A stretch of DNA of 64,000 bases from Promethearchaeota archaeon. Its GTDB lineage: Archaea > Asgardarchaeota > Lokiarchaeia > Sigynarchaeales > SOKP01. A model generated the notes under the pieces. The model was not told where the DNA came from, searched no databases, and worked only from the letters and a program-made list of their open reading frames with translations. Shown in pieces: positions 1 through 64,000 of the stretch. A program made the position numbers and the translations under genes. The stretch is from contig JABXKC010000009.1 in the NCBI GenBank assembly GCA_013375495.1, positions 1 through 64,000 on the forward strand, in the 5' to 3' direction. Numbering within the stretch: position 1 is the first letter of the stretch; the number at the start of each line of letters is the position of its first letter.

Positions 1-1548
1 GATTATCTTTCAGATTTAATTAAAAAAGTTAAAGATCATAAACTCATTAATATTTTTATTAATAGTAAAATCAATTCAATTGGCGGATATGTGTGTAATT
101 TCACAACTAATATAACTTTTGGTGATGATAAACAAACAAAGGAATTTCAACATGGAATCATAATCGTTGCGACTGGTGCTCATGAGTACCAACCAAAAGA
201 AGGAGAATTTCTTTATGGGAAAAATGATAAAGTAATTTTGCAATCTGAACTGGAAAATTTCTTATATACTAAGCCAGAAAAACTCGAGGATGTAAACACA
301 ATAGTAATGATACAGTGCGTAGGTTCTAGAAACGAAGAAAATCCCTATTGTAGCAGAATGTGTTGTGCTGAAGCTATTAAAAACGCAATAAAAGCAAAGG
401 AAATTAATCCAAAATTAAATATTGTAGTTCTTTACCGGGATATAAGAACTTATGGATTTAAAGAAAAGTATTATAACTTAGCAAGAGAAAAAGGAATTGT
501 TTTCATCCGATTTGATCATGAAAAACCCCCTGAAATCACTCAAGAAGGCACTAAATTGAGTGTAAAAATAGAAACACCAAAGTTAGGTAGTATTTCTATT
601 AAGGCAGATTTAATAGTACTAAGCGCAGGTATAGTTTCTGATGGAGAAGAAAATGAAAAATTAGCAAAAATGCTGAAAGTGCCTACAAATAGTGAAAACT
701 TCTTTTTAGAAGCGCATGTGAAGCTAAGACCTTCAGATTTCGCAACTGACGGTATATTCTTATGTGGTACCGCACGTGGAACCGCTACTATTACCGAAAG
801 TATCGCTCAAGCATTATCAGCAGCATCGAGAGCGACTACGATTTTATCTAAGGACATTCTCGTGACAGAAGGCGTTATTTCAAAAGTCAATCCCGCATTA
901 TGTATAGGCTGCAACCGATGTGCTGAAGTTTGTAATTACGGAGCTGTTGGAGTAAAATATGAAGAATATAAGATGATCTCCGAAGTAAACCCTTTGTTGT
1001 GTAAGGGATGCGGGGATTGCGCCGCTGAATGCCCTGCTGAAGCTATTACGATGAGCCATTTTGGAATCTCCCAAATTGAACCGATGATCGCTGAAGCAGC
1101 TCGAGTTGAATTCGATAATGGGCGTCCAAGAATTATAGCATTCTTGTGTAATTGGTGTAGTTATGCAGGTGCAGATTTAGCTGGAGTAAGTCGATACCAA
1201 TACCCACCAAATATAAGAACGATAAGATTGATGTGTTCTGGAGGATTATCAAAAAGCCTTATTTTACAAGCCTTTTTAGAAGGTGCAGATGGAGTTTTCG
1301 TAGGAGGGTGCCATATTGGAGATTGTCATTATATTGCGGGAAATCAAGATACTTTGAGAAGAACACATGAAATAGAATCAGAACTCAAGTCGATAGGGAT
1401 TAATCCAGATAGGTTTTTGCGAAAATGGGTTTCTGCGAGCGAAGGTAAAATTTTCTCAGAAACAATGATAGAATTCGTGGAAAAAATAAAAAAATTAGGA
1501 TCAATTGAATCAGATTTTAAAAGTAAGTCGATTGAAGTATCGAATTAA
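1..1548 (+). CDS. hdrA: HdrA-MvhD fusion protein, 5' end outside the window
   Basis: The reading frame is open from base 1, so the N-terminus lies off the left edge; the first in-frame GTG at 91 is internal. Visible parts, in order: the end of an HdrA flavoprotein domain (a CVGSRNEENPYC stretch near codon 106, then a GIFLCGTARG stretch near codon 250), two [4Fe-4S] ferredoxin motifs (CIGCNRCAEVC at codon ~301, CKGCGDCAAEC at ~334), then an MvhD-like domain with FLCNWCSYAG and GGCHIGDCHY cysteines. HdrA carries the bifurcating FAD of heterodisulfide-reductase-type complexes, and MvhD passes electrons to it. The metV-metF pair directly downstream suggests a soluble complex linking methylene-tetrahydropterin reduction to ferredoxin. 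Function is inferred from family and context. Confidence 0.93.
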   Translation, partial: DYLSDLIKKVKDHKLINIFINSKINSIGGYVCNFTTNITFGDDKQTKEFQHGIIIVATGAHEYQPKEGEFLYGKNDKVILQSELENFLYTKPEKLEDVNTIVMIQCVGSRNEENPYCSRMCCAEAIKNAIKAKEINPKLNIVVLYRDIRTYGFKEKYYNLAREKGIVFIRFDHEKPPEITQEGTKLSVKIETPKLGSISIKADLIVLSAGIVSDGEENEKLAKMLKVPTNSENFFLEAHVKLRPSDFATDGIFLCGTARGTATITESIAQALSAASRATTILSKDILVTEGVISKVNPALCIGCNRCAEVCNYGAVGVKYEEYKMISEVNPLLCKGCGDCAAECPAEAITMSHFGISQIEPMIAEAARVEFDNGRPRIIAFLCNWCSYAGADLAGVSRYQYPPNIRTIRLMCSGGLSKSLILQAFLEGADGVFVGGCHIGDCHYIAGNQDTLRRTHEIESELKSIGINPDRFLRKWVSASEGKIFSETMIEFVEKIKKLGSIESDFKSKSIEVSN

Positions 1549-1582
1549 ATATCTATGGTTAAAATAAAGGAGTTTAGTAAAA

Positions 1583-2281
1583 ATGATAATTACGCAACAA
1601 AAAGATATTGAAGAAATATACGATATGATAAAACCATATTCGAGGATTCTAGTAGTCGGGTGTGACGGTTGCTGTCAACCCCCTCGCTCGATCAACGAAG
1701 CAAAAGTGTTAGCACAGATGTTAGAATTAAAGGCTCGAAGTGAAGGGAAGGAATTAAAATGGAAAGCTATAACCGTACTTAGACAGTGTGACGATAGAAT
1801 CGCAGCAACAACCGTTCGACCTTTTATTGAGCACTACGATGCAATTGTATCTCTATCTTGTGGTTTGGGCGTTGTTATGATGAATCGAATATTCGATAAC
1901 ATACTAACATATCCCGCTCAAAATAGTATGTTTGGAGGAGCAGAAAATAACGCTGAAAATGATTTTGCTGAATATTGTGAGACTTGTGGAGAGTGCCTGT
2001 TAGGTGTAACTGGTGGAGTATGTCCTATGGCAGGTTGTGCTAAAAACTTAAGTAACGGGCCGTGTGGAGGTACTGTTAACGGTAAGTGCGAAGTTGGTGG
2101 ATATACACATGAGTGTGCATGGGTAAAGATCTATGAGCGTCTTAAAAAATTCAATAGACTTGATCTCTTCACTAAATATCGTCCACCAAGAAATTATAGA
2201 ATATGGAGTAGTCCTAGATTCATAGAAATAAATAAACAATACACAAATGAGGAAGAAGAACCGATAAAGGAGGAAAAATAA
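1583..2281 (+). CDS. metV: MetV-type methylenetetrahydrofolate reductase partner subunit (copy 1)
   Basis: A 232-residue cysteine-rich protein of the MTHFR C-terminal family. Cys motifs are VGCDGCC near residue 28 and a cluster from CETCGEC through CPMAGC to GPCGGTVNGKC at about 133-175, as expected for Fe-S and zinc sites. In acetogens MetV binds MetF and connects it to Hdr-type electron carriers. It starts 34 nt after hdrA, behind an AAAGGAG ribosome binding site, and ends 3 nt before metF, so the three genes look like one operon. The start ATG is well supported. A second, diverged copy lies at 8459. Confidence 0.9.
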   Translation: MIITQQKDIEEIYDMIKPYSRILVVGCDGCCQPPRSINEAKVLAQMLELKARSEGKELKWKAITVLRQCDDRIAATTVRPFIEHYDAIVSLSCGLGVVMMNRIFDNILTYPAQNSMFGGAENNAENDFAEYCETCGECLLGVTGGVCPMAGCAKNLSNGPCGGTVNGKCEVGGYTHECAWVKIYERLKKFNRLDLFTKYRPPRNYRIWSSPRFIEINKQYTNEEEEPIKEEK

Positions 2282-2284
2282 AAA

Positions 2285-3223
2285 ATGGCGAAAAGACCAG
2301 CATATAGTAATTTAGTAAAAACAATGAGAGAAGGTAAATTTTTATTTACAGGTGAATTAGAGCCTAAAAAGATGGTTGATCTATCGTCTATTCTACATTC
2401 TGCAGAAGAAATGAAAAAGACAGGAAAAATCACTGCGGCTAATGTTACTGATGGGCCACAAGGAGACGCTTACACTTGTTCTTTAGTTCCCTGCCATTTA
2501 GTTCAAGAGAAAGTGGGATTAGAAACCATATGGCAAATGACTGTTAGAGATAGGAATAGAATTGCTTTATTTGGCGATATTTTAGGAGGCTCCATTCTTG
2601 GACTGAAGAACCTTCTAGCATTAACAGGAGATCACTCTGCGTTAGGAGATAATAAAAATGCTCGAGCTGTGTACGATTTAGATTCTACTCAGCTAATAGA
2701 CCTCGTTTCAAAAATGGTTGATGATGGTACCGATTTAGAGGGAAAAGAAATTGAAGGAGGGAAAATTGAAATGAACGTAGGATGCGCTGCTAATCCAAAT
2801 TCAAACCCAAGAGAACCCGAAATCCTAAAAGTAGGAAGAAAGGTAGAAGTCGGTGCTGATTTCGTTCAAACTCAAACATCCTTTGATATTGATGACGCTA
2901 AAGAATTCCTTAAGGAATTAGAAAAGTTTAATGTTCCTGTACTGCTCGGATTATTTCCTATTAAAAATTACGGTATTGCTTGGTATTTTAACGAGTATAT
3001 CCCTGGTGTTTCGGTTCCTAAGGATCTCTTGAAAGCTCTTAAAACTGTTAAAAAAGATTATAAAGAAGATAAAAAAAAGCGAAACGATGCTATCGATAAG
3101 ATTAATATCGAATTTTTTGAACCATTTATCAAAGAAATTCAGAAAACTACTAAAGCTGCGGGCATTCATTGTATGGCTGTTCATTACGAAAGGCTTTTTG
3201 AGCCCCTATTAAAAAACTTTTAA
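2285..3223 (+). CDS. metF: Methylenetetrahydrofolate reductase MetF (copy 1)
   Basis: A 312-residue TIM-barrel flavoprotein of the MetF family, close to the usual ~300 residues. Family signatures are FTGELEPKK near the N-terminus, AANVTDGPQG around residue 53, LALTGDHSALGD around 116, and GCAANPNSNP followed by KVEVGADFVQTQ near 180-200. It should reduce methylene-tetrahydropterin to the methyl form in the methyl branch of the Wood-Ljungdahl pathway; which pterin is used cannot be read from the sequence. A strong GGAGG site at 2271-2275 precedes the ATG. It is the last gene of the hdrA-metV-metF run. Confidence 0.92.
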   Translation: MAKRPAYSNLVKTMREGKFLFTGELEPKKMVDLSSILHSAEEMKKTGKITAANVTDGPQGDAYTCSLVPCHLVQEKVGLETIWQMTVRDRNRIALFGDILGGSILGLKNLLALTGDHSALGDNKNARAVYDLDSTQLIDLVSKMVDDGTDLEGKEIEGGKIEMNVGCAANPNSNPREPEILKVGRKVEVGADFVQTQTSFDIDDAKEFLKELEKFNVPVLLGLFPIKNYGIAWYFNEYIPGVSVPKDLLKALKTVKKDYKEDKKKRNDAIDKINIEFFEPFIKEIQKTTKAAGIHCMAVHYERLFEPLLKNF

Positions 3224-3303
3224 CAAAAAGTATAATTTAAAACTAAATTTAAACTAAAATTTTTTTACGATATTTGAACAAATTAGAAGGGTGTGATAGA
3301 AAT

Positions 3304-3765
3304 ATGAAAAATTTAGATGAGAAGGATAAACAAATTCTTGAAATGTTAATCGAGGATTCACGAAGACCTTATCGAGAAATAGGAGAAGAAATAGGAATGA
3401 GTGAATCCACAGTAAGAAAAAGAGTAATTAAACTTCAAGTTGAAAATGTAATAGAGAAGTTCACAATTAAAGTATGTAGAGAGGACGAGCACTGTATTAT
3501 AGCATTTATCACATTAATCCCGAGAAGTCAATCTGAATTAAAGGAATTATTACGAGAAGCGCAAATTCTTCCTCAATGCGAAGAAGTCTACTTTTTAGCA
3601 GGAGAATGTGGCATTCTTGTTAAGGTGAATGTACCAGAAATAAACGAACTTGATGCGGTTATCGAAAGTTTTAGAGGTAGAAGTGATGTTAAAGGAGTAG
3701 AAAGAGTTTGTGTCGTGCTAAAGCCAATTAAAACCGTTTCTCAAAATGAAAAGCTTCCTGTGTAG
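3304..3765 (+). CDS. Lrp/AsnC-family transcriptional regulator
   Basis: A small Lrp-type regulator of about 153 residues. The N-terminal winged helix-turn-helix starts LDEKDKQILEMLIED and includes GEEIGMSESTVRKRV; the C-terminal half is an RAM-like ligand-binding domain. I place the start at ATG 3304 rather than the in-frame TTG at 3274, because the GGGTGTGA ribosome binding site at 3289-3296 sits just before it and LDEKDKQIL is the usual N-terminus. It lies 80 nt after metF on the same strand, so it may regulate the methyl-branch operon; that is an inference from position. Confidence 0.85.
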   Translation: MKNLDEKDKQILEMLIEDSRRPYREIGEEIGMSESTVRKRVIKLQVENVIEKFTIKVCREDEHCIIAFITLIPRSQSELKELLREAQILPQCEEVYFLAGECGILVKVNVPEINELDAVIESFRGRSDVKGVERVCVVLKPIKTVSQNEKLPV

Positions 3766-3789
3766 AAAATTACCTCATTATTTTACTTT

Positions 3790-4407
3790 TTATCTATTTC
3801 TGTTGAAACTCTTGATTTTTGGAAAAATCATTCCTGTCTTCTTTTTATATTCAAGGTATGCTTCGCCGTATCTGAGCTTGAGATCTTTTTCTTCATAAAG
3901 ACAAAATAAATAGAAAATTGGTATCCATATAAGAGAAAAAATACCAAGGAAAGGAGAATTAAGTAATAAGGGTACGATCCACCATATACCAAGTTCTCCT
4001 AAAGCTTGAGGGTGCCTGACCTTATTGTATATACCATCATAAAGAGAATGGTTTTTTGAGGGTTTGATAGTTTCTTCTCCCGCGTCATGAACACCTTTGA
4101 ACATGATTATGAGACTTGGTATGGCAATTAAGATGGCAATTAAAAATGAAACCCAATAATGCCAAGGGAAGAACCGTGGGAAATTCAACGGAAGAGGATA
4201 ATAAAAATATATAATTTGAGTAATCAGAATTATACCCATGAACGAACTTGCTATTATTCGATAATAATAGCATCTTTTAAACGCACCTTCACCTATTTTT
4301 TTCTCAAGTAACGCAGGTTGAACGCTTTTTATATAAAAAATAGTAAGAAGAAAAGAGGAAATAATCATAATCATAAAATTAATCCCTTCTATCAAGCGGG
4401 TCACCAT
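3790..4407 (-). CDS. Isoprenylcysteine methyltransferase-like membrane protein
   Basis: A 205-residue protein with four or five hydrophobic segments (about 10-28, 47-70, 82-103, 140-175). The C-terminal part carries the signature of the ICMT/phospholipid methyltransferase family: RHPQALGELGIWW near residue 132 and a CLYEEKDLKLRYGEAYLEY stretch near 168-186, where the EE/RYG/Y residues bind S-adenosylmethionine. The substrate cannot be told. It begins 5 nt after the MBL hydrolase gene at 4413, so the two are probably co-transcribed. Alternative starts at TTG or ATG codons shortly downstream are possible. Confidence 0.75.
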   Translation of the reverse strand: MVTRLIEGINFMIMIISSFLLTIFYIKSVQPALLEKKIGEGAFKRCYYYRIIASSFMGIILITQIIYFYYPLPLNFPRFFPWHYWVSFLIAILIAIPSLIIMFKGVHDAGEETIKPSKNHSLYDGIYNKVRHPQALGELGIWWIVPLLLNSPFLGIFSLIWIPIFYLFCLYEEKDLKLRYGEAYLEYKKKTGMIFPKIKSFNRNR

Positions 4408-4412
4408 AGCTT

Positions 4413-5435
4413 TTAACTTTTATAATAAAATTTTCCGTTCTTTTTAAATTTCTCTATTTTTCCAAGATCTTCAAGGTAAAGCAGATGTCCTAGAACTTCG
4501 CTTAATGCCATATAAGAATTAATCTCATCTAAATCTTCGCCAAAGTGAATTTCAGATATTCTTCTTGGAGTTAGTGGATTATTTTTTATTACATTGGATA
4601 TATCATTAAGTCTATTTTTGTGGTGTTCTTTAATTGCATTAATTCTCTCATGGGGATTATAGATTATTTCCTGATGACCTGGAAAAATAATTTTAGGATT
4701 CAACTTGTCAATTCTGTCTAATGACTGAAGGTATTGATCAAGTACATTCTTGAAATTATAGTCCACATATTCATTAGTGAGAAAATTAGGGATTATGAAA
4801 TTACCTATATGAGGTGTAATTCGACTTAAAATATGATCCCCGCTGAAAATATATTTTCTTTTTGCGTCAAAAACACAAATATGCCCAAAACTGTGTCCGG
4901 GTGTCCAAATTATTTCAAGATCATTTAAAAGTTTATCACCATCATGTACAATTTCATCTGGCGTGTGATATTTCCTTAATTTTGGCCAGTAAGTAAAAAA
5001 TTGTACAATTCTTAGCCTTTCCTCTTCACTCAATCCATAGTTCTTCATTTCAATAGAAATCCTAATTGCCTCTCTTTCAATTTCTTCCTTATTTGACTTA
5101 TCTGTTTCCCACTCTAAGATTTTTTTGGTTATATCATGCATAATGATCTTCAAATTTGGGTTCTTCTGTCTAAATTCTTGAATTAGTCCAATATGGTCTA
5201 TATGGTTATGAGTTATTATACAAACATCTATATCCTCAATATTCAATCCTATATTGTTAATTTCTTGTAGAAATATCTTCCTCCATGCTGGACTATTGAA
5301 TCCCGCATCAATTAGAACATTCTTTCCATTAACTTTTAAGATGTAACTACAAACAAATTTTACCTGAAATGGGACATCAATTTTAATTTGATAAACATCA
5401 TCAATTTTATTGAGTTCAGATTTAAATTTATGCAA
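4413..5435 (-). CDS. Metallo-beta-lactamase fold hydrolase with C-terminal winged helix
   Basis: A 340-residue MBL-fold enzyme. The metal motif THNHIDHIG is near residue 95; further ligands are TPGHSFGH near 180, SGDH near 200 and PGHQE near 250. The last ~80 residues look like the small winged-helix domain found in LACTB2-like hydrolases (PLTPRRISEIHFG). The start is TTG at 5435, with AGGTAC just upstream. Substrate is unknown; such proteins hydrolyse thioesters, phosphoesters or nucleic acids. Upstream partner of the ICMT-like gene. Confidence 0.82.
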   Translation of the reverse strand: MHKFKSELNKIDDVYQIKIDVPFQVKFVCSYILKVNGKNVLIDAGFNSPAWRKIFLQEINNIGLNIEDIDVCIITHNHIDHIGLIQEFRQKNPNLKIIMHDITKKILEWETDKSNKEEIEREAIRISIEMKNYGLSEEERLRIVQFFTYWPKLRKYHTPDEIVHDGDKLLNDLEIIWTPGHSFGHICVFDAKRKYIFSGDHILSRITPHIGNFIIPNFLTNEYVDYNFKNVLDQYLQSLDRIDKLNPKIIFPGHQEIIYNPHERINAIKEHHKNRLNDISNVIKNNPLTPRRISEIHFGEDLDEINSYMALSEVLGHLLYLEDLGKIEKFKKNGKFYYKS

Positions 5436-5546
5436 AAAAAGTACCTAGCTATCAATTAATAATCTTTACTTCAAGAAATAAATAAAACCATTTTTAATTT
5501 GCCATTTAAAACAAAAAAATGAAAAAAAAGATTTTTAAAGAGAATA

Positions 5547-6251
5547 CTAATCTTTTAAACCGTAATACATCAGCCAAAAACTAATTAGATAACCGATCCT
5601 AACGAAAATTACCATCAATCCTGGTTCTGTTAAGCCCTCTAATAATCCAAAGATGCAAAAACAGATAGAACCTATCGATAAGAAAAAGAACTTTTTTCTT
5701 ATTACTCCAGTAGACTGAAGGCTCTTTATTAAAAATCCAAATCCTAGAACAATTAGAACTGTGAGTAATAAAATCGCCATTATTAATCCCGCTGGTGTAA
5801 ACATGTTTACATTGTAATCAATTAATAACTCTCCAGAAACCGGTGGAGGGACAAAATTAAACGTACCCATAGGATCTAAGAAAAAAAGTATTTCAAATAA
5901 AATGCATATAACAATGATTATAAACATGAGATACCACTTCTTCTTGGGGATTAAAAGTTCAGCTCCAATATAGAGAGCAAGTATCATCACCGGAGCGAAC
6001 CAAATGTAGCTTAAGATCCCAACTAAACCAAAAGTATTATCCAGATTAGCTTCAGTTGCCAGAACCACGATAAAATCTGTAAAAACCCCTAAGTACATAA
6101 GTCCCGCTAAGATATTTACTAGTCCTAAAATAGATAAAATTTTAGCACCAGACTTACGCGCTTTATATAAGAAGAATAATCCAAAAATGAACCCAAAAAT
6201 AACAACTCCAGAAGCAGTAATTCCATCTATCCAACCAAAAAAAGTTAACAC
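5547..6251 (-). CDS. Seven-helix membrane protein, unknown function
   Basis: I do not recognise a named family. The 234-residue product is strongly hydrophobic with about seven predicted membrane helices (near 8-28, 37-62, 78-98, 106-125, 150-175, 188-205, 212-230) and short loops; a proline-rich loop PPPVSGE lies between helices 4 and 5. The start is GTG 6251, preceded by GAGGGAA. It is separated from its neighbours by 110-165 nt and may be transcribed alone. Confidence 0.7.
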   Translation of the reverse strand: MLTFFGWIDGITASGVVIFGFIFGLFFLYKARKSGAKILSILGLVNILAGLMYLGVFTDFIVVLATEANLDNTFGLVGILSYIWFAPVMILALYIGAELLIPKKKWYLMFIIIVICILFEILFFLDPMGTFNFVPPPVSGELLIDYNVNMFTPAGLIMAILLLTVLIVLGFGFLIKSLQSTGVIRKKFFFLSIGSICFCIFGLLEGLTEPGLMVIFVRIGYLISFWLMYYGLKD

Positions 6252-6415
6252 TAAATATTCCCTCTTTTTTTTAATTCTCTTATAAATATATAAAATAACT
6301 TTAATTTAAACTGTCTTATTCCCCTTATAAATGAAAGTAATATTTGAAATGCAATTCTAAGAAAATATCAAAATTAATAGTACGGGATTAATACAGACAG
6401 AAAGGTTCAAATATC

Positions 6416-6697
6416 CTATTTTTGTTTTTCCTCGCTTTCAAAAAAGAGATGTTTCTTCATGTCAAATTCTAATTCCCGCAATTTTATCTTAATTTCGGTT
6501 GGATTGTAATCCTTCTTCAGTAGATCAATTATCGTCTCCTTTAAAATCTCAAGATTATCAACCGCACATTTGTAAAATATGTTCCCATCGTCCAAATTCA
6601 TATTTAAAATTTCGTATAAACCGTTAAGAGAGTCTCGTATTTTCTCGTAATGCTCCCAAGCTTTATCTAAGTCAGAATGAGTGTCTCGATTAACCAT
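6416..6697 (-). CDS. Small helical protein, unknown function
   Basis: A 93-residue charged, probably all-helical protein with no recognised family (for example the stretch LEILKETIIDLLKKDYNPTE). There is no signal peptide or membrane segment. The ATG has no clear ribosome binding site, so it may be leaderless. It lies 38 nt downstream of the gene at 6736 on the same strand; the pair could be an operon. Confidence 0.55.
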   Translation of the reverse strand: MVNRDTHSDLDKAWEHYEKIRDSLNGLYEILNMNLDDGNIFYKCAVDNLEILKETIIDLLKKDYNPTEIKIKLRELEFDMKKHLFFESEEKQK

Positions 6698-6735
6698 AAC
6701 TATAATAAAATAAGAAGTAAAAAAAAACTTTTTCC

Positions 6736-7074
6736 TTATAATACAGATTTAATTCTTCCAACTAAATCCTTTGCGTCTGAAGCTCCAGATTCAAGAACCT
6801 TAAAAACACCTTTAACATCCACTCTTAGGGCTCCATGCAATAGTTTTTCAAAACCAATTCGGGTGTTCAATCTCTCTGTTTTCTGTAGATGGAAAATCAC
6901 TCTACCTAATTCGTTTTTTAAAACACCTGATTCGGCTTCTAAACAAATATCTAGTAAGATTGGAGCCAATTCGTCAATACTTTCTTGGGTTACTCGACTG
7001 GCGAAGAAATATAAGGTGTTTATTTGCTCATCTGTAAGACTTATTACTTTTTCTTGAAGTTTTAAAATTTCCAT
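6736..7074 (-). CDS. Small helical protein, unknown function
   Basis: A 112-residue soluble protein, probably helical, that I do not recognise. It has acidic N-terminal and mixed C-terminal halves (for example ELAPILLDICLEAESG and RIGFEKLLHGALRVD). A GTGAT ribosome binding site at 7081-7085 lies 6 nt before the ATG, which favours this strand over the overlapping plus-strand frame. Likely co-transcribed with the small gene at 6416. Confidence 0.6.
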   Translation of the reverse strand: MEILKLQEKVISLTDEQINTLYFFASRVTQESIDELAPILLDICLEAESGVLKNELGRVIFHLQKTERLNTRIGFEKLLHGALRVDVKGVFKVLESGASDAKDLVGRIKSVL

Positions 7075-7149
7075 TTTTTTATCACGCTATTTTAATATTT
7101 TATTTTATGTTTTTTTTTCTAAATATTGTTAGACTAGTTAAGTATATAA

Positions 7150-7290
7150 ATGTAATGGGAAATTTTCCTTAGCCCGTTTTACGAGATCGGGCGAATTCTT
7201 AATATTCTGACTTTTTCTGAATAAAAAATGAACGAAAACGGATTCCTTACATTTGGGGGAAAATAGTCCCCCTAACGCCTACTAAGAATA
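7150..7290. ncRNA. Candidate structured RNA in a 450-nt gene-free stretch
   Basis: The gap 7075-7523 has no convincing protein gene. Within it are three inverted repeats: AATGTAA (7150-7156) with TTACATT (7248-7254); GCCCG (7173-7177) with CGGGC (7189-7193); and GGGGG (7256-7260) with CCCCC (7269-7273). ATTCTTA (7196-7202) can also pair with TAAGAAT (7284-7290), as an alternative fold. GC-rich stems stand out against the very AT-rich spacer. No known RNA family was recognised; strand is undecided. Confidence 0.35.
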
Positions 7291-7523
7291 TAAAATGATC
7301 TTTTTTCCTCACTTTTTGAGATTTTTTTGTCCTTTTTTCGTATTAATTTATAAAATTTGTAAGATTTTTGTCATATATTCTGAAAAAACTGTCCTTTAAA
7401 AAATGAAAAAAACTCAGGACTTAATTGTTCGATTAATAACGATTCCAAAAATGTTTTCGTCTTGGATATAAATAAAAATAAGGTTTTCATTAAAATATAT
7501 AAAAAAAAAGAGATTTTTTTAAT

Positions 7524-7991
7524 TTAACTAGAAGTACCCAAAATCCCACCTATTAACCCTATTACACCGCCACTGAGCAAAACATAGGTTCCTAATCCTA
7601 CTCTATCTATAGCAATATGTAAGGGATAAATACCATCTACTAATGGCAACTCCGTGAAAAATAGAAATTTGGTAAAAAACACGCTAAATATCCCATAGTA
7701 ATGAATATATAATATATATACGCTCATCCCTATCGCGAGAAATGAACCAATTATAGCAGTTGCTCTACTCTTTACACCTATAACCAATAAAAACCCTGAA
7801 AACAAAAAGATAACGAATAATATTGCTATAATTATATCTACTATATCACCTTGTCCAAATATAAAACCTAGATTTTGGATTAATCCTAAACCATAAGTAT
7901 ATGTCATATGAAATTGACTAAAAGTTAGAAGGTATGTAGCTACTAGTACTAATAGTCCACCGATAATGCAGAAAATCTTTCCAGTTCTCAT
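7524..7991 (-). CDS. Small four-helix membrane protein, unknown function
   Basis: A 155-residue hydrophobic protein with about four membrane helices (near 8-28, 45-66, 72-95, 130-152). There is no recognised domain. The ATG at 7991 follows a good GGTGA site with 6 nt spacing, so it is likely a real gene. The glycine-rich last helix (LSGGVIGLIGGILG) is unusual but not diagnostic. Confidence 0.65.
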   Translation of the reverse strand: MRTGKIFCIIGGLLVLVATYLLTFSQFHMTYTYGLGLIQNLGFIFGQGDIVDIIIAILFVIFLFSGFLLVIGVKSRATAIIGSFLAIGMSVYILYIHYYGIFSVFFTKFLFFTELPLVDGIYPLHIAIDRVGLGTYVLLSGGVIGLIGGILGTSS

Positions 7992-8092
7992 TAAAATTCA
8001 CCTTCGGTAATCACATATTTATCAATATCTGACATAAGTTAATTTATAGATATCTTTTTTAAATATTTAGTTTTTAAATCAAAATCTTTTTA

Positions 8093-8248
8093 ATGTCATC
8101 TGATGGTACTATTATAGAAGGAAAAACTAAGACTATAAAAGTAACTAAAAACCTGAAAGATTATGCGAAAAAACTGACTTCCTTAGGTTCATTACTAGGT
8201 GGTTTGGCTGTTCCATTAGCAAAAATCCTTCCTACTTTAATACAATAA
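8093..8248 (+). CDS. Possible 51-residue small protein
   Basis: An ATG-to-TAA frame of 51 codons between divergent genes. The product has a polar, lysine-rich first half and a hydrophobic second half (LGSLLGGLAVPLAKILPTLI), which could be an amphipathic or membrane-inserting helix. I see no clear ribosome binding site; it may be leaderless. It is the only plausible coding frame in 7992-8458. Function unknown; no homologue recognised. Confidence 0.4.
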   Translation: MSSDGTIIEGKTKTIKVTKNLKDYAKKLTSLGSLLGGLAVPLAKILPTLIQ

Positions 8249-8458
8249 CCATATATTTTTTTATTCTTTAATAATATGCTCTGATTTGATAAGTTTTCGA
8301 TCAGTTAATGTACATAATTAGATAAAATTATCATTTTGATAAATTTAATTGTCTATTTATTGTAATAATTAAGTTAAAATGGATTAGATAATTTTCTTCA
8401 AATAATAATAGATTAAAATTAAAAGTCTAAAAAAATCAAAAAAAAAGGGTTAAAAATA

Positions 8459-9130
8459 ATGGTTGTAATAACTACAAAAAAACCAGAGGAAGAGGTTTTC
8501 GAAGCTCTCAACAATTATAAGGTTAAAAATGTATTAATCGTGAGCTGTGGGGTTTGCGCGGCGCTTTGTCAAACTGGAGGAACCGAGGGAGCCGAGGAAT
8601 GGTCGGAAAAACTAAAAGAACGAGACTTTATTGTTACTAATGCAATAGTGAGCGATGATGTTTGTGATAACCGTGAGATGAAAAAAGATTTACGCAAGAT
8701 TGATGAAGACATTAATAATGCTGACGCTATTTTAACTTTATCCTGCGGTTTAGGAGTGCAATCAATTATTGAGGTTCTTACGAAATCTCATCCAGAAATA
8801 CCCGTTTTCACGGCTAATAACACTGAGTTTATAGGAATGACAGAGCGTATCGGGCGTTTCTATATGCGTTGTAAAGGGTGCGGCGATTGTTTGTTAAACG
8901 AAACTGGTGGAATTTGTCCAGTCACAACTTGCGCTAAGGCGCTTATGAATGGACCCTGTGGAGGAATGGTCGATGGAAAGTGTGAAGTGGGCGACTACGA
9001 GAAAGACTGCGGTTGGATATTGATATATAATCGTCTAGAAGAGTTAGGACGGTTAGACTTATTCTCAAAATTACGAGACCCCTTAGATTGGAGTAAGATT
9101 GGCCATCAAAGAGAGGTAGTTTGGAGGTAG
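8459..9130 (+). CDS. metV: MetV-type partner subunit (copy 2)
   Basis: A 223-residue paralogue of the protein at 1583. It has the same cysteine layout: SCGVCAALC near residue 30, then CKGCGDC, CPVTTC and GPCGGMVDGKCEVG in the C-terminal third. It should pass electrons to MetF. The stop codon is a few bases before the metF start and the metF ribosome binding site lies inside its last codons, so the pair is translationally coupled. Unlike copy 1, no hdrA lies next to it. Confidence 0.9.
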   Translation: MVVITTKKPEEEVFEALNNYKVKNVLIVSCGVCAALCQTGGTEGAEEWSEKLKERDFIVTNAIVSDDVCDNREMKKDLRKIDEDINNADAILTLSCGLGVQSIIEVLTKSHPEIPVFTANNTEFIGMTERIGRFYMRCKGCGDCLLNETGGICPVTTCAKALMNGPCGGMVDGKCEVGDYEKDCGWILIYNRLEELGRLDLFSKLRDPLDWSKIGHQREVVWR

Positions 9131-9138
9131 ATGTGAAA

Positions 9139-10068
9139 ATGACAGAAGTAAAAACTTATTCCAAATTAGGGGAAGCCATTGCGAAGGGTGAGTTTATACT
9201 AACAGGTGAACTTGAGCCTGAAAAGACAACAGATCTCTCTCACACAATTCATGAAGCTAAAGAAATGGCTCCATATGTTATCGCCGCAAATGTGACAGAT
9301 AGTCCCTTGGGGATTGTAACAATAAATTCTATGGCTGCAACACATTTAATCCAAAAAGCAGCCGGTTTAGAATGCGTTTGGCAGATGACTGTTAGGGATG
9401 TTAATAAATTAGGAATTGCAGGAATGATTATGGGCGCTCACGCTCTAGGGATACGCAATGTACTTTCCCTTACCGGCGATCACACAGCCTTAGGTGATAT
9501 GCCCGAGTCAAAACCTGTTTTTGATCTTGATTCCGCAACCCTTGTAAAATTAGTGAGGGAAATGGTTGATAAGGGTACTATTAACGGGAATGAAATTGAA
9601 GCACCTCCAACACTACACGTTGGCGCGGCAGCTAATCCTAATGCTGAACCAATGGGTGCAGAAATATTAAAAATAGGTAGAAAAGCAGAAGCGGGTTGTG
9701 AATTTATACAGACTCAAGTTGTTTATGACCTCGATCGAACGATAGAGTTTTTGACAGAAATTAAGAAGTATAAAGTGCCTATATTACTTGGAATCTTTCC
9801 GATGAAGTCGTATGGAATGGCGAAAGGTTTTGATACTTTTGTACCTGGCGTTAGCGTCCCTAAAGAAATCCTAGCTAAGTGGAAAAGCGTAAAGAAAGAA
9901 GTTACTGATAAAAAACAGCAGAAAGAATTATACGATCAATATAATTACGAGTTCTTTAAACCATTCATAACAGAATTGAGAAAAAAAGACCTCCTTGCAG
10001 GAATTCATTGTATGGCGGTTCATTACCCTCGAATATTTCCTAAGTTGAAAGATATTATTGGGAATTAA
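9139..10068 (+). CDS. metF: Methylenetetrahydrofolate reductase MetF (copy 2)
   Basis: A MetF paralogue of about 309 residues with the same core motifs as copy 1: LTGELEPEKTTD, AANVTDSPLG, LSLTGDHTALGD, GAAANPNAEP and AEAGCEFIQTQ. I use ATG 9139, which follows GGAGG (9123-9127) by 11 nt; GTG 9133 and TTG 9121 are in frame but the latter precedes the ribosome binding site. It ends with the same HCMAVHYPR tail motif seen in copy 1. Either isoform may serve a different pterin, direction or partner. Confidence 0.9.
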   Translation: MTEVKTYSKLGEAIAKGEFILTGELEPEKTTDLSHTIHEAKEMAPYVIAANVTDSPLGIVTINSMAATHLIQKAAGLECVWQMTVRDVNKLGIAGMIMGAHALGIRNVLSLTGDHTALGDMPESKPVFDLDSATLVKLVREMVDKGTINGNEIEAPPTLHVGAAANPNAEPMGAEILKIGRKAEAGCEFIQTQVVYDLDRTIEFLTEIKKYKVPILLGIFPMKSYGMAKGFDTFVPGVSVPKEILAKWKSVKKEVTDKKQQKELYDQYNYEFFKPFITELRKKDLLAGIHCMAVHYPRIFPKLKDIIGN

Positions 10069-10212
10069 ATATAATCATTCTTTCTTACTTTTTTATTTTT
10101 AATTAATTTAATCAACTATTCTAACACATATAATTACTTTAACACTAATTTAAAGAAAAAAATATCCCTAGCTTTAATATTTTTAAATTAACAATTAATA
10201 TCAAAGAATATA

Positions 10213-10220
10213 TTTATAAA
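10213..10220 (+). promoter_or_regulatory. Possible TATA box for the 3-hydroxyacyl-CoA dehydrogenase gene
   Basis: TTTATAAA lies 64 nt before the ATG at 10284, which fits an archaeal TATA box followed by a 5' leader of about 40 nt. The surrounding DNA is AT-rich, so chance matches are likely. Confidence 0.3.
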
Positions 10221-10283
10221 AAATATCATTAAATTAAAAATTTTAAGCAGTAAACAATTACTTTTTAAGAGTTTACATCCAAA

Positions 10284-11474
10284 ATGGCGGATATTAGTAA
10301 GATTGAAAATGTTACAGTTGTAGGGGCAGGAGTTATGGGTTATGGAATTGCCCAAGTTGCCTTAATGGCGGGATATAATGTAACATTGGTGGATGTTAAA
10401 GAAGACATCCTTAACGAAAGCTTAACTAGAATCGAGGGGGGTTTAAGGAAAGCTCAGTTAAAGGGTAAGTTAGGAGAAGGAATCTCTATTGCTAATATAA
10501 TGGCAAGGTGTAAAAAATCAGTCGACTTACCATCTGCAGTTAAAGAGAGTGATTTCGTATTTGAAGCTGTAGTTGAACAATTAGATGTTAAAAAACAAAT
10601 TTGCAATAGTGTCATGGAAAATTCGCCCTCTCACTGTATTTTCGCTTCAAACACTTCTTCGTTTAGAATAACAGACATCGCTAAAGATTCAAATAAGCCA
10701 GAAAATGTTATAGGGATGCATTTTTTCCTCCCGGTTGCTCTTCAATGCTGCGTTGAAGTAATGAATGGTGAAAAAACCAATAACGAAGCATTAGATATTG
10801 GTGTCGAAATAGGGAAAAGGTTACCGTGTCTCAAAGGAAAACGACTCTCTGTTCGAATTGAGAAGGAGAGCCCCGGATTTATTGCAAATAGACTCCTTTT
10901 TCCTCCAATCATATACCTTAGTTGGATTTTTGATTTAGCGTTCGAGAGAGGCATTCCATGGGAGCAAATTGATGCTGATGCGGAAGCGAGAAAATTAATT
11001 CCAATGGGACCCTGTGAACTAACTGATTATCTTGGTATAGACACTACTTATAATGCTCTGAAAAGCTACGAAAAGATGATTTCCCCTGATTTTTCGCCAG
11101 GAAGAGTTCTAACAAATCTTGTAAAGAAAGGTCATTTAGGAAGAAAAACTGGACGCGGTTTTTATGATTGGAAAACCGGGAAGCCAAAAATAAATTTAGA
11201 TAAAAAAGCGGGAATCCTAAATCCAGAAATGACAATGAGTATTATGTTAAACGAGGGTTGTAGATTGTTAGAAGAGAATATAGTTTCAGGATATAAAATT
11301 ATTGATGATGTTATGTTGGCTGGAACGAGTATGCCCGGTCCTTTTGGTCCTGGCAAAAGAAATTACGAAAAATGGTCTAACATGCTAAAAGATTTCGTAG
11401 AAATAAGCGGTAAAAAATACCTTGAACCTTGTGAGTTAATGAAATCTGGTGTTTTTATTAATATGAGAAAATAG
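10284..11474 (+). CDS. 3-hydroxyacyl-CoA dehydrogenase
   Basis: A 396-residue NAD-dependent dehydrogenase. The N-terminal Rossmann fold has VVGAGVMGYGIAQVA near residue 10; SNTSSF and the catalytic-region motif GMHFFLPV follow near 130-150, and PGFIANRLLFP near 195. Two 3HCDH C-terminal repeats fill the rest, the second being short. It interconverts 3-hydroxyacyl-CoA and 3-ketoacyl-CoA in beta-oxidation or butyrate-type pathways. It lies between MetVF copy 2 and a dihydrolipoyl-dehydrogenase-like gene on the same strand, but the gaps (215 and 128 nt) argue against a tight operon. Confidence 0.88.
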   Translation: MADISKIENVTVVGAGVMGYGIAQVALMAGYNVTLVDVKEDILNESLTRIEGGLRKAQLKGKLGEGISIANIMARCKKSVDLPSAVKESDFVFEAVVEQLDVKKQICNSVMENSPSHCIFASNTSSFRITDIAKDSNKPENVIGMHFFLPVALQCCVEVMNGEKTNNEALDIGVEIGKRLPCLKGKRLSVRIEKESPGFIANRLLFPPIIYLSWIFDLAFERGIPWEQIDADAEARKLIPMGPCELTDYLGIDTTYNALKSYEKMISPDFSPGRVLTNLVKKGHLGRKTGRGFYDWKTGKPKINLDKKAGILNPEMTMSIMLNEGCRLLEENIVSGYKIIDDVMLAGTSMPGPFGPGKRNYEKWSNMLKDFVEISGKKYLEPCELMKSGVFINMRK

Positions 11475-11602
11475 GTTAGTAGAATTAGTAATAGGTTTTA
11501 ATAAATATTTTAATAGTATCAAATATCTCAATCAATCTCTTTTTCTACAATCTTTAAAAAATTAGTAAAAACTTTAAAAATGATAGATGGAGAATTGAAA
11601 GT

Positions 11603-13129
11603 ATGGAGAAATATGATTTAGTTGTTGTAGGATCTGGAGCGGGATTAAATGTCCTTAACTATGGGCTTCAAATGGGATTAAAATGCGCTTTAGTAGAGGA
11701 CACGAAGCTTGGAGCTACTTGTTTAACTCGTGGTTGTATTCCCTCAAAAGTTTTGGTTCACCCCGCAGATTTGATAAGAGAAGCAGAGCATGCCACTAAA
11801 GTAGGAATTAAATTGAGAGTTGAAAGCATTGATTGGGACTTAATTGGTAAACGCATGTGGAGTCAAATAGATGAAAGCAAAGAGATGGAAGAAGGATTAT
11901 CTCAGGTACCAAACCTGAAACTTTATAAAGGAGTAGGTGAATTTATTGGAGATTATGAAATGCAGGTTAAATCTGTAGGATCTGAAGAGATTATAGGTCA
12001 CTTTAAAGGAGAGAAATTTGTCTTGGTTTCTGGAGCATGTTCTTTTATCCCCCCTATACAAGGTCTAGACGAAATCGAATATATTACAAATGAGAATTTC
12101 TTTGGGGAAAAATTTCCTAAAAAACCGTGGGAAAGTCTAATTATTATTGGTGGCGGAGTAATCGCTGCAGAATTCGCTCATATTTTTTCTGCGTTCGGCA
12201 CAAAGGTAACCATCGTAGAGATGTTACCTCGTTTAGTTATGACTGAGGAACCAGAAATAAGCGAATTCTTAGAGCGTAATTTTAAGAAACATATGACTGT
12301 ATTAGTAAACCATAAAGCGATTAAAGTAAGTACAAAAAAGAAATTCAAAACAGTTACAGTTCAAAATGTTGATAGTGGGAGAGAAATAGAATTACAAGCC
12401 GAAGAAATTTTAATTGCAGCAGGACGTCGTTCTAATGCAGATTTACTAGCCGTCGAAAATACAGGAGTTGAAACTAATGAACGCGGTTGGATTAAAACCA
12501 ATAAGCAGTTAGAAACCGCAAAGCTTAATATTTGGTGCTTTGGAGACGCTAACGGCCTTTATCAATTTAGACATAAAGCTAACTACGAAGCAGATATTTG
12601 TGCTAATAATATTTTTGGTCCTGAAGACGAAAAACAGGAAGTCGATTATTCAGTAGTTCCATGGGCTATTTTTACGTCGCCCCAAATAGGACATGTGGGC
12701 ATGACTCAAGAAGAAGCTATAGCAAATGGATACGAGATATTCGTTGCAATAAATAATTACTCTTCAGTAGCAAAAGGATTTGCCATGGGTTATAATAACG
12801 ATGATGACGATAATGGTTTCGTTAAATTGATCATCGATAAATCCTATAAATTATTAGGTGCACATGTGGTTGGACCTCATGCCGCGATGCTTGTCCAACC
12901 CTTTGTATATTTAATGAATGCGGGTTATACTTGTGATTCTCCCGATTTTCCTGGAAGAACAGGTTCTAATAAGTTAGGTAGAGCTTGTCCTGAAGCAGGA
13001 TCTTTTATGCCACTTTATAAATCAATGGTAATTCATCCCTCTCTTAATGAGGTTGCGGGTTGGGCAATTGGTAAAATGCAACCGGTAAATATCAAATCTC
13101 ACGGCCATGAACATCATCACGAACATTAA
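11603..13129 (+). CDS. Dihydrolipoyl-dehydrogenase-like flavoprotein with His-rich tail
   Basis: A 508-residue class I pyridine nucleotide-disulfide oxidoreductase. FAD motif VVGSGAGLNV near residue 9, redox-active CLTRGC (CxxxxC) near 41, NAD motif IIGGGVIAAEF near 180, a second FAD motif FGDANG near 313, and the C-terminal HPSLNE dimer motif near 483. Family members are dihydrolipoyl dehydrogenases, mercuric reductases and relatives. About 40 residues (AGYTCDSPDFPGRTG region) precede the last motif, an insertion not usual for dihydrolipoyl dehydrogenase. The protein ends with HGHEHHHEH, which could bind metal. Exact substrate unknown. Confidence 0.82.
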   Translation: MEKYDLVVVGSGAGLNVLNYGLQMGLKCALVEDTKLGATCLTRGCIPSKVLVHPADLIREAEHATKVGIKLRVESIDWDLIGKRMWSQIDESKEMEEGLSQVPNLKLYKGVGEFIGDYEMQVKSVGSEEIIGHFKGEKFVLVSGACSFIPPIQGLDEIEYITNENFFGEKFPKKPWESLIIIGGGVIAAEFAHIFSAFGTKVTIVEMLPRLVMTEEPEISEFLERNFKKHMTVLVNHKAIKVSTKKKFKTVTVQNVDSGREIELQAEEILIAAGRRSNADLLAVENTGVETNERGWIKTNKQLETAKLNIWCFGDANGLYQFRHKANYEADICANNIFGPEDEKQEVDYSVVPWAIFTSPQIGHVGMTQEEAIANGYEIFVAINNYSSVAKGFAMGYNNDDDDNGFVKLIIDKSYKLLGAHVVGPHAAMLVQPFVYLMNAGYTCDSPDFPGRTGSNKLGRACPEAGSFMPLYKSMVIHPSLNEVAGWAIGKMQPVNIKSHGHEHHHEH

Positions 13130-13135
13130 AAAATC

Positions 13136-13159
13136 TCTTTTTATTTATCTTTTTTTTTA
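13136..13159 (+). terminator. T-rich tract after the flavoprotein gene
   Basis: Two T-rich runs (CTCTTTTTATTT and CTTTTTTTTTAT) begin within 10 nt of the stop codon. Archaeal RNA polymerase terminates on such tracts without a hairpin. Confidence 0.45.
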
Positions 13160-13223
13160 TGACGAAAATTAAATTTAAGTAAAAACTTCAAATATTTAGC
13201 TTCTTTCAACAATCTAGAAGTTA

Positions 13224-15104
13224 ATGGATTTGGTTAATAATCGATTTAGTCAAATTTTTACCCCTAATTATATCGCGGAGTTTATGGTTAGAAACATTAA
13301 ACGAATTTATTTTTCTATGCATAATGAGTCTAACATTGAAAAGATTAAAATTCTCGAGCCTAGTGCAGGTAGAGGAATCTTTCTTAATCATATCATAGGT
13401 GAAGGATTTACCAATATAACTGCTTATGAAGTAGATCAAAATTTAAAAACTCCTCTTTTAGAAAATTATCCTAATGTAAAGCTTAAATTTGATAATTTCT
13501 TGGGATCAGACTTAAACGAAAAATTTGATATTATTATTGGAAATCCACCTTATTTAGGACAAAATTATAACGCTGAGATTTTTCAAGAGCTTGTAGAGAA
13601 GTATTCGATATGCAAAAAATATTTCGTTGGAAATATGGATTTATTTTATTTTTTCATTCACTTAGGAATAGAGAAATTACAACCAGGTGGGATTTTATCT
13701 TTTATCACGACTAACTACTGGTTAACTAAATCAAAAAAGACAGGGATAAAGTATCTAAAACCTCACATAGCAAACGATTGCTTCTTAATACAATATATTG
13801 ATTTATCAAAAATCACTGTTTTTAAAGATGCTAAGGGTCAACATAATTGTATTTTTGTACTTCAAAAAAAATACGAGAATGAAAAACAAAAGAAAATCGA
13901 TAAAATAATTGATGTAATTCAATTTAAACCATGTAATAACCATTTTAATAAAAAATCAAATGAAAAGCTCTTTACATATATATTAAATAATGAAAATTCC
14001 CCACATTTGTTAAAATACCGATCAGCAATGACAAATAAAGATTTATCTAAAAAAAATAGCTGGATTTTAAAGTATCCTCTTGAAGTAAAGAATATTGTTG
14101 AAAAGATCGAGAAATATTGTAGGTTTAATGGGAATACATCACATTTAGCTGATTTTTTTGTCATTCGGAATGGACTAATTCTGATTAGAGATGAAATTTT
14201 CATATTAAAGGAAAATGAAAGTCTCAAAATTGTCGATACAGACATGTTTATCAAGATTGATAAAACTTTCGTAAAACTAAGAAATGAAGAGAGACAAAGA
14301 TTAAAAAAGATATTTAAGAGTAAAGTCATACGGCCTTTCTCTTATGACAAGAGTAATTTTTCAGGTTATTTAATCTATTTTGATAAGAAAGAATTTAAAA
14401 ATCAAAACTTAACAATACGAAATGAACTAATAGAGAAGAAATATCCTAATCTAACAGCATATTTAAATCAATACAAAGGAGCCCTTGAAAATATACTAAG
14501 GAATGCCAAAGAAAATACTAAAGACATCTATTTTCCACGAAGAGGGAGCTTGATTACTCAGTACGATATTGAAGATAAAAGAAAATTAATTAATCTCGAA
14601 CCTTACTATGATATGGAACCAAAGATTTTTTTTAGTTATATTTCCAATTCAAACGAGTTTGGATATACTAAAGATTCGTATTACGCCACCTCTGATACTT
14701 ATTTCTTATGGGCAAAGGAAGGGAAGAACGACTTAGATTACTTATTTCTTCTCGCTTATCTTAACTCCAAAATTGTGAAATTTTTATTTATGGCAAAAAA
14801 TATAATAGTAAAGAGAAGCAAGACTAAATTAGAAGAAGAAATACCAATCCCTAATGTTTCTCTATTTACTTCTAATTATCAATTAGAATTAATTGATTTA
14901 ATTCGATATTTCACTTCAAGCGTAACTCAAAATATAGTTGACATTGATGAAACCAAATTCGATAGATTAAGAGAAATATCTCCTAATACATTTTCTCAAA
15001 TACAGAATGAAAAATATCCCCGAAGGATAATAGATATCTTACTTCTTAAACTATTTGATTTAGTGGAGGAGGATATAGATCTTTTGATAGAGAAATATTA
15101 TTAA
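13224..15104 (+). CDS. Eco57I/TaqI-type N6-adenine DNA methyltransferase
   Basis: A 626-residue enzyme. The SAM-binding motif I LEPSAGRGIFL is near residue 49 and the catalytic NPPY motif (IIGNPPYLGQN) near 108, placing it with N6-adenine methyltransferases of the Eco57I/TaqI class. The C-terminal ~350 residues would be the target-recognition region; the motif KDSYYATSDTYFLW near 480 is typical of it. I see no PD-(D/E)xK nuclease motif at the N-terminus and no restriction gene beside it, so it looks like an orphan methyltransferase. Convergent with the radical SAM gene, 16 nt apart. Confidence 0.83.
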   Translation: MDLVNNRFSQIFTPNYIAEFMVRNIKRIYFSMHNESNIEKIKILEPSAGRGIFLNHIIGEGFTNITAYEVDQNLKTPLLENYPNVKLKFDNFLGSDLNEKFDIIIGNPPYLGQNYNAEIFQELVEKYSICKKYFVGNMDLFYFFIHLGIEKLQPGGILSFITTNYWLTKSKKTGIKYLKPHIANDCFLIQYIDLSKITVFKDAKGQHNCIFVLQKKYENEKQKKIDKIIDVIQFKPCNNHFNKKSNEKLFTYILNNENSPHLLKYRSAMTNKDLSKKNSWILKYPLEVKNIVEKIEKYCRFNGNTSHLADFFVIRNGLILIRDEIFILKENESLKIVDTDMFIKIDKTFVKLRNEERQRLKKIFKSKVIRPFSYDKSNFSGYLIYFDKKEFKNQNLTIRNELIEKKYPNLTAYLNQYKGALENILRNAKENTKDIYFPRRGSLITQYDIEDKRKLINLEPYYDMEPKIFFSYISNSNEFGYTKDSYYATSDTYFLWAKEGKNDLDYLFLLAYLNSKIVKFLFMAKNIIVKRSKTKLEEEIPIPNVSLFTSNYQLELIDLIRYFTSSVTQNIVDIDETKFDRLREISPNTFSQIQNEKYPRRIIDILLLKLFDLVEEDIDLLIEKYY

Positions 15105-15120
15105 ACGAGATAATAGAAAT

Positions 15121-16179
15121 TTAACCGAATGAGATACCTCCTGTTTCTGTTAGCAAACTTATATCATCCCATAAATAACTTGTGTCGATCATTGTAGGAG
15201 AAATACAGCTATAACACTTCTCGCTTTGTTCAATGAATTTAGCAAATTCAGGAAGTTGTAACACTTCACTAACAGAGTTTTGTTGTAAATTAGCTATCGG
15301 TTTATCAATCTGAAGACAATTTTCAATGTCTCCATTATAGTTTACAAACATGAAGACCTTTTTCGTATGGCATATGTATTTTTTTTTGCCACCAATAAAG
15401 TGGTTTAGATACATTTCTGAATTCAAGATTTTTGAACCGCTCTTTTTAGCGTCTAAAATTCTTTCAAATGTTTTACTAATATCGTTATTGCTCGCCGAAA
15501 GCGTACCTTTCTCATCTACATCGCCATGTGAATAGTGACGGATAGTATTGATTACATTAAAAGCTACAGGAATTCCTATCTTATCTGATAAATTTATCAT
15601 TTCCTCAACGCGGTTTATATTATATTTACTTATTGTAAAGCTAAATTGAAGTGAAATCAATGGATAACTTTCTTTAATAGTAGTAATAGAATTCATTATG
15701 TTATCATACAATCCAGGCAACCCTCTAATCTGATCATGTTCTTCAGCCTTAGGAGAGTCTAGAGATATTAGAATAAAATCTAAATCGTCTCCAATTTCCT
15801 TGATTTTCTCTGGAAGGAACCACCCATTCGTCACTATCCCTACTATTGCAAACTTTAGCTCCCTTTTAACGAATTTAATAATTTCTGTAATTTCTTTTCT
15901 AATGAGAGGTTCTCCACCCCATAGAATAGTTACTACAAATCCTGCTTCCTTTGCTTCCGAATAAATACGCTTGATTTCCTCGAGAGTTAGTTCATCTTTT
16001 TTCGTATTATTTTTCCAAAGACAAGTTTCACAATCGCAGTTACATTTTAAAGTTGTTAGAAAGTGAAATATAAATGGCTTCCCATTATTCTCCTTAGCTG
16101 CTTTCGCAGCTAACGCTAAATTAGCAATTTGCTTTTTTTTCTTTCTTTTGATTTGTTTATTAATTAAATCTTGTTCCAT
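15121..16179 (-). CDS. Radical SAM protein
   Basis: A 352-residue radical SAM enzyme. The cluster motif CNCDCETC (CxxxCxxC) is near residue 48, followed by WGGEPLIRKEI, the SAM-binding glycine motif. The C-terminal region has several cysteines (near CHTKKVFMF, CLQI, and CYSCISP), suggesting a reduced SPASM-type auxiliary cluster region as in peptide- or cofactor-modifying enzymes. No precursor peptide gene was recognised nearby. It is divergent from the MetE-like gene at 16247. Substrate unknown. Confidence 0.82.
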   Translation of the reverse strand: MEQDLINKQIKRKKKKQIANLALAAKAAKENNGKPFIFHFLTTLKCNCDCETCLWKNNTKKDELTLEEIKRIYSEAKEAGFVVTILWGGEPLIRKEITEIIKFVKRELKFAIVGIVTNGWFLPEKIKEIGDDLDFILISLDSPKAEEHDQIRGLPGLYDNIMNSITTIKESYPLISLQFSFTISKYNINRVEEMINLSDKIGIPVAFNVINTIRHYSHGDVDEKGTLSASNNDISKTFERILDAKKSGSKILNSEMYLNHFIGGKKKYICHTKKVFMFVNYNGDIENCLQIDKPIANLQQNSVSEVLQLPEFAKFIEQSEKCYSCISPTMIDTSYLWDDISLLTETGGISFG

Positions 16180-16246
16180 AGATATATCTGTTACAAAGGA
16201 TTATTTATGATTAACGAAATTAGTGCTTTTATTAGAGTGATTTTTA

Positions 16247-17302
16247 ATGGATGAATTTCCCCAATTTGACGATGTAGGCAGTTTTCCTTTACCAGATTAT
16301 ATCGACTTTGACAAGTTCACACAGTTTTATTGGGCCGCTTACAAAGGAATTGTAAATAACGCAGATGTATTTGAGAATAGAGGTATTTACAATTTTTTCA
16401 TCCATCCTTTTCTCCAATCGTTTCAGCTAAAATTAAATGCCGGGGTAGAGATAATAAATTATCCCCAACATATGGATATGTACACTCAATTTTTAAAACC
16501 ACTTGAAGACTATGAAATAGAGCCATCCTTGATTGATCCTAAGAAAGCCATTATTCCAGAACTTTTTATTTTAGAACAATTTGCGAAAGATTATTACGAA
16601 AGAACGGGTAATGTACTTAAAATAAAAGTATGTATTACGGGACCCATAGAATTATACATAAAAAAGCATGGATTTACGATATATCCTGATCTCGCGTTCA
16701 ATTTTGCGAAATCAATCAATAGTATATTGAAAAAATCGATAAAGAACACAAAATATCTTCAAAGTTCCATCATCTCAATTGATGAACCTTCATTTGGGTA
16801 CGTCGATATGTTTAATATTGAAGAAAATGCCTTGATTAAAGCGTTTGATAAAACTGTCGAAGGAATAGATGGTATTATCCAAATTCACCTTCATACTTTA
16901 AAAAAATACTCAATTCCTATTCAAGCAGAAAATATAGATGTACTTACAAGCGAATATGCCACCGATCATACCAATGTCATCCCCAAAACCGATTTAGAGA
17001 GGTATGATAAGTTCATACGTGTCGGTATTACGAGAACGAATATTAATAGTATAATGGCTGAAAAATTAGATACAGGAACCTCACTTGATGAGCTCAAAAC
17101 ATTTGAAGGAACTATGAATTTAATAGATTCAAAAGAATTCATCAAAAAGAATTTAATTTATGCTCTTGAACATTATGAAGACCGACTTAAATTCGTAGGA
17201 CCCGATTGTGGACTTAAAGGATGGAATCCTCCCCAAATTGCATATGAATTATTACGAAGAACTTATCAAGTCATTAAGGAAGTAAAACAAACTCGTTCTT
17301 AA
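16247..17302 (+). CDS. MetE-like (cobalamin-independent methionine synthase) family protein
   Basis: A 351-residue protein of the archaeal MetE/UROD-like TIM-barrel group. DVGSFPLP at the start, ISIDEPSFGY near 182, IDVLTSEYATD near 235 and FVGPDCGLKGW near 323 match MetE. In MetE zinc is held by His, Cys, Glu and Cys; here the His (IHLHT), the Glu and the PDCGLK Cys can be placed, but the position of the first Cys is Leu. It may therefore bind zinc differently or use another methyl acceptor. A GTGAT site lies 5 nt before the ATG. Confidence 0.75.
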   Translation: MDEFPQFDDVGSFPLPDYIDFDKFTQFYWAAYKGIVNNADVFENRGIYNFFIHPFLQSFQLKLNAGVEIINYPQHMDMYTQFLKPLEDYEIEPSLIDPKKAIIPELFILEQFAKDYYERTGNVLKIKVCITGPIELYIKKHGFTIYPDLAFNFAKSINSILKKSIKNTKYLQSSIISIDEPSFGYVDMFNIEENALIKAFDKTVEGIDGIIQIHLHTLKKYSIPIQAENIDVLTSEYATDHTNVIPKTDLERYDKFIRVGITRTNINSIMAEKLDTGTSLDELKTFEGTMNLIDSKEFIKKNLIYALEHYEDRLKFVGPDCGLKGWNPPQIAYELLRRTYQVIKEVKQTRS

Positions 17303-17408
17303 TTCCTTATTTAACTGTCTAATTAGTAATATATTTTTTTTGGAAAAAAAAATAGAAATTAATATACTTCTAATCAAAATATAAGACAAAAAACCAATGC
17401 AATAAAAG

Positions 17409-18002
17409 ATGATAATAGATCATTTAAGTCAGACTATTCAATTAAAAATCTGTTATTTTGGCCCTGCCCTTTCGGGAAAAACAACTACCTTGAAATCCTT
17501 ATTTAAACATTTTGGAAAGGAAGATAGGGTATTAAGTATAGACAGTAGCATACGAAGAACTCTGTTCTTCGATTATGGTACGATTACTTTCGAAAATAAA
17601 CAATGGCTTCTTAAACTGCACCTTTATTCCACTACTGGTCAAGATTTTTATATTATAACTAGACCTATAACTTTACGAGCAATAGATGGAATTATTTTCG
17701 TTGCGGATTTACAAAATTCTGCCTATTATAGAAACTTAACCTCGTGGAATGAATTATGTAATTATTTCGAAGATGATTTTGAAAAAATTCCTAAAATTCT
17801 TGCGTTTAACAAACAAGATTTGGAAGATAAATTTAGTACCTCTGAATTTCTAGAAAACATCAATAGCTTTAAGTACAACAACTTGAAAACTAAAAATACT
17901 GCTGCGTTATACGGTGAAGGGGTCGTAGAATCCTTTGAAGAATTATTAGAGCTTATACTGAAGAAAATATACAAAACGCAAATGATATCGCTAGTAGAAT
18001 AA
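17409..18002 (+). CDS. MglA/Arf-like small GTPase
   Basis: A 197-residue small GTP-binding protein. G1 is FGPALSGKTTT near residue 17, the switch II/G3 region is STTGQDFY (TTGQ where MglA has PGQ), G4 is NKQD near 135 and a G5-like NTAALYGEG near 165. This most resembles MglA-type GTPases, a group expanded in Asgard archaea. There is no lipidation signal. It stands alone, with 200 nt of AT-rich DNA behind it, so its partner cannot be inferred. Confidence 0.82.
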   Translation: MIIDHLSQTIQLKICYFGPALSGKTTTLKSLFKHFGKEDRVLSIDSSIRRTLFFDYGTITFENKQWLLKLHLYSTTGQDFYIITRPITLRAIDGIIFVADLQNSAYYRNLTSWNELCNYFEDDFEKIPKILAFNKQDLEDKFSTSEFLENINSFKYNNLKTKNTAALYGEGVVESFEELLELILKKIYKTQMISLVE

Positions 18003-18230
18003 TTATTAAGCTTAAATTATAAAATAGTATAAGAATATATCGTTTTAAATCAGATTCAAGTATTATTTTAAAATTATTATTGAAATTATTCAAGAAAATC
18101 TTAAATTTCTGTTTTTAAGTGAAAACTGCTTATTTTTAAAAAACAACAGATTTTTATAGCTAAATTAATAATATTACAATAGTTGGTTGACAATTAAAAG
18201 TTGACAAAACTTTTTGAAAAGGTGATATTT

Positions 18231-18854
18231 TTGTCTGACGAGTTTGATGATGATTATAACGAGTTTTTAGAGCGTATTAAGAAATTTCTTAATATAGACT
18301 CAGATATTTTTGATATAGATTTTTTATTTCTGCCTGAACCAAATTTTGATCCAAACAAGAGTTTAAAAGATGAAAATGTAAAAGGATTTAAGGTTACATA
18401 CCACTTTGAATCTGGAATGGACAAGCCAGAGATCAGAATTGAGGGCAATTTCGATGAGAGAAAACTTCAAGATTATTTTAAAAGACTAAATATTTCTAAC
18501 TTTCCGCAGCTTAAACGATTAGGAAAGCCAGGAAAAAAACAAGCTATTGATGTAGGAACCTTGTCTCTACAACCAAACATAGAGCACGAAAAATCGATGG
18601 CGAAGGAACCCTATTACGAAATTAATTTGTATGAGGATTTTGCTGATATTATTTTAGAGGCACCTGGAGTTGAAAAAGGGCACATTATTTTAAGTTTAAG
18701 CGAGGATGGAAGAAAACTTAAGGTATCAATAGAAATCAACTTTACTAATTTTGATAAAGAAATACGATTACCGTTTAAGTCAACAATGGACGATTATGAC
18801 TTAGAAGTGAATAATGGAATTGTATCTATAATAATGAGAAAGAAGAAATCTTAA
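18231..18854 (+). CDS. Hsp20/alpha-crystallin-like protein
   Basis: About 207 residues. The acidic N-terminal half is unknown; the C-terminal ~90 residues match the Hsp20/CS fold, with [18 protein letters not shown] and [15 protein letters not shown] as typical strands. I prefer TTG 18231, which follows GGTGAT (18221-18226) by 4 nt; the in-frame TTG at 18201 precedes that site. The cdc48 gene begins 14 nt later, so the two are probably co-transcribed and this protein may bring clients to Cdc48. Confidence 0.75.
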
Positions 18855-18868
18855 AGGATGTATCAATT

Positions 18869-21184
18869 ATGAGTGGAATATCGAGTGGTATTGAAGGAAA
18901 AGATAGTAGGTTAAGAGTAAAAGACGCTTTTAAAGATGATTCTGGTTTGGGTAGAGTAAGAATCGATCCAGAGGTAGTTAAAAAACTAAAATTAAAAACT
19001 GGTGATGCTATAGAAATATTTCACCCTATTTCAAAATCTAAAACAGCAGCATTGCTATTTCCAGGTAAACAAGAAGATAGCGGCACCGGTTTCATAAGAC
19101 TTGATCCTTTTTTAAGAAGAAATATAGATGCGACAATTGATGATTATGTAGTAATTCGTAAAATTAAAACTGCTTTAGCAGAAAAGGTTGTCTTTGCGAG
19201 TTTATCAGAATCAGTTGTAATTAGTCCTAGACAGTTAAATACCTTATTAGAAAATAGGGTTGTCACCAAAGACGACATCTTGAGTTTCTATTCTTACAAT
19301 AAGAAATACGATATGATCGTCGTTGATTTCCAACCAAGAATAGATGCAGTGAGAATCCATCTTGGAACGGATATTAAATTAAGCGAAAAAACACACAAAG
19401 AATTAGTAGAACGAGAAAAAACAAGAGTAAGTTACGAAGATATTGGTGGATTAGCAGAGGAAATTCAGAGAATTCGTGAAATGATCGAATTACCAATGAA
19501 ACATCCAGAGCTTTTTCAAAGAATTGGAATCGATCCACCTAAGGGTGTTTTATTACACGGACCTCCGGGGACAGGGAAAACATTATTAGCAAGAGCTGTA
19601 GCTTTTGAAACTGATGCTCATTTCATAACGATCAGCGGTCCGGAAATTATGAGTAAATTTTACGGACAAAGCGAACAAAATTTAAGAAATATTTTTGACG
19701 ATGCAAAAAATAACGCCCCTTCAATAATATTTATAGATGAATTAGATTCAATTGCCCCAAAAAGAGGAGAAGTCACTGGGGAGGTTGAAAGAAGGGTTGT
19801 AGCTCAGCTGCTTTCTCTACTTGATGGTTTGGAAGGGAGAGGCGAAATCATCGTGATCGGAGCAACAAATAGAGTTAACGATATCGACATCGCTCTAAGA
19901 AGACCTGGTAGATTTGATAAAGAAATCGAAATTGGAGTGCCCGACACGGATGGGAGATATGAAATACTACAAATTCACACTCGTGGTATGCCTTTATTCG
20001 AGGATGTAAATTTAAGAACAATCGCAGAAAGGACTCACGGTTTTGTTGGTGCCGATGTTGAAGCCTTAGCAAAGGAAGCGGCAATGTTAGCCATTAGAGA
20101 AATGCTTCCTAAAATAGACTTAGACAAACCGATTCCTTTTGAGGTGTTAAATGCGCTCAGGATTAGGATGGAGAACTTTACTTCAGCTTTAAATAATATT
20201 GAGCCTTCAGCATTAAGAGAAGTAGTTATTTCTCAACCTAAGGAATCTTGGGACGATGTGGGAGGATTAGAAGATGCAAAATTACAACTAAGAGAAATTA
20301 TTGAGTGGCCTTTAAAGTACCCCGAATTATATGGTCATCTATCTTCAAAACCCCCGAGTGGGATATTGTTATATGGACCTCCAGGAACAGGAAAAACATT
20401 GCTAGCAAAAGCGTTAGCCCACGAAAGCGAAGTTAATTTTATTTCAGTAAAAGGTCCCGAATTTCTATCAAAATGGGTTGGTGAAAGTGAAAAAGCAGTT
20501 AGAGAAACTTTTAGGAAGGCAAGATCCGCCGCTCCTTGTATTATCTTTTTTGATGAGATCGATGCAATCGCAGGGATGAGGGGTAGATCTGCGAGTTCAG
20601 AGGTGACAGATCAGGTAATTTCCCAACTTCTTACCGAAATGGATGGTTTAGAAGATTTGAAAGATGTAATTCTACTAGCTGCAACAAATAGACCTGATAT
20701 GCTCGATCCAGCTTTGCTAAGATCAGGACGGTTTGGGAGACATGTTGAAATTTCTATGCCTGATATCGAAACCAGAAAGGAAATTTTCAAAATTCACCTC
20801 AAAAATAAACCCTTAGCTGAAAATGTAAATCATGATAAACTAGCTAAAGCTTTAGAAGACTACACTGGTGCTGACATTCAAGCCATATGCGAAGAAGCAA
20901 CATTATTAACAATCCGAAAAAACGTTCCTATTGTAGACGAAAAAAAATTAGAATTACAAGATTATGAAGAACAATTAGAACAATTACAACTAGAAAAAGC
21001 GTCTGGTAACGATATCAAAGAGTTAGAGGATAAAATTAAGAGCGTTCAATCCACACTCGTTAGTAAAATAGAGATAAATCAAGCAGAATTCGATGAAGCA
21101 ATTGATAAAATCATTAAAGGAGCAGACAGAGCTAAAAGAGTTCACGATCAATATTCAGAAGGATCAGATGATATGTATAGGTAA
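18869..21184 (+). CDS. cdc48: Cdc48/VAT-type AAA ATPase
   Basis: A 771-residue protein with the full Cdc48 plan: double-psi barrel N domain ([16 protein letters not shown] near 30), D1 with Walker A GPPGTGKT near 230 and Walker [11 protein letters not shown] near 290, and D2 with Walker A near 502 and Walker [11 protein letters not shown] near 560. A coiled-coil-like insertion (about 690-730) follows D2. It ends in MYR, an HbYX-like tail that in relatives docks the 20S proteasome. It unfolds proteins for degradation or remodelling. Confidence 0.95.
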
Positions 21185-21219
21185 AAATTATTCGAATTTC
21201 CGAAAATAAAGTGATGTAG

Positions 21220-22005
21220 ATGGAAATAGAAAGAAAAGATGAGACTAAACAATTCATTGGTTTAGATAGTTTATTAGAAATGTTAGGGAATCCGACTCGA
21301 CGTATTATATTGTCTAAACTAGCTAAAGTTCCCCACTCTACTTCAGAACTATCTAAAATTTTAGGAATATCAAGACAAGCAGTACACAGCCAGTTAGACA
21401 TTCTAAACTCTAACAATGTTATTGAGAGAATAGGAGATGAAAAGCGAGGTGGGAAATACAGAATAAAAAGCAATCTCTCTATAAGAATTGATATAACCCC
21501 AGATTATTATAACATCCAATACAACATGACTCAAATCGATGACGATATTAAATCTATTGATCTTAAAGATATTGGATGCTCTACCAAATTTGAGAGCATT
21601 AAAACCCCTGACGATAAAATACGATTTCTAGGGCAACAGATCAGAGATATTGAGCACAATATTAGGAACTTAGAAGTAGAGAGAAGTAAATTATTGCAAA
21701 ATAAAGAGTGCTTTATCGTCGAACTAAAGAATATAATTAACGAAACTTATAAACAAAATTTTTTAAAACAAAAATCTGAAGTTGAAAATCTAGAACGGGA
21801 AATTTTCTATACCTTATTCTACAATCCAGTACAATTTCGTAAAAGAATTAATATTGATAACCTTATAGATAAATTATTTTTCTCTGATTTAGATCCTTAC
21901 ACAAGGGACACTAAAATAACAAATGTTAAATCTCTACTAAAAGATATGTCATCATTTATGGATTTTCTTTGGGAGGATGATGATGATTGGTTTTTTGATT
22001 TTTAA
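21220..22005 (+). CDS. ArsR-like winged-helix transcriptional regulator
   Basis: A 261-residue protein. The N-terminal winged helix is ArsR-like: LEMLGNPTRRIILSKLA near 20 followed by LSKILGISRQAVHSQLD near 45. The middle is a long coiled coil (about 130-185), and the tail is acidic and aromatic (WEDDDDWFFDF). A GTGAT site precedes the ATG. It lies 35 nt after cdc48 on the same strand and may be read through from it. Ligand and targets unknown. Confidence 0.72.
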   Translation: MEIERKDETKQFIGLDSLLEMLGNPTRRIILSKLAKVPHSTSELSKILGISRQAVHSQLDILNSNNVIERIGDEKRGGKYRIKSNLSIRIDITPDYYNIQYNMTQIDDDIKSIDLKDIGCSTKFESIKTPDDKIRFLGQQIRDIEHNIRNLEVERSKLLQNKECFIVELKNIINETYKQNFLKQKSEVENLEREIFYTLFYNPVQFRKRINIDNLIDKLFFSDLDPYTRDTKITNVKSLLKDMSSFMDFLWEDDDDWFFDF

Positions 22006-22074
22006 CAACTTCTATAACTCGAACCCTTATAGTTCATTTTTTAAATAAAAAGTTAAATATTTACGAGGAAATAT

Positions 22075-22581
22075 ATGAATCTAAATGATTTAAAGCAGAA
22101 AATGCCCGAGATATTTGAAAACGTTAAAAAGGACGTAATAAAAACACTAGGTTGGAAATTTCATCGTGCGGGTTTGAGATTAGGACTTGCACAATTGGGG
22201 ATGGTTGACGGTGCATTTATAGGAGGAATGTATTTTTATCCCGGAACTGATATTGTAATGAATACATCCCCTTTGTGGCTTATTTTAGACACTCAACCAG
22301 ATGAGATAGTTTGGGCATATACTTATCACATTCTACTTCACGAATATATCCATTCACTTGGTTATATCAAGGAAGAAGAATGTAGAGAGAAAACTCTTGA
22401 AGTTATTGAGAATATATTTAATGAAAAAAACGATCCAGTATTAATACTCGCAGAAATCGGAATTGGTTATTATATTCGTAACCTACGAATTAAAAATCTT
22501 CCACCCGACCGGCGACTAGATGGTATACCTATTGAATATGTGGATAGTTTTGATAGAGAAAGTCAATCTTATTATTCTTAA
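22075..22581 (+). CDS. Putative zinc-peptidase-like protein with HEYIH motif
   Basis: A 168-residue protein that I do not place in a named family. It has LLHEYIHSLGY near residue 97, an HExxH motif of the kind found in zinc metalloproteases, with possible acidic ligands just after (KEEECREK). There is no signal peptide. GAGGAAA precedes the ATG. Peptidase activity is only a suggestion from the motif. Confidence 0.55.
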   Translation: MNLNDLKQKMPEIFENVKKDVIKTLGWKFHRAGLRLGLAQLGMVDGAFIGGMYFYPGTDIVMNTSPLWLILDTQPDEIVWAYTYHILLHEYIHSLGYIKEEECREKTLEVIENIFNEKNDPVLILAEIGIGYYIRNLRIKNLPPDRRLDGIPIEYVDSFDRESQSYYS

Positions 22582-22677
22582 CCTCAATAGTTATTTTTAT
22601 TTAAGGGCTAAAATTAATTAATCTCTATAATTTAGGTTAATTAGAAAAGTTTTAACAAAGTTATTGGGAGAATCATT

Positions 22678-23751
22678 ATTACTGAAACTTCAGGAAAGGA
22701 TAAAACAGAACCAGATAAAGAAGAAGAAATTGAAAAAACTTTAGATGTAATAATCGATCAGTTAGTATTAAATTGGCAATATAAGGAAGTTAAGAAAAAA
22801 TTAACCTACGATATTAAAAAATGCATCGGTTGCAGTTTATGTAAACTTGTCTGCCCAGTTGACGCCATAGAACTTGGACCGATACCAGAAATTGCCCAAA
22901 ATATATTGGACGATTCAAATCCAAAGCTTTTTATTGATCACGATAAATGTTGTTATTGCATGTTATGTGTCGTTGTATGCCCGACCAACGCGTTCCACGA
23001 AAATATCGAGCCGGAAGGACAAATTAATATGGACGAATTTCCTACGATCGAGAAATTCTATAAAATTGATTTCGATAAGTGTACTGAAGATACGGAAAAG
23101 GAAATTTGTCAATTATGTTTAACGGTAAGAGAAAGTAATTATATCCAGGACTATTTTAAAATTTCAAAAGAATGTCCGGCTGATTGTTTTTCTATCGATA
23201 CTCCTATTGAGGGAGAAGTAATTATTAAGAAAAATATGTTACACAAATGCGATCCGCAAGGTTGTAAAGCATGCGTCAATATCTGCCCCGTGGAATCGTT
23301 TTACATTCCTGAAAGCGCTGAGGAAGTCTTGAAATATGGTAAGATTGCATGTAATGAAGAAGAGTGTTTTTACTGTGGAGCATGCGAAAATTCTTGTCCT
23401 GACGATTTAATTGTTGTTAAAAGAAAAAATATTCAGATCGAAGACCCTAAGAAAAGAGGCCCTTATCCTTGGATAGAAGGTTGGGTTAAAAATATTAAAG
23501 AAGTGTTAAGAAAAGCTCTAATTGAAGGAAAGGAGCAAGTAGAGATTCCCTCTATAGAAGAACATATAAAAAAAATTAGTGAGTCGAAAGTAGTAGATGT
23601 TCCTCAATTATCTGACGATGATAAGCAAAAATTAAACGAGATTAACACAAAAATCCAATCGCTATTGCAATCTTCTAAAATTAGGTATTGGATTAAAGAT
23701 AAAAAAGTGGATAACATTCTAAAAGAATTAAGAAAAAAAACGAAAATATAG
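22678..23751 (+). CDS. Polyferredoxin (FwdF-like) with a non-canonical start
   Basis: A cysteine-rich protein of about 357 residues with repeated [4Fe-4S] motifs: CIGCSLCKLVCP (22831), CCYCMLCVVVCP, a degenerate CQLC...CPADC, CDPQGCKACVNICP and CFYCGACENSCP. The spacing resembles FwdF-type polyferredoxins that wire formylmethanofuran dehydrogenase to its electron donor. The first cluster motif lies upstream of the first canonical in-frame start (TTG 22906). Between the stop at 22642 and that motif there is no ATG, GTG or TTG; GGGAG at 22666-22670 is followed by ATC, ATT, ATT at 22672-22680, so I place the start at ATT 22678 (ATT 22675 also possible). Confidence 0.8.
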   Translation: MTETSGKDKTEPDKEEEIEKTLDVIIDQLVLNWQYKEVKKKLTYDIKKCIGCSLCKLVCPVDAIELGPIPEIAQNILDDSNPKLFIDHDKCCYCMLCVVVCPTNAFHENIEPEGQINMDEFPTIEKFYKIDFDKCTEDTEKEICQLCLTVRESNYIQDYFKISKECPADCFSIDTPIEGEVIIKKNMLHKCDPQGCKACVNICPVESFYIPESAEEVLKYGKIACNEEECFYCGACENSCPDDLIVVKRKNIQIEDPKKRGPYPWIEGWVKNIKEVLRKALIEGKEQVEIPSIEEHIKKISESKVVDVPQLSDDDKQKLNEINTKIQSLLQSSKIRYWIKDKKVDNILKELRKKTKI

Positions 23752-23765
23752 TAAAGTGAATAATA

Positions 23766-24044
23766 ATGAGCGAAAACGATAGAAAAACATATAAAATAAT
23801 AGGCACCATAAAAGATGTTAAAGGTCGATGTAACGCAAATCATAAGGAGGGAGATGTGATAGAATTGAGCGGACACAATTCTGGAGGATTGTGTGGCTTT
23901 TTTTATCACGATATCTTTCCCTCCATTGTAACTTTACAATTTGGTGGCACATTTCCTTGGTCGCAAGATCCTGATGTAGTTGAATTAGAGTGTCCGGATC
24001 GTTATAATGTTGTTAAAATCGAATTAAAGAGGATTAGAGAATAA
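23766..24044 (+). CDS. TIGR04076-family small protein
   Basis: A 92-residue protein with the features of the TIGR04076 family: a conserved cysteine in KGRCNANHKEGD, GGLCGFFYHDIFP, LQFGGTFPW and LECPD. The function of the family is unknown; members often neighbour redox and Fe-S genes, as here, 14 nt after the polyferredoxin gene on the same strand. Confidence 0.8.
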   Translation: MSENDRKTYKIIGTIKDVKGRCNANHKEGDVIELSGHNSGGLCGFFYHDIFPSIVTLQFGGTFPWSQDPDVVELECPDRYNVVKIELKRIRE

Positions 24045-24162
24045 ATATTTTAATATTTTATTTACTCTATTTTTCCCCTAAAAATATCCTTGTTTTTATA
24101 ATTAGATTTAAAAGAATATTAACTAACACTTTAAGTATTAAACATATAAATTCTCGATAAAA

Positions 24163-24450
24163 ATGATACTAAAATTAAAAATTAAATCAAACATCAAAAC
24201 CAAAAAGAAACAAATTTTCGTCTGGATTGAAAAAAATAAAGAGTTTAAAGAAGACATTCAGCAATTAATAGAGTTCTTTAAGGATCAGATTCAAGTAAAA
24301 AAGAGATTTGGCCTTCATATATACTATAAAATAACTTCAGATAATCCCGCAATAATGTTATCACTTCTTACAACTGTTCAAGAATTAATCCCCGATATTT
24401 ACTTCAATCCAAACGATTCAATAAATGTAGAAGAATATCCTGAAATCTAA
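24163..24450 (+). CDS. Small hypothetical protein
   Basis: A 95-residue lysine-rich protein with a mixed alpha/beta pattern and no recognised family. It lies 118 nt after the TIGR04076 gene on the same strand. A weak CTCGATAAAA leader with no clear ribosome binding site precedes the ATG. I cannot suggest a function. Confidence 0.5.
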   Translation: MILKLKIKSNIKTKKKQIFVWIEKNKEFKEDIQQLIEFFKDQIQVKKRFGLHIYYKITSDNPAIMLSLLTTVQELIPDIYFNPNDSINVEEYPEI

Positions 24451-24531
24451 TCCCTTATCTTTTTTAACTCGTTTACTTCTATTATTCGTATTATTTAAGT
24501 TTACAAAATATTCAAGAGAAAAATAGGAAAA

Positions 24532-24605
24532 TGGGAGAGGGGGGATTCGAACCCCCGGCCACCTGGTCCCAAACCAGGAATCATACCAAGCTAGACCACC
24601 CTCCC
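24532..24605 (-). tRNA. tRNA-Pro (anticodon TGG)
   Basis: A 74-nt cloverleaf on the minus strand. Acceptor stem GGGAGGG pairs with CTCTCCC (one G-U), the anticodon stem CCTGG/CCAGG encloses loop TTTGGGA (anticodon TGG), and the T arm is GGGGG-TTCGAAT-CCCCC. The discriminator is A; the CCA end is not encoded. No intron. A T-rich stretch follows. Confidence 0.95.
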
Positions 24606-24806
24606 ATTAAATTCGAGGATTATATTGATAAATTATGCTTTCGTAATGAAAAATAAGATCATAAAAGATCAATATTAATGAAACAAATCTTTTTTCGATT
24701 TTTAATTTTTTTATTTCTTTAATCCATCTATCAATAGATTTTGTTAAATCTAATAAATTAGGTTAAATTTAATTTCATTAGGAAACCTCTTTAAGTTAGC
24801 TCTAAA

Positions 24807-25376
24807 ATGACGAAAACAATTTACTTGCAGAAAATTGGTGATATCGATTCTGGAATATTGATAATACTTAAAAAGAATTTGAAGTGGTTCTTTAAAGAAT
24901 ATAACATTAAAGTTGTGATCCTTCCTGACCTGCTTCCATTGTTGGAATCCGAGTATGAATCCATTAAAAGACAATACGATGCTTTACAAGTTAAAAAAAG
25001 GTTAGTCGTTCATGTTAAGAATAAAAATTATTATCGCATTCTGGGGGTTATGGATGTTGATATTTTTTCCAAATTCTTAAACTTTGTATTTGGAGTTGCA
25101 GATCTACCTAAAAATAAATCTTTTGGGAGCGCATTAATTTCAGTTGCTCGCTTAAGAGAAAAGTTTTATAGAAGAACAGAAAATACCTCACTTTTTGAGC
25201 AAAGAGTACTCAAAGAAGCAATTCACGAGCTTGGTCATACTTTTGGCTTAGAACATTGCGAGAGTCTATGTGTGATGCGCTTTTCAAACTCCTTAGAAGA
25301 TACCGATAGAAAACCGCATGATTTTTGCGAACGATGTTTACAAAAACTGAAAAATAACTTAAGTGATTCTGCTTAG
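24807..25376 (+). CDS. amzA: Archaemetzincin
   Basis: A 189-residue zinc metallopeptidase. The active site IHELGHTFGLEHC near residue 137 is followed by CVMRFSNSL and FCERC, the full archaemetzincin signature (HExxHxxGxxxC plus CxxC-type second zinc site). It should be cytoplasmic; there is no signal peptide. Physiological substrates are not known for the family. It converges with the ADP-ribosylglycohydrolase gene, only 2 nt apart. Confidence 0.92.
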   Translation: MTKTIYLQKIGDIDSGILIILKKNLKWFFKEYNIKVVILPDLLPLLESEYESIKRQYDALQVKKRLVVHVKNKNYYRILGVMDVDIFSKFLNFVFGVADLPKNKSFGSALISVARLREKFYRRTENTSLFEQRVLKEAIHELGHTFGLEHCESLCVMRFSNSLEDTDRKPHDFCERCLQKLKNNLSDSA

Positions 25377-25378
25377 CT

Positions 25379-26383
25379 TTATTTATACTTTTCTTCAAAT
25401 TTAAGATGTAGTTGCTCGCTAACTTTTATAATATGTTTATGTTGTTTTACTATATTTATTAAATCTTCTGGAATATTTCTCATACCGAAGAAGGCTCCCG
25501 CTAAGCCTCCTCCTATGGCGCCGACAGTATCGCTATCGCCCCCCGCAGTCGCTAATTGAATAATACAATCTTCAAACGAATTAAGATTCTTTAAAAAGAC
25601 GAATATAGCACACGCAACGGTACTTATCGCATAAGGATGAACAAAAGCTTTGCCTAAATAATCTTCGATAAAGAACGGAGATTTTACACCCATTTGGGAG
25701 AATTTTATTAGCCCCGCCTCAATTGAAATGTTGAGATTGTCTTTTACTTTGTTTAAAATCTCTATAAATTCTTCCCATATTTTTTCTTGCGAGTTTGAAA
25801 TTGAGGATATGATGGTTTCAAAAAACGCATCAATAGAGAAACTAGTTACTATTGATTTATCAATTAGAAAAGCTATTGCTCTTGCTATAACAAGTGCACC
25901 CGCTGTAGCTGCAGGGTGAGAATGAGTTATCACGCTCGATTTTAACGCGGCACTATTTAAACTCTTTATGTCTTTACAGTAAAATAGTCCAATAGGAGAG
26001 ACTCGCATCGCAGTACCATTACCTCCGGAATTTGAGGCTGCTTTTTTCCATGGAATTCCATACTTTAATTTTTGAATGGAGGATATGCACCCAAATCCAG
26101 GACCGATAGGAGGATCTTCAAGCCAGCTAACATATTCCCTAACGAAATTATTTTCATTAAATCCAGATCCCTGGATAAGTGCTTCTGCTGTATGTAGTGT
26201 CAATTGAGTATCATCTGTGTAAGTTTTGAATAACCCTTTGTTGTCTTTTATATATTGCTTGAAATCCTTAAAATGTGAATATATTCTTTCCCTAATCATT
26301 CCTTCAAACGGATGACCTAAGGTGTCTCCAATGCTTACTCCTAATAGGGTTCCGGAAAACTTATCTAAATAATCAATTTTCAT
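25379..26383 (-). CDS. ADP-ribosylglycohydrolase family protein
   Basis: A 334-residue protein of the DraG/ARH family, which removes ADP-ribose from proteins or small molecules with two magnesium ions. Both metal motifs are present: YTDDTQ near residue 51 and GGDSDTVGAIGG near 282, with GDTLGHPFEG at the N-terminus. ATG start; single gene between convergent and divergent neighbours. The target is not evident. Confidence 0.9.
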   Translation of the reverse strand: MKIDYLDKFSGTLLGVSIGDTLGHPFEGMIRERIYSHFKDFKQYIKDNKGLFKTYTDDTQLTLHTAEALIQGSGFNENNFVREYVSWLEDPPIGPGFGCISSIQKLKYGIPWKKAASNSGGNGTAMRVSPIGLFYCKDIKSLNSAALKSSVITHSHPAATAGALVIARAIAFLIDKSIVTSFSIDAFFETIISSISNSQEKIWEEFIEILNKVKDNLNISIEAGLIKFSQMGVKSPFFIEDYLGKAFVHPYAISTVACAIFVFLKNLNSFEDCIIQLATAGGDSDTVGAIGGGLAGAFFGMRNIPEDLINIVKQHKHIIKVSEQLHLKFEEKYK

Positions 26384-26634
26384 GTTTTTATAGAATTTTA
26401 TACCAAATTCATAGTTAGCTTCCTATTTATTTTTTGCCTACAATTAAGAATCTTAGTGTTTAATAACATAGGAGTGTACAGTTAGAGTCAACTTATTTGG
26501 AGATTTATTTATGATACAATTAGCAAAAAGGCTTATAAGTGAACTTTACCAATTAATACTTTAATTAGAATTTTTTATTTAAATAGTTAACTCAATAAAA
26601 ACATTCAGTATAATAAAAACAAAGTTGAGAGTTT

Positions 26635-27534
26635 ATGAATAAAATAGGTAAATTACAAAATGTAATTACTGCGATGATTACACCTTTCACGGAGCATTTT
26701 GTAATAGACGAGAAAAAATATAGGGAATTTATCCGGTTTCAGATTGACAACGGATGTCAACCACTAACTATGGGTACTACGGGAGAATCTGCAACCCTTT
26801 CTCACGAAGAACACCACATCGCTATGGATATAGCTATTGATGAAGGAAAGAAGAGTGGAAAAGATCCCTTTATTTTAGCAGGTGCCGGGAGCAATTCAAC
26901 TAAAGAGGCGATATCTCTTTGCCAATATGCTGAGAAGGCAGGTGCAGACGGGTGCTTAGTAGTTGTTCCGTATTATAATAAACCAGTGCAGCATTCATTA
27001 GTCGATCATTTTTCAGCAGTAGCAGACTCAATTTCTTTACCGATTATTCTCTATAATGTCCCCAGTCGGACAGGACGCAATTTAGAGCCTGAAACTATTT
27101 CAAAGTTAGCATATAAAAAAGATAACATTGTTGGAATTAAATGCGCGAGCGGAAACATAGATCAAATTACGAAGATTGTAAAAACAACGCCAGAGGATTT
27201 CATAGTACTTAGTGGTGATGACGGAATGACCTATCACATAATGGCTCTAGGTGGTAAAGGCGTTGTAAGTGTAGCCTCTAATATTATACCTACTAAGTTA
27301 GTGGAATTTACAAAAACTATGCTTAACGGAAATTGGGACAAAGCCAGAGAAATGCAATTAGAGCTTTTTGATCTATTTAAAATATTATTCGTGGAAACTA
27401 ATCCTGGTCCCGTAAAGTTTTCAGCTGAAGTAATGGGTATTATGAATAAGAGGATGAGATTGCCTTTAACTCCACCCTTGGAAGAAAATCAAGAAAAAAT
27501 TAGGACCGTGTTAAGAAATTTAAACTTAATATAG
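26635..27534 (+). CDS. dapA: 4-hydroxy-tetrahydrodipicolinate synthase
   Basis: A 299-residue TIM-barrel lyase. MGTTGESATL near residue 46, YNVPSRTGRN near 140 (catalytic Tyr) and VGIKCASGN near 165 (Schiff-base Lys) are the expected DapA motifs. It condenses pyruvate with aspartate semialdehyde in the diaminopimelate route to lysine. dapB follows after 26 nt, so the two form an operon. A GTTGAGAG leader precedes the ATG. Confidence 0.94.
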   Translation: MNKIGKLQNVITAMITPFTEHFVIDEKKYREFIRFQIDNGCQPLTMGTTGESATLSHEEHHIAMDIAIDEGKKSGKDPFILAGAGSNSTKEAISLCQYAEKAGADGCLVVVPYYNKPVQHSLVDHFSAVADSISLPIILYNVPSRTGRNLEPETISKLAYKKDNIVGIKCASGNIDQITKIVKTTPEDFIVLSGDDGMTYHIMALGGKGVVSVASNIIPTKLVEFTKTMLNGNWDKAREMQLELFDLFKILFVETNPGPVKFSAEVMGIMNKRMRLPLTPPLEENQEKIRTVLRNLNLI

Positions 27535-27560
27535 ATCAATAGTTTAATTGAGGGATTGAG

Positions 27561-28382
27561 ATGATAAAGTTATTAATACTTGGTCCGACTGGATCAATGG
27601 GAAAATTAATTTCCTCACTAGCAATTATCGATAGCGAAATAAAAGTTGTAGCTGCATGCGACGTAAACCAAATAGGTAATGAGTTAGGATCCATTGTAGC
27701 AATCGATGATCCTGATGAGATTACAATCAAAGATGTTAATAATATTCAAGAAATCATTAACGAAACCAAACCAGATGTGGTTGTCGATTTCACAGTCGCT
27801 AAGGCAACAGAAAAGAATTGCTTAATTTGTGTTGAAAACGGAATTAGGTGCGTAATTGGGACGACGGCTTTGTCAAAAGATTTTTTAGCTAAATTCGAAG
27901 AATTTATTGAAAAGAATAAAGCTCCCGCGGTAATATCGCCAAATATGGCTAGTGGGGTAAATATCCTATTTAAAATCTCTGGAGTATTAGCGAGCTACTT
28001 AAAGGAGTGGGATATTGAAGTAATAGAGGCACACCATCATAGAAAAATTGATGCTCCTAGTGGTACAGCTGTAAAAATTGGAGAAGTTATAAGTGATTCT
28101 ATAAATTCTAACTTTGATGAAATAGCAAAATATGGAAGAAAGAGAGGACCAAATAAGCGCCTGGTTGGAGCTAAAAATGAAATAGGGATTCATTCAATTA
28201 GGGGTGGTGATATTGTTGGCGACCATACTATATTATTTGCTGGACCAGGTGAACGAATCGAATTAAAACATCAAGCTCATAGTAGGGCATGTTTTGCAAC
28301 AGGAGCAATTAAAGCTATTAAATTTGTTGCTAACGCTAAGGAAAATAAAATTTATAGCACAAATGAAGTACTAGGCTTATAA
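27561..28382 (+). CDS. dapB: 4-hydroxy-tetrahydrodipicolinate reductase
   Basis: A 273-residue NAD(P)H-dependent reductase. GPTGSMGK near residue 8 is the nucleotide motif; EAHHHRKIDAPSGTA near 155 carries the catalytic His and Lys of DapB. It follows dapA in the same operon and performs the next step of lysine synthesis. The gene ends in a spacer shared with the convergent lysA gene. Confidence 0.94.
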   Translation: MIKLLILGPTGSMGKLISSLAIIDSEIKVVAACDVNQIGNELGSIVAIDDPDEITIKDVNNIQEIINETKPDVVVDFTVAKATEKNCLICVENGIRCVIGTTALSKDFLAKFEEFIEKNKAPAVISPNMASGVNILFKISGVLASYLKEWDIEVIEAHHHRKIDAPSGTAVKIGEVISDSINSNFDEIAKYGRKRGPNKRLVGAKNEIGIHSIRGGDIVGDHTILFAGPGERIELKHQAHSRACFATGAIKAIKFVANAKENKIYSTNEVLGL

Positions 28383-28420
28383 TATCAAACGATATTATTT
28401 AAAAAACTATGATGATAAGA

Positions 28421-28560
28421 GAGATAAAATTATAAATAAATCAGAGCAGATCGGTATTATCATTAATCTAAGTAATATAGATTTCATTACGCCAACTCTT
28501 CATCGAAACGACGTAAAGGGTATCCAATCCTTACGCAGCCCATATTTATAATTCTATCTC
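28421..28560. ncRNA. Candidate structured RNA or large stem-loop between dapB and lysA
   Basis: GAGATAAAATTATAAAT at 28421-28437 is the inverted complement of 28544-28560 at 16 of 17 positions, closing a 106-nt interior. Inside are an AATCTA/TAGATT hairpin (28468-28486 region) and a CGTAAAGG/CCTTACG hairpin (28512-28534 region, one bulge). This lies in the spacer between convergent genes, so a riboswitch is unlikely. It may be an independent small RNA, a bidirectional 3'-end structure or a small inverted-repeat element. No known family recognised. Confidence 0.45.
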
Positions 28561-28598
28561 GTGATTATAAACGTTATAAAGGATTTAATACTTTTTTC

Positions 28599-29912
28599 TT
28601 ATTTTAAATGTTCAGGAATTTTTTGAGCTTTTAAAAGATCCTCTAAAGTTTCTGCCTTCCTAATCTCATAAACTAAGTCATTATTAATTAAAACTTCAGC
28701 AGGTCTTGGTCTTGAATTGTAAGGGCTACTCATAACAAAACCGTATGCTCCAGTATCGAGAATCGCAAGAATATCTCCTTCATACAACTCCTTTAATTTT
28801 CTTGCTTTTCCAAGAAAATCTCCCGACTCACAGATTGGTCCGACAACATCATATTCAAAATCCCACTTTCTTCCTTTTATATCACAAGGAATTATATGAT
28901 GATAACTATTGTACAATGTTGGACGAATTAGAGTGTTAAAACCAGCGTTAACTCCAGCAAAAAGCTTATATCCATTGTCTTTTATCGTATTTATCTGCGT
29001 TAACAAAATTGTAGACTCCGCACTTAAATAACGCCCCGGTTCAATTTTAAAAATGGGGGCGCTTAAACCTTCCGTCTTCACCAAGTTTAAAAACGGTTTT
29101 ATTACTAGATTTCTATAGCTCTCTAAATCTAAAGGTTCTTCTTCTGGTCGATACGGAATTCCCAAACCCCCACCAAAATCGATGAATTCAAACTTAATAT
29201 CAAGGGTTTTTATTATTTTCTTGATAATACTAATAAATTTTTCTACTGGTTTCCCAAAATCGAGAGCATTTATTACTCCCGATCCAATATGCTGATGAAT
29301 ACCAAACTTTTCAAAACCAGCCTCTTTAGCTTTTCTATATGCGTCTGTTGCTTGTTCTTCTAATATACCAAATTTTATATCTTTTCCGGCGGTAATTGTG
29401 TGTTTATGGTGTCCTGCTCCAAATTCTGGATTAATCCTAAAAGAGATAGCTTTTTTTTCCTTTCCAAGGCTCTCATGAATACGGACTAAGCGTTTTAATT
29501 GGCTTATACTGTCTAAATTGACGAATACATTATTTTTTACTGCGAATTTAAAGTCAGCATCAGTAAACATATTTCCCGTATATATAATCTTTTCTGAAGA
29601 AATACCCGCTTTAAAACAAGTATACACTTCTCCCATAGATGTACAATCGAAAGAAGCACCTTCCGAATTTAAAATTTTTAGGAGAGACAGATTTGAATTT
29701 GCTTTAACAGCATAGTTAATTTGGTTATTTTTGTATTCGTGATTTAGAACCTTTTTCAAGCTTCTGTAGCGCTCACGAATCATTTTTTCGTTAATTACGT
29801 AAAGGGGTGTACCAAACCTTTTAGCGATCTCTAAAGTTTTTTTTTCTGCAAAATACAATATATCCTCTTTATATTCTAAACCTTTTCTCTTTAACCAGTC
29901 AGAATAATTCAT
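28599..29912 (-). CDS. lysA: Diaminopimelate decarboxylase
   Basis: A 437-residue PLP enzyme of the alanine-racemase-fold type. YAVKANSN near residue 68 contains the PLP lysine, FGIHQHIGSG and DFGGGLGIPY follow, and CESGDFLG near 370 supplies the catalytic cysteine. It makes lysine from meso-diaminopimelate. It lies 73 nt downstream of dapF on the same strand and converges with dapA-dapB. Confidence 0.94.
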   Translation of the reverse strand: MNYSDWLKRKGLEYKEDILYFAEKKTLEIAKRFGTPLYVINEKMIRERYRSLKKVLNHEYKNNQINYAVKANSNLSLLKILNSEGASFDCTSMGEVYTCFKAGISSEKIIYTGNMFTDADFKFAVKNNVFVNLDSISQLKRLVRIHESLGKEKKAISFRINPEFGAGHHKHTITAGKDIKFGILEEQATDAYRKAKEAGFEKFGIHQHIGSGVINALDFGKPVEKFISIIKKIIKTLDIKFEFIDFGGGLGIPYRPEEEPLDLESYRNLVIKPFLNLVKTEGLSAPIFKIEPGRYLSAESTILLTQINTIKDNGYKLFAGVNAGFNTLIRPTLYNSYHHIIPCDIKGRKWDFEYDVVGPICESGDFLGKARKLKELYEGDILAILDTGAYGFVMSSPYNSRPRPAEVLINNDLVYEIRKAETLEDLLKAQKIPEHLK

Positions 29913-29985
29913 AATATATTACCTTAAATTTGATAAATTTCCTTCTTTTTTAATTAAAAATGAATGATTAAAATATAAAAATAAA

Positions 29986-30867
29986 TCAAAATTCAATCCT
30001 TTCAATTACTCCATCAAACACTTTTTCAGCTGGACCTTCCATATAAACTGATTTCCCGTCATAAGTTATTGTTAAATCACCACCGTCGTTATGGACTGTA
30101 ACGGGAGTATTTTCACTAAACAATCCTAAAGTAGTTCCTGCTACCACAGCAGCGCACGTACCCGTTCCACACGAATTCGTTACACCAACCCCTCTTTCAA
30201 AAACTCTCAGAGTAGCTTCCTCTTTGGATAGTACTTTTACAAATTCCACATTGGTTTTTTTTGGAAAAAGGATATTAGACTCGATGGCAGCACCATACTT
30301 CTTTAGATCTTCGTCGTTAATGATTTCTTTTGAAAAAATAACGGCGTGAGGGTTACCTGTTGATACCGCTGTAAATTTAAAAATCTTATCTAAAACTACT
30401 ATTGATTCGTTGATGCATTGATTTACCGGACTTTCTAAATTAACTGGTATACTTTCACAATCTAAAGTCGGATTGCCCATATCAATCGTTACTGTTTTGA
30501 CTTTATCATCTATAACCGTGAGCTTAGCAATTACAATACCTTGAAGCGTTTCAATCTCTATTTCTTCTTCTTTATAAATATCGTTTTCATAAAGGAATTT
30601 CGCAAAACATCGAACTCCATTACCACACATCTCGGCTTGAGAACCATCGGGATTAAACATCTTCATCCTCACATCTGTTATTTTTGGATGACATACAAAT
30701 AAAACTCCATCAGCCCCAATAGAATAATGATGTCTACACAATATTTTTGCTAAATCTGATTTTTTATCGTCAGGAATCCCATATTTTAAATTGTTTATTA
30801 TTACATAATCGTTACCAAGTCCATGATATTTACCAAATTCTAAATTCTGTAATATAATTTTATCCAT
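29986..30867 (-). CDS. dapF: Diaminopimelate epimerase
   Basis: A racemase of about 293 residues with the two catalytic cysteines in EMCGNGVRC near residue 83 and NSCGTGTCAAV near 235, and KYHGLGNDY at the N-terminus. It converts LL- to meso-diaminopimelate. I choose ATG 30867 because GGTGA lies directly before it; the in-frame GTG at 30882 would precede that site. Followed by lysA. The succinylase/aminotransferase steps of the pathway are not in this window. Confidence 0.92.
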   Translation of the reverse strand: MDKIILQNLEFGKYHGLGNDYVIINNLKYGIPDDKKSDLAKILCRHHYSIGADGVLFVCHPKITDVRMKMFNPDGSQAEMCGNGVRCFAKFLYENDIYKEEEIEIETLQGIVIAKLTVIDDKVKTVTIDMGNPTLDCESIPVNLESPVNQCINESIVVLDKIFKFTAVSTGNPHAVIFSKEIINDEDLKKYGAAIESNILFPKKTNVEFVKVLSKEEATLRVFERGVGVTNSCGTGTCAAVVAGTTLGLFSENTPVTVHNDGGDLTITYDGKSVYMEGPAEKVFDGVIERIEF

Positions 30868-30967
30868 GTTCACCAAGCTCACATTTTATATCATTTTTCA
30901 AATTTCAATAAAGCTTAATTTTGTTTAAACGTTATATCAAACTTAAAATTATTACCTAATCAAAATT

Positions 30968-31486
30968 ATGAAACGAAAGTATCTCGCGATTACACTACTT
31001 ACTTTAATGACTTTAATCCCAACTGTAAGTGTTTTTGGTTTTGAGCATATAGATAACATAAACGATGGAATTTCTGTGTATTTTTTAGTTCACTTAGAAG
31101 CTAGTGAAAACATAGAAATTAATGTAACTCATAGCGATAATGGAAATTTCAACCTATTTCTTTACGATAAGCGTCCTACTGAATCCTTTATAAATATTGA
31201 TAACAGCCTTAATCCAGACATTTATGATGTAGCAATAAATTATAGTATAGATGATAATCCTTACATTAACTACACAGTGTCGGCATCTAAGATTTATTAC
31301 ATCGAACTAATTTTAATCGAAAACGGACCGGATACTTTCTTTTTCTATTGTAGCAATGACGAGTTAACGAGATATTACCTTCCAATTATTCCTGGATATG
31401 AGATGGGATTCTTAATTTTAACCCTTATTCTAACTTCGAGCTTGATTATCTTATTTAAAAAGAGAATTACAAAGAAGAATTGCTAA
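30968..31486 (+). CDS. Small secreted or membrane-anchored protein
   Basis: A 172-residue protein that I do not recognise. It has an N-terminal signal sequence (about residues 3-24, LAITLLTLMTLIPTVSVF), an extracellular beta-rich segment, and a C-terminal membrane helix (about 143-162) followed by a basic KKRITKKN stop-transfer. Likely a surface protein anchored at its C-terminus. Divergent from dapF. Confidence 0.65.
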   Translation: MKRKYLAITLLTLMTLIPTVSVFGFEHIDNINDGISVYFLVHLEASENIEINVTHSDNGNFNLFLYDKRPTESFINIDNSLNPDIYDVAINYSIDDNPYINYTVSASKIYYIELILIENGPDTFFFYCSNDELTRYYLPIIPGYEMGFLILTLILTSSLIILFKKRITKKNC

Positions 31487-31685
31487 CAACGCAATTTTGA
31501 GTAAAGCCTTTCTTTTTCATTTTCAATCATACTTAACGAATTCCGAAGTGAACAATATTTAAAGAACGATCAAATTCAAAAATCTCACAAAATTTTTCTT
31601 ATCTAAACCGCACAAAATAACCCTTTTAGGCGATCCTCGATCGTTTTCCATCACATAATTTTAAATTCAATTCACCAATAGCCTA

Positions 31686-31695
31686 TTTATAAAAA
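31686..31695 (+). promoter_or_regulatory. Possible TATA box for cdhD
   Basis: TTTATAAAAA lies 67 nt before the cdhD ATG, within a 275-nt spacer that holds no coding frame I can support. Consistent with an archaeal promoter and a leader of about 40 nt, but AT-richness makes this tentative. Confidence 0.3.
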
Positions 31696-31761
31696 TAATA
31701 TAATAAAGTAAAGTGATACAAAATTTCGTTTGATGAGATTAGTAAGAAATTAGCCAAATTA

Positions 31762-32913
31762 ATGAAAGAAACTAAAGAAATCGAGCTAAAAGATGTAGAC
31801 TTATTTGCAGAGTATTTAGAGTTTCAAATGTTGCCCGGTATCGTTCAATCTGCCGCGCAAGCTGTTCTACCCGGAATTGGAAAGGTAGAATGGACTCCGA
31901 CTAAATTTACTCTAGACTTGGAATTTCCCGGACAAATCGAAACGATTGAGTTCGTAAGATCGAACGGAAAGAAGGCAGTAATCGGCGGAGAAAAAGTTCC
32001 CCCGTTTTACAACTTTCTTGGTCTTGACAAAAGAAATCCTAACCCTCCTTTAGTTACCTATGATGTTTTTGATATGGGCTCTAAAATGATGTTACCTAAA
32101 CCTATTAAGAAAGAATATGGAGAAGTTTTAGCAAATCCAGCAGAATGGGCAAAATTTGCCGTTGATAAGTTTGGTGCAGAAAGTATAACTTTCCACTCTC
32201 TAGAAATCGATCCCGGAATGGGTGACGCTCCTGTTTCACAATCTGTAAAATATTTAGAAGACATCTTACAAGCCGTAGATGTCCCAGTCATTATTGGTTG
32301 CTCTGGAAATAAAGAAAAAGATGTGGAGATGTTTAAAGCAACTGCAGCTGCCACTGAAAGCGAGGTTTTAATGCTATCAGCAGCAGATAAGGCGACCTGG
32401 GAAGAGGTTATACCTTTAGCCGTTAAATACGATCATAATTGCTTACTCTGGACGAGTTTGGATTTAAACAATCAAATAAAAATGAATAAAGACGCACTAG
32501 AATTAGGTTTACCTAAAAACAGAATCGTAATGGACCCAACTTGTGCAACTCTTGGATATGGAATGGAATACAGCTTTAGTATTTATCAAAGAATGCGCAT
32601 AGCAGGTTTACTGGGAGAGACTGATCTGGCTTATCCAATTAGTGGTGGAACTACGAACGCATGGGGGGCTCGTGAAGCTTGGATGAGTGAGAAGCAAGCA
32701 CCTCAATGGGGGCTAAGACAATATAGAGGGCCGATATGGGAAATCATTAACGCATTATCTCTGAGCTTAGTGGGTTTAGATTTAGCTATGATGTTTCATC
32801 CCGTTGCAGCCAAGCATGTAAAAGAGATTACAACTCAGTTTTTCGCAGAAATCCCAAAAGTAATGGAAGATAAAGGTTACTACGACTGGGTTTCAACTCG
32901 AATCAAGCGCTAG
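31762..32913 (+). CDS. cdhD: CO dehydrogenase/acetyl-CoA synthase delta subunit
   Basis: A 383-residue protein of the CdhD corrinoid/iron-sulfur protein family. TITFHSLEIDPGMG-type and VMDPTCATLGYGMEYS stretches, and a GAREAWM region near residue 300, are typical of the corrinoid-interacting TIM barrel. With the gamma subunit it transfers the methyl group to acetyl-CoA synthase, joining the methyl and carbonyl branches. It is alone here; the other acs/cdh subunits are not in the window. Single transcription unit followed by a T tract. Confidence 0.9.
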   Translation: MKETKEIELKDVDLFAEYLEFQMLPGIVQSAAQAVLPGIGKVEWTPTKFTLDLEFPGQIETIEFVRSNGKKAVIGGEKVPPFYNFLGLDKRNPNPPLVTYDVFDMGSKMMLPKPIKKEYGEVLANPAEWAKFAVDKFGAESITFHSLEIDPGMGDAPVSQSVKYLEDILQAVDVPVIIGCSGNKEKDVEMFKATAAATESEVLMLSAADKATWEEVIPLAVKYDHNCLLWTSLDLNNQIKMNKDALELGLPKNRIVMDPTCATLGYGMEYSFSIYQRMRIAGLLGETDLAYPISGGTTNAWGAREAWMSEKQAPQWGLRQYRGPIWEIINALSLSLVGLDLAMMFHPVAAKHVKEITTQFFAEIPKVMEDKGYYDWVSTRIKR

Positions 32914-32940
32914 AACTAAAAATAAACGATAAAAAGGTTC

Positions 32941-32951
32941 TTTTTTTTTTT
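32941..32951 (+). terminator. Poly-T tract after cdhD
   Basis: An uninterrupted run of about 11 T residues begins 28 nt after the cdhD stop codon. This is the standard archaeal termination signal. Confidence 0.5.
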
Positions 32952-33023
32952 ATTTATGTTTTTAAAAGAAGAAATTTAATATAATCAATAAAAAAAAAAG
33001 TTTGAATATTCTGGTGAAACTAA

Positions 33024-33317
33024 TTAGGGAAGTTCTTTAATTATGCCAACTGCTTTTTCTATTGGGATTGCCTGTAGTGTTTCAGTTCTTACTGCACCTG
33101 TAGTACCTATAGTAAGAAGAGATCTCATCATCGCTTCGAAACTGGGAGCCTCAGTTATCGCTACAAAATCATAGCGCCCCATCGTATAATAAAACTCTTT
33201 AATAGCTCCGCCAACCGAATCAGCAATTTTTTTAGCAGCTTCAAGTCGCTGCGGAGAATCCTTAATATTCGTAATTCCCTCTTGAGTAAAACTACCAAGA
33301 ACTATGAAAATAGCCAT
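33024..33317 (-). CDS. GYD-domain protein
   Basis: A 97-residue protein of the GYD family: GSFTQEGITNIKDSPQR, YYTMGRYDFV and a final IPIEKAVGIIKELP helix. These are small ferredoxin-fold proteins of unknown role, often oligomeric. GGTGTGA lies before the ATG. Probably transcribed alone. Confidence 0.85.
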   Translation of the reverse strand: MAIFIVLGSFTQEGITNIKDSPQRLEAAKKIADSVGGAIKEFYYTMGRYDFVAITEAPSFEAMMRSLLTIGTTGAVRTETLQAIPIEKAVGIIKELP

Positions 33318-33448
33318 TTTTATTCACACCTCTAATATTTGTTCAATTATAAATTCAATTTCAAAAGAAAAAATAGATGGCTTATTTTATAAATCATTCG
33401 ACAAAAATATCAATTAATGACTATAATCAGATCAAAAGCAAATGGAAA

Positions 33449-33676
33449 TTAAACTTTCTTAATTATAATGTAATAATCATCCCCTTCAATTTTAAAGTCT
33501 AAAATTGAATCTCCATGTTTTTCTACATATCGCTTGATATTTTCACCAGATTCGCCAAAATCTCCTGTAACTTCTAATATTTCACCAGCCTCCATTTCAT
33601 TTAATTTTTTTTTAGTTTTAGCGACGGGTAATGGGCAAACCAATCCGTCCAATTTCAAATTATATGTTTTACTCAA
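33449..33676 (-). CDS. TusA-family sulfur carrier
   Basis: About 75 residues with the TusA signature LDGLVCPLPVAKTKKKL, whose Cys carries persulfide. I choose TTG 33676, which follows GGAGATGA (33684-33691) by 7 nt; an in-frame ATG at 33748 would overlap the upstream gene by 50 nt. It lies just downstream of a DsrE-family gene, the usual pairing for sulfur relay in the cytoplasm. Confidence 0.85.
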   Translation of the reverse strand: MSKTYNLKLDGLVCPLPVAKTKKKLNEMEAGEILEVTGDFGESGENIKRYVEKHGDSILDFKIEGDDYYIIIKKV

Positions 33677-33698
33677 GAATAAATCATCTCCATATGAA

Positions 33699-34058
33699 TT
33701 AACTAAATAAAATATTATCCGCTTGGACGCACATATCAACGAATCCATTCATAGTGGTTATTTCAATCCCTTCAATCAACTCCTCAGCAGAAACTCCTCT
33801 TGCTTTTGCACAGACTCCGCACGCCTTGACAACTCCACCCTCTTCGATGACATCTTTAAGCCATTTTTCAACGTTATCGTATGATGAAGGATTTTGATTT
33901 TTTTTACCTACGAAAACACCATCTTCAACTAAAAAGATATTAATTTTATGACCTTCTAATAAAGAAGTATACGCGAAACGTAACATCGTATACGGTCTTT
34001 CAGAAGTATAAGCTGCATTTCCAATTATAACCGTAAATACTTTTATCCTTTCTGTCAT
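33699..34058 (-). CDS. DsrE/DsrF-family sulfur relay protein
   Basis: A 119-residue DsrE-fold protein. FTVIIGNAAY at the start, FLVEDGVFVGKK in the middle and VKACGVCAKARGV with the active-site cysteine near residue 80. It probably hands sulfur to the TusA-like protein encoded next. The LysR-type gene at 34244 is divergent and may control this pair. Confidence 0.85.
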   Translation of the reverse strand: MTERIKVFTVIIGNAAYTSERPYTMLRFAYTSLLEGHKINIFLVEDGVFVGKKNQNPSSYDNVEKWLKDVIEEGGVVKACGVCAKARGVSAEELIEGIEITTMNGFVDMCVQADNILFS

Positions 34059-34243
34059 GTTAGGTTATTATCTCTTTAATTTTAAGTGATAAGTTATAAT
34101 ATTGAAATTAAAAAAGATTTATTAATTTTTTCGTAATAATTTATTTATATTTTCGATAAATTAATTAATACTCGTAAGGTAATATTTAATTGGAAACAAT
34201 TGATATTTCTAGAGTAAAAAACTGAAAAAAAGCAGATTTATTA

Positions 34244-35149
34244 ATGAATATCGAATATCTAAGAAATTTCGTCAAATTAGCGAATTATAAAAGCTTCTCA
34301 GAGTTAGCGCGTGATATTCCCATTTCTCAAAGTACGCTATCTCATCAAATATCTCAGTTAGAAGATTTTTTTGGTCCTGTTTTGATAAATAGGAGCACAA
34401 AAAAATTTGAAATAAGCGAAGCTGGAATTGTTTTCTTAGATCACGCGCAAAGAATTATAGATTTATTTGATGCGTGTGTAAAAGAAATGTCGAAATTTAG
34501 GGATATTAGCTATGAAGATATTATTATCTCTGCCTCAACGACTCCTGGCTCTCAAATCCTCCCTAGAAATATTGCGGAGTTCCGAGATAAAAATCCAAAT
34601 GTAAATTTTAAAATCAAAATTAATAATTCTCTAAAATCTATAGAAAACATTGTTAAAAACTTAGCAGATTTTGCGGGTATAGGCAGTTTTATAAATTACA
34701 ATAAGGAAGATTTTGATTATCTTAAAATTGGGGAAGATCAACTAAAATTTATCTGTTCTCCTAATCATAAATTACTTGAGAACACAAAAGGTATAGTTAA
34801 ACTCGCAGATCTCGTTAAATTCCCTTTTGTTTGGCGAGAAAAAGGCTCAGGGATGAGGGATGCATTTGAACGCCAATTTCCCGATTATAAGAAATTAAAA
34901 ATTAAACTCGAGATGAACGACAATGATTCTATTATTTCAGCAGTAAGTGAATCGAATTATATTAGCATAATGAGTGAAATGGTTGCAAAAAATGCTGAAA
35001 AGGCAGGTTTAATTAAAATTCTAGAAATTAGAGGTTTCCCGCAAATAGTAAAAAGAGATTTATTCTTTATCAAATCAAAAAATAAAGAAATAAGCGAATT
35101 AAAGACTAATTTTTGGGAATACATAATAAAAAAATATGAAAAAAATTAG
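34244..35149 (+). CDS. LysR-family transcriptional regulator
   Basis: A 301-residue regulator with the full LysR plan: N-terminal helix-turn-helix (MNIEYLRNFVKLANYKSFSE, then SQSTLSHQISQLEDFFG) and a periplasmic-binding-protein-like effector domain from about residue 90. It is divergent from dsrE-tusA across a 185-nt spacer, the classic arrangement for a LysR regulator and its target, so sulfur metabolism is a plausible target. Confidence 0.88.
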   Translation: MNIEYLRNFVKLANYKSFSELARDIPISQSTLSHQISQLEDFFGPVLINRSTKKFEISEAGIVFLDHAQRIIDLFDACVKEMSKFRDISYEDIIISASTTPGSQILPRNIAEFRDKNPNVNFKIKINNSLKSIENIVKNLADFAGIGSFINYNKEDFDYLKIGEDQLKFICSPNHKLLENTKGIVKLADLVKFPFVWREKGSGMRDAFERQFPDYKKLKIKLEMNDNDSIISAVSESNYISIMSEMVAKNAEKAGLIKILEIRGFPQIVKRDLFFIKSKNKEISELKTNFWEYIIKKYEKN

Positions 35150-35160
35150 AGTTGGCCCTT

Positions 35161-36612
35161 CTATTTAATAAGCCCCGTATTATCAAAATTTAGGAAATAA
35201 CTAATTTTCTCTTTGAGGGGATAAATTCCTTCCTTAAATAATGTGATAAGAAAAATAGCTATAAATATGAGAGATCCCAATCCTGGAGCAAAATTTCCTA
35301 CTACATCAAATATAGTTGACTGAGGATCGAAAGAAAATATAGTAAATATTAGTGATCCAACAGCGATTATGATAGAAAGAAGAGAAATTACAGCTGCTGC
35401 CTTCTTGCTTAAGTTTAAATGAAAAGGACCGATATCTAATCGGAAATGTTTGGGTTGTACTACTATCGATAAAACGCTATGGTTAATTACATTATCCTCA
35501 TATTCGATGTAAACGTGTAAATATCGTCTCTCACTCACTTTTTTTTCTTTTTTAGTGCGACTCTTCTTTTTTACAGGTAGTACTGAAAAGATCATCACAG
35601 GTGGATTGATAGCATCTTTTTTAATTTCTACTTTCCCGTATAAGGGGTGAACTTCAAATCCTTCTCCTTCAACTTTTAAATTTACGATCGGGGGTTCTTT
35701 CTTAGTTGTAACTATAGTAAACGACGTTTGAAACACAGTTTTCCCCTCTTCGTCAACGATTTTTAGTTCTTTATGAGATAAGTAAACATAGAACAGATAA
35801 CTCGACTTTTCCATCATAACTGAATAGTACTGAAGTCCCATGTTAATTTCATAGACTGTCGGTTTTGGTTCTTCGGAAACCGTTTCAGCTACTATAGATG
35901 GAACTGCATCATCTGCTTTTGGGGCTTCTCCATATCCGCCTAAAGTCTCTCTGCTAGCTTTAGGGGCACCACCACCAGCCTTCTCCGGGGCGGGAGCTGG
36001 AGGAGGACTAGGACTTGAAGATGGGGCTGATTTGGGGATTAAACTCATAGATTTTTCTGAGGCTTCCTCTAATTCTCCCGGTTCTTCAAAAAACATATCT
36101 TCATCTGCAGCTTCTTCATCAACTGTTTCTATATCATAAGCTTCTTCTTTTCGTTTTGCTCTTTTTTTAGCTTTTGGAGCATCTACAAAGAGTTTTTCTT
36201 TTTCTTGGTATTTCATTGGTTTCTCGGGAGCTCTGCGTAATTCTGCATACTTTAACTTACCGTCTGCTCTACCGCTTCTGTCTCTACTGATGTCTTTTTT
36301 CTTATCTTTCTCTTCTTCTTTTTTATCTGGCTTTTCTTTTTTAGAAATTAATTTTAAATTTTTTAATTTTGTTTTTTCATTAATAGGAGTTTGTGTAACA
36401 AAATCTACGAATAACAAGTCCTCGCGCATTAACTGGGTTTCTCCAAGCGATTTGTATATGTCGTCTAATATTTTACTTATCTTTGCGTTTTTTTTATAAT
36501 TTCCAATGAAGACGATATCGTAAATATATACAGATAAAATCTGAGTTTTTTTATCGTAAAAGATTTTATTCGTCTCAATCTTAAGTTCTTTAATTGTTTG
36601 TAAAGATTCCAT
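35161..36612 (-). CDS. Large charged membrane-anchored protein, unknown function
   Basis: A 483-residue protein I do not recognise. The first ~90 residues look folded; residues ~90-240 are low-complexity (Lys/Glu-rich, then PSPPPAPAPEKAGGGAPK); residues ~245-390 are beta-rich; two membrane helices follow at about 403-425 and 437-460. The Pro/Gly/Ala linker resembles the one in the DUF4139 protein at 44207. It probably sits in the membrane with a large domain on one face. Next to another unknown membrane protein at 36653 on the same strand. Confidence 0.65.
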   Translation of the reverse strand: MESLQTIKELKIETNKIFYDKKTQILSVYIYDIVFIGNYKKNAKISKILDDIYKSLGETQLMREDLLFVDFVTQTPINEKTKLKNLKLISKKEKPDKKEEEKDKKKDISRDRSGRADGKLKYAELRRAPEKPMKYQEKEKLFVDAPKAKKRAKRKEEAYDIETVDEEAADEDMFFEEPGELEEASEKSMSLIPKSAPSSSPSPPPAPAPEKAGGGAPKASRETLGGYGEAPKADDAVPSIVAETVSEEPKPTVYEINMGLQYYSVMMEKSSYLFYVYLSHKELKIVDEEGKTVFQTSFTIVTTKKEPPIVNLKVEGEGFEVHPLYGKVEIKKDAINPPVMIFSVLPVKKKSRTKKEKKVSERRYLHVYIEYEDNVINHSVLSIVVQPKHFRLDIGPFHLNLSKKAAAVISLLSIIIAVGSLIFTIFSFDPQSTIFDVVGNFAPGLGSLIFIAIFLITLFKEGIYPLKEKISYFLNFDNTGLIK

Positions 36613-36652
36613 TTTAGTTTAACTCTATAAGTATAGTTTTTTAATTAATATA

Positions 36653-37660
36653 TTAAGAATTTAAATCCCTTAAATAAGCTTTAAATTCTAACAAATGCTT
36701 TTTAATATCTTTTAATTTTTCTATTTTTATATCTTTACCTATAACTTTTTCAATCGCATCATTCATCAATTGAAGGTCCTTATAAGCCTTGAAACTATCA
36801 AATCTAGTTTTTTCGAAATTAGACTCCCACGGTTTCAGCTTCGGTGTTGATTCAATTCCTCTTAAATCCCATTTAACCTCGTTTTTAACTAATTTAATTA
36901 ATGGTTTTATGGTTATTTCGTCCCACTTCTGGATAACCCACGGTGCATAGCTATGTAACTTATCGTAATCTAATTCCAAATCATTTCGCCACTCGTATTG
37001 ATGGTCCCAATTAGCTACTGCAATAAAATTTTCGTTATTAGCGTGCTCTCGTGGAAAAAATTTCCATGAACTTCTGTTGATTTTGATGCTCTTATATGGA
37101 ACACCTTCTCCATATTGAAAATTATAACCGATTACAATATAATTTTCTAGATCTCTTAGATCAAAGCTTAAATAAACTTCAATCTGGGTGATATCTATAC
37201 TGCTATTAAATAATTCTTCCTGGAGCAATTTGTACAATACATTTTTTGCTTTATTTGGGTGGCATTTTCCAGAAAACACAGGATAATACGAAAGGCAATA
37301 AAAGACATTATTCTCTTGAGTGCTCCCTTTATAGACTTCAACCCAATTTTCTAATAATCTGATCGGTACGTGAGAACGCAGGTAATAAAAAATTAAAACT
37401 ATATCCACCGCTGCTGCAATAACAATTATTGTAACAAATAGAATAGCAAAAAGTTCAGCGAATCTAAAAAATATCGATAAAGAGATAAAAATAAATAAAC
37501 CTCCAGTAAGAAAGAAAAAAGTTATCAACGAATTTAAGGCTTCATGCTCTTTATCCTTTTTCGAGTATAATATAGTCGGTGCGTTTTCAACTATCACCCT
37601 CTTACTAAACTCATCTATGAAAGTTTGAAAATCTACTTTATTCCACTCTGAATTAGACAT
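36653..37660 (-). CDS. Two-helix membrane protein, unknown function
   Basis: A 335-residue protein with two adjacent membrane helices at about 45-65 and 70-95, then a soluble domain rich in aromatic residues (for example NWDHQYEWRNDLELDYDK near 214). No family recognised. It lies 40 nt upstream of the start of the gene at 36612 on the same strand, so the two may form an operon for a membrane complex. Confidence 0.6.
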   Translation of the reverse strand: MSNSEWNKVDFQTFIDEFSKRVIVENAPTILYSKKDKEHEALNSLITFFFLTGGLFIFISLSIFFRFAELFAILFVTIIVIAAAVDIVLIFYYLRSHVPIRLLENWVEVYKGSTQENNVFYCLSYYPVFSGKCHPNKAKNVLYKLLQEELFNSSIDITQIEVYLSFDLRDLENYIVIGYNFQYGEGVPYKSIKINRSSWKFFPREHANNENFIAVANWDHQYEWRNDLELDYDKLHSYAPWVIQKWDEITIKPLIKLVKNEVKWDLRGIESTPKLKPWESNFEKTRFDSFKAYKDLQLMNDAIEKVIGKDIKIEKLKDIKKHLLEFKAYLRDLNS

Positions 37661-37802
37661 TTTTCAAATAATGATATTTCATTTATTTAGAAGTAAATTA
37701 ATCTCAATATGGGGTAATTATTTTTATATTTTAGTAGGTGAGGAATCAACTGTTCTACTTTTGTACCTCAAATATCAGTATTAAAAGAATTATGTGTAAG
37801 AT

Positions 37803-39119
37803 TTAGGTCCTTCTCTTTTTAATCGATTCTTTAGTTTTTACTACAGCAATTTGAGAAGTTTTTTTAATATTTTCTCCAGTTTTTTGTCCAATCCTACCAA
37901 TTTGAACCATTAACCATTCAGGTGAGCCTACTCCCTTTCCAAATTCAATCCATATATACATTAAAAATCCTAATAAACCAACATTCGCAATGTATATAAT
38001 AGGAAATAGAAAAATATTCAATTGTTTAACATATAAGGGCATGAAGATAAAATGAATCATGAACAGGCTCAACGAAATTTTTCCATAGTAGTTAAACATC
38101 CTTACAATATTATTCGATTTTCCCTTTAAATCAATAAAATAAAAAGCAACTGCTATGATTGTGAGTGCAGCACCTAGGTTATATAACATATTGGAAGCAG
38201 TTCCTCTAATTAAAAAATCCGGCATACCTACCAAGTAAAAAAAACTCTGATCGTTGGCTATTTTCAATAGTAGTAGGTAGCCATATTCGTCTTTATTCAT
38301 GGTATTAAATGTCTGTAGCGAATACCCAGTAATAATTCCTGCTACAATAAGGAAAATGCCCCATGTAAAGAAGATGCGAAATAATCCTCTATAGGTATTT
38401 TCTGATTTTTCATTCATCGCTTCGTAAAGATATTCTCCAAAAATTGTAGAAATAAAACATATCGAAAGCCAAGGTAAAAGCGTGACGGACGGATTAGCTG
38501 AAGTTATTATGAAGTGAAAAAATCCCACTATCAAATTTGTATCTTGTTCATTATATAGGAAAGCTCTAACGGTAGGAGTTAAAAAGATAATAAATATTCC
38601 AATAAGAGCACGGGGCATTTTTGTTATTTTTAATGCGTAATACGAAAAAATTTGGGAAAACCCTATAAAAAATAAAATATTCCAACCCCAAAGTTATAAG
38701 GGGAAGGAGTAACTGGTTTCTGTCAGGTTGGTTAGATTAATAAACACTCCAATCACCATAATTATTAGCCCTCTTGAAAAGACTCGATTTCTATTAAGTT
38801 TTTCAGGCATTTTTCCTGCTTTTCTCTTCACAGTAAAAACTACGCTTAAAGCAGAGAGAAATATAAAAAGTGATGGACCTAAAATATCTAGAAACATAAA
38901 CGCTAATCCGTATACGAAATACCAATCTTCATTCAACTAGACAGCAGCATAATGGGCTAAAATTATGAAGACTTTTGCAAATCCTTTTACAAAATCAATA
39001 CTTTCAACTCTTCCTGATGAGGAATAATCTCTAATTTCTTCTATAGGAATATCCTGTTTTAAGTAGTTAATTAGAGTAGGAGAATCAAGATTTTCTTTTT
39101 TTTTAGCGTTCGATTCCAT
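37803..39119 (-). pseudogene. Broken acyltransferase-like membrane protein (HGSNAT/DUF1624 type)
   Basis: One continuous minus-strand frame from ATG 39119 to the stop at 37803, interrupted by TAG at 38937-38939 and TAA at 38694-38696. The conceptual protein (~436 residues) begins with a VESIDFVKGFAKVFIILAHY motif typical of the heparan-alpha-glucosaminide acetyltransferase catalytic family, followed by FLDILGPSLFIFLSALS and multiple membrane helices. The reading frame is kept across both stops, with no frameshift, suggesting recent decay, or stop-codon readthrough, or assembly error. It probably once transferred acyl groups to cell-surface sugars. Confidence 0.8.
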
Positions 39120-39243
39120 AATTTAAATTGTAAGTATTCATCGTTAAAAAGTATGACATTTTTGGAGACACGTAAAAATTATAAAATCATATAACCTTTG
39201 AATTTTTAATTCATATATTTCATTAAATCTCTTGAATTAGTTT

Positions 39244-41556
39244 ATGGTGGATTTTGAAGATTTTCTTAAGTTTATCAAGTCTCAGGATTTTTATTTTGAC
39301 CAAATATTCCACATTGAAAACATTCCCGAATTGAAGGCTCGCTTTGAAGCTTTAGATAAACCTTTAAGAAAAAGATTAGAACGATGGTTAAATAATAAAG
39401 GAATAAATCTTTGGCGACATCAAGCAGAAGCTATAAATTCAATCAGGCAAGGTAATAATACCGTTATAGTTACATCCACTGCATCAGGTAAATCTTTATG
39501 CTATAACTTACCAGTACTAGATCACCTCTTAAACAACGAAAAAGCTACGGCGTTATACCTTTTTCCAACTAAAGCTTTAGCTCGGGACCAATACTCTCAG
39601 TTAAAAGAGATTCTTAGCGATACGAACATAAAAGAAAACCGTATTGGCGTTTATGATGGAGATACTGCTCCGGACGAAAAAAGACGAATATTAACAAATG
39701 CTAATATAATTATCACTAATCCATACGGTTTACACTTCTATTTACCCTGGTTCAAGCAGAAATGGCGAAGGATTTGCACTAATCTAAAATATATTGTACT
39801 CGACGAGATTCACATATATAGAGGTATTTTTGGGTCAAATTTTGCCTTGCTCTTAAGACGATTGAAGCGAATACTTGACACATTTGATGTAAAGCCGATT
39901 TGGATATTATCAAGCGCGACGATTAATAACGCAAAAGAATTCTGCGAAAAATTAGTTGGCGATGACTTTCTTGTCGTTGATAAAGACGATTCTCCATCTG
40001 GAGCAAAAAAAGTAATTTTATGGGATTTACCATACGATAACGCTTCGGGAAAATATAGATCTGCACATCAAGAAACCAAGAATTTATTCATTACTCATTT
40101 AAAATACAAAAACGGGATACAAACATTAACTTTCACCCTCTCTAGAAAAATGGCTGAATTACAAGCAATATGGACAAAAAAAGCGCTTCCTATGCTTAAA
40201 GACAAAATTAGTAGTTATAGAGCGGGTATTAGTAAAAAAAAAAGAAGAGAAATCGAACAAAATTTTAAGAATAAGAGTATCATGGGAGTTAGTTCTACTA
40301 ACGCTCTAGAATTAGGAATCGACATAGGTTCTCTAGACGCTACAATTAGTTCCGGTTTCCCCGGAACTATATCAAGTTTCAGACAACAGATTGGGCGTTC
40401 TGGTAGAGGATCTGAATTATCGATTTCAACTTTTATTCCAATGCAAAATCCCTTGGATTTGTTTTATGTTCATAATCATGAGAAATTATTCGGAAATATT
40501 CAAGAAGAAGTACTAATAACTTTAAAAAATGATTATATTCTAAAAAATCACTTGTGTTGTGCTGCTAAAGAAATTCCAATAACTCTCGATGAGTTTAAAA
40601 AATTCGGAATTGAAGAAAAGAAATTATTTGAAAGGAGTATTAGCGAATTGGTGTCTGAATCGCTACTGATGAAACGAATGGATAAATATTATTGGAAAGG
40701 AGAATTTTTTCCTAACGAGAAGTTTGGGTTGAACGCACTTTCCTCAAAGAGTTATAAAGTTATTCTTAGACAAGGTGGATATGAAGAACTTCTAACCGTT
40801 GAGGACGAAAGTTACGTATTTCGAGATTTACACCCTGGAGCTGTATACCTATATGAAGCTGAAACTTATGTTGTGCAAGATTTGGATCTTGACGAAAAAA
40901 TCGTGTATTTATCTAGGTCCGATGTAGAGTTTTACACTCAATCACTTAAGCATACGGAAATAACTCCACTAGAAATTCAACTCCAAGATAATACAGGACC
41001 AAAAGACTTAATTGAGAAATTCTTTGGTAATGTAAAAGTTGAGCATGAGTATTATTCTTATAAAGTTATAGACACACTAACGCAGGAAACTTTGTCTCGA
41101 CACCCCTTAGATAACATTCCAATTATAGAGTTTGATACCCAAGCGGTTTGGTTTGGAATTCCGTTTGAATATCAGAAAGAATTGGAAATGACGGGATTCG
41201 ATCTGGGGGGTACTATTCACGCGGTTGAGCACGCGATGATAGCAATGGCTCCAGCGTTAGCCCAAATATCGAGATGGGATTTAGGTGGCGTCTCTATTGA
41301 TTTCGATCCCGTTAAACAACAACCAGTCATTTATATTTATGATGCTTACAAAGGTGGTATCGGCATTTCCGAGCAACTATTTTTCAACTTAATCGAATTA
41401 CTAAACTTATCCTTAAAACTAGTTGAAACCTGTAGCTGTAAGACTGACAATGGTTGTCCAGCTTGTGTCATGAGCCCTAAATGCGGTAATAATAACGATC
41501 CTTTAGATAAGGGGGGAGCAGTTTTCTTGTTAAAAAAACTCCTTAAAAAAGAATAA
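39244..41556 (+). CDS. MrfA/YprA-type DEAD/DEAH-box helicase
   Basis: A 770-residue superfamily 2 helicase. Motif I TSTASGKSL near residue 80, motif II DEIH near 187, SSATI near 222, and GRSGRG near 388. The C-terminal third is a DUF1998-type domain with HAVEHAM near 660 and a cysteine cluster CSCKTDNGCPACVMSPKC near 740, expected to hold a metal ion as in MrfA DNA-repair helicases. ATG start. Likely a DNA-repair enzyme; stands alone. Confidence 0.9.
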   Translation: MVDFEDFLKFIKSQDFYFDQIFHIENIPELKARFEALDKPLRKRLERWLNNKGINLWRHQAEAINSIRQGNNTVIVTSTASGKSLCYNLPVLDHLLNNEKATALYLFPTKALARDQYSQLKEILSDTNIKENRIGVYDGDTAPDEKRRILTNANIIITNPYGLHFYLPWFKQKWRRICTNLKYIVLDEIHIYRGIFGSNFALLLRRLKRILDTFDVKPIWILSSATINNAKEFCEKLVGDDFLVVDKDDSPSGAKKVILWDLPYDNASGKYRSAHQETKNLFITHLKYKNGIQTLTFTLSRKMAELQAIWTKKALPMLKDKISSYRAGISKKKRREIEQNFKNKSIMGVSSTNALELGIDIGSLDATISSGFPGTISSFRQQIGRSGRGSELSISTFIPMQNPLDLFYVHNHEKLFGNIQEEVLITLKNDYILKNHLCCAAKEIPITLDEFKKFGIEEKKLFERSISELVSESLLMKRMDKYYWKGEFFPNEKFGLNALSSKSYKVILRQGGYEELLTVEDESYVFRDLHPGAVYLYEAETYVVQDLDLDEKIVYLSRSDVEFYTQSLKHTEITPLEIQLQDNTGPKDLIEKFFGNVKVEHEYYSYKVIDTLTQETLSRHPLDNIPIIEFDTQAVWFGIPFEYQKELEMTGFDLGGTIHAVEHAMIAMAPALAQISRWDLGGVSIDFDPVKQQPVIYIYDAYKGGIGISEQLFFNLIELLNLSLKLVETCSCKTDNGCPACVMSPKCGNNNDPLDKGGAVFLLKKLLKKE

Positions 41557-41571
41557 AATAGATCTAACTAA

Positions 41572-43410
41572 TCATATCAGCTTATCTAATCCTAACTGTT
41601 TAAGCTTTTTATTGCTTGGCTTTCCCGTGTCTAATTCCCAGTCACGAAAATTGTAAAAAAGATTCTTAAGTTTTTCAAAATCGGGAGACTTTCCTGCAGA
41701 ACCACCACTATTAAAGGGTTTTGTCAAAATACGAGGTAATCGGTCATCTTTGGGAGTTAAGCCCATTTTAATGTTAAATAGTCGCTTTAAATTTGCTATT
41801 CTCTCTCCATATAATTTTACTTCCTCAAGACCAAATTTGATTCCAGTCGCTTCTTGTATTAGTTCGGCGTTTTGAGATGGTAAAGGATTACAGAAAGAGC
41901 ACATGATCATTGAGCTATACAACGCTCTATAATCCATTAATAAAGAACAAACTTCTGCCATTTCTTCCCCGTCTTGATATCTATCAATGTTTCGAATTCC
42001 AATTTCTTCTAAAGGGACCCCAATTAACACGTAATAGGCATCTAATAAATTATGAGATGGACCCTTTGATCCAATACCATATGCTAGTGCCATACCATAA
42101 TTGGAACGAAGATCGTGATAAGTAACCTCTAAATTATTAACAGAGGCAATTTCTTCCTCAGATATATTAAACTTTTTTGCTAAGAAGTTAGATCCTTCCG
42201 CTAATATTTTACCAATTCCTTCCTTGAATACGATTTTATCCAATAACTCTTCAATAAATTTAGTATTACCCCATTCAGGTTTCAATCCGTCGATATCATC
42301 AGTTGTTATATTTCCTTGTTCGAAATGGTACGTTAAACAAGAAATAATACCTCCAGAACTTATAGTATCAATACCATAATCAAAACATTTTTTATTGATG
42401 TGAACGATCCATTCCAAATTGTCATTTAAATTTAATGCTCCATAAGATACAATAGTTTCATATTCTGGACCTTCTATTTCGTCTGTTTTGTACATCCCTT
42501 CTTTAACAGCAACCCTTCTACCGCATCCAATAACACAAGAGTGGCAAAATCTATTTGTTACTAAAATTGTTTCAGCCATCGTTGCCCCGGAGATTTTAGC
42601 TGCACCATCCCATTGAGGTTGACTAAAATATTTAATTGGGAGTTCTCCCGTCATGTTATACATATCCAACGCACCAGAGGTCCCTAATGCTCCCAGAACC
42701 TGAGAAGCGAACGACGACTTTACGTAGTCTCTTGCATTAATTATTGCTTTTCTTAATTCTTCTTGATTTGATACTTCCAATTTAATTTTAGTTCCCTTAA
42801 CAAGTATTGCCTTCAGTTTTTTTGAACCTAATATAGCACCCATCCCAGTTCTTCCCGCAGCTCTTTGTTCGGAAACAATATTCGCATATCTTACGAGATT
42901 TTCACCTGCTTGACCGATACAGGCAATTTTAGCCTTCTTGTCTCCAAAAATTTCTTTTAATTTTTCAGTAGTATAAAATGTCCCTCTTCCCCAAAATATT
43001 TTAGCGTCTTTGAGTTGAACCTCGTTGTCATTAACTTCTAAATAAACAGGTTCTTTTGACCTACCGGTTATTATGATTCCATCGTATCCCGCTTTTTTAA
43101 TCTCGGCACCAAACCAGCTCCCGCAATTTGATTCCCCCCAAATACCTGTATAGGGTGATTTTGAACAGACGACCCATCTTCCCGTATTAGGAGCAAAAGT
43201 ACCATTTAAAGGACCAGTCATTATCATAACTATATTTTCTGGAGAAAGAGGATCGGTTTCTCTGCTTATTTTATCGTATAAATAACGACAAGCGTATCCC
43301 GCCCCGCCTAAAAAGTCTTTTGCGATATCCTCTCTAATAGGATCAACCGAAATGTGCCTTTTTGTTAAGTCTATTTTTAATAATTGACCTCTAAAACCTC
43401 CTAATATAAT
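41572..43410 (-). CDS. aor: Aldehyde:ferredoxin oxidoreductase with a non-canonical start
   Basis: A tungstopterin aldehyde oxidoreductase of about 612 residues. Cluster ligands CHSCVIGC lie in mid-protein, with a further Cys in MCSFCNPLP. The first canonical in-frame start is ATG 43227, but 61 family-typical residues precede it in the same frame (GGFRGQLLKIDL, DFLGGAGYACRYLYDK, DPLSPENIV). The nearest upstream stop is TGA 43416-43414 and no ATG, GTG or TTG lies between. GTGAT at 43417-43413 favours ATT 43410 or ATA 43407. The enzyme oxidises aldehydes to acids and reduces ferredoxin. Confidence 0.85.
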   Translation of the reverse strand: MILGGFRGQLLKIDLTKRHISVDPIREDIAKDFLGGAGYACRYLYDKISRETDPLSPENIVMIMTGPLNGTFAPNTGRWVVCSKSPYTGIWGESNCGSWFGAEIKKAGYDGIIITGRSKEPVYLEVNDNEVQLKDAKIFWGRGTFYTTEKLKEIFGDKKAKIACIGQAGENLVRYANIVSEQRAAGRTGMGAILGSKKLKAILVKGTKIKLEVSNQEELRKAIINARDYVKSSFASQVLGALGTSGALDMYNMTGELPIKYFSQPQWDGAAKISGATMAETILVTNRFCHSCVIGCGRRVAVKEGMYKTDEIEGPEYETIVSYGALNLNDNLEWIVHINKKCFDYGIDTISSGGIISCLTYHFEQGNITTDDIDGLKPEWGNTKFIEELLDKIVFKEGIGKILAEGSNFLAKKFNISEEEIASVNNLEVTYHDLRSNYGMALAYGIGSKGPSHNLLDAYYVLIGVPLEEIGIRNIDRYQDGEEMAEVCSLLMDYRALYSSMIMCSFCNPLPSQNAELIQEATGIKFGLEEVKLYGERIANLKRLFNIKMGLTPKDDRLPRILTKPFNSGGSAGKSPDFEKLKNLFYNFRDWELDTGKPSNKKLKQLGLDKLI

Positions 43411-43618
43411 AAATCACTTCAAGGAAAATAAATTTTATAATTTGGATACTAAAACGCAATTTTAGTTTATCTTTTTTACCCTTTATCTTTATAAATAAAA
43501 AAAGAAGCTATTACAAAAATTCTAAAAATTTATATATTCTCTTTCAGTATTCCTTCAGTATTACTTTTATAAATCATTAATACAATTTTTTTTAAACAGA
43601 AAAAATATTATAGTAAAT

Positions 43619-44119
43619 ATGAAGAAAAATCTTGATTTAAAGTGGACCGATCTTGTGTCTCCTACGATGGCACCCGATGATTACCTCAGAGAATTCGGAG
43701 AAAAAATAAAATACAACTATAAAGTTTACGAACCAAAAGCTGAAAAATTAAAAGAGATTAAAGAGATTATAAAAATTAAAAATGAAAAGTTAAAAATAGT
43801 AGCTTTAGGGGCTGATTGGTGTCCAGATTGCCACAAAAACGTACCACGCATGATCAAACTTATAAAACGCATGAAAACAAACGATATTGAGCTTCGCATC
43901 TTGTACGGTATAATGGTTAATGCTTTACATAAACCAGGAGAGACATTATGGCATAAAAAAAGGTCTCCTCCTGAAGCGGTAAACCCTAAGTTTGAGTTAG
44001 AAGCGATTCCAACCTTCTATTTCTTTAATAAGAATGGTGAATATTTAGGACAGATTAAAGAACATCCCAAAGAAACCATCGAAGAAGATACTCTTGAAAT
44101 AATTAAAGAAAATCTATAA
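43619..44119 (+). CDS. Thioredoxin-fold protein
   Basis: A 166-residue protein with a thioredoxin-like active site, ADWCPDCHKNVPRM (CPDC) near residue 67, and a cis-Pro motif LEAIPTFYFF near 128. No signal peptide, so cytoplasmic. It should reduce or relay disulfides; partner unknown. Single gene. Confidence 0.82.
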   Translation: MKKNLDLKWTDLVSPTMAPDDYLREFGEKIKYNYKVYEPKAEKLKEIKEIIKIKNEKLKIVALGADWCPDCHKNVPRMIKLIKRMKTNDIELRILYGIMVNALHKPGETLWHKKRSPPEAVNPKFELEAIPTFYFFNKNGEYLGQIKEHPKETIEEDTLEIIKENL

Positions 44120-44206
44120 TAATTCTTTTTTAATTTTTCACTCTACTTCTCTTAAGCCTTTTATCAAGAATCAAGATTTATATTAGTAGGTCAATATATT
44201 ATCTTT

Positions 44207-46255
44207 ATGTCGAAATTAAATGTCAAAAAGGTCATAATTTTTAAGCATGGAGTTTCCTATTACATTCTCGAGGGAAGTGTGAAGGGACTTGATACTTTTG
44301 AGTTAGAGTTTAAAATAGACGAAATGGATGATGTGTTAAAATCGCTCTTTGTTTTAGATACCAGCGAAAAAGGTTATATAAGCTCGATATCCTATGATGC
44401 AGCTTTAGATACTTCTCAACTCTTAAAATCTATTATGTTGGACATTCCAGATAGAGACTCTTTTTCCTCGTTAATTACTCAAATAAAAGGAGCAAGAATT
44501 AATCTAGCGATTACTGGAAAAGAATCTATATCGGGAACGATAATGGGAATAGAAGAATTTGAAAAAATGAGCAAAAATGATAAAATTGTTGAAAAATTGT
44601 TAATTATTCTCAAGGATGATGATGTAATTTCCAAAATAAATTTCACTGATATTAAATCTTTGGATATCATAAATGAAGATATTAAGAAAGATCTCAAATT
44701 TTTTCTCGATACCGTTATATCGGGGAAAAAGCAGGACGCAAAAAAAATTGTAATAAACTGCGAATCTGGAGGAAACGATGAGGTTGAAAGAATCATTTTT
44801 GTCTATTATATTCGAGAAAGTCCAATATGGAAAACCTCATATCGTTTAATAATGAGCAAGGAGCAAGCACTGGAAGAAAAATGTCTACTTTCTGGCTGGA
44901 GCCTTATTGAAAACACTACTAATCAAGATTGGGAGGATGTTGAGTTATCCTTAGTTGCGGGAATGCCCGTTTCTTTTAAATACGAATTTTATCGACCTAT
45001 ATTTATTCAACGTCCAGTAATCCGTCCCCCGAAGGTTCTAAGCGTAAGACCTACTGAAATCGAAGAGGGCCTTGAAATGGAAAAATACAAAGATTACGCT
45101 ATGTCAGAAATGGAAGCCAAACCGAGTGCAATGAGAAAAAGAGGTAAAGTAGCTCTAAGGGGAGCCCCCCCACCTGCACCTGCAGGAGCAATAGGATATG
45201 GTGGTATGCAAAGTGTTATGTCAGACGACGCTTTACTTGATAAAGTAAAATCCCAAACAAAAATACAAACCAAAGACTTAGGGGAATTATTTGAGTATAA
45301 TATATCAAACCTAGTTTCGATAAAAAGAAAACAATCCGCTTTAGTTCCTATTTTAACAGAATCTATAAAGGCAAGACGCGTTTTATTATACAACAAAAAC
45401 GAATACGATAGAAATCCGAACGCTTGTCTCGAAATCACAAATAATACCAATTTAACGCTTGAAAGAGGGCCAGTTACTATAATTTATGACGATAATTTAG
45501 CCGGGGAAGCGATAATCCCTTTTCTAAACAAAGAGGATACTCGACTATTGAATTACGCCGTCGAACAGGCAGTAATAATAACCCACGAGGCTAATTCTGA
45601 AAGCTCAAGTGTACACAAAATAACTATTGGAAGTGGATATTCCTACGAATATTATTACACAAACCTCATGACGACCTATAAAATTAATAATAAAACAAAC
45701 GAAGAAAAAGAGCTTTATTTAGACCATCCTAAAACCCATGGATATAAATTTATCGAAAAACCTATCGAACCCGAAGAAACTCCGAATTATTGGCGCTTTA
45801 AGATCACATTGAAACCTAAGGACGCAATTACATTTAAAATAAAAGAACAACGCGAAGATTATTCAAGCTATTACATAAGAAACTGGTCGAAAGATGATAT
45901 TTTAAAACGAGTAGGGTTTTATGTTAAGCAGAAATTTATTAACGAAAAGCTTGAAGCTCAATTAAAAGAAATCGCAGAGCAAATACAGACTTTAAATGAT
46001 AAAACAAATCAGAGAGAAAAATTATACGAGGAGAGAGATGGGATGTCAGACGAACAATCAAGGCTGAGAGAAAACATATCTGTACTAGGAGACGATAACC
46101 AATCTATGACTTTAAAAGAACGATATGTTAAAAAATTAAACGACCAAGAGAGTAGATTCGAAAAAATTTCTGCAGAGATGAAAAAACTCGACAAAGAAAT
46201 TGATTCTCTGAACAAAACCATTGAAAATCAATTGAATAAATTAAAAGCTAAATAA
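44207..46255 (+). CDS. DUF4139-domain protein
   Basis: A 682-residue protein. The N-terminal region (VKKVIIFKHGVSYY) and the central beta-rich part (SPIWKTSYRLIM, WSLIENTTNQDWEDVELSLVAG near 230-255) match DUF4139. A Pro/Gly/Ala-rich insert GAPPPAPAGAIGYGG lies near 325. The C-terminal ~120 residues are a long coiled coil. No membrane helix. The function of the family is unknown; bacterial members affect mucoid surface phenotypes. Confidence 0.78.
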   Translation: MSKLNVKKVIIFKHGVSYYILEGSVKGLDTFELEFKIDEMDDVLKSLFVLDTSEKGYISSISYDAALDTSQLLKSIMLDIPDRDSFSSLITQIKGARINLAITGKESISGTIMGIEEFEKMSKNDKIVEKLLIILKDDDVISKINFTDIKSLDIINEDIKKDLKFFLDTVISGKKQDAKKIVINCESGGNDEVERIIFVYYIRESPIWKTSYRLIMSKEQALEEKCLLSGWSLIENTTNQDWEDVELSLVAGMPVSFKYEFYRPIFIQRPVIRPPKVLSVRPTEIEEGLEMEKYKDYAMSEMEAKPSAMRKRGKVALRGAPPPAPAGAIGYGGMQSVMSDDALLDKVKSQTKIQTKDLGELFEYNISNLVSIKRKQSALVPILTESIKARRVLLYNKNEYDRNPNACLEITNNTNLTLERGPVTIIYDDNLAGEAIIPFLNKEDTRLLNYAVEQAVIITHEANSESSSVHKITIGSGYSYEYYYTNLMTTYKINNKTNEEKELYLDHPKTHGYKFIEKPIEPEETPNYWRFKITLKPKDAITFKIKEQREDYSSYYIRNWSKDDILKRVGFYVKQKFINEKLEAQLKEIAEQIQTLNDKTNQREKLYEERDGMSDEQSRLRENISVLGDDNQSMTLKERYVKKLNDQESRFEKISAEMKKLDKEIDSLNKTIENQLNKLKAK

Positions 46256-46375
46256 AAAGCTTTAAAACTTCAAATTTTCTTTTTTATTACAACATTTATA
46301 AGTTTCTAAATGATAAAAAAAAATAAATTAAACCAAAAATAATATCTTAAATTGTTATTTTAAAAGGTGTGAAAT

Positions 46376-46588
46376 ATGAGTATTGATGATCTCCAAGATC
46401 AAGTTGAAAAATTAAAAGATGAAATGGACCAACTCGAAGAAGTTTGTGACACCCTTCCTGAATGTTCTGAGGATGACGCATGTGAAACATGCAAAACATA
46501 CAAAAAAATTGATGCCCTTAATGACCAAATCGAAGAACTAGAAGAGAAAATCGAATCCTTAATGGGTGACGATGAAGACGACGATTAA
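46376..46588 (+). CDS. Small acidic coiled-coil protein with a cysteine loop
   Basis: A 70-residue protein made of two heptad-repeat helices joined by a loop with four cysteines (CDTLPECSEDDACETC, residues ~23-38), ending in an acidic DDEDDD tail. The loop could bind zinc and fold the protein into a helical hairpin. GGTGTGA precedes the ATG, supporting translation. Function unknown. Confidence 0.65.
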   Translation: MSIDDLQDQVEKLKDEMDQLEEVCDTLPECSEDDACETCKTYKKIDALNDQIEELEEKIESLMGDDEDDD

Positions 46589-46606
46589 TTTTTAAAAGAC
46601 CTTTTT

Positions 46607-47521
46607 TTATTTTATTTTTCCTTTTTTTAAACTCTTTAATTCCTTTATAACTAAAACAACTCCCTTTTCTAATGTTGTTTTGGGAGAAAATCCAATTTTC
46701 TTTCTTGCCTTCTCAGGATCCGCGTAAAATTTATTGACATCGTAAGATCTAGATTTCGTGTATTTAACTCTACTCGAGCTTCTCGTTTTTTGAATAATAA
46801 TTTCCGCTAATTCTTTTAATGACACTGGAACTCCTGTAGATAGATTAAAATCGTCAAATAAGTGCGAATTCCTCTCTATTTCTTGAATAGTACCCCAAAT
46901 TCCCTGAATTGTATCTGAAATATAAGTGAAATCAAATATTTCTTCTCCCGAACCATTAATTACCAGATCTTCTCCATTGAAAGCGTGCAATATAAATTTA
47001 GGAATAACTCTATCCAAATGGTCATTGATTCCAGTGTACACGTTTGAAAACCTTAGCACCCTTATTTTTAATCCATAATTTTCTACATAGACTTTGCAAA
47101 GTTCTTCTCCAGATAATTTAGAAACCCCATAGACATTAATAGCTTTACGATTTGAAGTTTCTACAACTGGTAAATTTAGGGGTTCTCCATAAACCTCTCT
47201 CGAAGACCCAAATATCACCCATGGATGTTTATCTTCAGAAATAAGTGTTCTAGCAGATTCAAGTACGTTGATGATTCCTCCTATATTAGTATTGATGCAC
47301 TCTAAAGGATTTTCGTGAGCAATTTTTACTCTACTTACTGCTGCTAGATGAATGATTCCATCCACACCTATAACTTTAGTTTGTAAAGCTGAAAAATCTC
47401 TGACATCATCCAATTGATTCTCTTTTATATCGTATGTAACGATTTCTATAAATTTTTCTTCTAGTAATCGTTTTAAGGCAGAACCAATGAAACCTGAGCT
47501 TCCAGTTATTAAAATTTTCAT
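46607..47521 (-). CDS. NAD-dependent epimerase/dehydratase (extended SDR)
   Basis: A 304-residue UDP-glucose-4-epimerase-like protein. ITGSSGFIGSAL at the N-terminus binds NAD, and the catalytic YGVSKLSGEE (YxxxK) lies near residue 132; FGSSREVYGEP is the SSxxVYG motif. It probably makes a nucleotide sugar for surface glycans. Convergent with the coiled-coil gene and divergent from the acyl-CoA dehydrogenase gene at 47682. Confidence 0.85.
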   Translation of the reverse strand: MKILITGSSGFIGSALKRLLEEKFIEIVTYDIKENQLDDVRDFSALQTKVIGVDGIIHLAAVSRVKIAHENPLECINTNIGGIINVLESARTLISEDKHPWVIFGSSREVYGEPLNLPVVETSNRKAINVYGVSKLSGEELCKVYVENYGLKIRVLRFSNVYTGINDHLDRVIPKFILHAFNGEDLVINGSGEEIFDFTYISDTIQGIWGTIQEIERNSHLFDDFNLSTGVPVSLKELAEIIIQKTRSSSRVKYTKSRSYDVNKFYADPEKARKKIGFSPKTTLEKGVVLVIKELKSLKKGKIK

Positions 47522-47681
47522 ACTATTATTAAATAACCTGGATATTAATTAAGATTTAACATATCTCTTAGTTGTTTTGAATTAATATAGATAGTTATTT
47601 GAAAAAAAGGTTAAAATAGAAAATTGTATTCTCCATTTTGTATTTAATTAATTTAAAATCATAAAAGGTTGTGAAATTAAA

Positions 47682-48977
47682 ATGCCAGGTAAAAAATTTG
47701 AAGTTCAAGCGGTAAATGACGATATTCTCGCGAAATTTAGCCTAAAAAATCGATATTCATTTCTAAACAACAATTTAATGGCTATTCTTTCTACGCAAGA
47801 ATTTAATTTCCTTAAAGATGTCCAGCGATTTTGCATGCGTTTCGAGAAGAAAAACGAAATTACACACGGTCCCGACGAAGATATCTACGACTGGGTCCCC
47901 GCATTTGGGGAAAAAGGTTACATAACTCGACAACATACGTTTGATGTATGTGATGTGCATTATGAAGAATGGGGTTTAGCGATGGATTTGATGAGAAACA
48001 TCGCACTTGATTTTTTTGATCCCCAATTTGCTATGGGAGGGGGAGCTACAGTTTTAGCAATCAACCCAGTGTATGAACACCACGAAAATGTTCCAGTAAG
48101 ATTAGAGGCTCTTAAAGCCTTAGTTACTGGGAAATCTCCAGGCGCAATCCTTATTACCGAGCCTGAAAGAGGCTCTGACGCAGTACATCAGTTAACCACA
48201 TGCACCGAGCAAGACGACGGTTCGTTCCTTTTAAATGGTCAAAAAATCTATAACACCAACGCACCTAAATCTAAATGGCTTGTTTCTTACGCAACAGCAG
48301 AACAGAACAACGGAAACACAATGGCTCAATTTTTAATAAATTCAAATTGGGACGGTTTTCTAGTTGAACGGGTTAATATTCCCTGGGTACCCAAGTTGTA
48401 TCTCGGGAAAGAAACTTTCACGAATCTTCGAGTACCCAAAGAATACATATTGGGAGGAGTTGGAAAAGGTCGGGAACACCTATTCGAAGGGTTAGTTCCA
48501 GAAAGAATTTCTATTGCAATAATGGGTGTTAGTGAAGCGTGGGGCGCGCTTGCTTATGCAGTAATCTATGCAAATAATCGAAAGCAATTTAACCAGGAAA
48601 TCCTTAAGTTCCAAGGAGTTGGTTTCTTACTTGCTGATATGTGGGCGAGAACAACCAATTTAACTATTGGACTTTTGAAATTTTGCGAGTCTTATGACGA
48701 GAAATTTGAGAAATTTGGGGGAGAAATTCCTAAGAACATCTCCCAGGCTATGGTCGCTTCTGCAAGCCAATTTAAATATCAAGCAGCCAAACTCTCGAAA
48801 AAGGTGTGTTACGAATGTGCTAATAACATGGGTGGCGCTGGTTTGTGTGATAACACCATGATGCACGATTATCTTAACATTTCGAGAATCCAGGAAATTG
48901 TCGGAGGTAGCCGACAAATTCAACAATATATAATGAGTTTAAGCCTCAGAACTCTCTATAAAATGTCAGTGTCCTAG
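47682..48977 (+). CDS. Acyl-CoA dehydrogenase family protein (paralogue 1)
   Basis: A 431-residue member of the acyl-CoA dehydrogenase family: TEPERGSDAVHQLTTC near 166, NNRKQFNQEILKFQG near 308, and EIVGGSRQIQ near 413. The usual catalytic Glu of the YEGT motif is Gly here (VGGS), whereas GLVPERISIA has a Glu at the position used by long-chain and isovaleryl-CoA dehydrogenases. So it may be active with that base. It shares long identical stretches with the two minus-strand copies at 49131 and 50576. Substrate unknown. Confidence 0.85.
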   Translation: MPGKKFEVQAVNDDILAKFSLKNRYSFLNNNLMAILSTQEFNFLKDVQRFCMRFEKKNEITHGPDEDIYDWVPAFGEKGYITRQHTFDVCDVHYEEWGLAMDLMRNIALDFFDPQFAMGGGATVLAINPVYEHHENVPVRLEALKALVTGKSPGAILITEPERGSDAVHQLTTCTEQDDGSFLLNGQKIYNTNAPKSKWLVSYATAEQNNGNTMAQFLINSNWDGFLVERVNIPWVPKLYLGKETFTNLRVPKEYILGGVGKGREHLFEGLVPERISIAIMGVSEAWGALAYAVIYANNRKQFNQEILKFQGVGFLLADMWARTTNLTIGLLKFCESYDEKFEKFGGEIPKNISQAMVASASQFKYQAAKLSKKVCYECANNMGGAGLCDNTMMHDYLNISRIQEIVGGSRQIQQYIMSLSLRTLYKMSVS

Positions 48978-49130
48978 ATCTTAACTGACATTTTTTTTCA
49001 TTTTTTAATTTTAGGTAATTTGAGGTATTAGTATTTTTTAAGAATATTTATTGTTCTTTGAAGCTCACATTTCACTTTTGAGCTTTTTAGTATATACTCA
49101 GTAAAAATATAAAAAAAAAAGGAAATAAGT

Positions 49131-50435
49131 TTAAATTCCTGTCATCTTGTATAGTTGTCTCATAGCCATGGATAATACATATGTTTGTATCTGTCTCGAA
49201 CCACCTACAATTTCAGCAATCCTTGACATATTTACGAGGTCCTGCATCATAGTATTATCATTTAATCCCGCACCCCCCATAAGATTTGCTGATTCATAGC
49301 AAATCTCTCGGGAAAGTTTTGCAGCGTGATATTTAAATTGGCTTGCAGAAGCGACCATAGCCTGGGAAATATTTTTTGGAATGGTTCCTCCAAATTTCTC
49401 AACTTTACTATCGTAACTCTTACAGAACATTAACAAGCCTAAGGTTACATTCATCAACCTAGCCCATAAATCTGTTAAAAGAAAACCAACTCCTTGGAAT
49501 TTAAGAATCTCCTGATTGAATTGTTTTCTATTGTTAGAATATATAGCTGCGTGAGAAAGGGCGTTCCAACAAGCGGCAATACAATCAATAGCGATTCCAA
49601 TTCTCTCAGGGACCAAGCCCTCGAATAAATGTTCGCGACCTTTTCCTACGCCGCCTAACACATAATCTTTAGGTACTTGTAAATTCGTGAATGTTTCTTT
49701 TCCTAAATGGACTTTTGGTACGTAAGGAATGAAAACACGTTCACATTTCCATCCGTCCCAAGAAGTGTCTATAAGGAATTGAGCCATTGTGTTACCGTTG
49801 TTCTGTTCTGCTGTGGCGTACGCTACAACATAACCTGCTCTAGGAGCGTTGGTGTTGTAAATCTTCTCTCCGTTTAAAAGGAACGAACCATCATCCTGCT
49901 CGGTGCATGTTGTTAACATATGAACCGCATCAGAGCCACGCTCTGGCTCGGTTATTAAAATCGCTCCTGGAGTTTGCCCTGTCACAAATTTTTCCAAAAT
50001 TTCTAACCGTATCGGTACATTATCGTGATGTTCGACTAGCGGATTAATCGCTAGTACGGTGGCGCCTTCTGCCAAAGCAAATTGGGGATTAAAAAAATCT
50101 AAAGCAAGAATCCGCATAAAATCTATAGTAGCACCATACTCCTCGTAATTAATATCGAGCATTTCAAATTTATGAGCTCTTGTTATTAATCCTTCTTCTC
50201 CAAAAGCTGGAATCCAGTCGTAGATATCTTCTTCGGGACCGTGAGTGATCTCGTTTTTCTTCTCGAAGCGCATGCAGAATTTTTGAACCTTCTTTAAAAA
50301 GTTAAATTCGGGAGGTTCTAAAACGGTCATTAAATTAGTGTTTAGGAATTGGTATCTATTCTTCAAACTTAATTTAGATAAAATCTCGTCATTTACAGCT
50401 TGAGTCATATATCTCTTTTTTTTATTTTCTTCCAT
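49131..50435 (-). CDS. Acyl-CoA dehydrogenase family protein (paralogue 2)
   Basis: A 434-residue paralogue with an N-terminal MEENKKKRYM extension, then the same plan: EPERGSDAVHMLTTC, GLVPERIGIA (candidate Glu base), NNRKQFNQEILKF and EIVGGSRQIQ. The FAD-binding core is well conserved. It lies 140 nt from paralogue 3 on the same strand, so the pair arose by tandem duplication. GGAGTAAAAA lies before the ATG. Probably uses an electron-transfer flavoprotein or similar acceptor, not encoded here. Confidence 0.85.
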   Translation of the reverse strand: MEENKKKRYMTQAVNDEILSKLSLKNRYQFLNTNLMTVLEPPEFNFLKKVQKFCMRFEKKNEITHGPEEDIYDWIPAFGEEGLITRAHKFEMLDINYEEYGATIDFMRILALDFFNPQFALAEGATVLAINPLVEHHDNVPIRLEILEKFVTGQTPGAILITEPERGSDAVHMLTTCTEQDDGSFLLNGEKIYNTNAPRAGYVVAYATAEQNNGNTMAQFLIDTSWDGWKCERVFIPYVPKVHLGKETFTNLQVPKDYVLGGVGKGREHLFEGLVPERIGIAIDCIAACWNALSHAAIYSNNRKQFNQEILKFQGVGFLLTDLWARLMNVTLGLLMFCKSYDSKVEKFGGTIPKNISQAMVASASQFKYHAAKLSREICYESANLMGGAGLNDNTMMQDLVNMSRIAEIVGGSRQIQTYVLSMAMRQLYKMTGI

Positions 50436-50575
50436 TTTTTTTACTCCTTTTTTGTTAATCTATTTGAAATTAACTAGAGAAATAGTCTTACTAAGAGAAA
50501 TATGAATTCTCTTTTTAATTTTGTTTATCAGAAAAAAAAAAAAGAGAAAAAAAAAAGTAAAATTTAATGAATTCT

Positions 50576-51880
50576 CTATATCCCAGTCATCTTGTAGAGC
50601 TGTCTCATAGCCATACTGAGGATGTATTGCTGAATTTGTCTAGAGCCCCCCACAATTTCTTGAATTCTGGATATGTTTAGAAGATCATGCATTAATGTAT
50701 TATCCGATAAACCTGCTCCTCCCATGAGATTTGCAGCTTCATAACAGATTTCTCTGGAGAGAGCGCATGTATGGTATTTATATTGACTTGCTCCAGCTAC
50801 CATAGCCTGAGCGAGGTTTTTTGGAATTTCACCGCCATAATGTTCAACTTTAGCGTCGTATTGCTCACAGAATCGCAATAATCCCTGTGTAACATTTGAT
50901 AATCTTGCCCACAAATCCGTTAATAAAAAGCCTACGCCTTGGAATTTTAATATAACCTGGTCAAACTGTTTTCTATTGTTTGCATATATTGCTGCGTGAG
51001 CTATTGCGTTCCAGCACTGAGATGTTGCATCAAGTGCAATACCTATTCTTTCAGGAACTAACCCTTCGAATAGGTGTTCTCGACCTTTTCCAACTCCTCC
51101 AAGAACATATTCCTTAGGAACTCGCAAATCAGTAAGATGTTCATGACCAATCCAGACCTTATTAACCCAAGGGATCATAACACGCTTGCAATCCCATCCA
51201 TCCCAAGAAGTGTCAATAAGGAATTGGGCCATTGTGTTTCCGTTGTTCTGTTCTGCTGTTGCATACGCTACAACGTAACCCGCTTTAGGAGCGTTGGTGT
51301 TGTAAATTTTTTCACCGTTCAAAAGAAACGAGCCGTCGTCCTGTTCGGTGCAGGTTGTTAACATGTGAACTGCGTCTGAGCCACGTTCCGGTTCTGTGAT
51401 CAAAATTGCTCCTGGAGTTTCACCAGTTACAAATTTTTTTAGAATTTCTAATCTGATGGGTATATTTTCGTGATGATAATAAACAGGATTAATAGCTAAA
51501 ATAGTTGCTCCTCCAGCCATAGAAAACATAGGGTCAAAAAAGCTTAAGGTTAAACATCTCATCAATTCTGTTGTTAATCCATTATATGTAAAATCCATAT
51601 CAATTTCTTCGTAGGGATGAGCACGAGATATCAACCCTTCTTTTCCAAAATCGGGAATCCAGTGGTAGAATTCTTCATCTGGAGCGTGAGTGATGTTGTT
51701 CTTTTTTTCGTATCGTATACAAAACTTTTGCGCTTTCTTAAGAAAATTCATTTGTTTTTGATCAAGAATCGTCATAAAATTCGTATTCAAAAACGCGTAT
51801 CTATTTTTTAGACTTAATTTCTCCAGAATCTCTTCATTAATAGCTTGATTCATAAATTTGGTTTTTTCTTCTTCTTCCAT
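50576..51880 (-). CDS. Acyl-CoA dehydrogenase family protein (paralogue 3)
   Basis: A 434-residue paralogue, very close to the one at 49131 (same MEEEEKTKFM-type start, EPERGSDAVHMLTTC, GLVPERIGIALD, EIVGGSRQIQ). Differences cluster in the substrate-facing N-terminal helices (DEEFYHWIPDFGKEG, YNGLTTELMRC), suggesting a different acyl-CoA specificity. The upstream gene of the minus-strand pair. AGGAGATAT precedes the ATG. Confidence 0.85.
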   Translation of the reverse strand: MEEEEKTKFMNQAINEEILEKLSLKNRYAFLNTNFMTILDQKQMNFLKKAQKFCIRYEKKNNITHAPDEEFYHWIPDFGKEGLISRAHPYEEIDMDFTYNGLTTELMRCLTLSFFDPMFSMAGGATILAINPVYYHHENIPIRLEILKKFVTGETPGAILITEPERGSDAVHMLTTCTEQDDGSFLLNGEKIYNTNAPKAGYVVAYATAEQNNGNTMAQFLIDTSWDGWDCKRVMIPWVNKVWIGHEHLTDLRVPKEYVLGGVGKGREHLFEGLVPERIGIALDATSQCWNAIAHAAIYANNRKQFDQVILKFQGVGFLLTDLWARLSNVTQGLLRFCEQYDAKVEHYGGEIPKNLAQAMVAGASQYKYHTCALSREICYEAANLMGGAGLSDNTLMHDLLNISRIQEIVGGSRQIQQYILSMAMRQLYKMTGI

Positions 51881-51997
51881 TTTTTATATCTCCTACTTTT
51901 TAAAATTTTGAATTTTTTATAAGGAATAAATCTATGAAAAGAAAAGCTATCTAACTTTTTAATATTTCTCGAAAATAGTAATAGCCAGTCGATAATT

Positions 51998-52741
51998 TTA
52001 GATAATTAAGTTTTTTAGACGATTCGAAAATTTCTTAGCTATAATTAATCCGGTTTCGAATGGGCAATCTTTCTTAAATTGAATAATTGAAATAAAGTTA
52101 TCAATTCCTATCAAAGATAAGATACCGTATTCTTCGAGTGAGATTAACTCGTTGATTCTTGAATTTCCAATTATAAATCGGCTTTCTAACAACCTTATAA
52201 TATCGGATAAAACGTTGGAACTAAGGTAAGAAACGATAACTCTTCCGGTTTGAGTTAATAAAGCGGAAGAGATGACGAATGAAGAAAAAGTATGGAGTTC
52301 TTTAAAAACTTCAATCAAATCCTTTTGTATTTCTTCTGAAACTAGTTTTTTACTTTCGATGATTTCATCGACATTTTTATCAAAGTTTTGATATTTGGAG
52401 ACTTCACCATCGAAATTTTCAGTTAAATGTCCAAGATCAAATTCATATAAGAATTCGCTTTTAATTGCCCTTAATTGGTTTCTTAACTCAACAAGATTAT
52501 CAGTTCTATCGCTAAATAACGCAAACATTAATTCGCTGGAGTCTGCTTTTTCAACTTCAAAGATAAATCTAAAAGGTCCTACTTCAATTTCTGATAGCTC
52601 TTTTGTTTTCAAAGTCTGCTTTACGAAGGAAAAAATAGCGCTTAAGAAGCTACTAGTAAGTTTAATGTCAAAAATATCTTCATAAGTTTTATAGAAAAGT
52701 AGTTCCCCTGAAGATTTCATTATGAAGATATTTTTTATCAT
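51998..52741 (-). CDS. Probable longin-roadblock protein
   Basis: A 247-residue protein. The first ~115 residues have a longin-like pattern (IKNIFIMKSSGELLFYKTYED, FLSAIFSFVKQ, IEVGPFRFIFEVE), and the C-terminal ~100 resemble a roadblock/LC7 fold (ALLTQTGRVIVSYL, LSLEEYGILSLIGIDNF). Such folds regulate small GTPases in eukaryotes and are expanded in Asgard archaea; a Rab-like GTPase is encoded 3.7 kb away. I assign the folds by pattern only, so this needs a profile search. Last gene after spt5 on the same strand. Confidence 0.5.
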   Translation of the reverse strand: MIKNIFIMKSSGELLFYKTYEDIFDIKLTSSFLSAIFSFVKQTLKTKELSEIEVGPFRFIFEVEKADSSELMFALFSDRTDNLVELRNQLRAIKSEFLYEFDLGHLTENFDGEVSKYQNFDKNVDEIIESKKLVSEEIQKDLIEVFKELHTFSSFVISSALLTQTGRVIVSYLSSNVLSDIIRLLESRFIIGNSRINELISLEEYGILSLIGIDNFISIIQFKKDCPFETGLIIAKKFSNRLKNLII

Positions 52742-52935
52742 AATACTTTGTAGAAATATTTGTTTTTAACTCACGGATAGAGATTTTATAATCTTTTAAT
52801 AATAGTTTAGATTTAAAAACTCTTGTATAAATCGGTATTCTTACCTAAAAGCAATTAGATTACGCCTTTTTTGTCAATAGCTAATAAAAGACGAAATACT
52901 ATCTAATTTCGTATTTTTTTAAGAAAAAAAAGAAT

Positions 52936-53706
52936 TTAGAAGCCATCAAATTTAGCCCACTCATCGTCATCGTCAGCTTCCTCGTCGTCCTCATATAATA
53001 CCTCGGAATTTTCTGTTTTAACACCTTCAGCTGCGTCTTCTTCGTATTCGTCATAATCGTCATCGAAACTAATTGCCTTATCTAAATCGGTTGCTACTTC
53101 CTCATCAGTTAGCTTTATTTCTGGGATCGGTTCCTTTTCGAGTTTCTTCTTTTCAACTAGTTTAAGATAATCTCCATGAATTTTAATTGTTATGGGTGTT
53201 TCTTCTTGTAGTAGACGTACTACAACCTCCTCGCTACTTGATGTATCGTGTGGCATGCGCATAACAATCGCTCTTGACCCTTCAAACACTCCGCTTATAA
53301 TTTCAACCGTATCACCTGATTCTAAATATTCTGTAACGCTTCTAGGGAGTAAAACGTGCTTCAACTCAGTTAAGTCAATATTTTGAACGATTCTTCCTTT
53401 TATGTGAGGAATACCTTGTACAGCTATTTGGACAGATCTCTTTTGAGGAGCTTCAAAGAATACATAACCGGGTAATAATGGGGATACGAGCATCGCTCTA
53501 ATATCAGGAACCGAATCCAAGATTTTAAACCGATAAAAAATTTGTCTTAAGATATTGCTTTCTTGATTAATTGTAGTTCGTACTGCAAATAGAGTAGTAG
53601 CGGGCTCACTTCCATCATCTTTGTCAAACTCAGTTACGACAATGGCATTATCTAATTCCTCATCATCTTTCCCTTTATTTTCTACCGGGTCCTCTTGGTC
53701 AACCAT
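52936..53706 (-). CDS. spt5: Transcription elongation factor Spt5
   Basis: A 256-residue Spt5: an NGN domain (about 35-125, containing PLLPGYVFFEAP) and a KOW domain (about 128-185, GDTVEIISGVFEGSRAIVMR). Unusual for an archaeal Spt5 is the acidic N-terminal leader (~30 residues) and a ~60-residue acidic tail (EEDAAEGVKTENSEV...DDDDEWAKF), absent in many archaea that have only NGN plus KOW. It clamps RNA polymerase during elongation. It follows aif1A on the same strand. Confidence 0.9.
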   Translation of the reverse strand: MVDQEDPVENKGKDDEELDNAIVVTEFDKDDGSEPATTLFAVRTTINQESNILRQIFYRFKILDSVPDIRAMLVSPLLPGYVFFEAPQKRSVQIAVQGIPHIKGRIVQNIDLTELKHVLLPRSVTEYLESGDTVEIISGVFEGSRAIVMRMPHDTSSSEEVVVRLLQEETPITIKIHGDYLKLVEKKKLEKEPIPEIKLTDEEVATDLDKAISFDDDYDEYEEDAAEGVKTENSEVLYEDDEEADDDDEWAKFDGF

Positions 53707-53886
53707 TCTTCTTCACTTTTTCCTTATTTGAATTATCCAAATTTAAGATGCTTAAATTATGATTTCTTAGAACAGAAGTCTAAAATATAAAGGAAATTCT
53801 AAATTAAAAAATTTTGCTTTTTAAAGATATTTAATATTGGAAGCAGAACCTTACCTATTCTCATAAATTCGACTTCTCTTATGTTA

Positions 53887-54273
53887 TTAGAGAGGTATGT
53901 TATTTATATCTAATATTTCTGGAATCCTTCGATTTCTTTCAAGCCAAGAAATTTCTGCATTAGTATATCGCCAAGTTATTTCGCATTTCCCAGGTTTATC
54001 CGGGGTTTCCGTTTCCCAATCCCAAGGAGATACTATTACTAAATCACCCTTCCTTATCCAAACACGTTTTTTAATTTTACCTCTAATCCTACCCACTCTA
54101 TGTTTTCCGTCTTCACAAAATACTCCCATTCGTTCGTTTCCATATATGTCTGTAACTCTACCAAACATTTCCCCAATCCTTTTAGTAGGAAATTTCACAC
54201 GCGTAACAACTGGTGGAACATAAGGACCTCTACTTTTTCCTCTCTTTACTTGTTTTCCTTGCTTTTTAGCCAA
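53887..54273 (-). CDS. eif1A: Translation initiation factor aIF1A
   Basis: A 128-residue aIF1A. A basic N-terminus (KKQGKQVKRGKSRG), the OB fold (MFGRVTDIYGNERMGVFCEDGKHRVGRIRGK) shown here only by its ends MFGRVTDIYG and HRVGRIRGKIKKRVW, and WRYTNAEISWLERN. It works with aIF1 in start-codon selection. The start is TTG 54273 behind AAGGG. It lies between a cupin gene and spt5 on the same strand. Confidence 0.93.
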   Translation of the reverse strand: MAKKQGKQVKRGKSRGPYVPPVVTRVKFPTKRIGEMFGRVTDIYGNERMGVFCEDGKHRVGRIRGKIKKRVWIRKGDLVIVSPWDWETETPDKPGKCEITWRYTNAEISWLERNRRIPEILDINNIPL

Positions 54274-54303
54274 AGTTTTTCCCTTTTTTTTATTTTCTTG
54301 TTA

Positions 54304-54639
54304 CTAGATTTTATCTTCAGGTTTATATTCTCCTTTGATAAAAACGATCTTTATAGTTTTATCACTTTGGTTTCGAATATTGTGCATTTCTTGTGGTTCA
54401 ACCAAGAAGACACTTCCTTCTAAAGCATTTATTTCTTTATCGTTAATAATCATAATGCCATTTCCTTGAACAAAATAGAAGGTTTCATCAATAAACTCGT
54501 GGCCATGAGCTTTTCCAGCTAAAGATTCACCTGGGTTGAGGCGTATAACACCCCAGTCAATACTAGGCCCCCGCATTAAGTATTTAACTCCAGAATCTCC
54601 TCCTCGATACTGAAAATCGTTTTCATTAATGTGTTTGAT
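54304..54639 (-). CDS. Cupin-domain protein with a non-canonical start
   Basis: A single-domain cupin of about 111 residues: HGHEFIDETFYFVQGNG and EPQEMHNI hold the metal-binding His/Glu set. The first canonical start is ATG 54576, but it would remove the typical N-terminus (KHINENDFQYRGGDSGVKYL) that lies upstream in the same frame. The only in-frame codons between the TAG at 54643-54645 and that sequence are AAA and ATC. GGTGAT (54645-54650) is 5 nt before ATC 54639, which I take as the start. Ligand unknown. Upstream of aif1A on the same strand. Confidence 0.75.
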   Translation of the reverse strand: MKHINENDFQYRGGDSGVKYLMRGPSIDWGVIRLNPGESLAGKAHGHEFIDETFYFVQGNGIMIINDKEINALEGSVFLVEPQEMHNIRNQSDKTIKIVFIKGEYKPEDKI

Positions 54640-54739
54640 TTTCTATCACCAAAACTATAACTTATTTATTCAAAACAAATTATCTAAATTAAATTAAGTT
54701 AAAAATCTTATTAATTTTAATTCTAAATAGGTAGATGAT

Positions 54740-55927
54740 ATGTTTTTAGATTTTAATTTTGCTAGCATACCACACCTCATTTTCGGCGTTGGAAAACTAA
54801 AAGAAATATACGAATTAATACCAAAATTTGGTAGTAATGTTCTTTTTGTAATCGGAGGATCATCTCTTAAAAAATCAGGAAAGTGGGATGAAATTGTAAA
54901 TGCGATGCAAAAGAAAGCCATTAATTTCTCAGAAATTTCGGTTAACGGAGAACCAACCCCAACATTAGTTGATGAAGCGGTGAAAAAGTTTAGAAATCAA
55001 AAAATAAAACTTGTTGTTGGAATTGGTGGAGGAAGCGTTATTGATGCGGGTAAAGCGATTTCTGCAATGCTCCCTAAAGTTGATTCAATCAAAAATTACC
55101 TTGAAGGAGTTGGAAATAAAACTCACGATGGTAGGAAAATCCCATATATTGCTGTTCCCACAACATCGGGGACTGGAAGCGAAGCAACTAAGAATGCCGT
55201 TATATCTGAGGTAGGAAGGGGAGGATTTAAGAAATCTCTTCGTCACGATAATTTAATTCCAAATTATGCCGTTATCGATCCTCAACTTGTATTATCCTGC
55301 CCCAGATCAGTCTCTGCATCCTGTGGAATGGATGCCTTCACACAATTACTAGAAGCATTTGTCTCACCTAAAGCAAATCCTTTAACTGATGCATTAGCAA
55401 TGAGTGGTGTAAAGCAAATGAAGGACGCGATTATTCCCGTTTGCAGTGAGAAACATTTAGACTTACATCTAAGAACCGCCATGTCTTATGGTTCATTGAT
55501 GTCCGGAATTGTTCTTGCAAACGCAGGATTAGGAATCGTTCATGGTTTCGCGTCTTCCATAGGAGGTCTGTTTAATATTCCTCACGGTGTCGTATGTGGG
55601 ACGCTACTTGCTGAAAGCACTAAGGTGAATATAAAGAGACTAGAGCTATTAGGTACAGAAGGTGAAAATGCCTTATTCAAGCACGCTATAGTTGGTGCAT
55701 TAATCAATGGAAAGGAAAGTTTTGATGATATTAATGTTCCCTACTATTGTTCGATATTAGTAGATAAGCTAGAAATTTGGACTAAGAAGTTAAACATCGA
55801 TAGGCTAGGCAAGTATGGGATCAACCCTACAGATGTTAATAATATTGTAGAAAGAACGGGATTAAAAAACAATCCAGTTCACCTTACACCCGAAGATTTG
55901 CATGAAATTTTGATAAATCGGATTTAG
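54740..55927 (+). CDS. Iron-containing alcohol dehydrogenase
   Basis: A 395-residue group III alcohol dehydrogenase. GIGGGSVIDAGKAIS near residue 93 binds NAD; metal ligands are expected in CGMDAFTQLLEAF near 197 and in GIVHGFASSIGGLFNIPHG near 268-286. It interconverts aldehydes and alcohols and could work with the aldehyde:ferredoxin oxidoreductase in this window. Single gene. Confidence 0.88.
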   Translation: MFLDFNFASIPHLIFGVGKLKEIYELIPKFGSNVLFVIGGSSLKKSGKWDEIVNAMQKKAINFSEISVNGEPTPTLVDEAVKKFRNQKIKLVVGIGGGSVIDAGKAISAMLPKVDSIKNYLEGVGNKTHDGRKIPYIAVPTTSGTGSEATKNAVISEVGRGGFKKSLRHDNLIPNYAVIDPQLVLSCPRSVSASCGMDAFTQLLEAFVSPKANPLTDALAMSGVKQMKDAIIPVCSEKHLDLHLRTAMSYGSLMSGIVLANAGLGIVHGFASSIGGLFNIPHGVVCGTLLAESTKVNIKRLELLGTEGENALFKHAIVGALINGKESFDDINVPYYCSILVDKLEIWTKKLNIDRLGKYGINPTDVNNIVERTGLKNNPVHLTPEDLHEILINRI

Positions 55928-55966
55928 AATTACTTAAATACTTAAAGAATTTTTATAAGATCAAAT

Positions 55967-56404
55967 TCAATCAAAAGAAAGATATTTTCTCTGTCGCAAA
56001 AAAATCGTACTAATTCCTATTTTCCTTGCTTTTCTACGTAAATCTGCGTCGTTTGATGCTAGATATACTTTATTGTTTTTTTCTTTTAATTCTAAGCAAA
56101 TTTTTAAGAGAAAATCGTCGGTAGTTTCTTCTTTTGATTTTATGTTTTCTTTATAGAGGATATCGAAATTATTATCATTTTTTTCTAGGTATAAAAGTCC
56201 CGATTTTAAATTCATGTGAAACTTGGTAGCATTTGGTTCTCGAAGTTTCTTAGCTTCTAATTCGTTGAGGATTTGCTTATATACAAAAAATCGTGTTATG
56301 CCTTCCAAACTCGAAGTAATTTCGGTTAGGTAATCAATTTTAAACTGAAATGGAAGTAAAACAAAATTAGCGTCAATTATTATGAGATTTTCTAACATTT
56401 CCAC
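55967..56404 (-). CDS. FCF1/UTP24-like PIN-domain nuclease
   Basis: A 145-residue PIN-domain protein. Acidic active-site residues are in LIIIDANFVLLPFQ, in the EETTDDF region near 93, and in ASNDADLRRKARK near 118, the last being typical of the FCF1/UTP24 group that cleaves pre-rRNA in eukaryotes. Function in archaea is probably RNA cleavage. The stop of the Rab-like GTPase gene is 13 nt upstream, on the same strand, suggesting co-transcription. Confidence 0.82.
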   Translation of the reverse strand: MEMLENLIIIDANFVLLPFQFKIDYLTEITSSLEGITRFFVYKQILNELEAKKLREPNATKFHMNLKSGLLYLEKNDNNFDILYKENIKSKEETTDDFLLKICLELKEKNNKVYLASNDADLRRKARKIGISTIFLRQRKYLSFD

Positions 56405-56417
56405 TATAAGTAAATAT

Positions 56418-56936
56418 TTAATGACTTTGACGATCTAATATTCTTTTGGTTAATAAGTTAAATGCATTCTGAACGTTCTCTCCAGATTTACTTGAAACCT
56501 TTAAATAATTGAACAAATTAAATGCTTCTTTAAATTCTAATGCATAATCGTCAGTAACCATTATATCGTTAGATAAATCGTGTTTCGTGCCTAAAAAGAG
56601 AATTGGTAAATCAGGATCCCCTCTTCGGCAAATATTTACCCAATTTTCTAACTTTTCTAATGTAATAGGGCGAGTCAAATCAAACAGTAATAAAGCTCCT
56701 TTTGCACCTAAAACATAACTTTCTAACAAGAATCTGAACCTTTCTTGGCCACCAAAATCCCATAATTGGAGAGTACAGTACTGAGTGTCGATTTCTACTT
56801 CTTTAAGAAAAAATTCAACGCCAATAGTCATACGTGTTTCAGCACTAAATTTTCCTTCTACATAACGATGAAGAAGCGTGGTTTTGCCGACACCGCCTTC
56901 GCCAGCTAAAAGAATTTTTAATATAAACTTTTTCAT
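56418..56936 (-). CDS. Rab/Ras-like small GTPase
   Basis: A 172-residue small GTPase of the Ras superfamily. G1 GEGGVGKTT near residue 12, G2 region TIGVEF, G3 WDFGGQERFR near 60, G4 GTKHDL near 117 (TKxD instead of NKxD), G5 SSKSG near 148. It ends DRQSH with no prenylation cysteine, unlike eukaryotic Rabs. Its possible regulators include the longin-roadblock protein at 51998. First gene of a pair with the FCF1-like nuclease. Confidence 0.92.
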   Translation of the reverse strand: MKKFILKILLAGEGGVGKTTLLHRYVEGKFSAETRMTIGVEFFLKEVEIDTQYCTLQLWDFGGQERFRFLLESYVLGAKGALLLFDLTRPITLEKLENWVNICRRGDPDLPILFLGTKHDLSNDIMVTDDYALEFKEAFNLFNYLKVSSKSGENVQNAFNLLTKRILDRQSH

Positions 56937-57275
56937 ATTTCCTGATTTCTCACAAGATTAATATTCTTCGATAGATTGATGGCTATTATTACTATTTTTG
57001 AAGATAATTTTTAAATATTATTTTATTAGTTAATAATAATTTTCATTTTTTACCTTTTTGATTTAAGTAAATTTAAATTCTATTTCTTTTTTAAGTTTTT
57101 ATTATCTTCTTAACTAAATTTAATATCTTACATGTTTTTTTTATATTCTTTGAAAAAGTTTAGCGATATAAAAAACTAAAACAGGATTAAACAATTTTTA
57201 TTTAATTAATTCTTTCTTATAATTGATTAAAAATTTTAAATTCTGTTAATCAGATTTCAATAAGGTGTATTACTT
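56937..57275. other. Gene-free AT-rich spacer
   Basis: A 339-nt spacer between the divergent GTPase and cupin genes. I see no coding frame, RNA or repeat that I can support; only AT-rich DNA and, at 57262-57267, a GGTGTA ribosome binding site for the next gene. Confidence 0.6.
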
Positions 57276-57554
57276 ATGAAAAAGAAAATACCAACCGAAG
57301 AAGAGTTGGATAAATTAGGAATAAAGTCATGGGGCATTTGGGAAAAAGAAAAAAGTATTTTTGATTGGTCTTACAGTGATACTGAAACGTGCTATATTTT
57401 AGAGGGAGAGGTAGAAGTAACCGACAATACAACTGGAGAGAAACTTGAATTTAAAAAAGGAGATTTAGTACAATTTCCTAAAGGATTAGAATGCGTTTGG
57501 AACGTTAAGAAACCCGTGAGAAAATATTATAACTTTGGAGATTTGAATATTTAA
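57276..57554 (+). CDS. Cupin-domain protein (EutQ/DUF861-like)
   Basis: A 92-residue single cupin. WGIWEKEKSIFDWSYSDTETC, YILEGEVEVTDN and FKKGDLVQFPKGLECVW give the usual cupin_3 pattern; it lacks the His-rich metal motif of the cupin at 54304 and may bind a small ligand without metal. Preceded by AAGGTGTA. A T10 tract follows the stop. Confidence 0.85.
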   Translation: MKKKIPTEEELDKLGIKSWGIWEKEKSIFDWSYSDTETCYILEGEVEVTDNTTGEKLEFKKGDLVQFPKGLECVWNVKKPVRKYYNFGDLNI

Positions 57555-57566
57555 GTTGATATTTAC

Positions 57567-57576
57567 TTTTTTTTTT
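57567..57576 (+). terminator. Poly-T tract after the cupin gene
   Basis: Ten consecutive T residues starting 13 nt after the stop codon, a typical archaeal termination signal. Confidence 0.5.
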
Positions 57577-57719
57577 CATTTTAAAACGATTTTTATGCAA
57601 TTCACATAGTATTATATACCCATCTGATGAACTATTAGTTGACATAGATTTCAATTAAATTTGATGTGTTTAGATTTAATTCGTGAATAAATATAGAATG
57701 ATAAAATCAGTTGCTTTAA

Positions 57720-59837
57720 GTGAATCCAATGAAGGATCTTGAGGTTAAACCATTTCTTTTAGAGGAAAACATTAACAAATTTTTTAATAGTATTCCTATT
57801 CCATCATACATCTGGCAGAAACACGATGATGATTTTATATTAATTGATTATAATACTGCAGCCGAACAAATAACTGACGGCAAAATCAAGGATCTTATAG
57901 GCGTAAAAGCATCTGAAATACATAAAGATAGGCCCGATATTGTCGAAGCGATAAAGATGTCATTTCAAGAGAAAAAAAGTATCTCTAAAAAATCCAATTA
58001 TATAGCACAAGCTACCGGACAAATAAAATACAATTCTCTTAACATTCACCACTTACCACCTGATTTAATAATTGTTCACATTAAAGATATAACTGATTGG
58101 GTTCTAGCAGAAGAAAGACTCAAAAATTCTGAAGAAAAATATAAACTACTATTTGAACGATCTCCTATCCCAATTGTACTAACGGATTTAACAGGTATAC
58201 TATTTGATTGTAATTTGGCTACAGAGAATCAATTTGGATATCTGAAAGAAGATCTAATTGGAAAAAACTATTTCAAATTAGGTATATATTCTCCTACGCT
58301 AATTCCTATATTTAAAACAAGAATATCTCATCTAATTGAAGGAAAACCAATTGAGCATACTGAATTTGAAATATTAAAAAAAGATGGGAGTAAATCCTGG
58401 ATTGTTAATCATATTTCTTTGGTAAATCTTGACAACAAACCAATGGTACAATCTTTCATAAATGATGTTACAGAGCGAAAGAATTTCGAGCAAAAAATAA
58501 AGCGAAAACTCAAAAACGAGAAATTTGTTTCTGCCATTTCTTCTAGGCTTATTAGTACTTTAGACATTGATAAGGCTTTAAGTACATCTCTTCTTGAGAT
58601 GGGTGTTCTAATGGGTGCCTCACGTGCATATATTTTACTTTTTAACGATGAGGGTTCACTTGAGTTTTATATACAAGAGTGGTGTGCTGAGGGTATAGAA
58701 CCACAAATGATAAATTTAACAAACATAAATGAAACAACATTCCCTTGGATCTTTAATCGTGGTAGAAAGAATGATCTAATCCACATAAAAGATACTTCGG
58801 AGCTTCCAGAAGAATCATTCAAACTTAAAAAAGAATTAGAAAAATTAGATATTAATTCTGTTCTTGGATTTCCTATAAAAATTAAAGAAGAATCTTTTGG
58901 ATACATAGGATTCGATAACATACATCAAATAAGTAACTGGGACGAACTTGATATTGAGATTCTTCGTACTACATCTGAAATCATCGGTAATGCATTAGAA
59001 CGTAAATGGGCTGAAGAAACACTCAAGAGCAGTCATCAATTACTCGCGGGAATTATTTCTTCTTTAACCGAAACAATTTATCTTGTAGATAATCATTTTA
59101 ATATAGTTTGGGCCAACAATGTCACTAAACAACTTTTTGGATTGAAATTAACTGGAAAAAAATGTTACAAAATTTTCAGTCGTCGAGGAAAGCCGTGTAC
59201 GGAATGCTTAGCCCTCAAAACCTTTAGAGATGGAAAAATACACGAGGACGAGAAGGAATTCATCACTATTAATATGGAAAATTTGAATTTTTGGTGTACT
59301 TCAAGTACAGCAGGGATAAATTTGGAAGGAGAAACAGAGTTAGCTATTATGATATTAAGGGATGTTACAACACGAAAATCAATGGAAGAAACGCTAGTTA
59401 ACTCTGAAAAGGATTTGAGATTGTTAAATCAGACATTAATCCAAAAAGTAGAAGAAAGAACTAGAGAATTGCGAAAATCTGAAGAAAATTACAAAAAAAT
59501 ATTAAACGATTTAGATGTTGGCTTCTATAAGGGAGAATTTAAAGGCAAGTTACTGATGCATAATGCGGCATTAAACAAAATTTTAGGTTTAGGTGAAAAC
59601 ATTTCTTTAGTTGGGTCTCAATCCTCACAATTTCTTTCTAATCTAAATGAACAAGGACGTTATTATCGGGGGTTATTAGACAACGATAATATTAAGAACT
59701 TTGTCACAAAACTTAAGATTCCTAGTGGGGAGATAATAACCGTTCAATTAAATTCTCACTTGATAAAGGATGATAGAGGTAACCCCATAGAGGTTGAAGG
59801 AACAGTCATTAAAATCACAGATGAAAATGAAGGTTAA
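57720..59837 (+). CDS. Multi-PAS/GAF sensor protein without a kinase domain
   Basis: A 705-residue sensory protein. By pattern: a PAS domain (about 15-130), a second PAS (about 140-260, ending INDVTERKNFE), a GAF domain (about 275-435, with LGFPIKIKEESFGYIGFDN), a third PAS with cysteines near CYKIFSRRGKPCTECLAL (about 445-570), a coiled coil, and a fourth PAS to the end. No histidine-kinase or cyclase domain follows, so it probably acts by binding a partner. Start GTG 57720 or ATG 57729. Ligands unknown. Confidence 0.8.
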   Translation: MNPMKDLEVKPFLLEENINKFFNSIPIPSYIWQKHDDDFILIDYNTAAEQITDGKIKDLIGVKASEIHKDRPDIVEAIKMSFQEKKSISKKSNYIAQATGQIKYNSLNIHHLPPDLIIVHIKDITDWVLAEERLKNSEEKYKLLFERSPIPIVLTDLTGILFDCNLATENQFGYLKEDLIGKNYFKLGIYSPTLIPIFKTRISHLIEGKPIEHTEFEILKKDGSKSWIVNHISLVNLDNKPMVQSFINDVTERKNFEQKIKRKLKNEKFVSAISSRLISTLDIDKALSTSLLEMGVLMGASRAYILLFNDEGSLEFYIQEWCAEGIEPQMINLTNINETTFPWIFNRGRKNDLIHIKDTSELPEESFKLKKELEKLDINSVLGFPIKIKEESFGYIGFDNIHQISNWDELDIEILRTTSEIIGNALERKWAEETLKSSHQLLAGIISSLTETIYLVDNHFNIVWANNVTKQLFGLKLTGKKCYKIFSRRGKPCTECLALKTFRDGKIHEDEKEFITINMENLNFWCTSSTAGINLEGETELAIMILRDVTTRKSMEETLVNSEKDLRLLNQTLIQKVEERTRELRKSEENYKKILNDLDVGFYKGEFKGKLLMHNAALNKILGLGENISLVGSQSSQFLSNLNEQGRYYRGLLDNDNIKNFVTKLKIPSGEIITVQLNSHLIKDDRGNPIEVEGTVIKITDENEG

Positions 59838-59856
59838 TATTCAATAAAGAATTAGT

Positions 59857-60399
59857 TTAGGAATATCTTATTTTATCTCTATACTCTTTAACAGAGACTT
59901 TTCTCGCTTCTAATCGTTCGTGTTTTATTAAAGTCTCTTCAATTGTTTTAATTTCGGTTCTAGTTTTTATATCGAATTTCTTTAATTTTTCGAGAATCTC
60001 TTTTTCTCCTAAGCCTTTATTATAATACGCTTTAAAATTTGTAATTATCTTCTCGTTGTAAAAAATATAGTGTCCGTTAATGAAAGTTATTAGGGAACTC
60101 TTTTTACTTTGCTCTTTTGATAATTTATACATCTTTCCTTGTATTTGAGCTAGTGGATGTTTAAGTTTTCGTGCTATGTCCTTGTCTTCAATTGAATCTA
60201 CCTCATTCAAAAATTTATCAAGTTTTTTATAAAACAACAAAGTTGGTACATAAGAAAGAGCGAATAAGCTAATAGTAATAACGGTGATTATTATAGCAGC
60301 TAATTGATTAAAGAAAAAAACGATAAGGATTATAGCAACGAGAAATATAAACCACTTTCTTCCAATTGTCTTTAAAATTTTTACAAATTTTCCAGGCAT
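59857..60399 (-). CDS. Small membrane protein with cytoplasmic tail, unknown function
   Basis: A 180-residue protein: two membrane helices at about 14-31 and 33-54, then a charged, probably helical cytoplasmic part (for example KFLNEVDSIEDKDIARKLKHP). I do not recognise the family. It lies just downstream of the 5S rRNA gene on the same strand, but a T-rich stretch separates them. Confidence 0.6.
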   Translation of the reverse strand: MPGKFVKILKTIGRKWFIFLVAIILIVFFFNQLAAIIITVITISLFALSYVPTLLFYKKLDKFLNEVDSIEDKDIARKLKHPLAQIQGKMYKLSKEQSKKSSLITFINGHYIFYNEKIITNFKAYYNKGLGEKEILEKLKKFDIKTRTEIKTIEETLIKHERLEARKVSVKEYRDKIRYS

Positions 60400-60496
60400 A
60401 TAAATCTTTAAAACTCAATTAATTAACTCTTACTAAATATTATTATGTATTATTTAAAAATATTGTTTATAAGGAAATAAGGATTTCAGTGATATT

Positions 60497-60678
60497 CTTA
60501 AACCACATTTACGATTCCGGGTTCGGATGGTACCGGGTACTATCCTGTATTACCATGACCGTAGCCGAAGCTACAGTTTGCAAGTTCCCATAGATTTTCA
60601 ACTACAGTACTATCTGCAACGCAAAACAGTTTAACTTCCGGCGTTGTAGCTAATCGCTACGAGATAATGTGGTTAAAG
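60497..60678 (-). rRNA. rrf: Circularly permuted 5S rRNA gene with closing stem
   Basis: Reading the minus strand, the 3' half of 5S comes first (GGAAGUUAA, then loop E AUAGUACUG, a GAAA-capped helix IV, and UGGGAAC in helix V; 60641 to 60577). Next is CUGUAGC-UUCG-GCUACGG (60576-60559), which is helix I sealed by a UUCG tetraloop. The 5' half follows (loop A UCAUGG; ACCCGGUACCAUCCGAAC with loop C; 60558 to 60514). Helices I-V can all be formed in canonical positions. The flanks 60666-60678 and 60497-60509 pair over 12 of 13 positions. Reordered, the RNA is about 117 nt plus the tetraloop. No 16S or 23S gene is in the window. Confidence 0.88.
60511..60644 (-). other. Bulge-helix-bulge-like junction of the permuted 5S precursor
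   Basis: Leader strand: ACG (60644-60642), CCGG (60641-60638), AAG (60637-60635), UU. Trailer strand: GAAC (60524-60521), CCGG (60520-60517), AAU (60516-60514), CGU (60513-60511). CCGG pairs with CCGG as a 4-bp centre, ACG with CGU on one side and UU with AA on the other; on both strands the bulge is 3' of the central helix, as in archaeal splice motifs. Cutting after the second bulge base on each strand and joining gives CCCGGAA|GUUAAAC, the canonical 5S sequence. If G60635 pairs with C60521, the leader bulge is two bases. Confidence 0.6.
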
Positions 60679-60831
60679 ACACCACTAACAACCAATTCAT
60701 ATGTTCGGCTATATTATTGTAAAATGCTTTATTTATGTGGTTGTAAGTAATAGAAATAGTAAAGACTAGTAATTAAACTTTTTCATAACAAATAGTTAAA
60801 CTTAAAAGGATTTGTATTGAACTTATTAGGC

Positions 60832-63015
60832 TTATATCAGATTTCTAATGTTTTTTTTGTGTCTCTTCATTCCAATTATAACGACCGTTATAGAGATTCC
60901 AACTAATCCAACTATCATAATGGAAGCAACTATAAGCACATAATCTATAATTGGTTTTGGAATTGAAAAATTTAAATTTTCCTCGTAAAAAATAGAAGTT
61001 TTGTTTGTATAATCTCTCATTATTACGAGATATTGATATTCACCTGGTTCTAATTTATTTAAAGTAATATTAAACTCTTGTTTATTCATATTGAAATCAT
61101 TGTATAGTCTATTTAGTGAAAAGTCTGAAAAATTATTTTTTGACAATAAAAAGAATACGCTTTCAATTCCCGAGTGATTATCACTTGCATTAAAGAAGAA
61201 TACAATATTATTTGTAGCAGTAGGGTTTAGAGGGACATAATTAACAGTAAGTAGTTCAGGTATGTCAGTATCAGCTAAAGTGGTAAAATTAAAGTAGGAA
61301 GGAATTACATTATGCCCAGTGATTATTACGCTATAGTTTTCGTTCGCTTCAGCAGGTAGCCTAAAATCTACAAAACCATTTACATCAGCATAAACTGTTC
61401 GGTACTTTCCATTTAAAGTTCGGAGATTAATTCTTGCTCTCGGAACAACTCTCCCAAGATTATCTTTTACCTGAAACGATATACATTGACCTTCATAAAT
61501 GTCCCCGGTAAAATAATCTGGAACTTCTGCAGGAACCTTTGTATATACATCAAGTTCTGGGTCACCTAATAAATTATAAGTTAACACATTTTTACGGTGT
61601 TGTTGTTGATACAAGCCTTGTGTCATTGAAGCCTCTCCTCTCACAAAATAATCGCTATTCATATACTCAACCTTGGAATCGTATAGAGCCCTTCCTTGTT
61701 GGAACTTTTTTTCTGTGAAAAATTCTCTCCAAAATAGCTTAGCATTAGCTCTGTTGACTTTTTCTAATTCTTCATCATCTTGAAAATACCAGGTAACGCG
61801 TAGTCCACCAATGTAACCAATCGCTCCGGAGTCAGCTCTGGTAATTAACCTTTCACCTATGCTATAATCTCCTTTGTCGTACGAGGATGTTGTGCATGCA
61901 TCGGCGTAAAATAAGGAAGGCATGTCTGTATTATTACTTGATAAAGCATCTGCGTTATTGTAATATGATTCACTACTATCATCTGTAATCACAGTTGGAT
62001 CTGAGTGTCCAGCAATTATTACTGTAGAGTACCCCGAATCAAATTCCGTACGAAAACTAGTGCTATTAAGAGAGCCAAGCGAGTTTGGGGGTAATGGAAT
62101 GGTTGGTGTAAATGAGGATGTGGTTTTTGCTAGGTGTGTAAAGTTCATCTCATTAATCACATAATTCTCCCAAATATACTCCATAAGACGAGCTTCGTCT
62201 TCATCAGTGATTAATTTAATAGGATCAGGGTGATATTGATAATAACTTGAAACTCCTCCTGCGAGCAGCATTTTATTCATCCAGTCTCCAATATTAGGAT
62301 CCGTTTCATATTTTAAAGTTTTATTAATCATTGCTGAAAGCTCAGAGGGATTACTAGCGGGTAATCGGCCAACGTAAACTTCTGGTATCCACGAAATTTC
62401 ATCAATTTCTCCATTATGTTCGGTAGATTCCCCCCATATGCTATTGTTATTATCATCCCACGATCCTGTTAGATCTCCATAATAGAAATCAGTTGGTTTG
62501 TAATAATTATCAAAAGAAGAGTACTCCGATTCACCCGTAACAAAAACATCAGGATTATATACTTCTCTTATAGGGATTAGATCATTTTCAGCATCGCCAG
62601 CAAGAAGAACCCATTGAATATTTTCCTTCTCATAGAAATCTTTTATCATGTTTCGGATTTGCTCTGCTTTATCCCTCCCTTCATAGTCCGAATAGTTGGT
62701 TAAAATGATTGTCTTGACTCCTTTCTCGTTCTTCCACTCCATTAAGGGCGTAGCGGCACTTACAAAGCTTGAATCATTAACGATAATTAACATTTCTATT
62801 TTTTGATCGTTCCATAAGGCGTTTAATGCATTATAATCGATTTCTGGTAATTTGGATGTATTAATTACGGGTGTCGTCGCGATTTTCAAGTTTATCAGAT
62901 TATGTGGACGATTAACGCTTTGATTTCCATCTTCTATATTGAGGGGAATAAGCGGAATAAGTATTAATGTGGTAAGTAAAATGAGAATGTATTTTTTTAA
63001 CTCGAGCTTCCCCAT
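60832..63015 (-). CDS. C25 (gingipain-like) family cysteine peptidase, membrane anchored
   Basis: A 727-residue exported protein. It has an N-terminal signal segment (about 8-25), a caspase-like peptidase domain with candidate catalytic His in IIAGHSDPT near 337 and Cys in FYADACTTSSYD near 372, beta-sandwich regions after about 490 (DNLGRVVPRARINLRT), and a C-terminal membrane helix (about 694-716) followed by basic residues. The peptidase would face outside the cell. Resembles gingipain-type C25 peptidases. Preceded by a GGGGAAG-type leader at the ATG. Confidence 0.8.
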   Translation of the reverse strand: MGKLELKKYILILLTTLILIPLIPLNIEDGNQSVNRPHNLINLKIATTPVINTSKLPEIDYNALNALWNDQKIEMLIIVNDSSFVSAATPLMEWKNEKGVKTIILTNYSDYEGRDKAEQIRNMIKDFYEKENIQWVLLAGDAENDLIPIREVYNPDVFVTGESEYSSFDNYYKPTDFYYGDLTGSWDDNNNSIWGESTEHNGEIDEISWIPEVYVGRLPASNPSELSAMINKTLKYETDPNIGDWMNKMLLAGGVSSYYQYHPDPIKLITDEDEARLMEYIWENYVINEMNFTHLAKTTSSFTPTIPLPPNSLGSLNSTSFRTEFDSGYSTVIIAGHSDPTVITDDSSESYYNNADALSSNNTDMPSLFYADACTTSSYDKGDYSIGERLITRADSGAIGYIGGLRVTWYFQDDEELEKVNRANAKLFWREFFTEKKFQQGRALYDSKVEYMNSDYFVRGEASMTQGLYQQQHRKNVLTYNLLGDPELDVYTKVPAEVPDYFTGDIYEGQCISFQVKDNLGRVVPRARINLRTLNGKYRTVYADVNGFVDFRLPAEANENYSVIITGHNVIPSYFNFTTLADTDIPELLTVNYVPLNPTATNNIVFFFNASDNHSGIESVFFLLSKNNFSDFSLNRLYNDFNMNKQEFNITLNKLEPGEYQYLVIMRDYTNKTSIFYEENLNFSIPKPIIDYVLIVASIMIVGLVGISITVVIIGMKRHKKNIRNLI

Positions 63016-63142
63016 GAAAAATCAATTAAATAGAGAGTGACTTGGTATATATTTTTTTTTAGAATTAAAAATATATTTGCTTATATTATAACAAATTAAA
63101 AATAAGAATACGCTTATTATATAAAAAAACTACCTAGTTATC

Positions 63143-63370
63143 ATGCCCCTTAGATTTAACTCTTGCCCTCATTGTAACCAACGGATAGTATTCAGTATTG
63201 ATGAAAGTGATATCAATTCATCGAAATATCCTGCTCCAGTATATGTTCTTCATAAAAGTGAATTATGTGGAAAAATTTCAACCTTTTATGTTGATAGTCT
63301 CTTAAGGGTTTCCTATAGGGAGCCTGAGAAGAAATCCGGTGCCCTTAGAACATTGGAAACAATAGATTAA
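63143..63370 (+). CDS. Small cysteine-containing protein, unknown function
   Basis: A 75-residue protein. CPHC near residue 8 and a third Cys near 42 (ELCGK) suggest a small metal-binding fold, though a fourth ligand is not obvious. No family recognised. Divergent from the peptidase gene and 134 nt before the aIF2-gamma gene. Confidence 0.55.
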   Translation: MPLRFNSCPHCNQRIVFSIDESDINSSKYPAPVYVLHKSELCGKISTFYVDSLLRVSYREPEKKSGALRTLETID

Positions 63371-63504
63371 TATATCTTCTCAAGAGTTTATGTAAATCTT
63401 ATATGTAACGATTAATTTAATAAAAATACTGCCTTTTATTTTTGTAGCGAGTTTAGAAAATTTATTAAATTATTACTAACCAAAGTAAAATAGTTTTAGC
63501 TAAT

Positions 63505-64000
63505 ATGACGTACGTTTTAGAAGAAGTTTCGGGAATAGGTAAAGCAACAGCAGACCGATTAAGAGCGTCTGGCATTGATACAGTTGAAAAATTAGCTTCA
63601 ATAACTCAAGAAGCATTAACACAGTTAAAAATCAAAGGAGTAGGTGAATCCACAGCTTTAAGGTATATTAAAAACGCTCAAAAATTAATTAAAGAAAAAT
63701 CAAGTTATCCTGAATTAAAGAAAAAAGACAAGCCACTCAAGCAAGAAAAACCTCAAAAACCTGGACCAACTCAAAAAGTAAAACCTTCAAAAGGTAGTAA
63801 TCTTAAAGATTTAATAAAGAAACAAGCAGAATGTAATATAGGGTTAGTTGGTCACGTTGATCACGGAAAAACTACATTAGTTAAAGCCCTTACGGGAGAC
63901 TGGACAGATAGACACTCCGAAGAACAAGAAAGGGGAATTTCTATAAAATTAGGATATTCAAACGCCACTATTTTGCATTGTCCCGAATGTGACGAGTATC
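63505..64000 (+). CDS. eif2g: aIF2-gamma with N-terminal helix-hairpin-helix extension, 3' end outside the window
   Basis: The frame opens at ATG 63505 and runs off the right edge (165 codons seen). From about residue 112 it is the start of aIF2-gamma: [19 protein letters not shown] (G1), then RGISIKLGY (G2) and the zinc-knuckle start CPEC. The preceding ~110 residues are extra: a helix-hairpin-helix pair ([16 protein letters not shown] and [15 protein letters not shown]) and a Lys/Pro-rich linker. aIF2-gamma carries initiator tRNA to the ribosome. Ordinary aIF2-gamma begins within ~10 residues of the G1 motif, so the fusion is unusual. Confidence 0.92.

What the first reader, a model, noticed from the sequence alone, without database searches (positions are those of the whole stretch)
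60497..60678. Circularly permuted 5S rRNA gene
On the minus strand the 3' half of 5S (GGAAGUUAA, loop E, helix IV/V) precedes the 5' half (loop A UCAUGG, loop C CCAUCCGAAC). Reordered, the sequence folds into all five 5S helices at about 117 nt. No conventional 5S copy is seen in the window. Permuted 5S rRNAs are known from some mitochondrial genomes of stramenopiles; I know of none described for a cellular archaeon.
Basis: partly seen in the sequence, partly recalled or inferred. Interest (0 to 1): 0.96.

Follow-up and report, generated by a model that had tools for sequence, protein, structure and literature searches.

The report
Circularly permuted Asgard 5S rRNA gene
In this Lokiarchaeon, and in nearly half of the Asgard archaeal genomes searched, the gene for 5S ribosomal RNA has its two halves in swapped order, and its RNA is predicted to be cut out and sealed into a small closed circle that would serve in the ribosome.

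Summary
On the minus strand, 60635-60515 is a complete 121-nt 5S rRNA in circularly permuted order: 3' half, a TTCG loop closing helix I, then 5' half. A covariance model made only from 18 conventional Asgard 5S genes, permuted in silico, scores it 59.2 bits (E 6e-13); Rfam's conventional 5S model gives 19 and 16 bits and nothing above cut-off in the window. Among 227 Asgard genomes, 108 have a strong permuted match (E<=1e-9) and 103 of those have no conventional 5S above cut-off; 64 have a conventional match above cut-off. Compensatory changes far exceed shuffles (834 cells against 249). [quoted passage not shown] cutting it at the usual places and joining the ends restores the canonical helix III/loop C sequence. 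Of 88 distinct loci, 69 pass a BHB test (about 6 expected when trailers are dealt among loci); 19 fail. Some Lokiarchaeal copies also carry 29-31-nt BHB introns, and one Asgard contig holds a normal-order 5S gene with a BHB intron at the same site. Closest precedent: the circular, permuted SRP RNA of Thermoproteus. No RNA evidence was available; circularity is inferred.

The parts
60497..60678 (-). predicted precursor core of the permuted 5S rRNA gene, from leader stem to trailer stem
   Evidence: bounded by the 13-nt complementary leader and trailer segments
60515..60635 (-). predicted mature 121-nt 5S rRNA (circle)
   Evidence: R1 full-length match 1-123, 59.2 bits; same ends predicted from the BHB motif
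60570..60635 (-). 5S 3' half: GUUAAAC, helix II 3' strand, helices V and IV, loop E, helix I 3' strand
60566..60569 (-). UUCG tetraloop joining the former 3' and 5' ends (caps helix I)
   Evidence: 4-nt loops TTCG, CTCG, TTAG, TTTG in Lokiarchaeal relatives read; L069, L072, L073 have a longer insert there
60515..60565 (-). 5S 5' half: helix I 5' strand, loop A UCAUGG, helix II 5' strand, helix III and loop C
60666..60678 (-). leader strand of the outer stem (12 of 13 nt can pair with 60497-60509)
   Evidence: read; stem also in the minimum-free-energy fold
60497..60509 (-). trailer strand of the outer stem
60646..60660 (-). leader hairpin GTAGC-GATTA-GCTAC lying between outer stem and BHB
   Evidence: differs or is missing in several relatives
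60635..60644 (-). BHB strand 1: outer ACG, central CCGG, bulge AA^G; predicted cut between 60636 and 60635
60511..60520 (-). BHB strand 2: central CCGG, bulge AA^U, outer CGU; predicted cut between 60515 and 60514
59857..60399 (-). neighbour gene, 180 aa, no Pfam match; syntenic with the permuted 5S in Lokiarchaeia
60832..63015 (-). neighbour gene, 727 aa, peptidase family C25; syntenic with the permuted 5S in Lokiarchaeia

Best explanation
This is a 5S rRNA gene in circularly permuted order, very likely the cell's working 5S gene, whose transcript is predicted to be cut by the tRNA-splicing endonuclease at a bulge-helix-bulge motif formed by leader and trailer and then sealed, likely by the ligase RtcB, into a 121-nt circular 5S rRNA. 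Shown by sequence: the permuted order; all five helices, with covariation across Asgard genomes; the BHB layout (4-bp CCGG/CCGG, bulges AAG and AAU, outer pairs); and that joining at the usual cut positions gives CCGAACCCGGAA+GUUAAAC, the unbroken canonical sequence. Inferred: transcription, cleavage, ligation, use in the ribosome, and that the circle stays closed because helix I ends in a 4-nt loop with no spacer to process. A likely origin, also inferred, is a normal-order 5S gene carrying a BHB intron at this site, as one Asgard contig has: duplication and loss of the outer parts would leave the 3' exon before the 5' exon, with the intron's own stem as the new outer stem.
For: Independent permuted model: window 59.2 bits, 121 nt, ending at the BHB cut positions. 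227 Asgard genomes: R1 at E<=1e-9 in 108 (107 counted plus G186, 8.1e-10, read); 103 of these have no RF00001 match above cut-off. On 101 matches from 100 chosen loci, 93% of cells pair and 834 cells are changed on both sides, against 249 in shuffles and at most 148 when slid. BHB test on 88 distinct leader/trailer loci: 69 pass in a register at or within one base of the canonical junction; null from trailers dealt among loci has mean 5.9, maximum 15. Strict form (4 bp plus at least 5 outer pairs): 44, null mean 2.1, maximum 7; with bulge 2 of another length (1, 2, 4-7) 0 or 1 pass. In the 46 loci of the main register the last leader base varies (42 A, 3 C, 1 G) while its mature counterpart is A in 46 of 46. 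Break-point variants also restore canonical loop C. BHB-bordered inserts in 10 of 20 insertion-bearing loci examined. A normal-order 5S with a 23-nt BHB intron at the same site. EndA domain in 20 of 20 Lokiarchaeal genomes, two matches in 18; RtcB in 18 of 20.
Against: No RNA data. 19 of 88 loci fail the BHB test, 12 of them in one group of handles (G037-G058) with a weak outer stem. A stricter script that asked for an identical product found a canonical-restoring BHB in 52 of 96 loci, only other placements in 28 and none in 16, though several of the 28 are canonical when read by eye. In the window only 3 outer pairs adjoin the central helix, and 7 of 6500 position pairs there meet the same loose criterion, so the window alone would not prove the motif. 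CCGG is palindromic, so its pairing in the window is not independent of the repeat. The minimum-energy fold of the circle is not the canonical one (-28.9 against -27.6). The number of pairs with changes on both sides (26 of 28) hardly exceeds shuffles (23.5). The window's genome is not held. G043 holds a permuted copy and a normal-order, intron-bearing one: the two can coexist, or the contig is a contaminant.
Confidence: 0.84

Rival explanations
1. The gene is a working permuted 5S, but the RNA is trimmed to a linear molecule with its ends in loop C/helix III and is never ligated.
For: Permuted mitochondrial 5S of brown algae is known (cited in PMC11528492; the original paper is not held; whether it is ligated I did not see). 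19 of 88 loci lack a clear BHB. The leader/trailer stem could simply hold the ends together.
Against: 3-nt bulges and a 4-bp centre at the canonical junction in 69 of 88 loci, against about 6 expected. The leader carries a redundant CCGGAA that a merely trimmed RNA would not need. BHB-bordered inserts in related 5S genes suggest that splicing acts on this RNA anyway.
Confidence: 0.1
2. The RNA is circularised and then reopened at the helix I loop, giving an ordinary linear 5S, as in permuted tRNA genes (shares all steps but the last with the best explanation).
For: Permuted tRNAs are relinearised (passage in PMC7758197). Some relatives have a longer helix I loop (L069, L072, L073).
Against: Helix I is closed by a 4-nt loop in the window and in the other Lokiarchaeal loci read, which leaves no room for leader- or trailer-like sequence.
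Confidence: 0.12
3. It is a pseudogene or non-ribosomal relic, and a conventional 5S is used.
For: The window's genome is not held.
Against: 103 of 227 Asgard genomes have a strong permuted match and no conventional match above cut-off. Compensatory change and conserved synteny. Five genomes have both above the thresholds used: in G186 the permuted match and in G060 the conventional match are half matches, in G071 and G142 the conventional copy looks bacterial, and G043 has an intron-bearing conventional-order copy.
Confidence: 0.02
4. Assembly artefact, or the junction between two tandem conventional 5S genes.
For: Tandem 5S genes would place a 3' half before a 5' half.
Against: No full copy flanks it in the window. 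Separate assemblies, including two chromosome records and a 1.4-Mb contig, show the same form. Leader and trailer are complementary and the neighbours syntenic.
Confidence: 0.01

Closest known systems
Permuted, circular SRP RNA of Thermoproteus tenax (PMC4731332; first quarter of the text and passages seen)
   Same: Gene order permuted; short leader and trailer form a BHB; tRNA-splicing endonuclease cuts it and RtcB is proposed to join; circle restores a conserved loop; no canonical gene had been found.
   Different: SRP RNA, not rRNA; two thermophilic species; shown experimentally, whereas here only predicted.
Permuted mitochondrial 5S rRNA, Rfam RF02547 (Valach et al. 2014; not held, known from passages in PMC11528492 and PMC10085705 and from recall)
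   Same: 5S rRNA in circularly permuted order.
   Different: Organellar; RF02547 matches 0 of 24 Asgard genomes, 21 of which have a permuted 5S; no BHB known to me (recalled).
Circularly permuted tRNA genes (passage in PMC7758197)
   Same: 3' half upstream of 5' half, re-joined probably by tRNA-splicing enzymes.
   Different: tRNAs are reopened at their ends; here the ends are joined by a tight loop.
Circular or permuted archaeal 23S and 16S rRNA (PMC7758197, PMC12918454; passages seen)
   Same: rRNA circularised at a BHB.
   Different: There the gene order is conventional and the circle forms during processing; PMC12918454 sets 5S apart from this processing.
5S rRNAs with expansion segments (PMC7812874; passages seen)
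   Same: Insertion sites called least obstructed (in bacterial 5S) are loop C 34-37 and helix III bulge 52-53, which correspond, by recalled E. coli numbering, to the two break points here.
   Different: Insertions in conventional gene order; the text has no hit for 'permut'.

Membership tests
5S rRNA (RF00001) | five helices I-V with covariation | tested here: met
   28 pairs in 5 helices, 93% of cells paired, 834 cells changed on both sides against 249 in shuffles (alignment fitted to the model)
5S rRNA (RF00001) | conserved loop A, C and E sequences | tested here: met
   UCAUGG, CCAUCCGAAC, AGUACU/GGGAA; R1 alignment
5S rRNA (RF00001) | score above the family cut-off in conventional gene order | tested here: not met
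   19.1 and 16.1 bits against 38; the gene is permuted
5S rRNA (RF00001) | incorporated in the large ribosomal subunit | not testable with these tools
   no RNA or structure data
mtPerm-5S (RF02547) | match to the family model | tested here: not met
   0 of 24 Asgard genomes at E<=1; not listed for the window either
BHB substrates of archaeal tRNA-splicing endonuclease | 4-bp central helix with 3-nt bulges and flanking helix | tested here: met
   window: CCGG/CCGG, AAG/AAU, outer ACG/CGU, loose form only; 69 of 88 distinct loci
BHB substrates of archaeal tRNA-splicing endonuclease | enzyme present | tested here: met
   PF01974 in 20 of 20, RtcB in 18 of 20 Lokiarchaeal relatives; window's own genome not held
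BHB substrates of archaeal tRNA-splicing endonuclease | cleavage and ligation observed | not testable with these tools
   needs RNA-seq or an enzyme assay
permuted circular RNAs of the Thermoproteus SRP type | permuted gene with circular mature RNA | tested here: inconclusive
   permuted gene shown; circle only predicted

The most novel reading that the evidence does not exclude
A large part of the Asgard archaea, the closest archaeal relatives of eukaryotes, build their ribosomes with a covalently closed, end-less 5S rRNA made by the tRNA-splicing machinery from permuted genes that descend from 5S genes with a BHB intron.
Probability: 0.6. Interest if true: 0.96.

Novelty: new variant of a known kind. 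Interest (0 to 1): 0.93.

Why it matters
[quoted passage not shown] It would give a circular rRNA that is a constitutive ribosome part, extend BHB splicing to 5S (including introns inside 5S), and supply a possible intermediate, an intron-bearing normal-order gene, for how permuted RNA genes arise. It is directly testable on cultured Asgard archaea, and annotation pipelines would need a permuted 5S model.

Tried and rejected
Tandem-array and assembly-artefact readings were rejected. Membership in mtPerm-5S was rejected. Conventional hits in G023, G071 and G142 were set aside as bacterial-looking contaminants, judged by eye, and G060 as a half match. The minimum-energy fold of the circle did not give the canonical structure, so folding energy of the circle is not used as support. 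BHB counts went through three scripts: single register, 42 of 98 loci with 4 bp and at least 3 outer pairs; free search with an identical-product test, 52 of 96; five registers at the junction, one central mismatch allowed if the outer stem has at least 5 pairs, 69 of 88 distinct loci. The loosened third test was checked against its own null. The 19 failures are L130, L142, L171, L172, L174, L176, L181, L182, L184, L185, L189, L190, L194, L197, L202, L207, L215, L216 and L218. For 10 of 20 insertion-bearing loci no intron was resolved (L069, L248, L251 and the seven 134-nt matches).

Literature: listings, and passages of the nine papers opened, show no report of a permuted or circular 5S in a cellular archaeon. 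PMC10085705 (passages) lists 5S among RNAs with known circular permutations. PMC9723677 (passages) reports a 5S gene in two Asgard genomes. The library lacks most subscription papers and preprints.

Full report
WHAT IS THERE. The window is Lokiarchaeal: its cdhD protein is 97% identical to that of Candidatus Lokiarchaeota isolate YT5_023. On the minus strand, between a C25-family peptidase gene (60832-63015) and a 180-aa gene without a Pfam match (59857-60399), lies, in 5'-3' order: a leader stem strand CTTTAACCACATT; a small hairpin; ACG-CCGGAA; then GUUAAAC...CUGUAGC (5S 3' half); UUCG; GCUACGGUCAUGG...CCAUCCGAACCCGGAA (5S 5' half); and U-CGU-A-AAUGUGGUUUAAG, which ends in the other stem strand.

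IS IT 5S, AND PERMUTED. Rfam at gathering threshold finds only a tRNA in the whole window (tRNA-Pro by ARAGORN). At relaxed threshold RF00001 matches the two halves separately, 19.1 and 16.1 bits. As an independent test, 18 conventional 5S genes from other Asgard genomes (18 of the 30 loci looked at, which were the best hits; two bacterial-looking ones, the ones not located by motif and some near-duplicates were left out) were cut at CGGAA|GUUAAG and swapped, with four unknown bases as linker, aligned and turned into covariance model R1 with the known 5S helices. No permuted gene entered the model. R1 hits 60635-60515 (-) over its full length with 59.2 bits, E 6.2e-13; the only other hit in 64 kb up to E 10 has 10.4 bits. 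The restored linear form, 117 nt, has the five-helix 5S structure as its minimum-energy fold. Results against: the circle's own minimum-energy fold is a different one, 1.3 kcal/mol lower than the canonical, and its energy is not exceptional (z -1.4; 16 of 200 shuffles as low).

HOW WIDESPREAD. In 30 Lokiarchaeal genomes reached through the cdhD loci, RF00001 is above cut-off in 1 (G023, on a bacterial-looking contig) and matches at E<=1 in 19; in each of the 19 the loci read contain a permuted gene. Two of these genomes are recorded as chromosomes (CP070805.1 and CP070831.1) and had no other match. In the 227 Asgard genomes held for the phylum, RF00001 is above cut-off in 64. R1 has a match at E<=1 in 188, but in conventional genomes these are half matches: the highest there is 53.2 bits (G186), against 70.6 for RF00001 in the same genome. 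At E<=1e-9, R1 matches 108 genomes (107 counted, plus G186 read), of which 103 have no RF00001 match above cut-off. Five have both: G186 (half R1 match), G060 (RF00001 38.4 bits, a half match), G071 and G142 (bacterial-looking extra 5S) and G043 (below). A further 25 genomes without a conventional match above cut-off have weaker R1 matches, 2 between 1e-9 and 1e-8 and 23 weaker. re-searched 19 genomes with weak matches and 6 with none: the 6 stayed without; among the 19, the best match is 150-181 nt long in 10 and 134 nt in 7, which points to insertions. Genomes with the break on the other side of loop C (G009, G012, G013, G014, G138) and G028 gave no R1 match and were seen through weak RF00001 matches. 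Both searches of more than 40 genomes used the tool's stricter filters, which lose some weak matches.

SELECTION ON STRUCTURE. On 101 matches from 100 loci chosen mostly because R1 had hit them (86 distinct rows), 93% of 2384 cells pair; 834 cells are changed on both sides, against 249 in shuffles and at most 148 in slid versions; the covariation score is 0.854 against 0.228. The number of pairs with changes on both sides (26 of 28) is close to the shuffles (23.5), so it is not used. The alignment was fitted to the model, which favours it, and shuffles do not keep relatedness.

HOW IT WOULD BE PROCESSED. A BHB has a 4-bp helix flanked by 3-nt bulges and is cut by the tRNA-splicing endonuclease at symmetrical places in the bulges, then joined by a ligase (PMC4731332 and PMC7758197, passages; the exact cut, between bulge bases 2 and 3, is recalled). 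In the window, leader CCGG pairs with the terminal CCGG of the 5' half, with bulges AA^G and AA^U and outer pairs ACG/CGU; then, beyond a 21-nt leader insertion that holds a hairpin, comes a stem of 12 of 13 pairs. Cutting at those places and joining gives CCGAACCCGGAA+GUUAAAC, the canonical sequence with nothing gained or lost, in a 121-nt circle. The window alone would not prove this: 7 of 6500 position pairs pass the same loose test, and CCGG is palindromic. Across 88 distinct loci (13 of 101 matches dropped as duplicates or for short flanks), 69 pass a test limited to five registers at the junction (4 central pairs and at least 3 outer, or 3 central and at least 5 outer); dealing trailers among loci gives a mean of 5.9 and a maximum of 15 over 500 trials. 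The strict form (4 central and at least 5 outer pairs) is met by 44, against a mean of 2.1 and a maximum of 7. If bulge 2 is given another length (1, 2, 4, 5, 6 or 7), 0 or 1 pass the strict form. Other Asgard genomes have textbook cases, such as L137, with a 14-bp outer stem directly on CGTG/CACG. In the 46 loci of the main register the last leader base varies (42 A, 3 C, 1 G) while the equivalent mature base is always A, as expected if the leader copy of CCGGAA is discarded. Against: 19 of 88 loci fail, 12 of them with handles G037-G058; and a script that demanded an identical product found a canonical-restoring BHB in 52 of 96 loci, only other placements in 28 (several canonical by eye, such as L134, L137, L173) and none in 16.

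BREAK-POINT VARIANTS AND INTRONS. In L062, L064, L065, L066 and L227 the break lies on the 5' side of loop C: leader CUGG-AA^C, trailer side CCGG-UC^A. Joining gives ACCCGGUC+CCAUCCGAAC, the sequence that L063 has unbroken (of these only L066 was listed by the scan, the others were read by eye). L061 has CUGG-AA^A with CCAG-AA^U. The two break points correspond, by recalled E. [quoted passage not shown] Among 20 insertion-bearing loci examined, 8 have a 30-31-nt loop C insert and 3 (L063, L070, L247) a 29-30-nt helix IV insert with BHB borders, 10 loci in all; taking the insert out removes the alignment gap against intronless relatives. L247 has both and would fall from 180 to 120 nt; L253 keeps a second, unresolved insert; 10 loci gave no intron. 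In G043, contig C117 carries a normal-order 5S with a 23-nt insert, CACG-GA^A-CAGTCT...AGACTG-CGTG-AA^A, at the same site as the permutation break. The same genome also has a permuted copy, so C117 may be a paralogue or a contaminant. If such a gene were duplicated in tandem and trimmed, the intron's stem would become the leader/trailer stem seen in permuted genes.

MACHINERY AND CONTEXT. PF01974 (splicing endonuclease) is in 20 of 20 Lokiarchaeal genomes searched, with two matches in 18; RtcB is in 18 of 20, two of them partial. Two-subunit endonucleases are described as the most relaxed in BHB recognition (PMC4731332, passage), which two paralogues would fit. Of 41 loci of about 3 kb or less, a homologue of the 180-aa neighbour lies in 37 and of the C25 peptidase in 34; the 41 include some duplicates of one place and at least three that are not Lokiarchaeal 5S loci (L060, L256, L265). 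Both break-point variants sit in this same setting, so they look orthologous.

WHAT IS KNOWN. Searches of the open literature for permuted or circular 5S with archaea or Asgard showed nothing on cellular organisms (listings, and passages of the papers opened). Known parallels are the permuted mitochondrial 5S (RF02547 matches 0 of 24 genomes), the permuted circular SRP RNA of Thermoproteus, permuted tRNAs and circular 23S rRNA. The closed Heimdallarchaeum genomes were published with the remark that 5S could not be predicted, which this form would explain if those genomes have it; I could not name them among the handles. Two other Asgard genomes are reported to have a 5S gene, in keeping with the conventional form in part of the phylum.

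VERDICT. A permuted 5S rRNA gene is as good as certain. BHB splicing to a circle is the best-supported mechanism and is inferred. That the circle remains closed in the ribosome is likely from the short loop on helix I, but untested.

Noticed in passing
L222 / L273 (G043:C117, about 8277-8414): Normal-order 5S gene with a 23-nt BHB intron at the permutation site, in a genome that also has a permuted copy.
   Followed up: partly
L063, L070, L247, L249, L250, L252, L253, L260, L263, L264: BHB-bordered inserts of 29-31 nt inside Lokiarchaeal 5S (loop C and helix IV).
   Followed up: partly
L069, L072, L073: The helix I loop is replaced by an insertion of about 30 nt; for L069, the one tested, no BHB intron was resolved.
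   Followed up: partly
L232 (G212:C15): Conventional 5S with an insertion after GUUAA in helix II; no clear BHB borders.
   Followed up: partly
L178 (G084:C510): Two different permuted 5S copies in tandem, starts 157 bases apart, each with its own leader and trailer.
   Followed up: no
L256, L266-L272 (G213): Eight partial 5S-like matches to R1, several on one contig; unexplained.
   Followed up: no
L231 (G117:C1): Three conventional 5S copies spaced about 375 bases apart in a 4.36-Mb contig.
   Followed up: no
window 60728-60736 (-) and about 60694-60700 (-): TATA-like stretches upstream of the leader, seen by eye only; relatives have similar A+T-rich blocks.
   Followed up: no
window 44207-46255 (+): 682-aa open reading frame without any Pfam match.
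   Followed up: no
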